Assembly: GCA_029975965.1 (NCBI GenBank) | Contig: JARKOV010000156.1 | Location: 1 to 33,598, forward strand | DNA from: Anaerolinea sp. | GTDB taxonomy: Bacteria > Chloroflexota > Anaerolineae > Anaerolineales > Anaerolineaceae | DNA: 33,598 bases | Direction: 5' to 3' | Shown here: positions 1 to 33,598 of the stretch, piece after piece | Numbering within the stretch: the stretch's first letter is position 1 | Layout of the letters: every line of letters starts with the position of its first letter | The notes under the pieces: generated by a model | What the model saw: only the letters and a program-made list of their open reading frames with translations | What the model was told of the DNA's origin: nothing | Database searches by the model: none | Translations under genes and position numbers: made by a program

Positions 1-80
1 GCGCGCATCGGCTTCATACCCTGATAACCATGATCTTCTCATGGTCGCTTGATAAGCGATCAAAACACCCATCCCCCCAA

Positions 81-196
81 CCCCCTTCCTTTGAGGAAGG
101 GGGCGAAGCTTGAAGATTGAGGTTGTTTTCGCCGCCGGATATCGGCGAAAACAACCTCAAAACTCCGATTTTCCCCTCCCCAAGACTGGGGAGGGG
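81..196. repeat. Three consecutive hairpins upstream of the aro promoter
   Basis: Three perfect inverted repeats lie in a row. A 9-bp stem pairs 81-89 with 95-103. An 18-bp stem pairs 117-134 with 143-160 around an 8-nt loop. A 9-bp stem pairs 173-181 with 188-196. The flanking C-rich and G-rich stems resemble dispersed intergenic palindromes, and the central long stem looks inserted between the outer two. They could also end transcription of a gene lying left of the window. Bases 1-80 hold only two small hairpins (28-33 with 40-45, and 45-50 with 54-59) and no gene I can support. Confidence 0.6.
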
Positions 197-244
197 CTGT
201 CAGACAATACTTTGAGAAAACCATCCTCTCATCAAAAAAGCCTC

Positions 245-273
245 TTGACTTTCCCACTCATGCGCGCTACACT
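245..273 (+). promoter_or_regulatory. Sigma-70-type promoter of the aro operon
   Basis: A TTGACT -35 box (245-250) and a TACACT -10 box (268-273) are separated by exactly 17 bp. The predicted transcription start is near 280-282, at or next to the first ATG of the leader peptide at 282. The leader would therefore be translated from an almost leaderless transcript. No other gene intervenes before aroH. Confidence 0.6.
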
Positions 274-281
274 CAAACCTA

Positions 282-368
282 ATGATGAAGACCTTCTCGG
301 CCTCTCCCCGCTACTATTATTTTTATTTTTACGGCAAACGCACACCGGTTGCCGGCGGCGGCGCTTAA
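282..368 (+). CDS. Tyr/Phe-rich leader peptide of the aro operon attenuator
   Basis: This 28-residue open reading frame starts ATG-ATG at 282 and stops at TAA 366-368. Residues 11-17 read YYYFYFY (bases 312-332) and residue 5 is another Phe, so 8 of 28 residues are Tyr or Phe, which is far beyond chance. It lies between a promoter and an intrinsic terminator and precedes genes for tyrosine and phenylalanine precursor synthesis, as pheL-type leader peptides do in enterobacteria. There is no Shine-Dalgarno sequence, which fits initiation at or very near the 5' end of the mRNA. A ribosome paused on the Tyr/Phe run would leave 357-364 free; a ribosome reaching the stop would cover it. The role is inferred from layout, not from homology. 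Confidence 0.8.
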
Positions 369-426
369 GCGGGCGAGAAGAATTCACCTCAAACGTAACT
401 GCGATGCCAGCGGCATCGCAGTTTTT
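357..426 (+). promoter_or_regulatory. Attenuator: candidate antiterminator overlapping the terminator
   Basis: Bases 357-364 (GGCGGCGC), covering the last codons of the leader peptide, can pair with 401-408 (GCGATGCC). This gives six Watson-Crick pairs, one G-U pair and one mismatch. Bases 401-408 are also the 5' arm of the terminator stem, so the two structures exclude each other. Ribosome position on the leader would decide between them: stalling at 312-332 favours the antiterminator, and completion to the stop at 366-368 favours termination. The pairing was found by eye and no energies were computed. Confidence 0.55.
397..426 (+). terminator. Intrinsic terminator of the aro attenuator
   Basis: A perfect 12-bp stem pairs 397-408 with 412-423 around a 3-base loop (AGC), running directly into a T tract at 422-426. 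It sits 28 bases after the leader peptide stop and 19 bases before the aroH start, so it would end transcripts before the first structural gene. Confidence 0.85.
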
Positions 427-445
427 GCTTAAGGAGGAGATAACC

Positions 446-829
446 ATGAGTGTACGAGGGATTCGCGGCGCGACCGTCGCCGGTCAGGATGAAGCCGAGG
501 CCATCCTTGCCGCCACGCGCGAGCTGCTTGCCGCCATCGTCGAAGCCAACCCCAGCCTGGACCCCGCCGACATCGCCAGCGTCTTTTTCACCGTCACCGA
601 CGACCTCGCCGCCGTGCACCCGGCGCTCGGCGCGCGCCAGTTGGGTTGGACGGATGTGCCCCTGATGTGCTCACGCGAGATCCCCGTGCCGGGCTCGCTG
701 CCGCGCTGCATCCGCGTGCTGGTGCTTTGGAACACTCCCCTGCCCCAGGCGGAGATTCACCACGTGTACCTGGGCGAAGCGGTCGCGCTGCGCCCGGACA
801 TCGCAGGCGTCAAGACCGACCCTTCGTAA
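446..829 (+). CDS. aroH: Chorismate mutase, AroH class
   Basis: The 127-residue protein converts chorismate to prephenate, the committed step toward Tyr and Phe. It aligns throughout with the monofunctional trimeric AroH type of Bacillus subtilis. The active-site residues known for that enzyme are present at the same numbers: Arg7, Cys75, Glu78, Arg90, Tyr108 and Arg116. An AAGGAGGAG Shine-Dalgarno lies 431-439, fixing the ATG at 446. An in-frame extension upstream to 110 runs through the attenuator and is not credible. It is the first structural gene after the terminator and is followed by aroF after 42 bases. No regulatory ACT domain is attached, so pathway control probably comes from AroF feedback and from the attenuator. 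Confidence 0.95.
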
Positions 830-871
830 AATCTTACCGGACCGTGTTTAACGGCTATAGGAGAAACCATA

Positions 872-1930
872 ATGATGATCATCATGCGAGCCGACGCAAC
901 CCAGGAAGAAATCAGCGGGATCGTCGAGCGCGTCGAGGCCAACGGCCTGCGCGCGCACCTTTCGCGCGGCGAAGAGCGCACCATCATCGGCGCCATCGGT
1001 GACGGTCGCCCGGTCAACCGTGACCAGTTCCTCATCCTGCCCGGCGTGGACCGGATTGTGCCCATTTCGCGCCCGTACAAGATCGCCTCGCGCGAGTTCA
1101 GCCCCCACAACACTGTCTTCCCGCTCGACGGCGTCGATATTGGCGGCGAGGGGGTGGTGATCATCGCGGGGCCTTGCTCGGTGGAGAGCCGCGAGCAAAC
1201 CCTCGAGATCGCCCAGGCAGTCAAGGAAGCCGGCGCGCACGCCCTGCGCGGTGGGGCGTTTAAGCCACGCACCTCGCCCTACTCCTTCCAGGGTCTGGGA
1301 GAGAAGGGCCTTGAGATTCTCGCCGAAGCGCGCGATGCCACCGCCCTGCCGGTCGTCACCGAGGTGATGGCCCCCGAACAGGTGCCGCTGGTCTCGCAAT
1401 ATTCCGACGTGCTGCAGATCGGCGCGCGCAACATGCAGAACTACGCCCTGCTGCACGCCGCCGGCGAGAGCATGCGCCCGGTGATGGTCAAGCGCGGGAT
1501 GAGCGCCACGGTCGAAGAATTGCTCATGGCGGCCGAGTACGTCCTCTCGCACGGCAACCGGCGCGTGATCCTGTGCGAGCGCGGCATCCGCACCTTCGAG
1601 ACCTCCACCCGCAACACCACCGACATCAACGCCGTGCCGGTGCTCAAAGCGCTCAGCCACCTGCCGGTGGTGCTCGACCCCAGCCACAGCACCGGCAACT
1701 GGGAGTACGTCACCGCCGTGGCGCGCGCCGCCGTCGCCGCCGGCGCGGACGGGTTGATGATCGAGGTGCACACCCACCCCGAAGCGGCCCTTTCGGACGG
1801 CGGGCAGAGCCTCAAGCCGGAGCGCTTTGCCGAGATGGTGCGCCAGGTGCGTGCCATTGCCCAGGCCATCGGGCGCGATGTGGCTCGCTCCAGGCACGCC
1901 CAACCGGCGGGGCAAGGGGCTGCCGCATGA
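872..1930 (+). CDS. aroF: 3-deoxy-7-phosphoheptulonate (DAHP) synthase, type I beta
   Basis: This enzyme condenses phosphoenolpyruvate and erythrose-4-phosphate, the first step of the shikimate pathway. The 352 residues comprise an N-terminal ferredoxin-like domain (about 1-70) and a TIM-barrel catalytic domain. Diagnostic stretches are GPCSVES (100-106, with the metal-binding Cys), [11 protein letters not shown] (131-141), [15 protein letters not shown] and a C-terminal [13 protein letters not shown] segment with further metal ligands. The layout matches the Thermotoga maritima type, in which the N-terminal domain mediates inhibition by Tyr and Phe; sensitivity here is inferred. A GGAG-type ribosome site precedes the ATG at 872. 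The stop overlaps the tyrA start by four bases (ATGA), implying translational coupling. The C-terminal ~20 residues are Ala/Gln rich and probably disordered. Confidence 0.95.
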
Positions 1931-2811
1931 GCGGCGACGGAGAGCCTGGCTTTTTTCTCGCCCACAGCACGGTCGCCATCCTGGGCCTGGGATTGATGGG
2001 CGGATCGCTGGCCCTGGCCCTGCGCGGGCGGGCAGGCGCGTTGATCGGCATCGACCCCGACCCGGCCACGCTGGAACTGGCTGCGCAGTGGAAACTGGCC
2101 GACCATCTCTCGGAGGAGCCCGGAAACTGGCTGGCCCAGGCCGACCTGGTCGTCCTGGCGGCTCCGCTGCGCGCCATCTTCACCCTGCTCGACGAGCTGC
2201 CTGCGCTGCATCCCGGGGCGCCGGTGGTGCTCGACCTGGGCTCGACCAAAGTCGAGGTGGTGCAGCGCATGGCACGGCTGCCTGCCCGCTTCGACCCAAT
2301 CGGCGGGCACCCCATGTGCGGCAAAGAGCGCTCCTCGCTGGTCGAGGCGGAAGCCGGGCTGTACACGGGGGCGCGCTTCGCCCTCGTCCCACTGGAGCGC
2401 ACCACCTCCCGCGCCCGTGCGGCTGCATCTGCGCTGGCGTTGGCGGTGGGGGCGCGTCCACTGTGGCTGGATGCGCACACCCACGACCGCTGGGTGGCAG
2501 CTACCAGCCACATGCCGACTCTGCTGGCCTGCGCGCTGGCAGCCTGCACCCCCCTCGAAGCCGCCCCGCTGGCCGGGCCCGGCTTTCGCAGCACCACCCG
2601 TCTGGCGGCCCAACCGTCCGGTTGGATGCTGGATATTCTCGCCACCAACCGCGCCAATGTCCTGGATGCGCTGCGGGAAGTCCGGGAGCAAGTGACCCTG
2701 CTCGAGCAACGGTTGGAAAGCGCCGATTACCCGGCTCTCCAACAACTGCTGGAGCAAGGCGCCGCCAGCCGCGAACGCATTCTGGCTGTCTCGCCCGGAG
2801 AGACGCGATGA
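1927..2811 (+). CDS. tyrA: Prephenate dehydrogenase
   Basis: The 294-residue protein should oxidatively decarboxylate prephenate to 4-hydroxyphenylpyruvate (or arogenate to tyrosine), the step to tyrosine. An N-terminal Rossmann fold is shown by [12 protein letters not shown] (18-29) and the acidic residue in GIDPD that usually selects NAD. Catalytic-region histidines are in GGHPMCGKE (His128) and ATSHMP (His195). There is no C-terminal ACT domain and no fused chorismate mutase; the mutase is the separate aroH. The ATG at 1927 overlaps the aroF stop and its own stop overlaps aroA, both as ATGA. An upstream in-frame extension into aroF is a shadow. Prephenate versus arogenate preference cannot be read from the sequence. 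Confidence 0.92.
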
Positions 2812-4133
2812 ACCTGACCATTACCCCCGGCCAGCCGTTGCGCGGCTCGCTCAACGTCCCAGGCGACAAGTCCCTCTCCCACCGCGCCGCGCTCTTCGCC
2901 GCCCTGGCCCAGGGCGAGAGCCGTGTGGAGAATTTCCTCGTCTCGGGCGTCACAGAGGCTATGCTGCACGCGCTGACTGCGCTGGGGGTGAGTTGGGAGC
3001 TGCGCGAGCAGGTGCTGCTTGTGAAAGGGGGCGGCCTGGATGGGCTGCGCGCGCCTGCCGCTCCACTCGACTGCGGCAATTCCGCCACCACCCTGCGCCT
3101 GCTGGCCGGCGCGGTGGCCGCGGCGGGCATTCCTGCCGTGCTCGACGGCTCGCCCGGCCTGCGCCGGCGCCCGATGGACCGCATCGCCGTTCCCCTGCGC
3201 CAGATGGGCGTGGAGGTGGTCGCCGCGCAAGGCGGCGGCGCTCCATTGGTCATCGGTGCCCGTCCGGCGGGGCAAAAGCTGCGCGCCGTGCAGTACGAGA
3301 TGCCGGTGGCAAGCGCCCAGGTAAAATCTTGCCTGCTGCTGGCCGGGTTGGCCGCAGACGGCCCGCTGAGCGTCAGCGAGCCGGCCCTTTCCCGCGATCA
3401 CACCGAGCGCATGCTGCGCGGGATGGGCGTGCAGGTCGAAAACCGGCCTCTCCCGGGCGGCGGTTATTGCGCCAGCCTCGTTCCGCCGCGGGCGGCGCTG
3501 CGACCGCTCGCTGGCGAGCTCCCCGGCGACCTTTCAGCCGCGGCTTTCTTGATCGTTGCCGCCCTGATCGTGCCCGGCTCGGAGCTGACCCTCCGCGGGG
3601 TGGGATTGAACCCCACCCGCACCGGCTTGCTGGATGTCTTGCAGGCGATGGGCGGCGACATCCGCATCTCCAACCGCCGTGAGACCCTGGGTGAACCGCT
3701 TGGCGACCTGCGCGTGCGCCATTCCCGGCTGCGCGGCGCGGCGGTTGCCGGCGAGCTGGTCGTGCGCATGATCGACGAGTTCCCGGCTTTCGCCGCCGCG
3801 GCAGTCTTTGCCGACAGCCCCAGCCAGGTCAGCGACGCGGCAGAATTGCGCCACAAGGAGTCCGATCGCATCGCCGCGCTGTGCAGCGAGCTCCGCGTGG
3901 TGGGCGCGCAGGCCGAAGAAACCCCAGACGGCTTCATCCTTTCCGGCGGCGGGGCGCGCGGCGGGCAGGTCGACCCGCATGGCGACCACCGCCTGGCGAT
4001 GGCGCTGGCCGTGACCGGCCTGGCGGCGCAAGGCCCGCTGAGCGTGACTGGCGCCGAGATCACCCGTGAATCTTTTCCCGATTTCGCCGGCGTGCTACGC
4101 CGGTTAGGGGCGCAGGCGAGTGAATCCACCTGA
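2808..4133 (+). CDS. aroA: 3-phosphoshikimate 1-carboxyvinyltransferase (EPSP synthase)
   Basis: It transfers the enolpyruvyl group of PEP to shikimate-3-phosphate. The 441 residues match the family length and its inside-out alpha/beta barrel. Visible motifs are VPGDKSLSHRAALFAALAQG (17-36), CGNSATTLRLLAG (89-101), SPGLRRRPM, ASAQVKSCLLLAG and RHKESDRI. The first two resemble the class II type of Bacillus and Agrobacterium CP4 rather than the E. coli type. At the position of E. coli Gly96, which contacts glyphosate, this protein has Ala93, the residue found in the glyphosate-insensitive CP4 enzyme. It is coupled to tyrA by a four-base overlap. Identity is secure; herbicide insensitivity is an inference. 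Confidence 0.96.
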   Translation: MNLTITPGQPLRGSLNVPGDKSLSHRAALFAALAQGESRVENFLVSGVTEAMLHALTALGVSWELREQVLLVKGGGLDGLRAPAAPLDCGNSATTLRLLAGAVAAAGIPAVLDGSPGLRRRPMDRIAVPLRQMGVEVVAAQGGGAPLVIGARPAGQKLRAVQYEMPVASAQVKSCLLLAGLAADGPLSVSEPALSRDHTERMLRGMGVQVENRPLPGGGYCASLVPPRAALRPLAGELPGDLSAAAFLIVAALIVPGSELTLRGVGLNPTRTGLLDVLQAMGGDIRISNRRETLGEPLGDLRVRHSRLRGAAVAGELVVRMIDEFPAFAAAAVFADSPSQVSDAAELRHKESDRIAALCSELRVVGAQAEETPDGFILSGGGARGGQVDPHGDHRLAMALAVTGLAAQGPLSVTGAEITRESFPDFAGVLRRLGAQASEST

Positions 4134-4149
4134 GCGGCCATTGCACGCG

Positions 4150-5001
4150 ATGCACTATTCCCTCGCCCTGACCGGTTGGCCACTCGGCCACAGCCTCTCG
4201 CCGCAGTTGCACCACGCGGCGCTGAAAGCGCTTGGCCTGCGCGGCGGGTACGATTTGCGCCCGATCCCGCCCGGCGACGAGGTCGCCCTTGCGAGGTTGC
4301 TCGAGTCGCTGCGCGCCGGCGAATTGCACGGGCTCAACGTCACCATCCCGCACAAGCAGGCCGTCCTGGCGCTGCTGGACGAGCTCTCTCCGGCGGCGCG
4401 TGCCATCGGCGCGGCGAACACCCTTTACCGGGTCGATGGTCGCCTGTGCGGCGAAAACACCGACGCGCCGGGATTCCTCGCCGACCTGAGCGCTCGTTTC
4501 GGCGATTTGCCCGCACGCGGCGGGCGCGCGCTCGTGCTGGGCGCGGGTGGAGCCGCCCGCGCCGTGGTCTACGCCCTGGCCGGCTCCGGCTGGCAGGTGA
4601 CCGTGGCCGCCCGCCGCGCCGAGCAAGCCCTCGGAATGGTCGATTCCCTCGCCAGCTCGCTGCCCTCCGGCAGCCTGCGCGGCTGTTCGCTGGCTCCCAC
4701 TGCGTTGATCGACCTCATGCCCATCGACCTGCTGGTCAATGCCACCCCGCTGGGCATGACGCCCGACATCGAGAGCAATCCCTGGCCGGGCGAGGTCCCG
4801 CTGCCCAACTGCGCCTGCGTCTATGACCTGGTCTACAACCCGCGCGAGACGCGCCTGGTGCAGGCGGCGCGAAAGGCCGGGCTGTCTGCCGCCTGCGGAA
4901 TCGGTATGCTGGTCGAGCAGGCTGCCCTCTCGCTCGAGCGCTGGACCGGGTTGCCTGTCCCGCGCGAGGTGATGTTCCACGCCCTCGAGAACCCGGCATA
5001 A
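4150..5001 (+). CDS. aroE: Shikimate dehydrogenase
   Basis: It reduces 3-dehydroshikimate to shikimate with NADPH. Using the ATG at 4150 the protein has 283 residues, the usual length, and begins directly at the first core strand. Motifs are GWPLGHSLSPQLHH (9-22), NVTIPHKQ (63-70) with catalytic Lys69, GAANTL, ENTDAPGF with the catalytic Asp, LGAGGAARAV of the nucleotide-binding fold, NATPLGM and YDLVYNPRET. An alternative GTG at 4120 would add ten residues and overlap aroA by 14 bases; neither start has a strong ribosome site, so the start is uncertain by ten residues. It lies 16 bases after aroA and 77 bases before aroC, the widest gap inside this gene run. Confidence 0.94.
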   Translation: MHYSLALTGWPLGHSLSPQLHHAALKALGLRGGYDLRPIPPGDEVALARLLESLRAGELHGLNVTIPHKQAVLALLDELSPAARAIGAANTLYRVDGRLCGENTDAPGFLADLSARFGDLPARGGRALVLGAGGAARAVVYALAGSGWQVTVAARRAEQALGMVDSLASSLPSGSLRGCSLAPTALIDLMPIDLLVNATPLGMTPDIESNPWPGEVPLPNCACVYDLVYNPRETRLVQAARKAGLSAACGIGMLVEQAALSLERWTGLPVPREVMFHALENPA

Positions 5002-5078
5002 GCGCAGGATGAAATGACCCTTCGATCCACCTGCCCCGCGCTGTTGAACGATTTATAATGAAGATGAGGTGACCGTTT

Positions 5079-6251
5079 ATGCCGCTCCGCTTTCTCACCG
5101 CCGGTGAATCGCACGGACCCGCGCTGACCGCCCTGCTCGACGGCCTGCCCGCCGGCCTGGCGGTTGACGCCGGCTGGATCGACCGCGACCTGGCCCGCCG
5201 CCAGCGCGGTTACGGCGCCGGTCCGCGGATGAAGCTGGAAAACGACCGCGTGCGCATCCTGGGCGGGGTGATGGAAGGCCGCACCACCGGCGCACCGCTC
5301 GCTCTGCAGGTCGAAAACAGCGACCACGCCCGCTGGAAAGGCAAAGCCGTGCCGCCCTTCACCACGCCGCGCCCGGGTCACGCCGACCTGGCGGGCGCGC
5401 TCAAGTATGGCTATTCTGACCTGAGACCGGCGCTCGAGCGCGCCTCGGCTCGCGAGACGGCCGCCCGCGTGGCCGTGGGGGCGGTTTGCCGGGCGCTGCT
5501 GGCCGAGTTCGGCATCCAGGTGGGGGGTTACGTCAGCGCCATCGGCGCGGTGAACGCGGAGCTGGCAGCGATGCCCTACTCCGAGCGCATCGCCCGCGCC
5601 CTGGAGAGCGACGTTTCCTGCCCTGACCAGGCCGCCGCGGCGCGCATGCAGGCCGCGATCCGCGAGATCATGCAGGCGCGCGACACGCTGGGCGGGGTGA
5701 TCGAGGTGGTCGCGCTCAACCTGCCGGCCGGCCTGGGCTCGTATGCCCAATGGGACCGCCGCCTGGAAGCCCGCCTGGGCGCGGCAATCCTCAGCGTGCA
5801 GGCGATCAAGGGCGTCGAGTTTGGCCCGGCTTTCGAGAACGCGCGCCTGCCCGGCACCCGCGCACACGACCCAATCCGGTTACAAGATGGCGAGTTGGTG
5901 CGCCCGAGCGAGCGCTCCGGCGGGCTGGAGGGTGGGGTCACCACCGGACAGCCGCTGGTGCTGCGCGCGGCGATGAAACCCATCGCCACCACCCTCACCC
6001 CGCAACCGACCGTCGACCTGGCCGACGGGGCAGAAACGCCGACGCAATACGAGCGCTCCGATTTTTGCCCCGTGCCGCGCGCCGTGGTCATCCTCGAAGC
6101 CATGACGGCCTTTATCCTGGCCGATGCGCTGCTGGAAAAATTGGGCGGCGACTCGCTGGAAGAGATGCGCCCGCGCTTCACCGCGCTGCGCCGCGCCCGA
6201 CCCGAAGACCTGCCCATGGACGGCCTGCCGCACACCTACTGGCCGGAGTGA
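5079..6251 (+). CDS. aroC: Chorismate synthase
   Basis: It removes phosphate from EPSP to give chorismate using reduced FMN. The 390-residue length is normal. Motifs include TAGESHGPAL near the N-terminus, the basic RRQRGYGAGPRM stretch, GRTTGAPLALQVEN and a conserved GGLEGGVTTGQP segment. The ATG at 5079 has a GAGGTGA ribosome site 5066-5072. The 77-base gap after aroE contains a TATAAT (5054-5059) but no convincing -35 box, so an internal promoter is possible yet weak. The aroKB gene follows three bases later. Confidence 0.96.
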   Translation: MPLRFLTAGESHGPALTALLDGLPAGLAVDAGWIDRDLARRQRGYGAGPRMKLENDRVRILGGVMEGRTTGAPLALQVENSDHARWKGKAVPPFTTPRPGHADLAGALKYGYSDLRPALERASARETAARVAVGAVCRALLAEFGIQVGGYVSAIGAVNAELAAMPYSERIARALESDVSCPDQAAAARMQAAIREIMQARDTLGGVIEVVALNLPAGLGSYAQWDRRLEARLGAAILSVQAIKGVEFGPAFENARLPGTRAHDPIRLQDGELVRPSERSGGLEGGVTTGQPLVLRAAMKPIATTLTPQPTVDLADGAETPTQYERSDFCPVPRAVVILEAMTAFILADALLEKLGGDSLEEMRPRFTALRRARPEDLPMDGLPHTYWPE

Positions 6252-6254
6252 TCC

Positions 6255-7829
6255 ATGACTCATTCTGCTGCGCAAACTCTCTACTTTATCTACGGGCCGC
6301 CCGGCTCGGGAAAAACCACCCTGGCTCGCCGGCTGGCCGCCCTGCTCGACCTGCCATTCGCCGACCTCGACGATCAGATCGAGGTGGATGCCGGGATGAG
6401 CATCCCGGCCATTTTCAACGCGGAGAGCGAGCGCGGCTTTCGCCTGCGCGAGCGCGCCGCCCTCGAAACCGTCGTGCGCAACGGTCGCGGGGTGGTCGCC
6501 CTGGGCGGCGGTGCGCTGCTCGATCCGGCCTGCCGCGAGCTGGCCGAGTCTGCCGGGCAGGTGCTCTGCCTGCTGACGGAGCGCGACGTGCTCCTCGAGC
6601 GCCTGGGGCGCGAAGCGGGCACGCGGCCGCTGATCGGTTCCGACCCCGGCTGGCGCGAGCGGCTCGACACGCTCCTGGCGGTGCGCGCGGCGCACTACCA
6701 CTCGTTTGCCACCCGCCTGGATACCTCCGCGCTGGATCCCGACGAGATGGCGCGCAAGGCGCAGGTCTTGCTGGGCGCATGGCGCGTCGGCGGCATGGGC
6801 GCGCCGTATGACGTGCGCGTGCGCTCGGGCGGGCTGGACGGGCTGGGGGATTTGCTCAAGGCGCGCGGCTTGCAGGGACCGCTGGCGCTCGTCTGCGACG
6901 CCAATGTCGCCGCGATCTATGCCGATCGCGCCGCAACCAGCCTGGAGCGCCGCGGCTACCGCGTCAGCCGGGTGGTGATTCCTGCCGGAGAGGAGCACAA
7001 GAACCTCACCACGCTCTCGACCCTGTGGGATGCCTTCCTGGCTGCCGGGCTCGACCGCCACAGCACGGTGATTGCGTTGGGCGGCGGGGTGACCGGCGAC
7101 CTGGCCGGTTTTGCCGCCGCCGTTTACCTGCGCGGCGTGCGCTGGGTGGCGGTGCCGACCTCGCTGCTGGCGATGGTGGACGCCAGCCAGGGAGGGAAAA
7201 CCGGCGTTGACCTGCGGCAGGGCAAGAACCTGGTCGGCGCGTTCCATCCTCCCTCGCTGGTGTTGGCCGACCCGCAGGTCCTCTCCAGCCTGCCGGCCGG
7301 GGAGCTGCGCAGCGGCATGGCGGAGGTGGTCAAGCACGGCATCCTGGCGGACCTCACGCTCTTTGTGCAGGCCGAGCGCGGCTGGGACGCGCTGCTGAGC
7401 CGGCCAGAGGAAATGGTGCGACGCGCCATGGCGGTCAAAATCGCCTTCATCCAGAGCGACCCGTACGAAAAAGGCGTGCGCGCGGCGCTCAACCTGGGGC
7501 ACACCATCGGGCACGCCGTCGAGCTGGCCTCCGGTTTCACGCTGCGCCACGGGGAGGCGGTTTCGATCGGGCTGGCGGTCGAGGCACGCCTGGCCGAGGC
7601 TCATGGCATCGCCGAGAGCGGGCTGGCGGCGCGCATCGGCGCCTGCCTGCGCGGGCTGGGCCTGCCGGTTGAAATCCCTGCTTCGATCGACGGGGATGCT
7701 TTCGTGGCGGCGCTCAAGGTAGATAAGAAAAATGCCGGCGGGCAGGTGCGCTTCGCTCTCCCCGAGCGCATCGGCGCATACCGCACCGGCGTCGCGCTCG
7801 AGATGGATTTTCGGGAGTTGTTAACATGA
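6255..7829 (+). CDS. aroKB: Fused shikimate kinase / 3-dehydroquinate synthase
   Basis: One 524-residue chain carries two pathway enzymes. Residues ~1-170 are shikimate kinase, with P-loop GPPGSGKTT (14-22), DLDDQIE for shikimate binding, GGGALL and a TRPLI lid-region motif. Residues ~180-524 are 3-dehydroquinate synthase, with [40 protein letters not shown], and the zinc ligands in [18 protein letters not shown] and RHGEA. The steps are non-consecutive (second and fifth of the pathway). The same domain order is annotated in Thermotoga maritima, so the fusion is not unique. No frameshift or internal stop separates the halves. Its stop overlaps aroQ by four bases. Confidence 0.94.
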
Positions 7830-8260
7830 GCTCCTATTTGATCCTTCACGGCCCCAACCTGAACCTTCTCGGCGTGCGCGAGCCCGGAGTTTACGGATCG
7901 CTGACCCTGGAAGAGATCGACGCCCGCCTGCGCGATCTGGCCGGCGAGCTGGGGGTGCAGGTGCGCTGCGTCCAGTCCAACCACGAGGGCGCGCTGATCG
8001 ACGCCCTGCACGACGCGCGCTCCTGGGCTGCGGGGGTGGTGTTCAACCCCGGCGGATACACCCATACCTCGGTCGCCCTGCGCGACGCGGTGTCCGCCAT
8101 CGGCATACCGGTGGTCGAGGTGCACCTCTCCAACGTGCACGCGCGCGAGGAATTCCGCCGCCACTCGCTGATCGCCCCGGTTTGCGCCGGCAGCATCGCC
8201 GGCTTGGGCTGGCGGTCGTACGCCCTGGCGCTGCGCGCGCTGGTCGAGCGCGACGCGTGA
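7826..8260 (+). CDS. aroQ: 3-dehydroquinate dehydratase, type II
   Basis: It dehydrates 3-dehydroquinate to 3-dehydroshikimate. The 144 residues match the small dodecameric type II family. Motifs are HGPNLNLLG (8-16), a following GVYG with the catalytic tyrosine, [22 protein letters not shown] and [18 protein letters not shown]. The ATG overlaps the aroKB stop (ATGA). It is the last recognised shikimate-pathway gene of the run, so all seven steps to chorismate are encoded between 872 and 8260. Confidence 0.96.
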
Positions 8261-8278
8261 GCCAGAGTTGAGTTCCCG

Positions 8279-9121
8279 ATGAATGCCAGCCACTACGACC
8301 CCGCCGCCACTGCGCAGTACTTCGACCAGTTCGGCGAAGGGGAATGGAAGCGCCTGGTCGCCACCCCGCTCGATGAGGTCAGCCTGCACCTGCACACCCA
8401 TTACCTCAAGAAGCATGTTCGCCCCGGCATGCGCGTGCTCGAAATCGGCGCGGGAGCCGGGCGCTTCACCCAGGCGCTCGTCCGGCTGGGAGCGCGGGTG
8501 CTCGCCGCCGACCTTTCGCCGGTGCAGCTCGAGCTCAACCGGCGCTTTGCCCGCCGCTACCGCTTCGCGCGCGGGGTGGAGGGCTGGGACGAGGTGGACA
8601 TCTGCGATCTCTCGCGGTACGCAGATGCCGCTTTCGACGCGGTGGTGGCTTACGGCGGCCCGCTGAGTTACGTGCTCGAGCGCCGCGACCGCGCCCTGGC
8701 GGAATGCCTGCGCGTGCTCAAGCCGGGCGGGCTGTTGCTGCTCTCGGTCATGTCGCTGTGGGGCACGGCGCACTGGGCGTTGAAAGGCGTGCTGGACGTC
8801 CCCGCCGAGCGCAACCGTCGCATCACCGACAGCGGCGACCTGATCCCCGAGCACCTCGCGCGGCGCGGCAACTCGATGCACCTTTTCCGCTCAGGCGAGC
8901 TGCGCGACTGGCTGGCGCAGGCAGAGGTGGAAATTCTCGACCTGTCGGCTTCGTTTTGTCTCTCTCCGGGATGGAACGAAACGCTCACAGAGCTGCGCAG
9001 CCGCCCTGAGCAATGGAACGAGCTGCTGCGCATGGAGCTGGAGGCTTCGGCTTCTCCGGGCTGCCTGGACATGGGCACCCATTTGATCGCGGTGGGGAGC
9101 AAGCCGGCACTGGTCCGCTGA
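8279..9121 (+). CDS. Class I SAM-dependent methyltransferase
   Basis: The 280-residue protein has the SAM-binding motif I VLEIGAGAGRFTQAL (54-68) followed by an acidic strand end in VLAADLSPVQLELN, and a typical RVLKPGGLLLLSV post-motif. The substrate cannot be told from the sequence. It begins 18 bases after aroQ on the same strand with no terminator between them, so it is probably the distal gene of the aro operon. A role in methylating an aromatic-derived product (for example a quinone precursor) is possible but unsupported. It ends 28 bases before the convergent YitT-family gene, and no terminator hairpin is evident in that gap. Confidence 0.85.
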   Translation: MNASHYDPAATAQYFDQFGEGEWKRLVATPLDEVSLHLHTHYLKKHVRPGMRVLEIGAGAGRFTQALVRLGARVLAADLSPVQLELNRRFARRYRFARGVEGWDEVDICDLSRYADAAFDAVVAYGGPLSYVLERRDRALAECLRVLKPGGLLLLSVMSLWGTAHWALKGVLDVPAERNRRITDSGDLIPEHLARRGNSMHLFRSGELRDWLAQAEVEILDLSASFCLSPGWNETLTELRSRPEQWNELLRMELEASASPGCLDMGTHLIAVGSKPALVR

Positions 9122-9149
9122 GCACCGCCGGCCTGCCAGCCTTCGCCTA

Positions 9150-10067
9150 TCACTTCAACGGCCGGAAACCCTCTCCCAGCGCCTCGTGCGCCTGCCCAAT
9201 CACCATGAACGCCCGGGGGTCGACCTCCTTGACGATGGCTTTGATCCGGCTCACCTCCGGGCGGGTGATCACGCAGTACACCACCGGGCGCTCGCTGTTG
9301 GTGTACGCGCCCGTCCCGCTCAATATGGTCACCCCCCGCTCCATCTCGACCATGATCTTGCGCGACACATCCTCCGGGCAACTGGTCACAATCAACGCCG
9401 TGCGGAAGATGCTCGAGCCTTCCAGCACCATCTCGGCCACCAACCCGCTGACGTAGGTCACCGCCAGGGCATACAGGGCGTTCTCCCAGGCGAACACCAG
9501 CCCCGAAGCCAGGATGACGATCGAATCGGTGATCAGGTAAGCCTGCGAGATAGAAATGCCGGTCTTCTCATGCAGGATGCGCCCCAGGATGTCGCTCCCT
9601 CCGCTGGTGCCTTTGCCGCGGTAGACCAGGCCCAGCCCGGCGCCCAGCACCACCGCGCCATATAAACAGTTGAGGAACAGGTCGTGCACCACCCCGTCAG
9701 CGGGCAAGAACAGCCCCAGCAGGTCGGTGAAGAGCGAAAACGCGGTCACCGAAAGAGCCGTGCGCAGCGCGAAGCGCGGACCGCCCAGGTGGCGCCAGCC
9801 GAGCAAGAAGAGCGGCGCGTTGCCGATGAAGATCATCAAGCCGATCGGCCAGCCGGTGAAATGGTTGATCAACTGAGACGTCCCGCTGATCCCCCCGCTG
9901 ACCAGTTGCGCCGGGATAAGGAACAGGCGCATGGCGAACGCCTGGACCAACGCCCCCAGCAGCACGTAGCTGTAATCGACGAGCGAGTCGCGTGAAAAGT
10001 CGAAGCTGCGCAGCATCTGGCCCAGCCGCTCGCGCGTCGATGAAGGTGTAAATTGCGGATTACCCAT
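9150..10067 (-). CDS. YitT family membrane protein
   Basis: The 305-residue protein has about five hydrophobic segments between residues ~32 and 205, including the family-typical SGGISGTSQL and GKGTSGGSDILGRI stretches. A C-terminal cytosolic DUF2179-type domain follows (from ~ residue 222: FRTALIVTSCPEDVSRKI to KEVDPRAF). This is the YitT/YvjA family, of unknown transport or signalling role. The ATG at 10067 is followed by a hydrophilic N-terminus. It is convergent with the methyltransferase and divergent from the restriction-modification genes. Confidence 0.88.
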   Translation of the reverse strand: MGNPQFTPSSTRERLGQMLRSFDFSRDSLVDYSYVLLGALVQAFAMRLFLIPAQLVSGGISGTSQLINHFTGWPIGLMIFIGNAPLFLLGWRHLGGPRFALRTALSVTAFSLFTDLLGLFLPADGVVHDLFLNCLYGAVVLGAGLGLVYRGKGTSGGSDILGRILHEKTGISISQAYLITDSIVILASGLVFAWENALYALAVTYVSGLVAEMVLEGSSIFRTALIVTSCPEDVSRKIMVEMERGVTILSGTGAYTNSERPVVYCVITRPEVSRIKAIVKEVDPRAFMVIGQAHEALGEGFRPLK

Positions 10068-10209
10068 TAAGAAACCTCGTGGAATGATGTATAAAATTAT
10101 ACTTTCCGTTCATGGTTTGATAGTCATGTGTTGAAAATGGTAAAAAATAGTCATTGGAGAATCTATACTGTATAATTAGAAAAAATGTTTTCTTTCGACA
10201 GGAAAGTCC
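10068..10209. promoter_or_regulatory. AT-rich divergent intergenic region before the R-M genes
   Basis: The 142 bases are AT-rich, unlike the GC-rich flank to the left. For the plus strand there is a TATAAT at 10171-10176 directly preceded by TG, but no clear -35 box. The word ATAGTCAT occurs twice 27 bases apart (10120-10127 and 10147-10154). A GGAAAG ribosome site at 10201-10206 can fold with CTTTC just upstream into a 5-bp hairpin. I see no gene here. Confidence 0.4.
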
Positions 10210-11157
10210 ATGCCCGTAGAATTTAGTGATCACTTTGACCAATCAGCAAATTTCGTCTTATTCCAGGGAGATACACTTTCATTTCTTCCGACAATTCCTG
10301 ATGAGACGGCTGCGCTAGTTATAACATCTCCTCCTTACAATTTGGGGAAAACGTATGAGAAGAAAATCAATATTGAGGATTATCTTGATCAGCAGAAAAC
10401 CGTGATTGAAGAATGTATAAGAATAATGCGACCAGACGGAAGTATATGTTGGCAGGTAGGTAATTTTGTCGAAAATGGAGAGATTATCCCGCTAGACATC
10501 TTACTTTTCCCCATCTTTTCAAATGCAGGATTGAAGCTCAGAAACCGTATCGTGTGGCATTTTGAGCACGGCTTGCATACCTCAAAGAGATTTTCGGGGC
10601 GTTACGAAGTCATATTATGGTTTACTAAAACAGACCAATATATATTCAATCTCGATGATGTTCGGATTCCCCAGAAATACCCGTCCAAAAAACACTTTAA
10701 AGGCCCAAAGAAAGGGGAATTATCGGGTAATCCATTGGGGAAAAATCCCTCTGATGTTTGGATCATTCCTAACGTTAAAGCTAACCACGTCGAAAAAACC
10801 ATCCATCCATGTCAGTTTCCAGTAGAGTTGGTTGAAAGGCTGGTGTTAGCACTGACGAACAAAGGGGATTGGATTTTGGATCCTTTTATAGGTGTAGGTA
10901 CAACTGCTATCGCAGCATTAATGCACGGACGAAAGGTGGCCGGTGCAGAAATTATGCCTGAGTATATCGGCATAGCAAGGGATCGAGTTAAAAAAGCCGA
11001 TGCGGGTCAGTTGAGAATTAGGCCAATGAACAGACCGGTCTATGATCCAAATGCGAGTACACCACAGATACCGCCGAAATTTGTAGATTTACAAGCAACC
11101 CAAGGTATTTTGCTCGAAGATAACGCAGAATATAAAATAAAAGGCGAAAGCGCATGA
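10210..11157 (+). CDS. Site-specific DNA methyltransferase of a type II R-M system
   Basis: The 315-residue protein is a beta-class DNA amino-methyltransferase. The catalytic motif IV TSPPYN (39-44) precedes the SAM-binding motif DPFIGVGTT (224-232), and the typical HPCQFPVELVERL stretch (199-211) lies between. The serine in SPPY is common in N4-cytosine methyltransferases, so m4C is favoured over m6A, not proven. The gene is AT-rich with codon use unlike its GC-rich neighbours, indicating horizontal gain. It overlaps the downstream nuclease gene by four bases, as expected of a co-transferred R-M pair. It should protect host DNA at the site cut by that nuclease. Confidence 0.9.
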   Translation: MPVEFSDHFDQSANFVLFQGDTLSFLPTIPDETAALVITSPPYNLGKTYEKKINIEDYLDQQKTVIEECIRIMRPDGSICWQVGNFVENGEIIPLDILLFPIFSNAGLKLRNRIVWHFEHGLHTSKRFSGRYEVILWFTKTDQYIFNLDDVRIPQKYPSKKHFKGPKKGELSGNPLGKNPSDVWIIPNVKANHVEKTIHPCQFPVELVERLVLALTNKGDWILDPFIGVGTTAIAALMHGRKVAGAEIMPEYIGIARDRVKKADAGQLRIRPMNRPVYDPNASTPQIPPKFVDLQATQGILLEDNAEYKIKGESA

Positions 11158-11699
11158 AAATCGTTTATGAATATTCTCATCTCGGCGGTACAGAAATATT
11201 ACATGTCCGTTACCCAGATATTGAGGAAGAGGTCTATCAAGTTATTGCAGGTGTCAAAGCCTTGAAAACGAAGTTGAGTCGTGAAAAGACGAAGATCGAC
11301 AGGCTATTATTCGCGCCAAAGGAGATGAATCGGCAATTTAATCACTTATTTAGCCAGAAGGGTTTTGTGGAGATACGAGATACCTATACGATCCAGATCC
11401 CAAACCATGATATCGCAATTCCAAATGCATTCAAACAAGTTGATTTTGTGAAAGAAAAAGTTCTTATCGAAGTGCAATTTGGTAAGTATGCTTTCATGTT
11501 CTACGATATGGCCAAGTTTCAATATTTCTTTAATGAGAATAAGGCCGATGTCGGTGTCGAAATCGTCCCTTGCCATGCGTTACATCGTCAAATGTCGTCG
11601 GGGGTTTCTTACGGTGAGCAGCTTGTGTATGACATTGAACGTTTGAAACGCCATTTCCCAGCCGTACCCGTAAAAGTCATCCTGATTGACATCGATTAA
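11154..11699 (+). CDS. BglII-like type II restriction endonuclease
   Basis: The 181-residue protein shares the BglII active-site pattern as I recall it: Asp84, Glu93, Gln95 of BglII within DFGKRDTLVEVQF. Here Asp97, Glu106 and Gln108 lie in VDFVKEKVLIEVQFGKYAF with identical spacing (D-x8-E-V-Q). The N-terminal GGTEILHV resembles the HADEIL region of BglII. It is shorter than BglII (~223 residues), lacking a C-terminal part. It overlaps the methyltransferase (ATGA) and is AT-rich like it. The target is unknown; AGATCT or another GATC-centred site is a reasonable guess. Family identity is by recalled motif, not alignment. Confidence 0.75.
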   Translation: MKIVYEYSHLGGTEILHVRYPDIEEEVYQVIAGVKALKTKLSREKTKIDRLLFAPKEMNRQFNHLFSQKGFVEIRDTYTIQIPNHDIAIPNAFKQVDFVKEKVLIEVQFGKYAFMFYDMAKFQYFFNENKADVGVEIVPCHALHRQMSSGVSYGEQLVYDIERLKRHFPAVPVKVILIDID

Positions 11700-11716
11700 C
11701 TGCGGAGAAAATTACC

Positions 11717-12988
11717 ATGTCACCCGAACCGTCCCAGGATCGCCTTGCCATCCACGGCGGGCCGCCCGCGGTCAGCGCGCCGCTGCCCCCCATGTACCCC
11801 GGTGGGATGCGCATTGACCAGGAGGAAGAAGCCGCCGTCCTCGAAGTGCTGCGCGCCAAGCGTCTTTTTCGCTATTACGGCCCCTATCCGGGGGCATCGA
11901 AGGTGGAGCAACTGGAACAGGACTTCGCCTCGTTCACCGGCGCGCAACGCGCCCTGGCGGTCACCTCGGGCACCGCGGCGTTGATCTGCGGCCTGGTCGG
12001 GCTGGGAGTCGGGCCGGGCGACGAGGTGATCGTCCCCGCCTACACCTGGATCGCCTCGGCCTCGGCGGTGGTGGCGGCAGGCGCGGTGCCGGTGATGGCT
12101 GAGGTGGATGAGTCGCTCACCCTCGACCCGCGCGACCTGGAAGCCAAAATCACCCCTTACACCCGGGCGGTGATCCCGGTGCACATGCGCGGCGCGCCCT
12201 GCCGCATGGACGCCATCCTGGAAGTGGCGCGCCGTCACGATCTGGCGGTGCTGGAAGACGTCGCCCAGGCCGACGGGGCGAGCTACCTGGGCCGGCGGCT
12301 GGGCACCTGGGGCGACGCCGGGGCTTACAGCCTGCAGTTCAACAAGATCATCACCTCCGGCGAGGGCGGCATACTCGTCACCAGCCGCCAGGACGTCTAC
12401 GAGCGCGCGGTGATGTTCCACGACGTGGTGGGCGGCTCGCGCAACCAGATCCCGGAGGAGCGCATCCTGCCGGGGATCAACTTCCGCATGCCCGAGCTGC
12501 TCGCGGCGGTCAGCCGGGTGCAGTTGCGCCGCCTGGAAGGCCTGCTGGCCGACATGCGCGAGCGCAAGCGCTTCTTAAAAGAGGTGGTCAACGCCGTCGC
12601 CGCCCGCAAGGGTGTGCAGTTGCGCACCATTCACGACCCCGCCGGAGACGCGGCGATTGCGCTCGTCTTCTTCCTGCCAGACGCTCCGGCTGCCCAAGAG
12701 GTCTCGGACGCGCTGGATGCCGAAGGGCTGCCCAATTCCATCCTGTACGCGCCGGACGAGGTCGATTACCACGTGTACGCTCACTGGTCTCCGATCATCA
12801 ACCAGCGCGCCTGGACGCCCGGCGGCGGCCCCTGGATCAACCATCCACGCCGCATCGAGTACAGCCGGGAGATGTGCCCGCGCACCCTCGACCTGCTCGG
12901 GCGGGCGGTGCACATCGACATCAGCCCCGAGCTGAGCGCCGCCCAACTCGAAGAGATGGCTCACGCGCTGGAAAAAGTTTTGGCTTGA
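11717..12988 (+). CDS. DegT/DnrJ/EryC1/StrS family PLP-dependent aminotransferase
   Basis: The 423-residue fold-type I PLP enzyme shows VTSGTAALI (82-90) for cofactor phosphate binding, VPAYTWIASASAV, LEDVAQADGASY with Asp181 that contacts the pyridine nitrogen, and SLQFNKIITSGEGG with the putative Schiff-base Lys210. Family members aminate keto-sugars or related compounds (or, lacking the lysine, act as dehydratases); here the lysine is present, so transamination is expected. The substrate is unknown. A GGAGA ribosome site precedes the ATG. It returns to the GC-rich composition of the chromosome directly after the R-M island. No sugar-nucleotide genes lie beside it. Confidence 0.88.
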   Translation: MSPEPSQDRLAIHGGPPAVSAPLPPMYPGGMRIDQEEEAAVLEVLRAKRLFRYYGPYPGASKVEQLEQDFASFTGAQRALAVTSGTAALICGLVGLGVGPGDEVIVPAYTWIASASAVVAAGAVPVMAEVDESLTLDPRDLEAKITPYTRAVIPVHMRGAPCRMDAILEVARRHDLAVLEDVAQADGASYLGRRLGTWGDAGAYSLQFNKIITSGEGGILVTSRQDVYERAVMFHDVVGGSRNQIPEERILPGINFRMPELLAAVSRVQLRRLEGLLADMRERKRFLKEVVNAVAARKGVQLRTIHDPAGDAAIALVFFLPDAPAAQEVSDALDAEGLPNSILYAPDEVDYHVYAHWSPIINQRAWTPGGGPWINHPRRIEYSREMCPRTLDLLGRAVHIDISPELSAAQLEEMAHALEKVLA

Positions 12989-13181
12989 AGCCGGATTGGC
13001 CCCACGCTGGGGTCACCAGAGGTTATCGTAAAACTGGATTTTGACCTCATCTTTTGAGATGAGCATGACTGAAATTTCGCCGGAGGCCGGGTGATCTTGG
13101 ATGAGACCCGGCTCCATTCATTCGCCAGGCGCCCACCGATTGGTTACAACCGCCGGATGAAAAAGGCGTTACAATTTCTCT
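12989..13181. other. Intergenic region with three small hairpins
   Basis: After the aminotransferase stop there are stems 13000-13004 with 13008-13012, 13046-13052 with 13057-13063, and 13086-13092 with 13106-13112. None has a clean T run, so termination is possible but not shown. A TACAAT box at 13170-13175 ends only six bases before the ATG of the next gene, suggesting that gene may be read from a leaderless transcript. No matching -35 box at 16-18 bp is seen. Confidence 0.35.
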
Positions 13182-15542
13182 ATGCGCACGTGGAATTTGA
13201 CCGACGATGATCCGCTGCACCTGACGCTTTCCGCCGATGCGCGCCTTGGCCCCACCGACTATGCTGACGACATCACCTGGGAATTGAGCCTGGGCGGCGG
13301 CGAGCCGCCGGCGCTGGCCCTGCGCACCACTTTTGGCTTGCGCGCGCGCTGGATGCAGTTTTTCCCCGTTTTTTACCGCGCCGGTCAATCGGTCTCCGAT
13401 CCACAGGCATTTTATCGCCAGCCGCAACTGGTGCGGTTCTTTCCAAACTACCTCGAGCTCAACTTCTCTCCCTTTGAAGGGATCGATGTGCGCGCGGAAT
13501 ATCGCGCGGCCGGTTCGCAGGTCATCACCGGGCGGCTGCAGATCACCGATCGGAGCGTGCTTCCGCATAACCTGCGCCTGGATTGGGCCGGGGTGCTCAA
13601 CCCGCTCGGATTTGGCGAAGGCATGGCGGCCGTGCCGATGGGGCTGGGCATGGCGCTGCAGGGGCGCAGCGACGGCCTGGCGGTGGTATGCTTCCTTTCC
13701 GGCGGACCCCAACCCAGCAAAGGGCCTTATCCGGGGCTTTCGCTGACCTTTGAGCTGTATCCGGGCACCAGCGTCGAGGCCACCTGGGCCGCCGCTGCCC
13801 GGCTCAGCGGCGAGGACGCTTACCAGCTCGCGCAGGCCGCCGCCAACCGCCCGTGGGAAGCGGAGCTGGCCCGCATCGAGGTGCGCAATGCCGCCGATTG
13901 CTTCGACATTACCACCGCTTCACCGGATTGGGACGCTGCCTTCGCGCTGGGTCAGCGCGCTGCGCTCAGCCTGCTGATGGCCAATCCCGAGCGCATGCCT
14001 GCCTTATCCTTCGTGCTCACCCGGCGCATCGACCAGGGCGCGTCGGCGCGCGGCGACGGCAGCGATTACCCCTACCTGTGGGCCGGTCAAACTGCCTTCG
14101 ATAGCTGGTACCTGTCCTCACTGCTCCCCGGCCTGCCCGACCTCAGTGAAGGCCTGGTGCGCAACGCCATCGCCGCATCGGAGCCGGGACGAGTCGAATT
14201 TCGGCCCGGGATGGGCGGGCAACACACCCGTTACCTCGTCCAGCCGTTGCTGGCCGGGTTGGCTTTGCGCTCCGCGTCACGCCCCTTCCTCGAAGAGGCT
14301 TTCCCCGCCTTGCTGGGAGCCTTCAAAGCCTGGTTGAGCCCGGACCACGACCCCGATGGAGACGGGTTGCCACAGTGGGAGCACCCGATTCAATCGGCGC
14401 TAGAAAGCAGCCCGCTCTATGACCGCTGGACCCCTTCGGCGCAGGGGGTCGACACCGCCTGGATTGAAAGCCCTGCCCTTGGCGCGCAGCTCTACCGCGA
14501 GGCGCTCAACCTGGCCGAGATGGCCCGCCGTCTCGACCTGCCCGGCGACCAGGCCTGGTTGGAGGGCGAGGCCGCCCGCATCCACGGCGCGGTGGACGAA
14601 ATGTGGGACAGGCGCGCCCGTCTCTACCGCTACCGCGACGCCCAGACTCACGCCAGCCGCGCCGGCAAGGAATTGCTCGCCTTTCGCGGCTCCGGAAAGG
14701 TTGGCGTCAAACGCAAACCGGAAGTGCCCTCCCGGCTGGTGATCCAAATCCAGGCTGCCAGCGAAAATACCCGCGCCGTGATGGGCACGATCAGCGGGCT
14801 GGACGCCGATGGGCAACCCGTCGAAGAGCACATCGCCCCGCGCGATTTCACCTGGTCGCTTTCGCGCGGGCGCGCCACCACCCGCCAGGTATTCAGCCAG
14901 GTCACCAGCCTGGAGGTGAACGGCCTGTTCCCAGAGGACAAAGGTCGCCTGCAAGTGCCCGACTTCACCCGCCAGGACCTCAGCCTGTTCCTGCCGCTCT
15001 GGGCCGGGATTCCAAGCGAGGCGCAGTACAAGGCGCTGGTGGAAAAACACCTCGTTGGGCGGTATCTCCAGCCGTTTGGACTGCCGCTCTGCGCGCCCGA
15101 CAACTGCCCGGAAACACCGCCCGAGCTGGCCTGCGTGGCTTTTCCCTGGAACGCCCTGATCGGCGAGGGGTTGCTCTCTACCGGATATCGCCAGGCCGCC
15201 GCCGACCTGGTGGGACGATTGATGCAAGCCGCCATCGCCAGCCTGAAACAGAATAACGGCTTTCGCCAGTTCTATCATGCCGCCACCGGTCAGGGAATCG
15301 GCGAGCGCGATCACCTGTGGGGCATTCCGCCGGTCGGTCTGTTCCTGCGCGCCGCCGGATTGGAACGAATTGCCCCCGACGAGGTGATTGTGCGCGGTTT
15401 TAATCCTTTCCCCTGGCCAATTACGGTAAAATATCAGAGGATGACCATCACCCGAGAAGGCGAGCGAACCACCCTTGCACTGCCGGGGCGGCAACCGGTT
15501 GTCCTCAGCGGCTCGCAACTGCAGCGCATCTCCCTGGTTTGA
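13182..15542 (+). CDS. Predicted six-hairpin (alpha/alpha barrel) glycoside hydrolase
   Basis: The 786-residue protein has an N-terminal beta-rich region (~1-230) and a large helical region with features of GH63/GH15/GH37-like (alpha/alpha)6 glycosidases. Examples are YLWAGQTAFDSWYLSSLLPGL, DPDGDGLPQWEHP, the WTPSAQGVDTAWIESP stretch (an acidic, Trp-rich cleft motif), an inserted beta domain (~510-605), and FPWNALIGEGLL near residues 663-674. There is no signal peptide, so it is probably cytoplasmic and acts on an imported or storage oligosaccharide. I cannot assign substrate or GH family with confidence. The start follows a TACAAT box by six bases and has no ribosome site. Confidence 0.6.
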   Translation: MRTWNLTDDDPLHLTLSADARLGPTDYADDITWELSLGGGEPPALALRTTFGLRARWMQFFPVFYRAGQSVSDPQAFYRQPQLVRFFPNYLELNFSPFEGIDVRAEYRAAGSQVITGRLQITDRSVLPHNLRLDWAGVLNPLGFGEGMAAVPMGLGMALQGRSDGLAVVCFLSGGPQPSKGPYPGLSLTFELYPGTSVEATWAAAARLSGEDAYQLAQAAANRPWEAELARIEVRNAADCFDITTASPDWDAAFALGQRAALSLLMANPERMPALSFVLTRRIDQGASARGDGSDYPYLWAGQTAFDSWYLSSLLPGLPDLSEGLVRNAIAASEPGRVEFRPGMGGQHTRYLVQPLLAGLALRSASRPFLEEAFPALLGAFKAWLSPDHDPDGDGLPQWEHPIQSALESSPLYDRWTPSAQGVDTAWIESPALGAQLYREALNLAEMARRLDLPGDQAWLEGEAARIHGAVDEMWDRRARLYRYRDAQTHASRAGKELLAFRGSGKVGVKRKPEVPSRLVIQIQAASENTRAVMGTISGLDADGQPVEEHIAPRDFTWSLSRGRATTRQVFSQVTSLEVNGLFPEDKGRLQVPDFTRQDLSLFLPLWAGIPSEAQYKALVEKHLVGRYLQPFGLPLCAPDNCPETPPELACVAFPWNALIGEGLLSTGYRQAAADLVGRLMQAAIASLKQNNGFRQFYHAATGQGIGERDHLWGIPPVGLFLRAAGLERIAPDEVIVRGFNPFPWPITVKYQRMTITREGERTTLALPGRQPVVLSGSQLQRISLV

Positions 15543-15591
15543 ATCAAATCGGGTGCTTTCGTACTCTGGCAATTTCAGAAAAGGAGGCTAA

Positions 15592-15939
15592 ATGAGCGAA
15601 GAACGACCAACCACACATGAAAACCTGTTGATGGCCGTTGTCCAGTCTCAGGACGCCGAGATCGCGCGTGAAGCCCTCAGCAAGCTGGGCTTCAATGTCG
15701 AACGCCTGCCCAGCGTGGGCGGCTTTCTTGGCCGGCGTAACGCCACCTTGTTGATTGGCCTTCCAGAAGGCAAACGCGAACTGGCCGAAGAGGTGCTGCA
15801 CGAAAATTGCCGCCAGCGCGTCGAGTTCATCGCCGTCCCGTTGGAGAGCGCGCCGCTGCCCCTGCCCACCCCCACGCCCATCACCGTGGGAGGCGCCACC
15901 ATATTTGCCCTGGATGTGGAATATTACGAGGAGATCTGA
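15592..15939 (+). CDS. DarA-like (cyclic-di-AMP receptor, PII-like) protein, first copy
   Basis: This 115-residue protein belongs to the PII-like YaaQ/DarA/PstA family, which binds cyclic-di-AMP in Firmicutes. The core VSQ-type strand MAVVQSQDAE, the loop GGFLGRRNATLLIG (43-56) and the C-terminal GGATIFALDVE strand are visible. Compared with the second copy, the segment GFNVERLP (33-40) replaces GFRVTMIA, losing the Arg and Thr that contact ligand in S. aureus PstA as I recall. Ligand binding may therefore be altered. A proline-rich insert (87-97) lies before the last strand. A perfect AAGGAGG ribosome site precedes the ATG. It is two bases upstream of the second copy. Confidence 0.8.
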   Translation: MSEERPTTHENLLMAVVQSQDAEIAREALSKLGFNVERLPSVGGFLGRRNATLLIGLPEGKRELAEEVLHENCRQRVEFIAVPLESAPLPLPTPTPITVGGATIFALDVEYYEEI

Positions 15940-15941
15940 CC

Positions 15942-16208
15942 ATGAAACTGATCATCGCCATTCTACGAGACATCGATCACGATGCGGTCTCTCAGGCCCT
16001 CACCACGGCCGGATTCCGGGTGACCATGATCGCATCCACCGGCGGGTTCTGGCGGCGCGGCAACACCACGTTGATGATCGGCTGCGAAGACGAGCAGGTC
16101 GAGCCGGCGCTCCAGGTGATTCGCAATAATTGCCAGACCGCCTCCGAGCCGGGCACCCGCCATGCCACCATCTTTGTGATCAAAGTCGACCAGTACGTCC
16201 ATTTCTAA
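15942..16208 (+). CDS. DarA-like (cyclic-di-AMP receptor, PII-like) protein, second copy
   Basis: The 88-residue protein is a compact DarA/YaaQ homologue: MKLIIAILRDID at the N-terminus, GFRVTMIASTGGFWRRGNTT (24-43), LMIG and a short C-terminal strand ATIFVIKVDQYVHF. It retains the Arg26, Thr28, Asn41 and Gly47 positions I recall as cyclic-di-AMP contacts in PstA. It lacks the long T-loop-like B insert of some relatives. The ATG at 15942 follows the first copy by two bases, so the pair is co-translated. The membrane-protein gene follows 32 bases later and may be part of the same unit. Confidence 0.85.
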   Translation: MKLIIAILRDIDHDAVSQALTTAGFRVTMIASTGGFWRRGNTTLMIGCEDEQVEPALQVIRNNCQTASEPGTRHATIFVIKVDQYVHF

Positions 16209-16240
16209 ACGACACGCCACCTTACCCACTGGAGAATGCA

Positions 16241-16897
16241 ATGGATTTTGGTAAAGCTTTTACGTTTGCTTTTGATGACCCCGACTGGTTAAAGAAGATC
16301 GTCCTGGCGGCTTTGATCTCGCTCATCCCGCTCATCGGGCAATTTTACCTGATCGGTTACGGCCTGGAGGTCGCGCGGCGTGTCATCCGCCGCCAACCGA
16401 GCCCGCTGCCAGATGTGGCCTTCAGCGAATGCCTGGCCCTGGGCTTCAAGTCGTTCGTCATCGGGCTGGTCTACGCAATTCCTGTCTTCGTGCTCATCCT
16501 GCCCGGTGTGATCATCCCAACCGTGATTTACACCAATGGTGAGAGCGGAAGTGCGGAGCCGTTGATCGTCGCCTTCACCGTCTGCTGCACCGGTTTGGCT
16601 GTGCTCTACGGTATTGCCCTGTGGATCTGGCTGCCGGCTGCGCATGGCAACTTCCTCGCTACCGGCCAGTTGGGCGCGGCTTTCCGCTTTTCAGAGGTCT
16701 TTGCGCTGATCAAGGCGGCTCCCGGAGCGTACCTGATGGTGCTGCTCGGCGGCCTGATTGGCGGTTTCATCGCCCCGCTCGGGTCGATCGCCTGCGCTGT
16801 CGGCGTGCTGGTCACGGGCGTTTATGCCGTGGTGCTCAGCGGTCATCTGTACGGCCAGGCGTATAACGCCGCGATCGCCAACAAAGCCTTGCTTTAA
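16241..16897 (+). CDS. Polytopic membrane protein, DUF4013-like
   Basis: The 218-residue protein begins with an amphipathic MDFGKAFTFAFDDPDWLKK segment and then has about five to six hydrophobic helices, with the LISLIPLIGQFYLIGYGLEVARR stretch typical of DUF4013 proteins. Function of the family is unknown. A GGAGA ribosome site precedes the ATG at 16241. Its place directly downstream of two DarA-like receptors suggests it may be their membrane partner or target, which is an inference from order alone. A bidirectional terminator follows. Confidence 0.75.
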   Translation: MDFGKAFTFAFDDPDWLKKIVLAALISLIPLIGQFYLIGYGLEVARRVIRRQPSPLPDVAFSECLALGFKSFVIGLVYAIPVFVLILPGVIIPTVIYTNGESGSAEPLIVAFTVCCTGLAVLYGIALWIWLPAAHGNFLATGQLGAAFRFSEVFALIKAAPGAYLMVLLGGLIGGFIAPLGSIACAVGVLVTGVYAVVLSGHLYGQAYNAAIANKALL

Positions 16898-16908
16898 AGC
16901 CCCGATAC

Positions 16909-16944
16909 ACACAAAAAAAGCGGCGCGCGCCGCTTTTTTTGTGT
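16909..16944. terminator. Bidirectional intrinsic terminator
   Basis: A perfect 36-base palindrome has a GC core at 16920-16933, flanked by seven A (16913-16919) and seven T (16934-16940). It serves as an intrinsic terminator in both directions, ending the DarA/DUF4013 unit on the plus strand and AMMECR1 on the minus strand. Confidence 0.95.
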
Positions 16945-16954
16945 CCATCCTGGG

Positions 16955-17530
16955 TCATTCGTGAAATTCCTCGACCTGGTAGGTGAGCACTTCCAGCTTC
17001 TTTTGCCTCCACAGGTAGGGCGGCGCGCCCATCTTCTGGCACAGGTGAGCCAGGAACTCGCCGGGATCGGGCAGCTTTTCCCATACCTGGGGCAGGAAGG
17101 TGGCGCGACGGGAACCGTCGCGCACAATCACCCCATCGATTCCCGGGCGCAGGCGCGCCAGCAACTCGTCGGGAGTCTCGTATTCCAGCGGCTGTGGAGC
17201 GGTCAGGCGAGATATCTCGATCTTCAACCCGGGCACCTCCTCGGGCTCGACCGGGTAGAAGCGGTAATCTTGCGTCGCGGCGGCGGCGGCGTGCTCGCGC
17301 ACGTCCTCAACCAGCGGCTGGTGCGGTTCCAGCGTACCGATGCAACCGCGCAGGTCGCCATCCGAGTCGGTCAGGGTGACGAAGGTCGCCCCCGGCGCAA
17401 ACAGGCGCGGCGAAAACGCGCGCGCATCGATCTCGGGCAACCGCCGCCGGTTCGCCGCCGCTTCGACCGCCTGGCGGGCCAGTCGCAGCAATTGCTCGCG
17501 TTCTTCCTGGGTCAAATATTGTTCTTCCAT
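16955..17530 (-). CDS. AMMECR1 domain protein
   Basis: The 191-residue protein is a full AMMECR1 domain. Visible signatures are the conserved LRGCIGTLEPHQPLVEDV segment, YRFYPVEPEEVPGLKIEIS and RRATFLPQVWEKLPDPGEFL. The family is widespread in bacteria, archaea and eukaryotes; in bacteria it often accompanies Memo and radical-SAM genes, neither of which is seen here. Its biochemical function is unsettled. The ATG at 17530 is chosen over an extension to 17626, which runs into the upstream intergenic region and adds non-family sequence. A flavin reductase gene lies 37 bases upstream on the same strand. Confidence 0.9.
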   Translation of the reverse strand: MEEQYLTQEEREQLLRLARQAVEAAANRRRLPEIDARAFSPRLFAPGATFVTLTDSDGDLRGCIGTLEPHQPLVEDVREHAAAAATQDYRFYPVEPEEVPGLKIEISRLTAPQPLEYETPDELLARLRPGIDGVIVRDGSRRATFLPQVWEKLPDPGEFLAHLCQKMGAPPYLWRQKKLEVLTYQVEEFHE

Positions 17531-17567
17531 CCCCCGACCTCCCTCTTTGCTTGGTAGAGCTGCTTGC

Positions 17568-18065
17568 TCATCCCAGGGAATGCCAGCCGCGGTTGTAATA
17601 CAGCAGCGGCTCGCCGTCCTCGGCAAGTTGCACCGACTCCACCTGGCCTACGAACAACGTCGAATTCGGCATGTCGTGCTCATGCACCACCCGGCAATCC
17701 AACCCGGCCAGCCCGCCCTCAATCAACGGCACGCGGCTGCCCAGGGTGAAGGTTGCCACCCCGGCGAAGCGGTCCCCGCTGTCTGGCACGCGCCCGGCGA
17801 AAACTTCAGCCAGGTGCTCCTGGCTGCGCGCAAGTATGGTGACGCCAAACCGGCCCGATTGGCGCACCAAAGCGTGCGTGCGGGTTTGGTGCGCCAGGGT
17901 CACCACGACCAGCGCCGGCTCCAGTGAGACCGAGGCGAACGAGTTGACGGTCATGCCGTGCGCCACGCCCTCGTGATGGCTGGTGACAATCGATACCCCG
18001 GTAGTCCAGTGGCGCATCGCGCGGCGGAGCTGCTCACCCGGCAAGTTTCTTGCATCCTCTGTCAT
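17568..18065 (-). CDS. Flavin reductase domain protein (FMN-binding)
   Basis: The 165-residue protein matches the flavin reductase-like split-barrel family: LRRAMRHWTTGVSIVTS, HGMTVNSFASVSLEPALVVV, GRFGVTILARSQEHLAEVFAG, FVGQVESVQL and a terminal LLYYNRGWHSLG. Such proteins supply reduced FMN or FAD to a monooxygenase; no monooxygenase partner is in the window. The ATG at 18065 has an AAGGA site seven bases upstream; a longer in-frame start at 18107 is less likely. It probably forms a two-gene unit with AMMECR1. Confidence 0.88.
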   Translation of the reverse strand: MTEDARNLPGEQLRRAMRHWTTGVSIVTSHHEGVAHGMTVNSFASVSLEPALVVVTLAHQTRTHALVRQSGRFGVTILARSQEHLAEVFAGRVPDSGDRFAGVATFTLGSRVPLIEGGLAGLDCRVVHEHDMPNSTLFVGQVESVQLAEDGEPLLYYNRGWHSLG

Positions 18066-18354
18066 GAAGCATCCTTGATTGGTTTGTTTCTTTATATCAT
18101 ATCGCAAAAGGACTTGCTGGATGGGGTAAAAATGGATCCTGGTTACCCCACTTTGACCCGGCGGGCGAACCGGGTAACGAACCCGCCTCTGGCCCCTATG
18201 GCGTTCTTAAAGTCGCCAGACTTTTTGAAAGCCCTCGACCGCCTTCCAGGGGTGGGAGTGACTTTAAGAGAGCCATATTCCAGCCCCAAATTCGGGTGGA
18301 TTTAAACCGACACAAACTGTACAATTTAAGGTACTATACTGACGAGCAGTCTCT
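18066..18354. other. Divergent intergenic region with inverted repeats
   Basis: The 289 bases hold no gene I can support. TCTTAAAGTC at 18205-18214 is the exact complement of GACTTTAAGA at 18260-18269 across a 45-base gap. GGTTACC and GGGTAAC words around 18139-18178 form another inverted pair. A TATACT at 18335-18340 could be the -10 box for the amidase gene, but no -35 match at 16-18 bp is clear. Confidence 0.35.
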
Positions 18355-19167
18355 ATGAGCGAAAAAGCCGCTGCAAACCCACCCGTCCAACCCCGCCGGT
18401 CGCACCCTGCGCGACACACCTCCCAATTTGGCGTGTGGCGCGCGCTGCAAACCGTGCTCTCGGTTGCCTTGTTGGTGGCAACCCTGCTGACCTTCTGGAA
18501 ACCCTCCAATCTCTTTTCTGGCAACCTGATGGACCGCATGTTGCTTTCGCTGCAAAGCGGTCCTGGCGAGCAAGCGGCGCTGCCCACCCCCACACCTTCC
18601 GCGCGCCCGCGCATCGGTATCGTCGCGGGGCACTGGGGCAACGATCCCGGCGCTGTGTGCCTGGACGGGTTGAGCGAGGAAAGCGTTAACCTGAAGATCG
18701 CCGAGCTGGTGCGCAAGGACCTGGTTGAGGCCGGCTACGATGTCGACCTGCTTCAGGAATTCGACCCTCGCCTGGCAAGCTACCAGGCGCTGGCGCTGGT
18801 GTCGATTCACAACGATTCCTGCGAGTACATCAACGACCAGGCCACTGGCTTCAAAGTCGCCGCGGCGGTGTCGAGCGTCTTCCCGGAAAAAGCCACCCGC
18901 CTGACCGCCTGCCTCACCCAGCGATACCAGGCAGCCACCGGCCTGCCCTTCCATTACAACACCGTCACCGGCGACATGACCGATTACCACGCGTTCCGTG
19001 AAATCAACAGCAGCACCACCGCGGCCATCATCGAGACTGGCTTCTTGAACCTGGACCGCGAAGTCCTGGTCAACCAGACCGATAAGGTCGCCCAGGGCGT
19101 GGTAGACGGCATCCTGTGCTTCGTCCGCAACGAGGATATTCCCGATTTTCAACCCGTCACACCATGA
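18355..19167 (+). CDS. N-acetylmuramoyl-L-alanine amidase (Amidase_3 type), membrane-anchored
   Basis: This 270-residue enzyme should cleave the bond between muramic acid and the stem peptide. Residues 29-47 form a single transmembrane or signal-anchor helix, followed by a short proline-rich linker and the catalytic domain (~86-256). Zinc-site candidates are His93 in VAGHWGNDPGA, Glu109 in GLSEESVNL and His152 in VSIHNDS. The catalytic Glu227 is in AAIIETGFLNL. The first motif reads AGHWG where DPGHGG is usual. Its stop overlaps the start of an L,D-transpeptidase by four bases, placing both in one peptidoglycan-remodelling unit. Confidence 0.85.
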   Translation: MSEKAAANPPVQPRRSHPARHTSQFGVWRALQTVLSVALLVATLLTFWKPSNLFSGNLMDRMLLSLQSGPGEQAALPTPTPSARPRIGIVAGHWGNDPGAVCLDGLSEESVNLKIAELVRKDLVEAGYDVDLLQEFDPRLASYQALALVSIHNDSCEYINDQATGFKVAAAVSSVFPEKATRLTACLTQRYQAATGLPFHYNTVTGDMTDYHAFREINSSTTAAIIETGFLNLDREVLVNQTDKVAQGVVDGILCFVRNEDIPDFQPVTP

Positions 19168-20276
19168 GCGCCGAGACTCCCCCGCTCGCCGACCCGCTGT
19201 CCGCCCAACAGGCCGTCCAACTGGCTTTCCAGGCGCTGCGTCGCAAAGACCGCCGGGAGGCGCGCCGCTGGGCTGAGCAGGCCGTTCACCTGGACGCACG
19301 CCTGGAAGATGGCTGGCTGGTGCTGGCGGCGGTGGCTGCTCCGCAGGCCAGCCTGTTTTACCTGCGCAAAGCGCTCGAGATCAATCCGAACAGCCCGCGC
19401 GCGCGCAAGGGGATGCACTGGGCGGCGCAGCGCTTGCGCAAAGCGGCCCCCAGCCAGCGACAGAGGCTGGCGTTCGTCGCGCCCTACCATCCCGGGCTGT
19501 CGCTCCCCCTGCCCGATCTGGGCGACACGCAGCCAATTGCCCTGCGCCACGAGCAGACCCGCCCGTTGCGCATCTGGGGCGCGCGCGCCGCTCAACGTCG
19601 CCCGGCGCTGATGTGGGCGGCGGCCGGCCTGTTCCTGGTCATTGTGCTCGCCATCACCCTGGCGTTCAGCAATAACTGGGTGGTCATGGCGCGGAGCGGG
19701 TCGGTCGAGCGGCCGGTGGCGATGTTCTTCAAACCCAGCCTCACCCCGACGAATACGCCCACGCCCACCCCAACCAACACGCCCACCCCCACTCCGACCG
19801 ATACACCCACGCCCACGCCAACCTTCACCCCCACCGACACGCCGACCAACACGCCCATCCCGACCGACACACCCATCCCGCCAACCGAAGCGCCTGCCCG
19901 CCCCGAGCCGCCCATCACATCCGACGGTCGCTGGATCGATGTCGACCTCTCCGACCAGATGGTCTACGCCTACGAAGATGACGAGCTGGTCAACGCCTTC
20001 CTCTCCTCCACCGGCACCTGGCAGCACCCCACCGTGCAAGGCCAGTTTCGCATTTACGTGAAATACCGCTACACCGACATGTCTGGACCCGGCTATTACC
20101 TGCCGGATGTGCCCTACACGATGTATTTTTACAAGGGCTACGGCTTGCACGGCACCTACTGGCATAACAACTTCGGCACCCCGATGAGCCACGGCTGCGT
20201 CAACCTGCGCACCGAGGACGCCGGCTGGCTGTACAACTGGGCATCTGTCGGCACCCTGGTCAACGTTCACGAGTGA
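19164..20276 (+). CDS. L,D-transpeptidase (YkuD) with TPR-like N-terminus and TP-rich linker
   Basis: The 370-residue protein has a cytoplasmic helical region (~12-95, TPR-like), a transmembrane helix (~149-169), an extracellular Thr-Pro-rich linker (194-241) and a C-terminal YkuD domain (~254-370). The catalytic motif is HGTYWHNNFGTPMSHGC (His329, His343, Cys345). Such enzymes form 3-3 crosslinks or attach proteins to peptidoglycan. The linker is encoded by repetitive DNA (about 19743-19883). The ATG at 19164 overlaps the amidase stop; an extension to 19116 is a shadow. A second L,D-transpeptidase begins six bases after it. A TPR-like cytoplasmic domain on a transpeptidase is unusual. Confidence 0.88.
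   Translation: MSAETPPLADPLSAQQAVQLAFQALRRKDRREARRWAEQAVHLDARLEDGWLVLAAVAAPQASLFYLRKALEINPNSPRARKGMHWAAQRLRKAAPSQRQRLAFVAPYHPGLSLPLPDLGDTQPIALRHEQTRPLRIWGARAAQRRPALMWAAAGLFLVIVLAITLAFSNNWVVMARSGSVERPVAMFFKPSLTPTNTPTPTPTNTPTPTPTDTPTPTPTFTPTDTPTNTPIPTDTPIPPTEAPARPEPPITSDGRWIDVDLSDQMVYAYEDDELVNAFLSSTGTWQHPTVQGQFRIYVKYRYTDMSGPGYYLPDVPYTMYFYKGYGLHGTYWHNNFGTPMSHGCVNLRTEDAGWLYNWASVGTLVNVHE
19743..19883 (+). repeat. Degenerate TP/NTP-coding repeat tract
   Basis: The DNA repeats ACGCCCACNCC-like units and encodes TPTNTPTPTPTDTP-type sequence inside the transpeptidase linker. Length variation between strains would be expected here. Confidence 0.8.
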
Positions 20277-20282
20277 GACGCC

Positions 20283-21356
20283 ATGCACACCCTCTACGCC
20301 ACAGATCTCGCTCATCTCTCCCGGCGCGAATTCCTCAAGCTCTCTGCGGGCGGAGCCGCCGGCCTGTTCGCCCTCCCCTTTTTAGACACTTACCAGCGCT
20401 GGCAGCGCCTTAACCGCCCCTTTGACGAGCCGGCGGTGACCATGGGGCGCACGGTCGATAATACGGTGGAGCTGCATGAACGACCGACAACCGCCAGCCC
20501 CCTGCGCCAGGTGTATTGGCGCGACCTGGTTTTCGAGATCGATGAAGTCGTCCACGGGTACGATGAGAAACCCAGCCATAACCGGGTCTGGTATCACATC
20601 AAAGGTGAAGGCTATGCTCATTCCAGCAAGATTCAACCGGTGGAGCTGCGCCTTAACCCGGTGGTGCGCACATTTCCAGAAGGAGGCCGGCTGGCCGAGG
20701 TCACCGTGCCGTACACCGACACGATCGCCAACCTGAAAAGACCCGAAAAAATCGCTTACCGCCTGTATTACAGCACCGTCCATTGGGTCATGGAAGCCGT
20801 CCAGGACGACGCAGGCCGGGTCTGGTACAGGATTTGGGACGACAAATTTAAGAAATTCACCTACGCCCAGGCCGAGCACCTGAGCGTGTTGCAACCCTCG
20901 GATGTCTCGCCGCTTTCGCCGAACGTGCCACTCGAGGCGCACCGCATCGAAGTCTGGTTGCGCGACCAGTTGGTCATCGCCTACGAGAACGACGAGCCGG
21001 TGATGATCACGCGCGCCTCAACCGGCGGCAAATACATCGAAGGCGATTACACCACCCCCACCGGGCGCTATATCACCAACCGGAAGCGCCCATCGCGCCA
21101 CATGGCGAGCGAAGACCTGGCTGCTCCGAACAGTTATGACCTGCCCGGGGTACCGTGGGTGTGCTACATCACCGGCAGTGGGATCTCGTTTCACGGCACC
21201 TACTGGCACAACGATTTCGGCAGGCCACGCAGTCACGGTTGCATTAATCTCTCGCCGCAGGCTGCCCGCTGGCTGTACCGCTGGAGCCTCCCGGCAGTGC
21301 CCTACGACCAGAGCACCTGGGTGGATAAAGTCGGCACCCACGTGCGAGTGATATAA
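20283..21356 (+). CDS. Tat-exported L,D-transpeptidase (YkuD)
   Basis: This 357-residue protein starts with a twin-arginine signal: SRREFLKLSAGGAAGLFALP (13-32). A middle region (~50-205) resembles SH3-like surface domains, with two similar blocks beginning with RVWYHIKGEGYAH and RVWYRIWDDKFKKF. The C-terminal YkuD domain (~220-357) carries HGTYWHNDFGRPRSHGC (His304, His318, Cys320). It should modify peptidoglycan crosslinks outside the membrane. Tat export is notable, since it implies folding before transport. It follows the first transpeptidase by six bases and ends the amidase/transpeptidase unit. Confidence 0.88.
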   Translation: MHTLYATDLAHLSRREFLKLSAGGAAGLFALPFLDTYQRWQRLNRPFDEPAVTMGRTVDNTVELHERPTTASPLRQVYWRDLVFEIDEVVHGYDEKPSHNRVWYHIKGEGYAHSSKIQPVELRLNPVVRTFPEGGRLAEVTVPYTDTIANLKRPEKIAYRLYYSTVHWVMEAVQDDAGRVWYRIWDDKFKKFTYAQAEHLSVLQPSDVSPLSPNVPLEAHRIEVWLRDQLVIAYENDEPVMITRASTGGKYIEGDYTTPTGRYITNRKRPSRHMASEDLAAPNSYDLPGVPWVCYITGSGISFHGTYWHNDFGRPRSHGCINLSPQAARWLYRWSLPAVPYDQSTWVDKVGTHVRVI

Positions 21357-21453
21357 TTTTATCAATCTGGCGCGAAGGGTTCAGTTCGCGCGCTGCCGGT
21401 GGCTCTGCGTACAGGCGCATTGTAGCAGTTCCGCCTGCGGATTAAGGAGCGAA

Positions 21454-21879
21454 ATGGCTGCACAACCCCTGTTCAGCGGTCTGGTCATCGACGAGAACGA
21501 CAATCTGGTCGAGACGACCTTTGTGGGCGACGAACCCTGCTACGTGGTCGACGACCACGGATTCAGGCGGCACATTCCCTCCGAACAGGTCGACCGCCAG
21601 GTACTCGAATTGATCCGCAACCAGATGAAGGGCAGCGAAGACCTGATCGCCGACCAGGCCGCCAAGATGCTCGGTCAGGAAGACATCTTCAGCCGCGCCA
21701 TCTTGCAGAACCAGATCAAAAACATCGACCAGCAGCTCGAGCAGTTGTTCAAAACCGGCATCCCGGAGTCCGGGCGCGCCTACATGGGCATGATGGGCTT
21801 CCGTGTGGTGATCAACGTGCACGGCGAGGTGCTGCGCGTCGAACAACCCGGTACAATCGATGAAGAAGGTGACGAGTAA
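21454..21879 (+). CDS. Conserved-looking protein of unknown function
   Basis: I do not recognise this 141-residue, acidic, soluble protein. It starts MAAQPLFSGLVIDENDNLV, has a central helical region (~50-100, DRQVLELIRNQMKG to NIDQQLEQLF) that may form a coiled coil, and ends with a short strand-rich part and an acidic tail. A good AAGGAG ribosome site precedes the ATG. It is two bases upstream of the DUF4037 gene, so the two are probably co-translated. A TATAAT word at 21352-21357 lies ~100 bases upstream, without a clear -35 box. Confidence 0.75.
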   Translation: MAAQPLFSGLVIDENDNLVETTFVGDEPCYVVDDHGFRRHIPSEQVDRQVLELIRNQMKGSEDLIADQAAKMLGQEDIFSRAILQNQIKNIDQQLEQLFKTGIPESGRAYMGMMGFRVVINVHGEVLRVEQPGTIDEEGDE

Positions 21880-21881
21880 AC

Positions 21882-22985
21882 ATGACCGAAAAGACCCTCC
21901 CCCCCTTTATCCCCGGCCTGAAGCTCAGCCAGCTCTATTATCAGGAAGCAGTCAAGCCGCTGCTGGAGCAGCATTTTCCCAACCTGCCCTATTCGGCGGC
22001 TTTAATCGGGTATGGCTCGGACGTGATCGGCTTCGACGACATCCGCTCGACCGACCACATGTGGGGACCGCGGCAGGTGCTCTTCCTGCCGGAGGAAGAT
22101 TTCGAGGCGCAAAAGGCTGCCGTGACCAGGGCGCTCGCTGAAGGCCTGCCGCCCACCTTTCACGGCTACTCCACCCATTTCAGCCCGGCCAACGAAGAAG
22201 GCACCCGCTGGCTGGTGGAACACAAGTCTGGCCCGGTCGATCCGCTGGTCGAAATTTGGACCATCCCGGCGTATTTCGAGAAGGAGATCGCCTGGAACAC
22301 GCGCCGCCCACTCGACCTGACCGACTGGCTGACCTTTTCCGAGCACAAATTGCTCACCCTGACCAGCGGAGGCATCTGGCACGACAACCTTGGCCTGCAG
22401 GCAGTGCGCGAAAAACTGGCTTACTACCCGCAGGACGTGTGGATGTACCTGCTCGCCTGCCAATGGATGAAGATCGGGCAGGAAGAGCCCTTCGTCGGGC
22501 GGACTTCGGAAGTGCAGGATGAAATCGGCTCGCGGATCATCACCGCGCGCATGGTCCAGGCGGTGATGCACCTGTGCTTCTTGATGGAACGCCGCTACGC
22601 CCCTTACAGCAAATGGCTCGGCACGGCATTCAAGCGCCTGGAAATGGCCCCCCTGGTGCTGCCCAACCTCTCGGGCGCGCTGGAAGCCGCCGACTTTCAC
22701 ACCCGCGAGCAGCACCTCTGCCGGGCGTACGAGATCTGCGCCTGGAAGCTCAACTCGCTCGACCTGCTCCCCCCGGTGGACGCGCGGGTGAAGCTCTTCT
22801 ACGAGCGCCCTTTCAAGGTGATCAACGGCGGCGCGATTGCCGAGAAAATCCTGCAGGCCATTCCAGGCGAGCGTTTCCGCAATTTGCCCGGTTTCGTCGG
22901 CTCGGTCAACCAGTTCAGCGAATCCACCGACCTTGTTTCCGATATCCAGGTGACCTCGCGGTTGCGTTGCCTGTATTCCAGTTAA
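21882..22985 (+). CDS. DUF4037-type protein, nucleotidyltransferase-like
   Basis: The 367-residue protein shows an N-terminal nucleotidyltransferase-like stretch, ALIGYGSDVIGFDDIRSTDH (40-59), where GS followed by spaced acidic residues resembles the metal-binding motif of that superfamily. A helical C-terminal region contains YLLACQWMKIGQEEPFVGRT and VINGGAIAEKI. This matches my memory of the DUF4037 family, of unknown function. It lies two bases after the small unknown gene and is followed by a strong terminator. Substrate and activity are unknown. Confidence 0.75.
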   Translation: MTEKTLPPFIPGLKLSQLYYQEAVKPLLEQHFPNLPYSAALIGYGSDVIGFDDIRSTDHMWGPRQVLFLPEEDFEAQKAAVTRALAEGLPPTFHGYSTHFSPANEEGTRWLVEHKSGPVDPLVEIWTIPAYFEKEIAWNTRRPLDLTDWLTFSEHKLLTLTSGGIWHDNLGLQAVREKLAYYPQDVWMYLLACQWMKIGQEEPFVGRTSEVQDEIGSRIITARMVQAVMHLCFLMERRYAPYSKWLGTAFKRLEMAPLVLPNLSGALEAADFHTREQHLCRAYEICAWKLNSLDLLPPVDARVKLFYERPFKVINGGAIAEKILQAIPGERFRNLPGFVGSVNQFSESTDLVSDIQVTSRLRCLYSS

Positions 22986-22993
22986 CCTGTGCG

Positions 22994-23026
22994 CCGCCGG
23001 CTCGTAATTGAGCCGGCGGTTTTTTT
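22994..23026 (+). terminator. Intrinsic terminator after the DUF4037 gene
   Basis: A perfect 10-bp GC-rich stem pairs 22994-23003 with 23010-23019 around the loop GTAATT, followed by a run of seven T at 23020-23026. It ends the two-gene plus-strand unit. Confidence 0.95.
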
Positions 23027-23069
23027 ATTTAACCTCGAACTACTCATCGTGAGGGAGATGGTGAAATTT

Positions 23070-23128
23070 ATTTTCTGTAAATGGTGGGCTTTGCCCCCCA
23101 TTTTACAGAAAATGGAAACACAATCGTA
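23070..23128. repeat. Dispersed palindromic element, copy A
   Basis: This ~59-base element contains TTTTCTGTAAA ... GGGCTTTGCCCC ... TTTACAGAAAA, an imperfect palindrome, followed by GGAAACACAATCGTA. A near-identical copy is at 26631-26690. It lies 50 bases past the stop of the minus-strand M42 gene. Confidence 0.85.
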
Positions 23129-23178
23129 GGGACTGCCGGGCGTGGACCGTTTTGCCCCAACGGATGGCGGCCTGCCGT

Positions 23179-24225
23179 TTACCCGGCCAGCAGGTAAGCC
23201 AGGATCCAGCGGGTGGTGGCCTCGAGCGCCTCGGTGTGGGTACGCTCGTAATTGTGCGAGGCGTCCACCCCCGGCCCGATCAAGGCGACGGCCACATCGC
23301 CGCCGGCGCGCCAGTAAGCCTCGCCATCGGAGCCGTAAAAGGGGTAGATGTCCACCTGGTGCGGGATTCCCTCCGCTTCGGCCAGCTCGCGCAGGCGCGT
23401 GCTCAGGCCGTGGTGGTACGGTCCCCCCGAATCCTTGACGCAGATCGAGGCGTGGAACTCGTCCGAGGTCTGCCCTTCGCCGACGGCGGCCATGTCCACC
23501 GAGACCAGCTCGGTCATCTCAGGCGGGAATCCCGTCGACGCCCCGTGACCGACCTCCTCGTAGTTGCTGATCAACGCCACGGTGGTCCGGGCGGGAGCCA
23601 GCCCGGAGTCGTGCAGGGCTTTGAAGGCGGCGGCGATGCACGCCACGCAGGCTTTGTCGTCCAGGTAGCGCGAGCGCACAAAGCCGTTGGTGACCTCCAC
23701 GCGCGGGTCGAAGGCGACAAAGTCACCCACCTCGATGCCCAGCGCCCGCGTCTCGGCGGCCGAGGCGACGCGCTCATCCAGGCGCACCTCCATGGCGTCG
23801 TCATCGCGCTTGGCATCGTTGACCTGCGCGCCGTGCACATGGGCAGAAGCCTTGGCGAGCAGCAGCGAGCCGCGCACCTGTTTCGCGCTGCGGGTGAAAA
23901 CGGTCACGCCTTCTCCCTCAACCGTGTTCCAGGCAAACCCGCCGATTTTGGTGAGCTTTAGCCGCCCGCTGCCCTTGATCTCTTTGACCATCGCGCCGAG
24001 CGTGTCCACGTGGGCGGTCAGCCCAACTGGAGCGCCGGATGTCTGCCCATTCCAGGTGACCAGCAGCGCCCCCTTGCGGGTGCGGGCAACTTGCACGGGA
24101 AATGGTGCGAAGGTCTGCTCGCACAGCCGGATCGCACCGTCTGTGTAGCCGGTGGGGCTGGGGGTATCGAGCAGGCGGGTCAAAAAATCGAGCATGAAGG
24201 GGGTGTCAAGGGGAGGGAGGGACAT
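23179..24225 (-). CDS. M42 family metallopeptidase (aminopeptidase)
   Basis: The 348-residue protein is a dinuclear-metal aminopeptidase of the M42 (PepA/FrvX, TET-type) family. Metal and catalytic motifs appear in order: TAHVDTLGAMV (His72, Asp74), YLDDKACVACI (Asp189/190), ISNYEEVGHG (Glu223, Glu224), VSVDMAAVGEG (Asp244) and a C-terminal ASHNYERTH with the last His ligand. It likely trims peptides in the cytoplasm; no signal peptide is present. The ATG at 24225 has an AGGAG site upstream, so a longer in-frame start at 24348 is rejected. A 4HBT thioesterase gene lies 172 bases upstream on the same strand. Confidence 0.93.
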   Translation of the reverse strand: MSLPPLDTPFMLDFLTRLLDTPSPTGYTDGAIRLCEQTFAPFPVQVARTRKGALLVTWNGQTSGAPVGLTAHVDTLGAMVKEIKGSGRLKLTKIGGFAWNTVEGEGVTVFTRSAKQVRGSLLLAKASAHVHGAQVNDAKRDDDAMEVRLDERVASAAETRALGIEVGDFVAFDPRVEVTNGFVRSRYLDDKACVACIAAAFKALHDSGLAPARTTVALISNYEEVGHGASTGFPPEMTELVSVDMAAVGEGQTSDEFHASICVKDSGGPYHHGLSTRLRELAEAEGIPHQVDIYPFYGSDGEAYWRAGGDVAVALIGPGVDASHNYERTHTEALEATTRWILAYLLAG

Positions 24226-24397
24226 GGGAACTCCTGAAAGTGGTGAATGAGGAATGGTGAGTGACGAATGAAGATTGAAGATTTCAGATTTACGATTGGG
24301 TTGATGAAAGAGAGTGGGCGGGTGCGAGTAAGCTTTCCGGAACCTCATAACCCATCACTCACACCTTCCAGTGCCTCCTCGTTGACTGCTCGCCTCA
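24226..24397. repeat. Intergenic stretch with degenerate short repeats
   Basis: The 172 bases contain loosely repeated GAATGAGGAATGGTGAGTGA-like and GAAGATTGAAGATTTCAGAT-like heptamer words (about 24241-24300), a low-complexity style common between genes. I see no gene, promoter or terminator in it. Confidence 0.4.
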
Positions 24398-24829
24398 TCA
24401 CTCGTTGTCTTTCGACCATCCTTCGTACGCGCCGATCCGCTCCCGCCACAGGTCGGGCACGGGGATACTTTGGTGGGCGTTGTAATCGTAGGCGACCATG
24501 ATCGATTCGGCGGTGGCGAGGGCTGCGCCGGTGGCCTCGTCGCAGATGCGATATTCGAAGGTGAGGCTCTTGTTGCCCAGGCGCGAAACGCGTTGCTCCA
24601 GGTAGATCGACTGCCCGAAGAGGATCGGGGCGCGGTAGGCGATGTGCACGTCGGCGACGATCAGGCCCAGGCGGTTGAAGTCCAGCCCATCCCACAGGCC
24701 GAGGTGGATCAGGTAGTTCATGCGACCCTGTTCCAGGAAGGAGAGGTAACGCGCGTTGTTGACATGCCACTGCGGGTCGAGGTCGCCGTAGCGCACTTCG
24801 AGGGGGATGCGAAATTTGAATTCTGCCAT
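24398..24829 (-). CDS. Acyl-CoA thioesterase, 4HBT (hot-dog fold) family
   Basis: The 143-residue protein has the 4-hydroxybenzoyl-CoA thioesterase signature VRYGDLDPQWHVNNARYLSF (13-32), with the catalytic-type Asp, and a hot-dog fold pattern of a long helix (LEQGRMNYLIHLGLW) and sheet strands. It should hydrolyse an acyl-CoA or acyl-ACP; the substrate is unknown. The ATG at 24829 starts right before the family core. An in-frame extension to 24991 reads through the upstream intergenic region and is rejected. Confidence 0.88.
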   Translation of the reverse strand: MAEFKFRIPLEVRYGDLDPQWHVNNARYLSFLEQGRMNYLIHLGLWDGLDFNRLGLIVADVHIAYRAPILFGQSIYLEQRVSRLGNKSLTFEYRICDEATGAALATAESIMVAYDYNAHQSIPVPDLWRERIGAYEGWSKDNE

Positions 24830-24991
24830 GCAGCGATTATACCCCAGGCAAATAGCGCGAGACTCGCCGACCGGCGGTTGCGTGCGCCATGGATGAGCGG
24901 GGATTTGCGACAGTTGGTTGACAGATGAAAATTTTTCCATGCGAACGTTAACAGTAAGTGATTTGTCAGTCGAAGGGGTGATAACTGTCAC

Positions 24992-25020
24992 TTGTCGGAT
25001 GAATTGGATTTTAATAAACT
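24992..25020 (+). promoter_or_regulatory. Possible promoter of the rrf2-type gene
   Basis: TTGTCG (24992-24997) and TAAACT (25015-25020) are spaced by 17 bp, each with partial matches to the consensus. The start would fall near 25027, about 47 bases before the gene. Confidence 0.35.
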
Positions 25021-25041
25021 AATTAAATCATGGAGAATTCC

Positions 25042-25065
25042 TACCCTATTTTCCGAAATGAGGTA
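25042..25065 (+). promoter_or_regulatory. Candidate Rrf2-family operator
   Basis: TACCCTATTT (25042-25051) and AAATGAGGTA (25056-25065) form an inverted repeat with 8 of 10 positions matching around a 4-base centre. It lies between the possible promoter and the rrf2-type start, the expected place for autoregulation. Confidence 0.45.
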
Positions 25066-25073
25066 TGTAAGCG

Positions 25074-25490
25074 ATGCAGATAACCCGACAAGCCGATTAT
25101 GCGTTGCGCGCGATGATTTTCCTCGCCCGTCTGGAACCCGCCCAGCGCGCGGCTACCAGCCAGATTGCAGATCAGCAGCGCATACCGCCCAGTTTCCTGG
25201 CTAAGATCATCTCCCAGCTATCGATCGCCGGGCTGATCCACACCTCTCGCGGGGCGCGGGGTGGCGTATCGCTTGCCCGACCGCCAGAGGAGATCTCCAT
25301 TCTTGAGGTGGTCGAAGCCATCGACGGACCGATCGCGCTCAACGAGTGCACCGCGGCCGCCGGCTCCTGCCAGTTCGGCGACGACTGCCCGATGAAACCG
25401 ATCTGGTGCGACACGCAAAGCGAACTGGTCGAGAAATTGCGAAAGACGACATTCGCGCACGTTCTGCCTGGCAACGACCATCACAACTAG
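25074..25490 (+). CDS. Rrf2 family Fe-S transcriptional regulator
   Basis: The 138-residue protein opens with the Rrf2 winged-helix signature QITRQADYALRAMIFLA, continues with IPPSFLAKIISQLSIAGLI and SRGARGGVSLARPPEEISI, then has four cysteines at 92, 99, 105 and 112 (NECTAAAGSCQ...CPMKPIWC). IscR and NsrR use three cysteines at 92, 98 and 104, so an Fe-S cluster is likely. It could sense oxygen, nitric oxide or cluster status. No isc or suf genes are adjacent. A small unknown gene and a CcmC-like gene follow on the same strand and may be under its control. Confidence 0.9.
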   Translation: MQITRQADYALRAMIFLARLEPAQRAATSQIADQQRIPPSFLAKIISQLSIAGLIHTSRGARGGVSLARPPEEISILEVVEAIDGPIALNECTAAAGSCQFGDDCPMKPIWCDTQSELVEKLRKTTFAHVLPGNDHHN

Positions 25491-25535
25491 CCATCTTGCA
25501 TGCGCGGGACGTCCATCGCTCGCTGCTGGGTGGTG

Positions 25536-25760
25536 ATGATGCACAACGGCGTCGCCGCCGTAGATTGGGGCGACGGTGTGTTCCTGGACGTTCTCTCCAA
25601 CGAGTTCTTCGCGGCAACCGAGAAAGACGTCAGTCACCGCGCGCTGGACGCGGACCTGGATTGGCTCAAGCGCATCGGACGGGTGGACGATTACGATGTG
25701 AACAACGTGTACTTCGTCCTGCTGCCCGAGTACACCGGCCCGGAATCCACCGAAGAATAA
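25536..25760 (+). CDS. Small acidic protein of unknown function
   Basis: This 74-residue open frame (MMHNGVAAVDWGDGVFLDVL...) is not one I recognise. It is acidic (many Asp and Glu) and contains WGDGVFLDVLSNEFF and NNVYFVLLPEYTGPE. A GGTGG site lies just before the ATG pair at 25536 and 25539. An in-frame extension to 25500 is possible. It is 45 bases after the Rrf2-type gene with no terminator between, so it may be regulated with it. Codon use fits the GC-rich neighbours, which supports a real gene. Confidence 0.55.
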   Translation: MMHNGVAAVDWGDGVFLDVLSNEFFAATEKDVSHRALDADLDWLKRIGRVDDYDVNNVYFVLLPEYTGPESTEE

Positions 25761-25838
25761 GCTCGTGAGTTGATGAAATAATGATGGACGCAGGCGCCTG
25801 CGTCCATCCGCTTTAAGAATAATCCCCGGGAGTCATCG

Positions 25839-26513
25839 ATGAATTCAATCGCGCAATGGATTTCGCGCCGCCGCCTTTGGCTGTTGTTGGCCACGCTGGC
25901 GCTGATCGGCGTGGTCACGGCGCTAGCCCCGCTCGAAAAAACCCTCGGCGCACGCATCCGCCTGGTCTATTTTCACGGCGCATGGGTGTGGAGCGGTAAG
26001 GTCGCCTTCGCGCTGGCCGGCCTGGCCGGATTGGCTGCGCTGGTCTTGCCCACAGCCCGCAAGCGCTGGGCAGGCTGGTCGCTGGCGCTGGGGCGCTGCG
26101 GCTTGGTCTTCTGGCTCACCTACCTGCCGCTTTCGCTCCTCGTCCAGCAGCTCAACTGGGGCGGCATTTACTGGGACGAGCCGCGCTGGCGCGTTCCGGC
26201 GGCGTTTGGGGTGGCGGCGGTGCTGCTGCAGGTGGCGCTGGCGCTCATCAATTCACCCGCGCTGACCGGGTTGGGCAACCTTGCCTTTGGGGCCGCGCTT
26301 TGGATCGGGCTGGCGAACGTGGAGAACGTCTTGCACCCCGACTCGCCCATTTTTGGCTCTGGCTCGACGCGCATCGCCCTGGTTTTCACGCTGCTGGTGG
26401 CGCTCAGCCTGCTGTGCATGGCGCAGATCGCGCTCTGGCTGCACGCCAGGATGCCTGCCGACCAACCGCCTTTTGACCAACTCAGCCATGAGGATCAAGT
26501 TGCCAAATTTTAG
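25839..26513 (+). CDS. Divergent CcmC/CcsA-like polytopic membrane protein
   Basis: The 224-residue protein has about six hydrophobic helices. The segment RIRLVYFHGAWVWSG (39-53) recalls the HVPxA-type helix of CcmC. NWGGIYWDEPRWRVPAAF (106-123) recalls the Trp-rich WGxxWxWDxR motif of heme-handling CcmC/CcsA proteins. The heme-axial histidines of CcmC are not both evident beyond His45. It could be a degenerate or specialised heme-handling protein, or an unrelated membrane protein. No other cytochrome-maturation genes are nearby. Its stop codon lies inside the stem of a terminator hairpin. Confidence 0.55.
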   Translation: MNSIAQWISRRRLWLLLATLALIGVVTALAPLEKTLGARIRLVYFHGAWVWSGKVAFALAGLAGLAALVLPTARKRWAGWSLALGRCGLVFWLTYLPLSLLVQQLNWGGIYWDEPRWRVPAAFGVAAVLLQVALALINSPALTGLGNLAFGAALWIGLANVENVLHPDSPIFGSGSTRIALVFTLLVALSLLCMAQIALWLHARMPADQPPFDQLSHEDQVAKF

Positions 26514-26552
26514 GTGTTTGTGAGGGCTTCGCCCCCTAAAATTTGGCGTTTT
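26502..26552 (+). terminator. Terminator hairpin overlapping the gene's stop codon
   Basis: A perfect 13-bp stem pairs 26502-26514 with 26535-26547, with an inner GGGCTTCGCCCC hairpin and a T run after 26548. The TAG stop at 26511-26513 is part of the 5' arm. Its core resembles the palindromic elements at 23070 and 26631. Confidence 0.75.
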
Positions 26553-26574
26553 CTCCCCTTAACATAAACAGATC

Positions 26575-26611
26575 AAAAAAAAGAGTGGCGGCCCGCCGGG
26601 GTCGCCACTCT
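26575..26611 (-). terminator. Intrinsic terminator of the LCP gene
   Basis: On the minus strand a 9-bp stem (26611-26603 with 26590-26582) is followed by a T run matching the A run at 26575-26582. It lies ~94 bases past the LCP stop, beyond repeat copy B. Confidence 0.8.
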
Positions 26612-26630
26612 ATTGTAGATCGTGTATTAT

Positions 26631-26690
26631 ATTTTCTGTAAAATGAGGGCTTTGCCCCACATTCTACAGAAAAATTGAAACACAATCCTA
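26631..26690. repeat. Dispersed palindromic element, copy B
   Basis: This 60-base element matches copy A at 23070-23128: TTTTCTGTAAAA, GGGCTTTGCCCC, CTACAGAAAA, then TGAAACACAATCCTA. It lies 14 bases past the stop of the minus-strand LCP gene. Confidence 0.85.
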
Positions 26691-26704
26691 CTGTACGCCG
26701 AAAC

Positions 26705-28168
26705 TCAGGGAAGCTCGTTACTGTCGGCGAAGGTGGTGCCGAGGATCACCTCGATGTCCACCTGCGCGTTTGGGTCGTAGCGGTTGAGCACGCGCGCGTT
26801 CTCCACTTTTAGCATCTCAGCCAGGAAGCGGATGGTGTAGGGCTTGCCGGTGTAGTCGATGATCGTGCTGGAGGTGTAGACCTGATCGGCGTTAGCCTCT
26901 CCGACGATGTTCAAGCCCTGCTCGCGCAGGTAGTTGGCTGTGCGGCTGGCTAAACCCTCGGTGGTGGTGCCGTTCTTGACCACCACGCGCGCATTTTCCT
27001 GCCGGACGAGCTCGTTCAGGTCGCCGGACACGGCAGCCGGACCGGCAGCCGGGCCGGAGGCGAAGATCTCGTCGCGCAGCAGGCGAATCTGGTCGGTGAC
27101 CGGAATCTCGATCGCCTGCCCGTCCGGCGCCTCGCTAAAGGTGACGTATTGGGGCGGGCCGATCACGCCGCGCTTGATGTTTTCGGTGCCGATCTCCTGG
27201 GCGAGCAGCGCCAGTTGGACGATCTGCTGCAGGGTCAGGTTGGTGCGCACGCCCTGCTGCACCTCGCGATAGAGCGCCGGAGCCTTGGCGATCAGGGTGG
27301 GAAGCATGTTGAACTGAAGCACGCGGTCGCGCACCGAGAGGATCACCTCTTGCTGGCGATTGGCGCGGTCGAAATCGCCGCCCTCGGTGTAGCGGTTGCG
27401 GGCATAGGCCAGGGCGGTGGCGCCATCCACCACGTAAACCCCGGGCTCCAGGTAAAAGCTGTTATCTGGACCGATTGGGTCGATGCGGATCCGCTCCTGG
27501 GGGCGAATTTTGACCCCGCCCAACTCGTCGATGATGCGCACGAAAGCGTTGAAATCGACCTGGGCGTAATACTGCACCGGCACACCGAGCACCTGCTCGA
27601 CCGTGTCCATCGCCAGGCCGGGTCCGCCCTCGGGCATCTTGTACACTTCACCCAGGAAGTAGGCGGTGTTGATCTTGGCGTAATCGAAGCCGGGGATGTA
27701 AACCCACAGGTCGCGCGGGATGGAAAGCATGCCCGCCGTCTTGCTGATCGGATCGATGCTGACCAGCATCATGCTGTCGGTGCGCGAGGCGGTGTTGGTG
27801 TCACATTCCTGGAAGCCGGCCTCGGTCTCGCAGTCGCGGTAATCCAGGCCCATCAACAGGATGGAGACGCGCGTCTTGCCATCCCAGGGCTGCGGAGCGG
27901 GGGCGCTGTCGGAGGGTTGGAAAGCCTGGTTGGCGCTGCCCTCCGGGACAACGATCTGCCCGTTTTGGCCGGTGTTGCCGGAAGAAGAGAGCACGGGCCC
28001 GCTGCCGTCAAGCCCGGTCATCGACCAGGAGGCGAAGAAACTGCGCGCCCAGATGAAAGCCACCACCGCGGTTGCCAGCGCCAGCACGGCGAACACGATG
28101 ATGATAATCAGCGTGGTACGATCGACATTCCGGCGGCGCCGGACAAATTGGGGGGTTGCACGGTCCAT
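26705..28168 (-). CDS. LytR-CpsA-Psr (LCP) family protein
   Basis: The 487-residue protein has a cytoplasmic basic N-terminus, a transmembrane helix (~19-42), an extracellular LCP domain (~100-285) and a LytR_C-type domain (~385-482). LCP motifs include SRTDSMMLVSIDP, LSIPRDLWVYIPG, KINTAYFLGE and AYARNRYTEGGDFDRANRQQ with the conserved arginines that bind the lipid pyrophosphate. LCP enzymes transfer polymers such as teichoic acids or capsule from lipid carriers to peptidoglycan. A Pro/Ser-rich linker joins helix and domain. In this phylum the attached polymer is unknown. A terminator and repeat copy B follow the stop. Confidence 0.93.
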   Translation of the reverse strand: MDRATPQFVRRRRNVDRTTLIIIIVFAVLALATAVVAFIWARSFFASWSMTGLDGSGPVLSSSGNTGQNGQIVVPEGSANQAFQPSDSAPAPQPWDGKTRVSILLMGLDYRDCETEAGFQECDTNTASRTDSMMLVSIDPISKTAGMLSIPRDLWVYIPGFDYAKINTAYFLGEVYKMPEGGPGLAMDTVEQVLGVPVQYYAQVDFNAFVRIIDELGGVKIRPQERIRIDPIGPDNSFYLEPGVYVVDGATALAYARNRYTEGGDFDRANRQQEVILSVRDRVLQFNMLPTLIAKAPALYREVQQGVRTNLTLQQIVQLALLAQEIGTENIKRGVIGPPQYVTFSEAPDGQAIEIPVTDQIRLLRDEIFASGPAAGPAAVSGDLNELVRQENARVVVKNGTTTEGLASRTANYLREQGLNIVGEANADQVYTSSTIIDYTGKPYTIRFLAEMLKVENARVLNRYDPNAQVDIEVILGTTFADSNELP

Positions 28169-28267
28169 AAAGTCGGGTTATTCTCCTCTTCCAGTGAGCG
28201 ATGGCCTATACCCTGCGATGATGCAAGATGCATTCCAGGCGGCCCGTCACCGGCTTTGCGCAGCCGA

Positions 28268-28495
28268 TCAGTCGACCTTCGGCGGAGGGACTGGGAGCGC
28301 GTCGACGGTCGTGGAGACCCATTTGTCGCCTTCGTCGATCAGCATCACGGGGATGTCTTCCACGATCGGATATTTGCGGTCACAATCCTGGCAGACCAGC
28401 CAGGTTTCCTTGTGCAAGGTGAGCAGCCCTTGTTTTCCGTCCTCGCGCACGCACACCGGGCAGCGTAGAATTTCCAGCAAATCGGCACTGACCAT
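28268..28495 (-). CDS. Trm112 family zinc-ribbon protein
   Basis: The 75-residue protein has the Trm112-like pattern LLEILRCPVC ... WLVCQDCDRKYPIVEDIPVML, with four cysteines in two CxxC pairs that should bind one zinc ion. Family members are small partners of methyltransferases or act alone in bacteria with unclear function. The second of two adjacent ATGs (28495) is chosen because the GGAG site is five bases upstream; the first (28498) adds one residue. The frame extending to 28699 is repeat-like intergenic sequence. It is 99 bases upstream of the LCP gene on the same strand. Confidence 0.85.
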   Translation of the reverse strand: MVSADLLEILRCPVCVREDGKQGLLTLHKETWLVCQDCDRKYPIVEDIPVMLIDEGDKWVSTTVDALPVPPPKVD

Positions 28496-28753
28496 CATCT
28501 CTCCGGGTTTGTCAAGTTCTTTTGCAATTTTACCACTAAAAAAGGGGGAATTTTCAACCCCGATGAGGCCGCCGGGCGCCCAGCACGGAGAGATCGCCGC
28601 GCCGGTCGCTTCGCACCCTCCGCGCGATGACAGGCCAGGGCGTGCGCCGTCTTCCTGCGCGGCTCCATGCCCTTGCGAGGCGGGCGTCATCATTGGCAAT
28701 CTCTACTTCTCACTCCTCCTCGCTGCCTTGGTGCCCCGGTGGGTGATCCTTCT
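28496..28753. repeat. Intergenic repeat-like sequence
   Basis: The 258 bases contain CGCACCCTCCGCGCGATGAC and GGCGTCATCATTGGCAATCT words (28612-28703) of the kind seen in dispersed intergenic repeats of GC-rich Chloroflexota-like genomes. This is recognition by style only. A promoter for the Trm112 gene may lie at its left end; none is clear. Confidence 0.3.
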
Positions 28754-30991
28754 TTACTTCAGGATCGCCGGAAGAAAGATGCGCTTGTCGAGCGCATTCA
28801 CCACGTTCAGCACCACCTGGATCGCTTTGGGCGAGCCTTCGGTGGGCGGGCTGGCCGGGTTGGTGACGGTGACCGTGACGTTGGTCGTCTTGGTGCCCAC
28901 CACGTTCAACTCGGAGCCGCCGGGGGTGATCGTGAACGTGCCGGAGGGGGTCGTCCCGCCGGCGGGGTTGACCGACAGCCAGTTGACCGATTCCGAGGCC
29001 GTCCAGGTCAGAACGGCGCTGCTGCCGGTGTTGAGCGGCTGCAGGGTGACGGATGGCGGGTACAGTTGCGCGGCGCTCTTGTCGTAAATGAAGAAGACCT
29101 GGTCGGGCAGGTTGCCGAGCCTGTTGCCCGAGGTGGTCAGTTGGATGGTGTCGGAGGCTGAGCGCACCGTGCCGCCTTTGCGCGTCTCGACGGTGACCGT
29201 GCGCGTGCCCTGCGCCCAATCCAGCGTCCAGTTGACGGTACTGGCATAGGGCTGCCAGGCCGTCCAGGTCCCCGCGTCGTTGCGCAGGCGCATCTCGGTC
29301 CAGGTGCTGTCCTCACGGTAGACGTACAGGTTGACCTGCGGCACGTCGGTGCTGGCGTCTTCGCGGTTGATCACCACCGGGTAGACCCCGTTTCGCGAGC
29401 CGAAGTCTTGCGTCCAATAGCTGCGGTAGCCATTGGATCCATAGAAATATCCCACGCCGATTTCTCGGTAGGAGGATCGCAAGATGTTTTCGCGGTGCCC
29501 TTGCGAGTTCATCCAGCCGGCCATCGCCGCAGCCGGGGTGGAATAGCCGGCGGCGATATTTTCGCCTTTCGTCCCCCCCGAATAGAAATTCGCGACACGC
29601 GTCGACCACCCGCAGGCAAAGACCAGGTCACCACCTGAACGGTCATAACTGTCGTGCTCAAAATAATTGTCATCGTGCAGATCTTTTGAATGGTACCGCG
29701 CGGCGTAGTCCAGGTCGGTGTTGCGCTTGAGCGGCGGCATGCCGGCGTTGGCGCGCTCCAGGTTAACCAGCCGGATCACCTCCTGCTCGTAGGCCGCGTT
29801 CTGCACCGCCACGTCGAAACGCGCGCAGCCGGTGAAAAATGGCACGACCCCGGTCTCGCCGGGGTCGCCCTGCTCGGAAAAGGCCGGGATGCCGATTTCT
29901 CCCTGCCCATCCGGAGGTTGCGATACGCCCTCAGGGGTCGGCGCATCGCTCTCCGGCGTGGTTTCTTGCCCAGTCACCGGCGCCCACCCGGCCGAGGCGA
30001 CCACGCCGCCCGATGTATTCAACGGCGCAGCGGCTTGCGCCGGTTCGGCGGAGGGCGACCAGCGGGTTAATCCAAATCGCGCACCGGGCAGCGCGCCGCG
30101 GGTGGGGTCGGAGGTGGTCAGCTCGATCGTGTCGCTTTCCTGGCGCACGCTGCTGCCATTGCGCAGTTGAACGGTGACGGTGCGCACGCCCTCGACCCAT
30201 TCCAGGGTCCAGTTGACCTCGGCGGCAAAGGGTTGCCATTCGCTCCAGGCGCCCTCGTCGTTGCGCAGGCGCATCTCGTTCCACGAACTATCCTCGCGGT
30301 AAATGTACAGGCTCACCTGGGGCAGCGAGGTGCTGGCCGCCTCGCGGTTGATCACCAGCGGATACACACCGCCGCGCGTGCCGAAATCTTGCGTCCAGTA
30401 GGTGTTGTGCGCATTGGGACCGGCGAAGTAACCCACGCCGATCTCGCGGAAGGTCTTGTTAAGGATGTTAGCGCGGTGACCGGCGGAGCCCATCCAGGCG
30501 CGCATGGCTTTTTCGGCGGTGTCGAACCCGCCGGCCACGTTCTCACCCTCGGGCGTGCCGGGGTAGACCAGGCTGATGCGCTCATTCCAACCGCAGACGC
30601 GCACCAGGCCGCCGTTGATGCGGTCGTAGGTGTCGTGGTAGAAGTAGCGGTCGTCGTGAACGTCCTTGGAATGCGCGCGGGCCGATTGGTCCAGGCTGGG
30701 GTTGCGCTTGAGCGGTGGCAGGCCGTAATCGGCGCGTTTCTGGTTGACCAATTCGACGATCTGCTGCTCGTAGGCGGCATTCTGCACGCTCACCACCTGC
30801 GGCGTGCAGCCGGCGGAGGGCTCGCCGGAGGCTTGCCGGTCCGCGGAACCGACCTGGGTGCTCGAAGGCTCTCCGTTCGACGGGTGGGGCGCGTCGGCTT
30901 TGACGACCCCGAGAGGAAACAAGGACAGGATCAGTATTAACCCCGCAATCAGGTGCAGGCGACGGCGGAATGCATCCTTTAGTAAAGTCAT
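28754..30991 (-). CDS. Secreted double CAP-domain (SCP/PR1-like) protein
   Basis: The 745-residue protein has a signal peptide (1-32) and two repeated modules. Each is a CAP domain (71-205 and 397-532) followed by a beta domain (~206-293 and ~535-622). CAP signatures are the HSKDVHDDRYFYHDTYDR and HSKDLHDDNYFEHDSYDR segments, GHRANIL and GHRENIL, and the shared IGVGYF and YWTQDFG stretches. A Pro/Glu-rich linker (295-385) separates the modules. A BACON-like domain (SVNWLSVNPAGGTTPSG, 668-684) precedes the final LDKRIFLPAILK. Its extracellular role is unknown. The ATG at 30991 has an AAAGGG site; the longer frame to 31105 is rejected. The two modules share high identity, indicating a duplication. 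Confidence 0.88.
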   Translation of the reverse strand: MTLLKDAFRRRLHLIAGLILILSLFPLGVVKADAPHPSNGEPSSTQVGSADRQASGEPSAGCTPQVVSVQNAAYEQQIVELVNQKRADYGLPPLKRNPSLDQSARAHSKDVHDDRYFYHDTYDRINGGLVRVCGWNERISLVYPGTPEGENVAGGFDTAEKAMRAWMGSAGHRANILNKTFREIGVGYFAGPNAHNTYWTQDFGTRGGVYPLVINREAASTSLPQVSLYIYREDSSWNEMRLRNDEGAWSEWQPFAAEVNWTLEWVEGVRTVTVQLRNGSSVRQESDTIELTTSDPTRGALPGARFGLTRWSPSAEPAQAAAPLNTSGGVVASAGWAPVTGQETTPESDAPTPEGVSQPPDGQGEIGIPAFSEQGDPGETGVVPFFTGCARFDVAVQNAAYEQEVIRLVNLERANAGMPPLKRNTDLDYAARYHSKDLHDDNYFEHDSYDRSGGDLVFACGWSTRVANFYSGGTKGENIAAGYSTPAAAMAGWMNSQGHRENILRSSYREIGVGYFYGSNGYRSYWTQDFGSRNGVYPVVINREDASTDVPQVNLYVYREDSTWTEMRLRNDAGTWTAWQPYASTVNWTLDWAQGTRTVTVETRKGGTVRSASDTIQLTTSGNRLGNLPDQVFFIYDKSAAQLYPPSVTLQPLNTGSSAVLTWTASESVNWLSVNPAGGTTPSGTFTITPGGSELNVVGTKTTNVTVTVTNPASPPTEGSPKAIQVVLNVVNALDKRIFLPAILK

Positions 30992-31234
30992 GAATACCCT
31001 TTCAGTGCTATTTTTATTTCCCTGCCGGGTGCGGCTCTCCGTCATCCAAGGGGAGACCACAGATTTGATTTCTCGCTTTTCGATCTGACCGGCTACAAGT
31101 TCCAATCAACAAATACTGGTCATCCAGACCCTGGCAGCCTGGCGGCTCCGCCCGGCTGCAGGCAGTCTTCACCCATGTTGCGCAATCGATCTATATTCAA
31201 CTCAGTCGCAGATCATTTGAAAAAGTTACGCGGT
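30992..31234. other. Intergenic region with a strong GC hairpin
   Basis: The 243 bases between two minus-strand genes hold a stable hairpin (about 31130-31162, GCAGCC paired with GGCTGC and GGCG with CGCC) without a T run. It could be a leader structure of the CAP gene or an element after the VanW gene. I see no gene. Confidence 0.35.
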
Positions 31235-33103
31235 TTAATCTCGCTCTTCTTCGGGGGGCAAATCCGTGCCGGGGCCATATTCATAAACGTTTGCCCACGG
31301 CTGGTAGTGCGTGATAATGGCATCGCTGAAGTACACCGCGCCATTCTTGAACACCGTGCGGGTAACGGTGACGTCGGCGCCTTCGGCTGCCCAATCCACC
31401 TGGCGGATCTCGCCCTTGCCCAGGTCGGGATTCTCACGGTAAACCGATTTGGGCGCGGGGGTCACGTTGGTGGGGCCGCTGTTATTCCATTCCACGCTTC
31501 GCCCGTCTTTGGTGGAGTAAAATTTCCAGGTCAGGCTGGTGTCGGTGGGGTAGGTTTCCATCAACAGCCAGTAGGGGGTGTCGTTGACGAATTTCAAGTC
31601 GACCAGCGGCACGAACACGGTGGCGTCCAATCCGGCCAGGCTGCTGCTGTGCCCGCTGGCGGTTTGCTCGTAGTAGCCCACGCGGTAGGCGTGCGCGTAG
31701 CGCTCGACGATCGGGAAGCCGGCGTAAAAGGCGTTGCGGAAGAGCGTGGTGCTCACCTGGCAGACCCCTCCGCCGACGCCTTTGATCGTTTGCCCGCCGA
31801 TGATGATCAGCGCTTCGGCGAATCCGTTGTCGAGGGTGATGTCGCCGATCGCGGAGGCCATCGAGAAGGTTTCGCCGGGGGCAACCAGCAGGCCGTGGAA
31901 GCGCGCCGCGGCGGCGCGGATGTTCTGGACGCGCGAGCTGCTCGAGCCGCGGTAATAAGAGGTGGTCGCCTGCACCAGCTCAGTGATGCCAAGCTGCTCG
32001 CCGGTCATCTGGTCGGTGACGGGCGGGTCGGTGTAATCGATTTCCAGCGCCACGTTGTGCTCACCCTGGCGCAATTTTTCCTGCAGAGTGGCCAGGCTGC
32101 GCTCGACGTTGAGCGATCGCCCGGTCACCGATGCCTGGAGCACGTCGAGCTGGCGGGTATCGTCGTTAAAGATGAAGCGCGCGTTCTGCGGGTAGCGCTG
32201 CAGCTTGGGGGCCAGGTCAGCCAGGTAAGCGATGATCAATTCCTTGCGCAAGCCCACCTGGTAGCGCGGACCTTCGGGGGTGTCGGCGCGCTGGATCGTC
32301 AGCATCTGGGCCAACTGGTCCGGCTGGATGGTCCACGGCCCGGCGCTGCCGGCTTCTGGACCGGGCAGGTTGAGCACCAGCGGCGCTGAAAGCATCTTGC
32401 GCGCCAGGTCCGCCTCAGCCGATGCGTCGAGGATGACCGGGGCGCTTTCTTTAATATACAGGTCGAGCACGCCGTCTCGCAGGCTTTCCATCTGCAAGGT
32501 GACCAGCACCAGCGTGGATTGAATGTCCACCGAGCGGCCGATCTCGCCCGGGGTGACCACCACCTGGGTGCCGTTGAGGCTCAGGCCGGCGTCTACAGCG
32601 GGTTTGTCGACCTCGGCGGCGATGTTGCTCAGGTAGCGGAAAGCGGTGCGCTGGTCGAAGATCAGCTTGGGCGGCAGGTTCAGCCCGGTGGTGACGGCTT
32701 CGACCTGCACCTTGATGCGCTCGGCCAGCGGGCCGCTGCGCCCAATTTCAAAGGCAGCCTGCGCCGAGGCATCGGGGTCGAGGGTGAGTCCCAACTCGCC
32801 AGGCGCAGCCACCCAAACACGCTCCCCGTCGCGCAGCAAAATTTTTCCGTTGTACGGGTAATCGATCTGCTCCACCAGGCGGGTGGCGGCAGCCCGCGGA
32901 GAAAGCCCGCCCACATCCACACCGGCCACGCTCACGCCCGGCAAAACGCGCCCGGCGTACCACAGGCGGGTGGCGGCGAAAGTGCCGACCAGCGCCAGGA
33001 AAAAGATCAAGAAACCCGCCAGGACGGCCAGCAAGATTTGCTCGATGGGGTTGGTGTTGCCGCGCAGCGGGCGGCGGTTGACCGGATAATAAATCGTACC
33101 CAT
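31235..33103 (-). CDS. VanW family protein with peptidoglycan-binding-like domains
   Basis: The 622-residue protein has a short basic N-terminus, one transmembrane helix (~22-46), two YoaR-like putative peptidoglycan-binding domains (~50-370) and a VanW domain (~380-540). The VanW region shows LVAPGETFSMASAIGDIT, GGGVCQVSTTLFRNAFYAGF and VERYAHAYRVGYY. A C-terminal beta part and an acidic PPEEERD tail follow. The VanW role is unknown despite its name from vancomycin operons. It is probably anchored outside the membrane and acts on the cell wall. An AGGAG site precedes the ATG at 33103. It is the leftward neighbour of the rRNA operon, transcribed away from it. Confidence 0.9.
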   Translation of the reverse strand: MGTIYYPVNRRPLRGNTNPIEQILLAVLAGFLIFFLALVGTFAATRLWYAGRVLPGVSVAGVDVGGLSPRAAATRLVEQIDYPYNGKILLRDGERVWVAAPGELGLTLDPDASAQAAFEIGRSGPLAERIKVQVEAVTTGLNLPPKLIFDQRTAFRYLSNIAAEVDKPAVDAGLSLNGTQVVVTPGEIGRSVDIQSTLVLVTLQMESLRDGVLDLYIKESAPVILDASAEADLARKMLSAPLVLNLPGPEAGSAGPWTIQPDQLAQMLTIQRADTPEGPRYQVGLRKELIIAYLADLAPKLQRYPQNARFIFNDDTRQLDVLQASVTGRSLNVERSLATLQEKLRQGEHNVALEIDYTDPPVTDQMTGEQLGITELVQATTSYYRGSSSSRVQNIRAAAARFHGLLVAPGETFSMASAIGDITLDNGFAEALIIIGGQTIKGVGGGVCQVSTTLFRNAFYAGFPIVERYAHAYRVGYYEQTASGHSSSLAGLDATVFVPLVDLKFVNDTPYWLLMETYPTDTSLTWKFYSTKDGRSVEWNNSGPTNVTPAPKSVYRENPDLGKGEIRQVDWAAEGADVTVTRTVFKNGAVYFSDAIITHYQPWANVYEYGPGTDLPPEEERD

Positions 33104-33236
33104 AGGCTCCTATTATAACCGATGTGGAGCGGCGCTTCTGCCGCATCACTGTGCATTAGACGTGCCAGCCGGGCAGGCGGTTCCAGAATTTCAATTGAAT
33201 ATGCGAATCAATTTTGGAAATTGGTCGCAGAATCCC
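33104..33236. other. Intergenic region upstream of the rRNA promoter
   Basis: The 133 bases hold no gene. From 33180 to 33225 the sequence is AT-rich with an AATTG/CAATT inverted pair, in the position of an UP element. The minus-strand TATAAT (33117-33112) lies too close to the VanW start to allow its ribosome site on the transcript. Confidence 0.3.
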
Positions 33237-33264
33237 TTGACAGGAATTGTAAGACATGTATAAT
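33237..33264 (+). promoter_or_regulatory. rRNA operon promoter
   Basis: A perfect TTGACA (33237-33242) and a perfect TATAAT (33259-33264) are spaced by 16 bp, giving a start near 33271, about 230 bases before 16S rRNA. Consensus boxes at this place fit a strong rRNA promoter. Confidence 0.85.
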
Positions 33265-33339
33265 TCAGCCCGCTGTACGAAACAGAGCGGGTTTGCGCGA
33301 GCAAGCCTGTGACAAGAAAATAGAGGCGTCGTTGATGAC

Positions 33340-33380
33340 AGCCGATACCACAACAGTGATGTGAGGGCATCGGCATTTTT
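33340..33380 (+). terminator. Possible leader hairpin in the rRNA transcript
   Basis: GCCGAT near 33341-33346 can pair with ATCGGC at 33369-33374, followed by a five-T run. It resembles a weak terminator inside the rRNA leader, upstream of the boxA-like element. Confidence 0.35.
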
Positions 33381-33401
33381 ATCGCCATTTTCCGGACAGC
33401 G

Positions 33402-33413
33402 GCACCTTAACAA
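33402..33413 (+). promoter_or_regulatory. boxA-like antitermination element
   Basis: GCACCTTAACAA resembles the boxA consensus TGCTCTTTAACA and sits ~90 bases before 16S rRNA, the usual place for Nus-factor antitermination. The following ACTGAAGAGTG is also typical of rRNA leaders. Confidence 0.55.
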
Positions 33414-33501
33414 CTGAAGAGTGATAGGGAGACCAGACGAATTCCGGTGAGTAGAAGAAAAAGGAAACGGCACCCGCAAGGGTGTTGAGAACTCTCGAAA
33501 T

Positions 33502-33598
<97 letters not shown>

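Follow-up and report, generated by a model that had tools for sequence, protein, structure and literature searches.

The DNA upstream of aroH in the window (the whole stretch of 33,598 nucleotides that was analysed) very probably specifies a ribosome-mediated transcription attenuator of the operon aroH-aroF-tyrA-aroA-aroE-aroC-aroKB-aroQ, a reading to which we assign a probability of about 0.9 on sequence evidence. A short open reading frame (ORF) with a run of Tyr and Phe codons, an intrinsic terminator and competing complementarities between them are all present in the window, and all are conserved in relatives. The type of mechanism is known, and the bacterial group appears, as far as we found, to be new for it.

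A first-pass annotation of this DNA had placed a promoter, a Tyr/Phe-rich ORF and a terminator ahead of aroH, together with an exclusive pairing of 357-364 with 401-408 that overlaps the last leader codons. All of these were recovered in the window, the complementarity in relatives as well, and the layout is as follows.

245-273, forward strand: sigma-70-type promoter TTGACT-17-TACACT, 9/12 consensus matches, similarly placed relative to the leader ATG in relatives
282-368, forward strand: leader peptide ORF of 28 amino acids, adjacent ATGs at 282 and 285, no Shine-Dalgarno sequence, likely leaderless, stop codon UAA at 366-368
293-299 and 307-312, forward strand: 5' strand of the long-range helix P0, partner 368-380, -20.1 kcal/mol, covariation by permutation test
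312-332, forward strand: predicted sensing codons Tyr-Tyr-Tyr-Phe-Tyr-Phe-Tyr (YYYFYFY), read in the leader ORF
332-354, forward strand: P1 hairpin, just 3' of the sensing codons, -10.2 kcal/mol, putative pause hairpin
357-364, forward strand: predicted antiterminator (P2), 5' strand, within the last leader codons
368-380, forward strand: 3' strand of P0, directly after the leader stop, putative anti-antiterminator
397-426, forward strand: intrinsic terminator, 12-bp stem of 397-408 with 412-423, loop of 3 nt, T run from 422, -19.5 kcal/mol
401-408, forward strand: predicted antiterminator, 3' strand, lying within the 5' arm of the terminator
431-437, forward strand: Shine-Dalgarno sequence of aroH, AAGGAGG, read by eye
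446-829, forward strand: aroH, chorismate mutase (TIGR01796 above cut-off)
872-1930, forward strand: aroF, DAHP synthase (NF006421 and TIGR01361 above cut-off)
1927-2811, forward strand: tyrA, prephenate/arogenate dehydrogenase (prephenate dehydrogenase models, best E 1.4e-46, all below curated cut-offs; start by eye)
2808-4133, forward strand: aroA, EPSP synthase (TIGR01356 above cut-off; start by eye)
4120-5001, forward strand: aroE, shikimate dehydrogenase (TIGR00507 above cut-off)
5079-6251, forward strand: aroC, chorismate synthase (NF003793 and TIGR00033 above cut-off)
6255-7829, forward strand: aroKB, fused shikimate kinase / dehydroquinate synthase (TIGR01357, aroB, above cut-off; fusion model NF010627 E 3.6e-90, below its cut-off)
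7826-8260, forward strand: aroQ, type II dehydroquinate dehydratase (TIGR01088 above cut-off)

The eight genes downstream of the leader were assigned to the chorismate pathway with NCBIfam, and a scan of 430-9400 found no promoter-like or terminator-like site, making a single transcript plausible. Close behind aroQ lies a methyltransferase-like gene (8279-9121) that NCBIfam methyltransferase models match only weakly, and a 16S rRNA gene begins at the end of the window (33502-33598). No gene was seen in the ∼245 bases at the start of the window, where an inverted repeat (GAGGTTGTTTTCGCCG...CGGCGAAAACAACCTC, 119-158) 5' of the promoter may be either a repeat element or the terminator of a gene lying further upstream. 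Against shuffled sequence, one promoter of the TTGACT-17-TACACT grade was found in 1-900 (0.3 expected), and a terminator-type hairpin taken alone is not rare in this region (one found, 1.2 expected). Seven Tyr or Phe residues in nine, as in the window, occurred in 0/1000 dinucleotide shuffles of its upstream region. Folding of the leader RNA, proposed as a check in the first-pass annotation, gave for 275-445 a structure better than all 200 shuffles (z -3.57).

Conservation was assessed at 80 named loci whose aroH is related to that of the window, taken as the best 80 of 585 candidates, among which the closest named relative is the aroH of Anaerolinea thermolimosa (class Anaerolineae, phylum Chloroflexota; 79% identity). 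A leader was scored as an ORF with at least five Tyr or Phe residues in nine, at loci with at least 300 nt upstream; L004, L016, L024 and L040, with less than 300 nt, were left out of the ORF test, as was L088. A Tyr/Phe-rich leader precedes aroH in 74/76 named relatives (73 found by script plus L007 by eye, whose leader is below the five-in-nine threshold), with 2/76 reverse complements and 52/1520 shuffles passing the same ORF test. The script count is also 74/76 by coincidence, since it includes the false L022 and misses L007. The L022 candidate was rejected as the tail of an upstream ORF reading as PheA, with an ACT domain just under the Pfam cut-off. Neither L022 nor L052 has a leader directly 5' of aroH, and this ACT-domain ORF and a DAHP synthase gene, respectively, adjoin aroH instead.

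The leader extends well into the class. From 100 Anaerolineae genomes drawn, 69 of them with aroH, the upstream regions of 60 were taken and 59 were long enough; 52/59 loci pass the ORF test by script, compared with 0/59 reverse complements and 15/1180 shuffles. Including three displaced leaders seen by eye, 55/59 loci have a Tyr/Phe leader, or 54/58 new ones, as L082 is the same locus as L041 of the named set. The displaced leaders match our RNA model R1, for which 60 of the 75 near sequences were used, at E 1.9e-4, 0.015 and 0.09. In two of these cases (genomes G016 and G052, loci L144 and L145) a LysE-type exporter gene separates the leader from aroH (Pfam tested on the L145 protein), an arrangement that would place the exporter gene under the same switch as aroH. 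The third (genome G054, locus L146) lies between aroH and a pheA-aroF pair, the genes being named by eye. No leader was found at the class-sample loci L086, L105 and L134, and the candidate at L137 is weak. Scanned with strict filters over the 100 class genomes, R1 finds few distant loci (23 genomes with E no higher than 0.1, of which 13 have E under 0.01), and the Tyr/Phe ORF scan is the better detector of distant leaders. A lack of conservation in relatives, which the first-pass annotation would have counted against its reading, was not observed: close relatives retain the run of Tyr and Phe codons together with the terminator and an antiterminator strand at the leader end, and most of the class sample retains these elements in altered sequence. 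Such conservation makes a chance origin of the leader very unlikely; a chance ORF or hairpin was rejected on it together with the covariation of the terminator and P1 and the in-frame codon signature described below.

The Tyr/Phe stretch is, on its codon composition, a coding run. Across 75 leaders the T-rich stretch holds, in the leader frame, 418 TT or TA codons ending in a pyrimidine (Phe, Tyr) versus two ending in a purine (Leu, stop), whereas the pyrimidine/purine endings in the other two frames are 125/65 and 116/191. Both Tyr and Phe occur in 74/75 runs; Trp occurs in 33/75, and the run of the window consists of Tyr and Phe only. A coding run could also belong to a small functional peptide acting in trans, with the hairpin as the ordinary terminator of its gene. 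One clade has a strikingly conserved peptide, roughly MLKSxRWFAFYFYYGFRxSVAVGGA, and one leader peptide, S. meliloti peTrpL, is reported to have a function in trans. We nevertheless consider such a peptide highly improbable here. Of the 75 leaders, 60 read the terminal RNA motif in frame and 11 read it in another frame (four are unassigned), indicating that in those 11 the RNA and not the peptide is conserved. In the class sample the peptide varies widely outside the Tyr/Phe run, within which Tyr and Phe interchange, and the complementarity of the antiterminator would be superfluous to a peptide acting in trans.

The hairpins of the proposed attenuator are conserved as structures. Between leader and aroH a hairpin arm of at least nine is present in 74/75 relatives and interrupted in L063, although the routine used always returns the best hairpin. 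In an alignment of 60 of the 75 leader sequences (A2), 92.9% of the cells of the terminator and P1 taken together are paired, 15/20 pairs show two-sided changes, and 0/500 shuffles and no slid version pair as well. The terminator alone has two-sided changes in 11/12 stem pairs, and P1 in 4/8 pairs, with 87.2% of its cells paired.

A further helix, P0, forms between the codons that lead into the Tyr/Phe run and the bases that follow the stop codon. The minimum-energy fold of 275-445 retains the seven outer pairs of P0 (293-299 with 374-380) and has other pairs in place of the inner ones. P0 was assessed by permutation instead of a pair-by-pair count because its 5' strand sits at a variable distance; shared ancestry remains in the statistics of this test, as in those given for P2 below. 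At 72 of the 75 loci (L010, L043 and L061 dropped) the strands of the same locus pair on average at -11.1 kcal/mol versus -9.7 for permuted partners (z -6.0, 0/5000 permutations as good), and thinning to 35 loci leaves z at -5.4. The class sample gave z -3.0 (3/2000), an initial shorter window having given only z -1.4 (165/2000). P0 encloses the antiterminator strand and should thereby keep the switch off when no ribosome occupies the Tyr/Phe codons, making it probably an anti-antiterminator. Pairing of P2 across P0 could also produce a pseudoknot in which both coexist.

In the antiterminator of the window, 357-364 pairs with 401-408 (-11.0 kcal/mol) at 7/8 positions; one of these pairs is G-U, and the mismatch, at 361/404, is G-A. 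The fold of 346-412, the part that a stalled ribosome would leave free, is the antiterminator. On A2, 84.8% of the P2 cells are paired, with little covariation in the clade of the window, clade A (2/9 pairs), and when P1 is included 101/500 shuffles match the count of two-sided pairs in that clade. This low covariation fits a strand on which leader codons and terminator both impose constraints. At columns 134 and 135 the terminator pairs have two-sided changes in 21 and 24 of the 60 sequences; these columns form the end of P2 that tolerates mismatches, being unpaired in P2 in 9 and 26 of 60. Columns 136-138 and 142, also used by P2, are changed in at most 4/60. More distant genomes (clade B) use a different sequence pair for P2, for example GCUGCUUCACGCC with AGCGUGGAGCAG. 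In clade B, tested on the 35 of 53 loci with a recognisable GCG(T/C)GGA arm, own pairs average -18.4 versus -17.1 kcal/mol for permuted ones (z -4.0, 1/5000), and clade B P2 strands offered clade A terminator arms average -11.0. The exchange does not support the pairing in the other direction, clade A strands averaging -13.1 with clade B arms versus -11.9 with their own, and the clade A permutation signal falls from z -2.9 to -1.2 after thinning to 42. Covariation of the antiterminator is, by these comparisons, clear only in clade B.

The spacing of these parts was judged against the size of the ribosome footprint. In the window, 24 nt separate the last Tyr codon from the P2 strand; over 75 leaders the median is 22 nt, and that to the stop codon 33 nt. 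The window and the medians fit a P2 strand that would be free at the stall site and covered at the stop. The automatically placed P2 begins within 13 nt of the last Tyr/Phe codon in 20/75, too close for a stalled ribosome, perhaps as a result of the program choosing longer duplexes.

Leader translation probably begins on a leaderless mRNA, in the near clade only. There 10 nt separate the end of the -10 box from the ATG in 50/75 leaders, and 8-12 nt in 60/75, and a Shine-Dalgarno-like word precedes the leader ATG in 5/75 versus 74/75 for aroH; this spacing and the missing Shine-Dalgarno sequence suggest a leaderless message. The two ATGs of the window stand 8 and 11 nt from the -10 box. In the class sample a promoter with at least 9/12 matches lies 5-13 nt before a usable start in only 10/53 leaders. 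A leaderless mRNA has been described for S. meliloti trpL.

From this anatomy we infer the following course of events. RNA polymerase would start on the leader AUG or within a few bases 5' of it, and ribosomes would load on this AUG without a Shine-Dalgarno sequence. With ample Tyr-tRNA and Phe-tRNA the ribosome would reach the UAA at 366-368 and cover 357-364, the terminator (397-423) would form, and transcription would stop before aroH. Under a shortage of Tyr or Phe, it would stall at 312-332 instead and open the 293-312/368-380 helix, leaving 357-364 free to pair with 401-408, so that no terminator forms and the whole aro operon is transcribed. With no ribosome on the leader, P0 would re-form and disfavour the antiterminator, giving a default-off state. 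The core of this model, stalling on Tyr/Phe codons that decides between antiterminator and terminator, is that of the first-pass annotation and is supported here; that account had missed the covarying P0, with the default-off state it would provide, and the likely leaderless start.

The response to Tyr and Phe is itself a prediction, and the same anatomy might serve without amino-acid sensing if the U-rich run and the hairpins caused RNA polymerase pausing or a constitutive partial termination. We give this account very little credence, in view of the match between codons and genes: the run of the window contains only Tyr and Phe and stands at the operon for Tyr and Phe, and runs of Thr/Met and His codons occur at some aspartokinase and his loci, respectively. 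R1 also matched two aspartokinase-asd loci (E 1.8e-4 and 0.024) whose leaders read MFEQRDSWMTTTMMTTTPKRVAVASS and MIFQTRTMSTGTMMTTTPHRVAVASSWM; a generic scan added more Thr/Met leaders ahead of aspartokinase genes and, in the vicinity of hisG, leaders with HHH. With the promoter filter on, 3/30 aspartokinase and 3/30 his loci have a leader, compared with 0/30 in each of five swapped-code controls. In some Anaerolineae genomes aspartokinase genes are preceded by Thr/Met-rich leader ORFs with terminators, at L141 (reverse strand, upstream of the gene), L142/L187, L184, L185, L202 and L206, and His-His-His leader ORFs with a promoter near the ATG and a terminator occur at L218, L219 and L225, those of L218 and L225 preceding ORFs that read by eye as hisZ-hisG-hisD. 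Antiterminator pairing is clearly better than in shuffles at L184 and L185 (-24.1 and -27.0 vs -17.6 and -17.9), modestly better at L141 and L142, level at L219, and no better than shuffles at L202, L206, L218 and L225. Given these mixed pairings, and with most aspartokinase and his loci lacking such a leader, kinship with the aro leader is a lead to follow. No branched-chain leader was found before ilvB in 30 loci.

Tryptophan appears to be handled differently. A Trp leader before trpE was sought and rejected, there being no Trp codon runs in 30 loci and a T-box instead in nine of the 20 of these given to Rfam (L152, L154, L156, L158, L159, L161, L162, L165 and L166, which include the genome of L001). 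A T-box binds tRNA directly, without a ribosome. The family (RF00230) senses tRNA charging and controls termination, as the proposed attenuator would, but in this class it is found at trpE and not at the aro leader. In these genomes Trp would be sensed by a T-box and Tyr/Phe by a leader peptide; in A. thermolimosa the T-box beside trpE lies ∼7 kb from the aro leader (contig position 3192733-3192871). The presence of T-boxes in the class notwithstanding, an RNA element read directly by uncharged tRNA or a metabolite, with the ORF incidental, is the least credible account of the aro leader and can be set aside, since the run carries a coding signature in frame and Rfam returned at 150-500 only two matches far below their gathering scores (Leu_leader, 14.8 bits vs 50; sR45, 12.9 vs 40), with no family above its gathering score at the leader and T-box RF00230 unmatched, on which ground a T-box or riboswitch identity was rejected.

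Taking the loci together, we put forward, tentatively and at somewhat less than even odds, that the Anaerolineae may own a swappable attenuator chassis in which the sensing codons are exchanged, Tyr/Phe (often with Trp) for aro, Thr/Met for aspartokinase-asd and His for hisZGD, beside trp T-boxes in the same genomes. It would combine a start lacking a Shine-Dalgarno sequence with a pause hairpin, an anti-antiterminator formed over a long range and an antiterminator encoded in the last codons.

The attenuators of Escherichia coli pheA, pheST and trp sense one amino acid each, have a leader with a Shine-Dalgarno sequence and control genes of a terminal branch or of a synthetase where the aro leader stands before the whole chorismate pathway. 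They resemble the window in their codon run, alternative hairpins and terminator before the first gene, as portrayed in the sections consulted (pheA with its leader pheL; PMC11802643). The first-pass annotation knew of no Tyr/Phe attenuator for a complete aro operon in this kind of organism. This view needs correction in that Corynebacterium glutamicum aroR-aroF is a known functional analogue, the closest we found: a leader peptide with Phe-Tyr-Phe precedes an operon containing aroF, and transcription rises under Phe limitation, according to the portions consulted (PMC11802643, PMC4046766). The likeness, an aromatic leader before a DAHP synthase operon, is one of function. C. glutamicum belongs to another phylum, its leader has three aromatic residues versus seven in the window, and the same portions report that it does not respond to Tyr; they contain no mention of a long-range helix and, of the operon's content, name only aroF. 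The C. glutamicum ilvBNC operon is discussed in the part consulted as a leaderless mRNA with anti-antiterminator, antiterminator and terminator hairpins that match P0, P2 and P3, but it concerns branched-chain amino acids, other genes and another phylum (PMC11857589). Attenuators before tyrA/aro supraoperons, clusters with most Phe and Tyr genes, are predicted in the Merino database, and the table rows consulted include no Chloroflexota and no Tyr/Phe leader peptide (PMC1173090). The sources, as far as consulted, place leader-peptide attenuation in Proteobacteria, Actinobacteria and some Firmicutes, and for Chloroflexota they report T-boxes (PMC2494555) and riboswitches. We found no description of a Tyr/Phe attenuator in Chloroflexota, in a search whose scope took in few subscription journals. 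The features that would set the Anaerolineae element apart are its covarying anti-antiterminator and its probably leaderless start.

If the attenuator reading is true, a widespread Tyr/Phe attenuator over the whole chorismate pathway in the Anaerolineae would add a phylum to those using this form of control. In A. thermolimosa, a single genome would hold both a ribosome-reading and a tRNA-binding sensor, and the question of why related amino acids are sensed by different means within one cell could be put to a compact system. The aro leader would moreover provide a recognisable control point in bacteria that are mostly uncultured.
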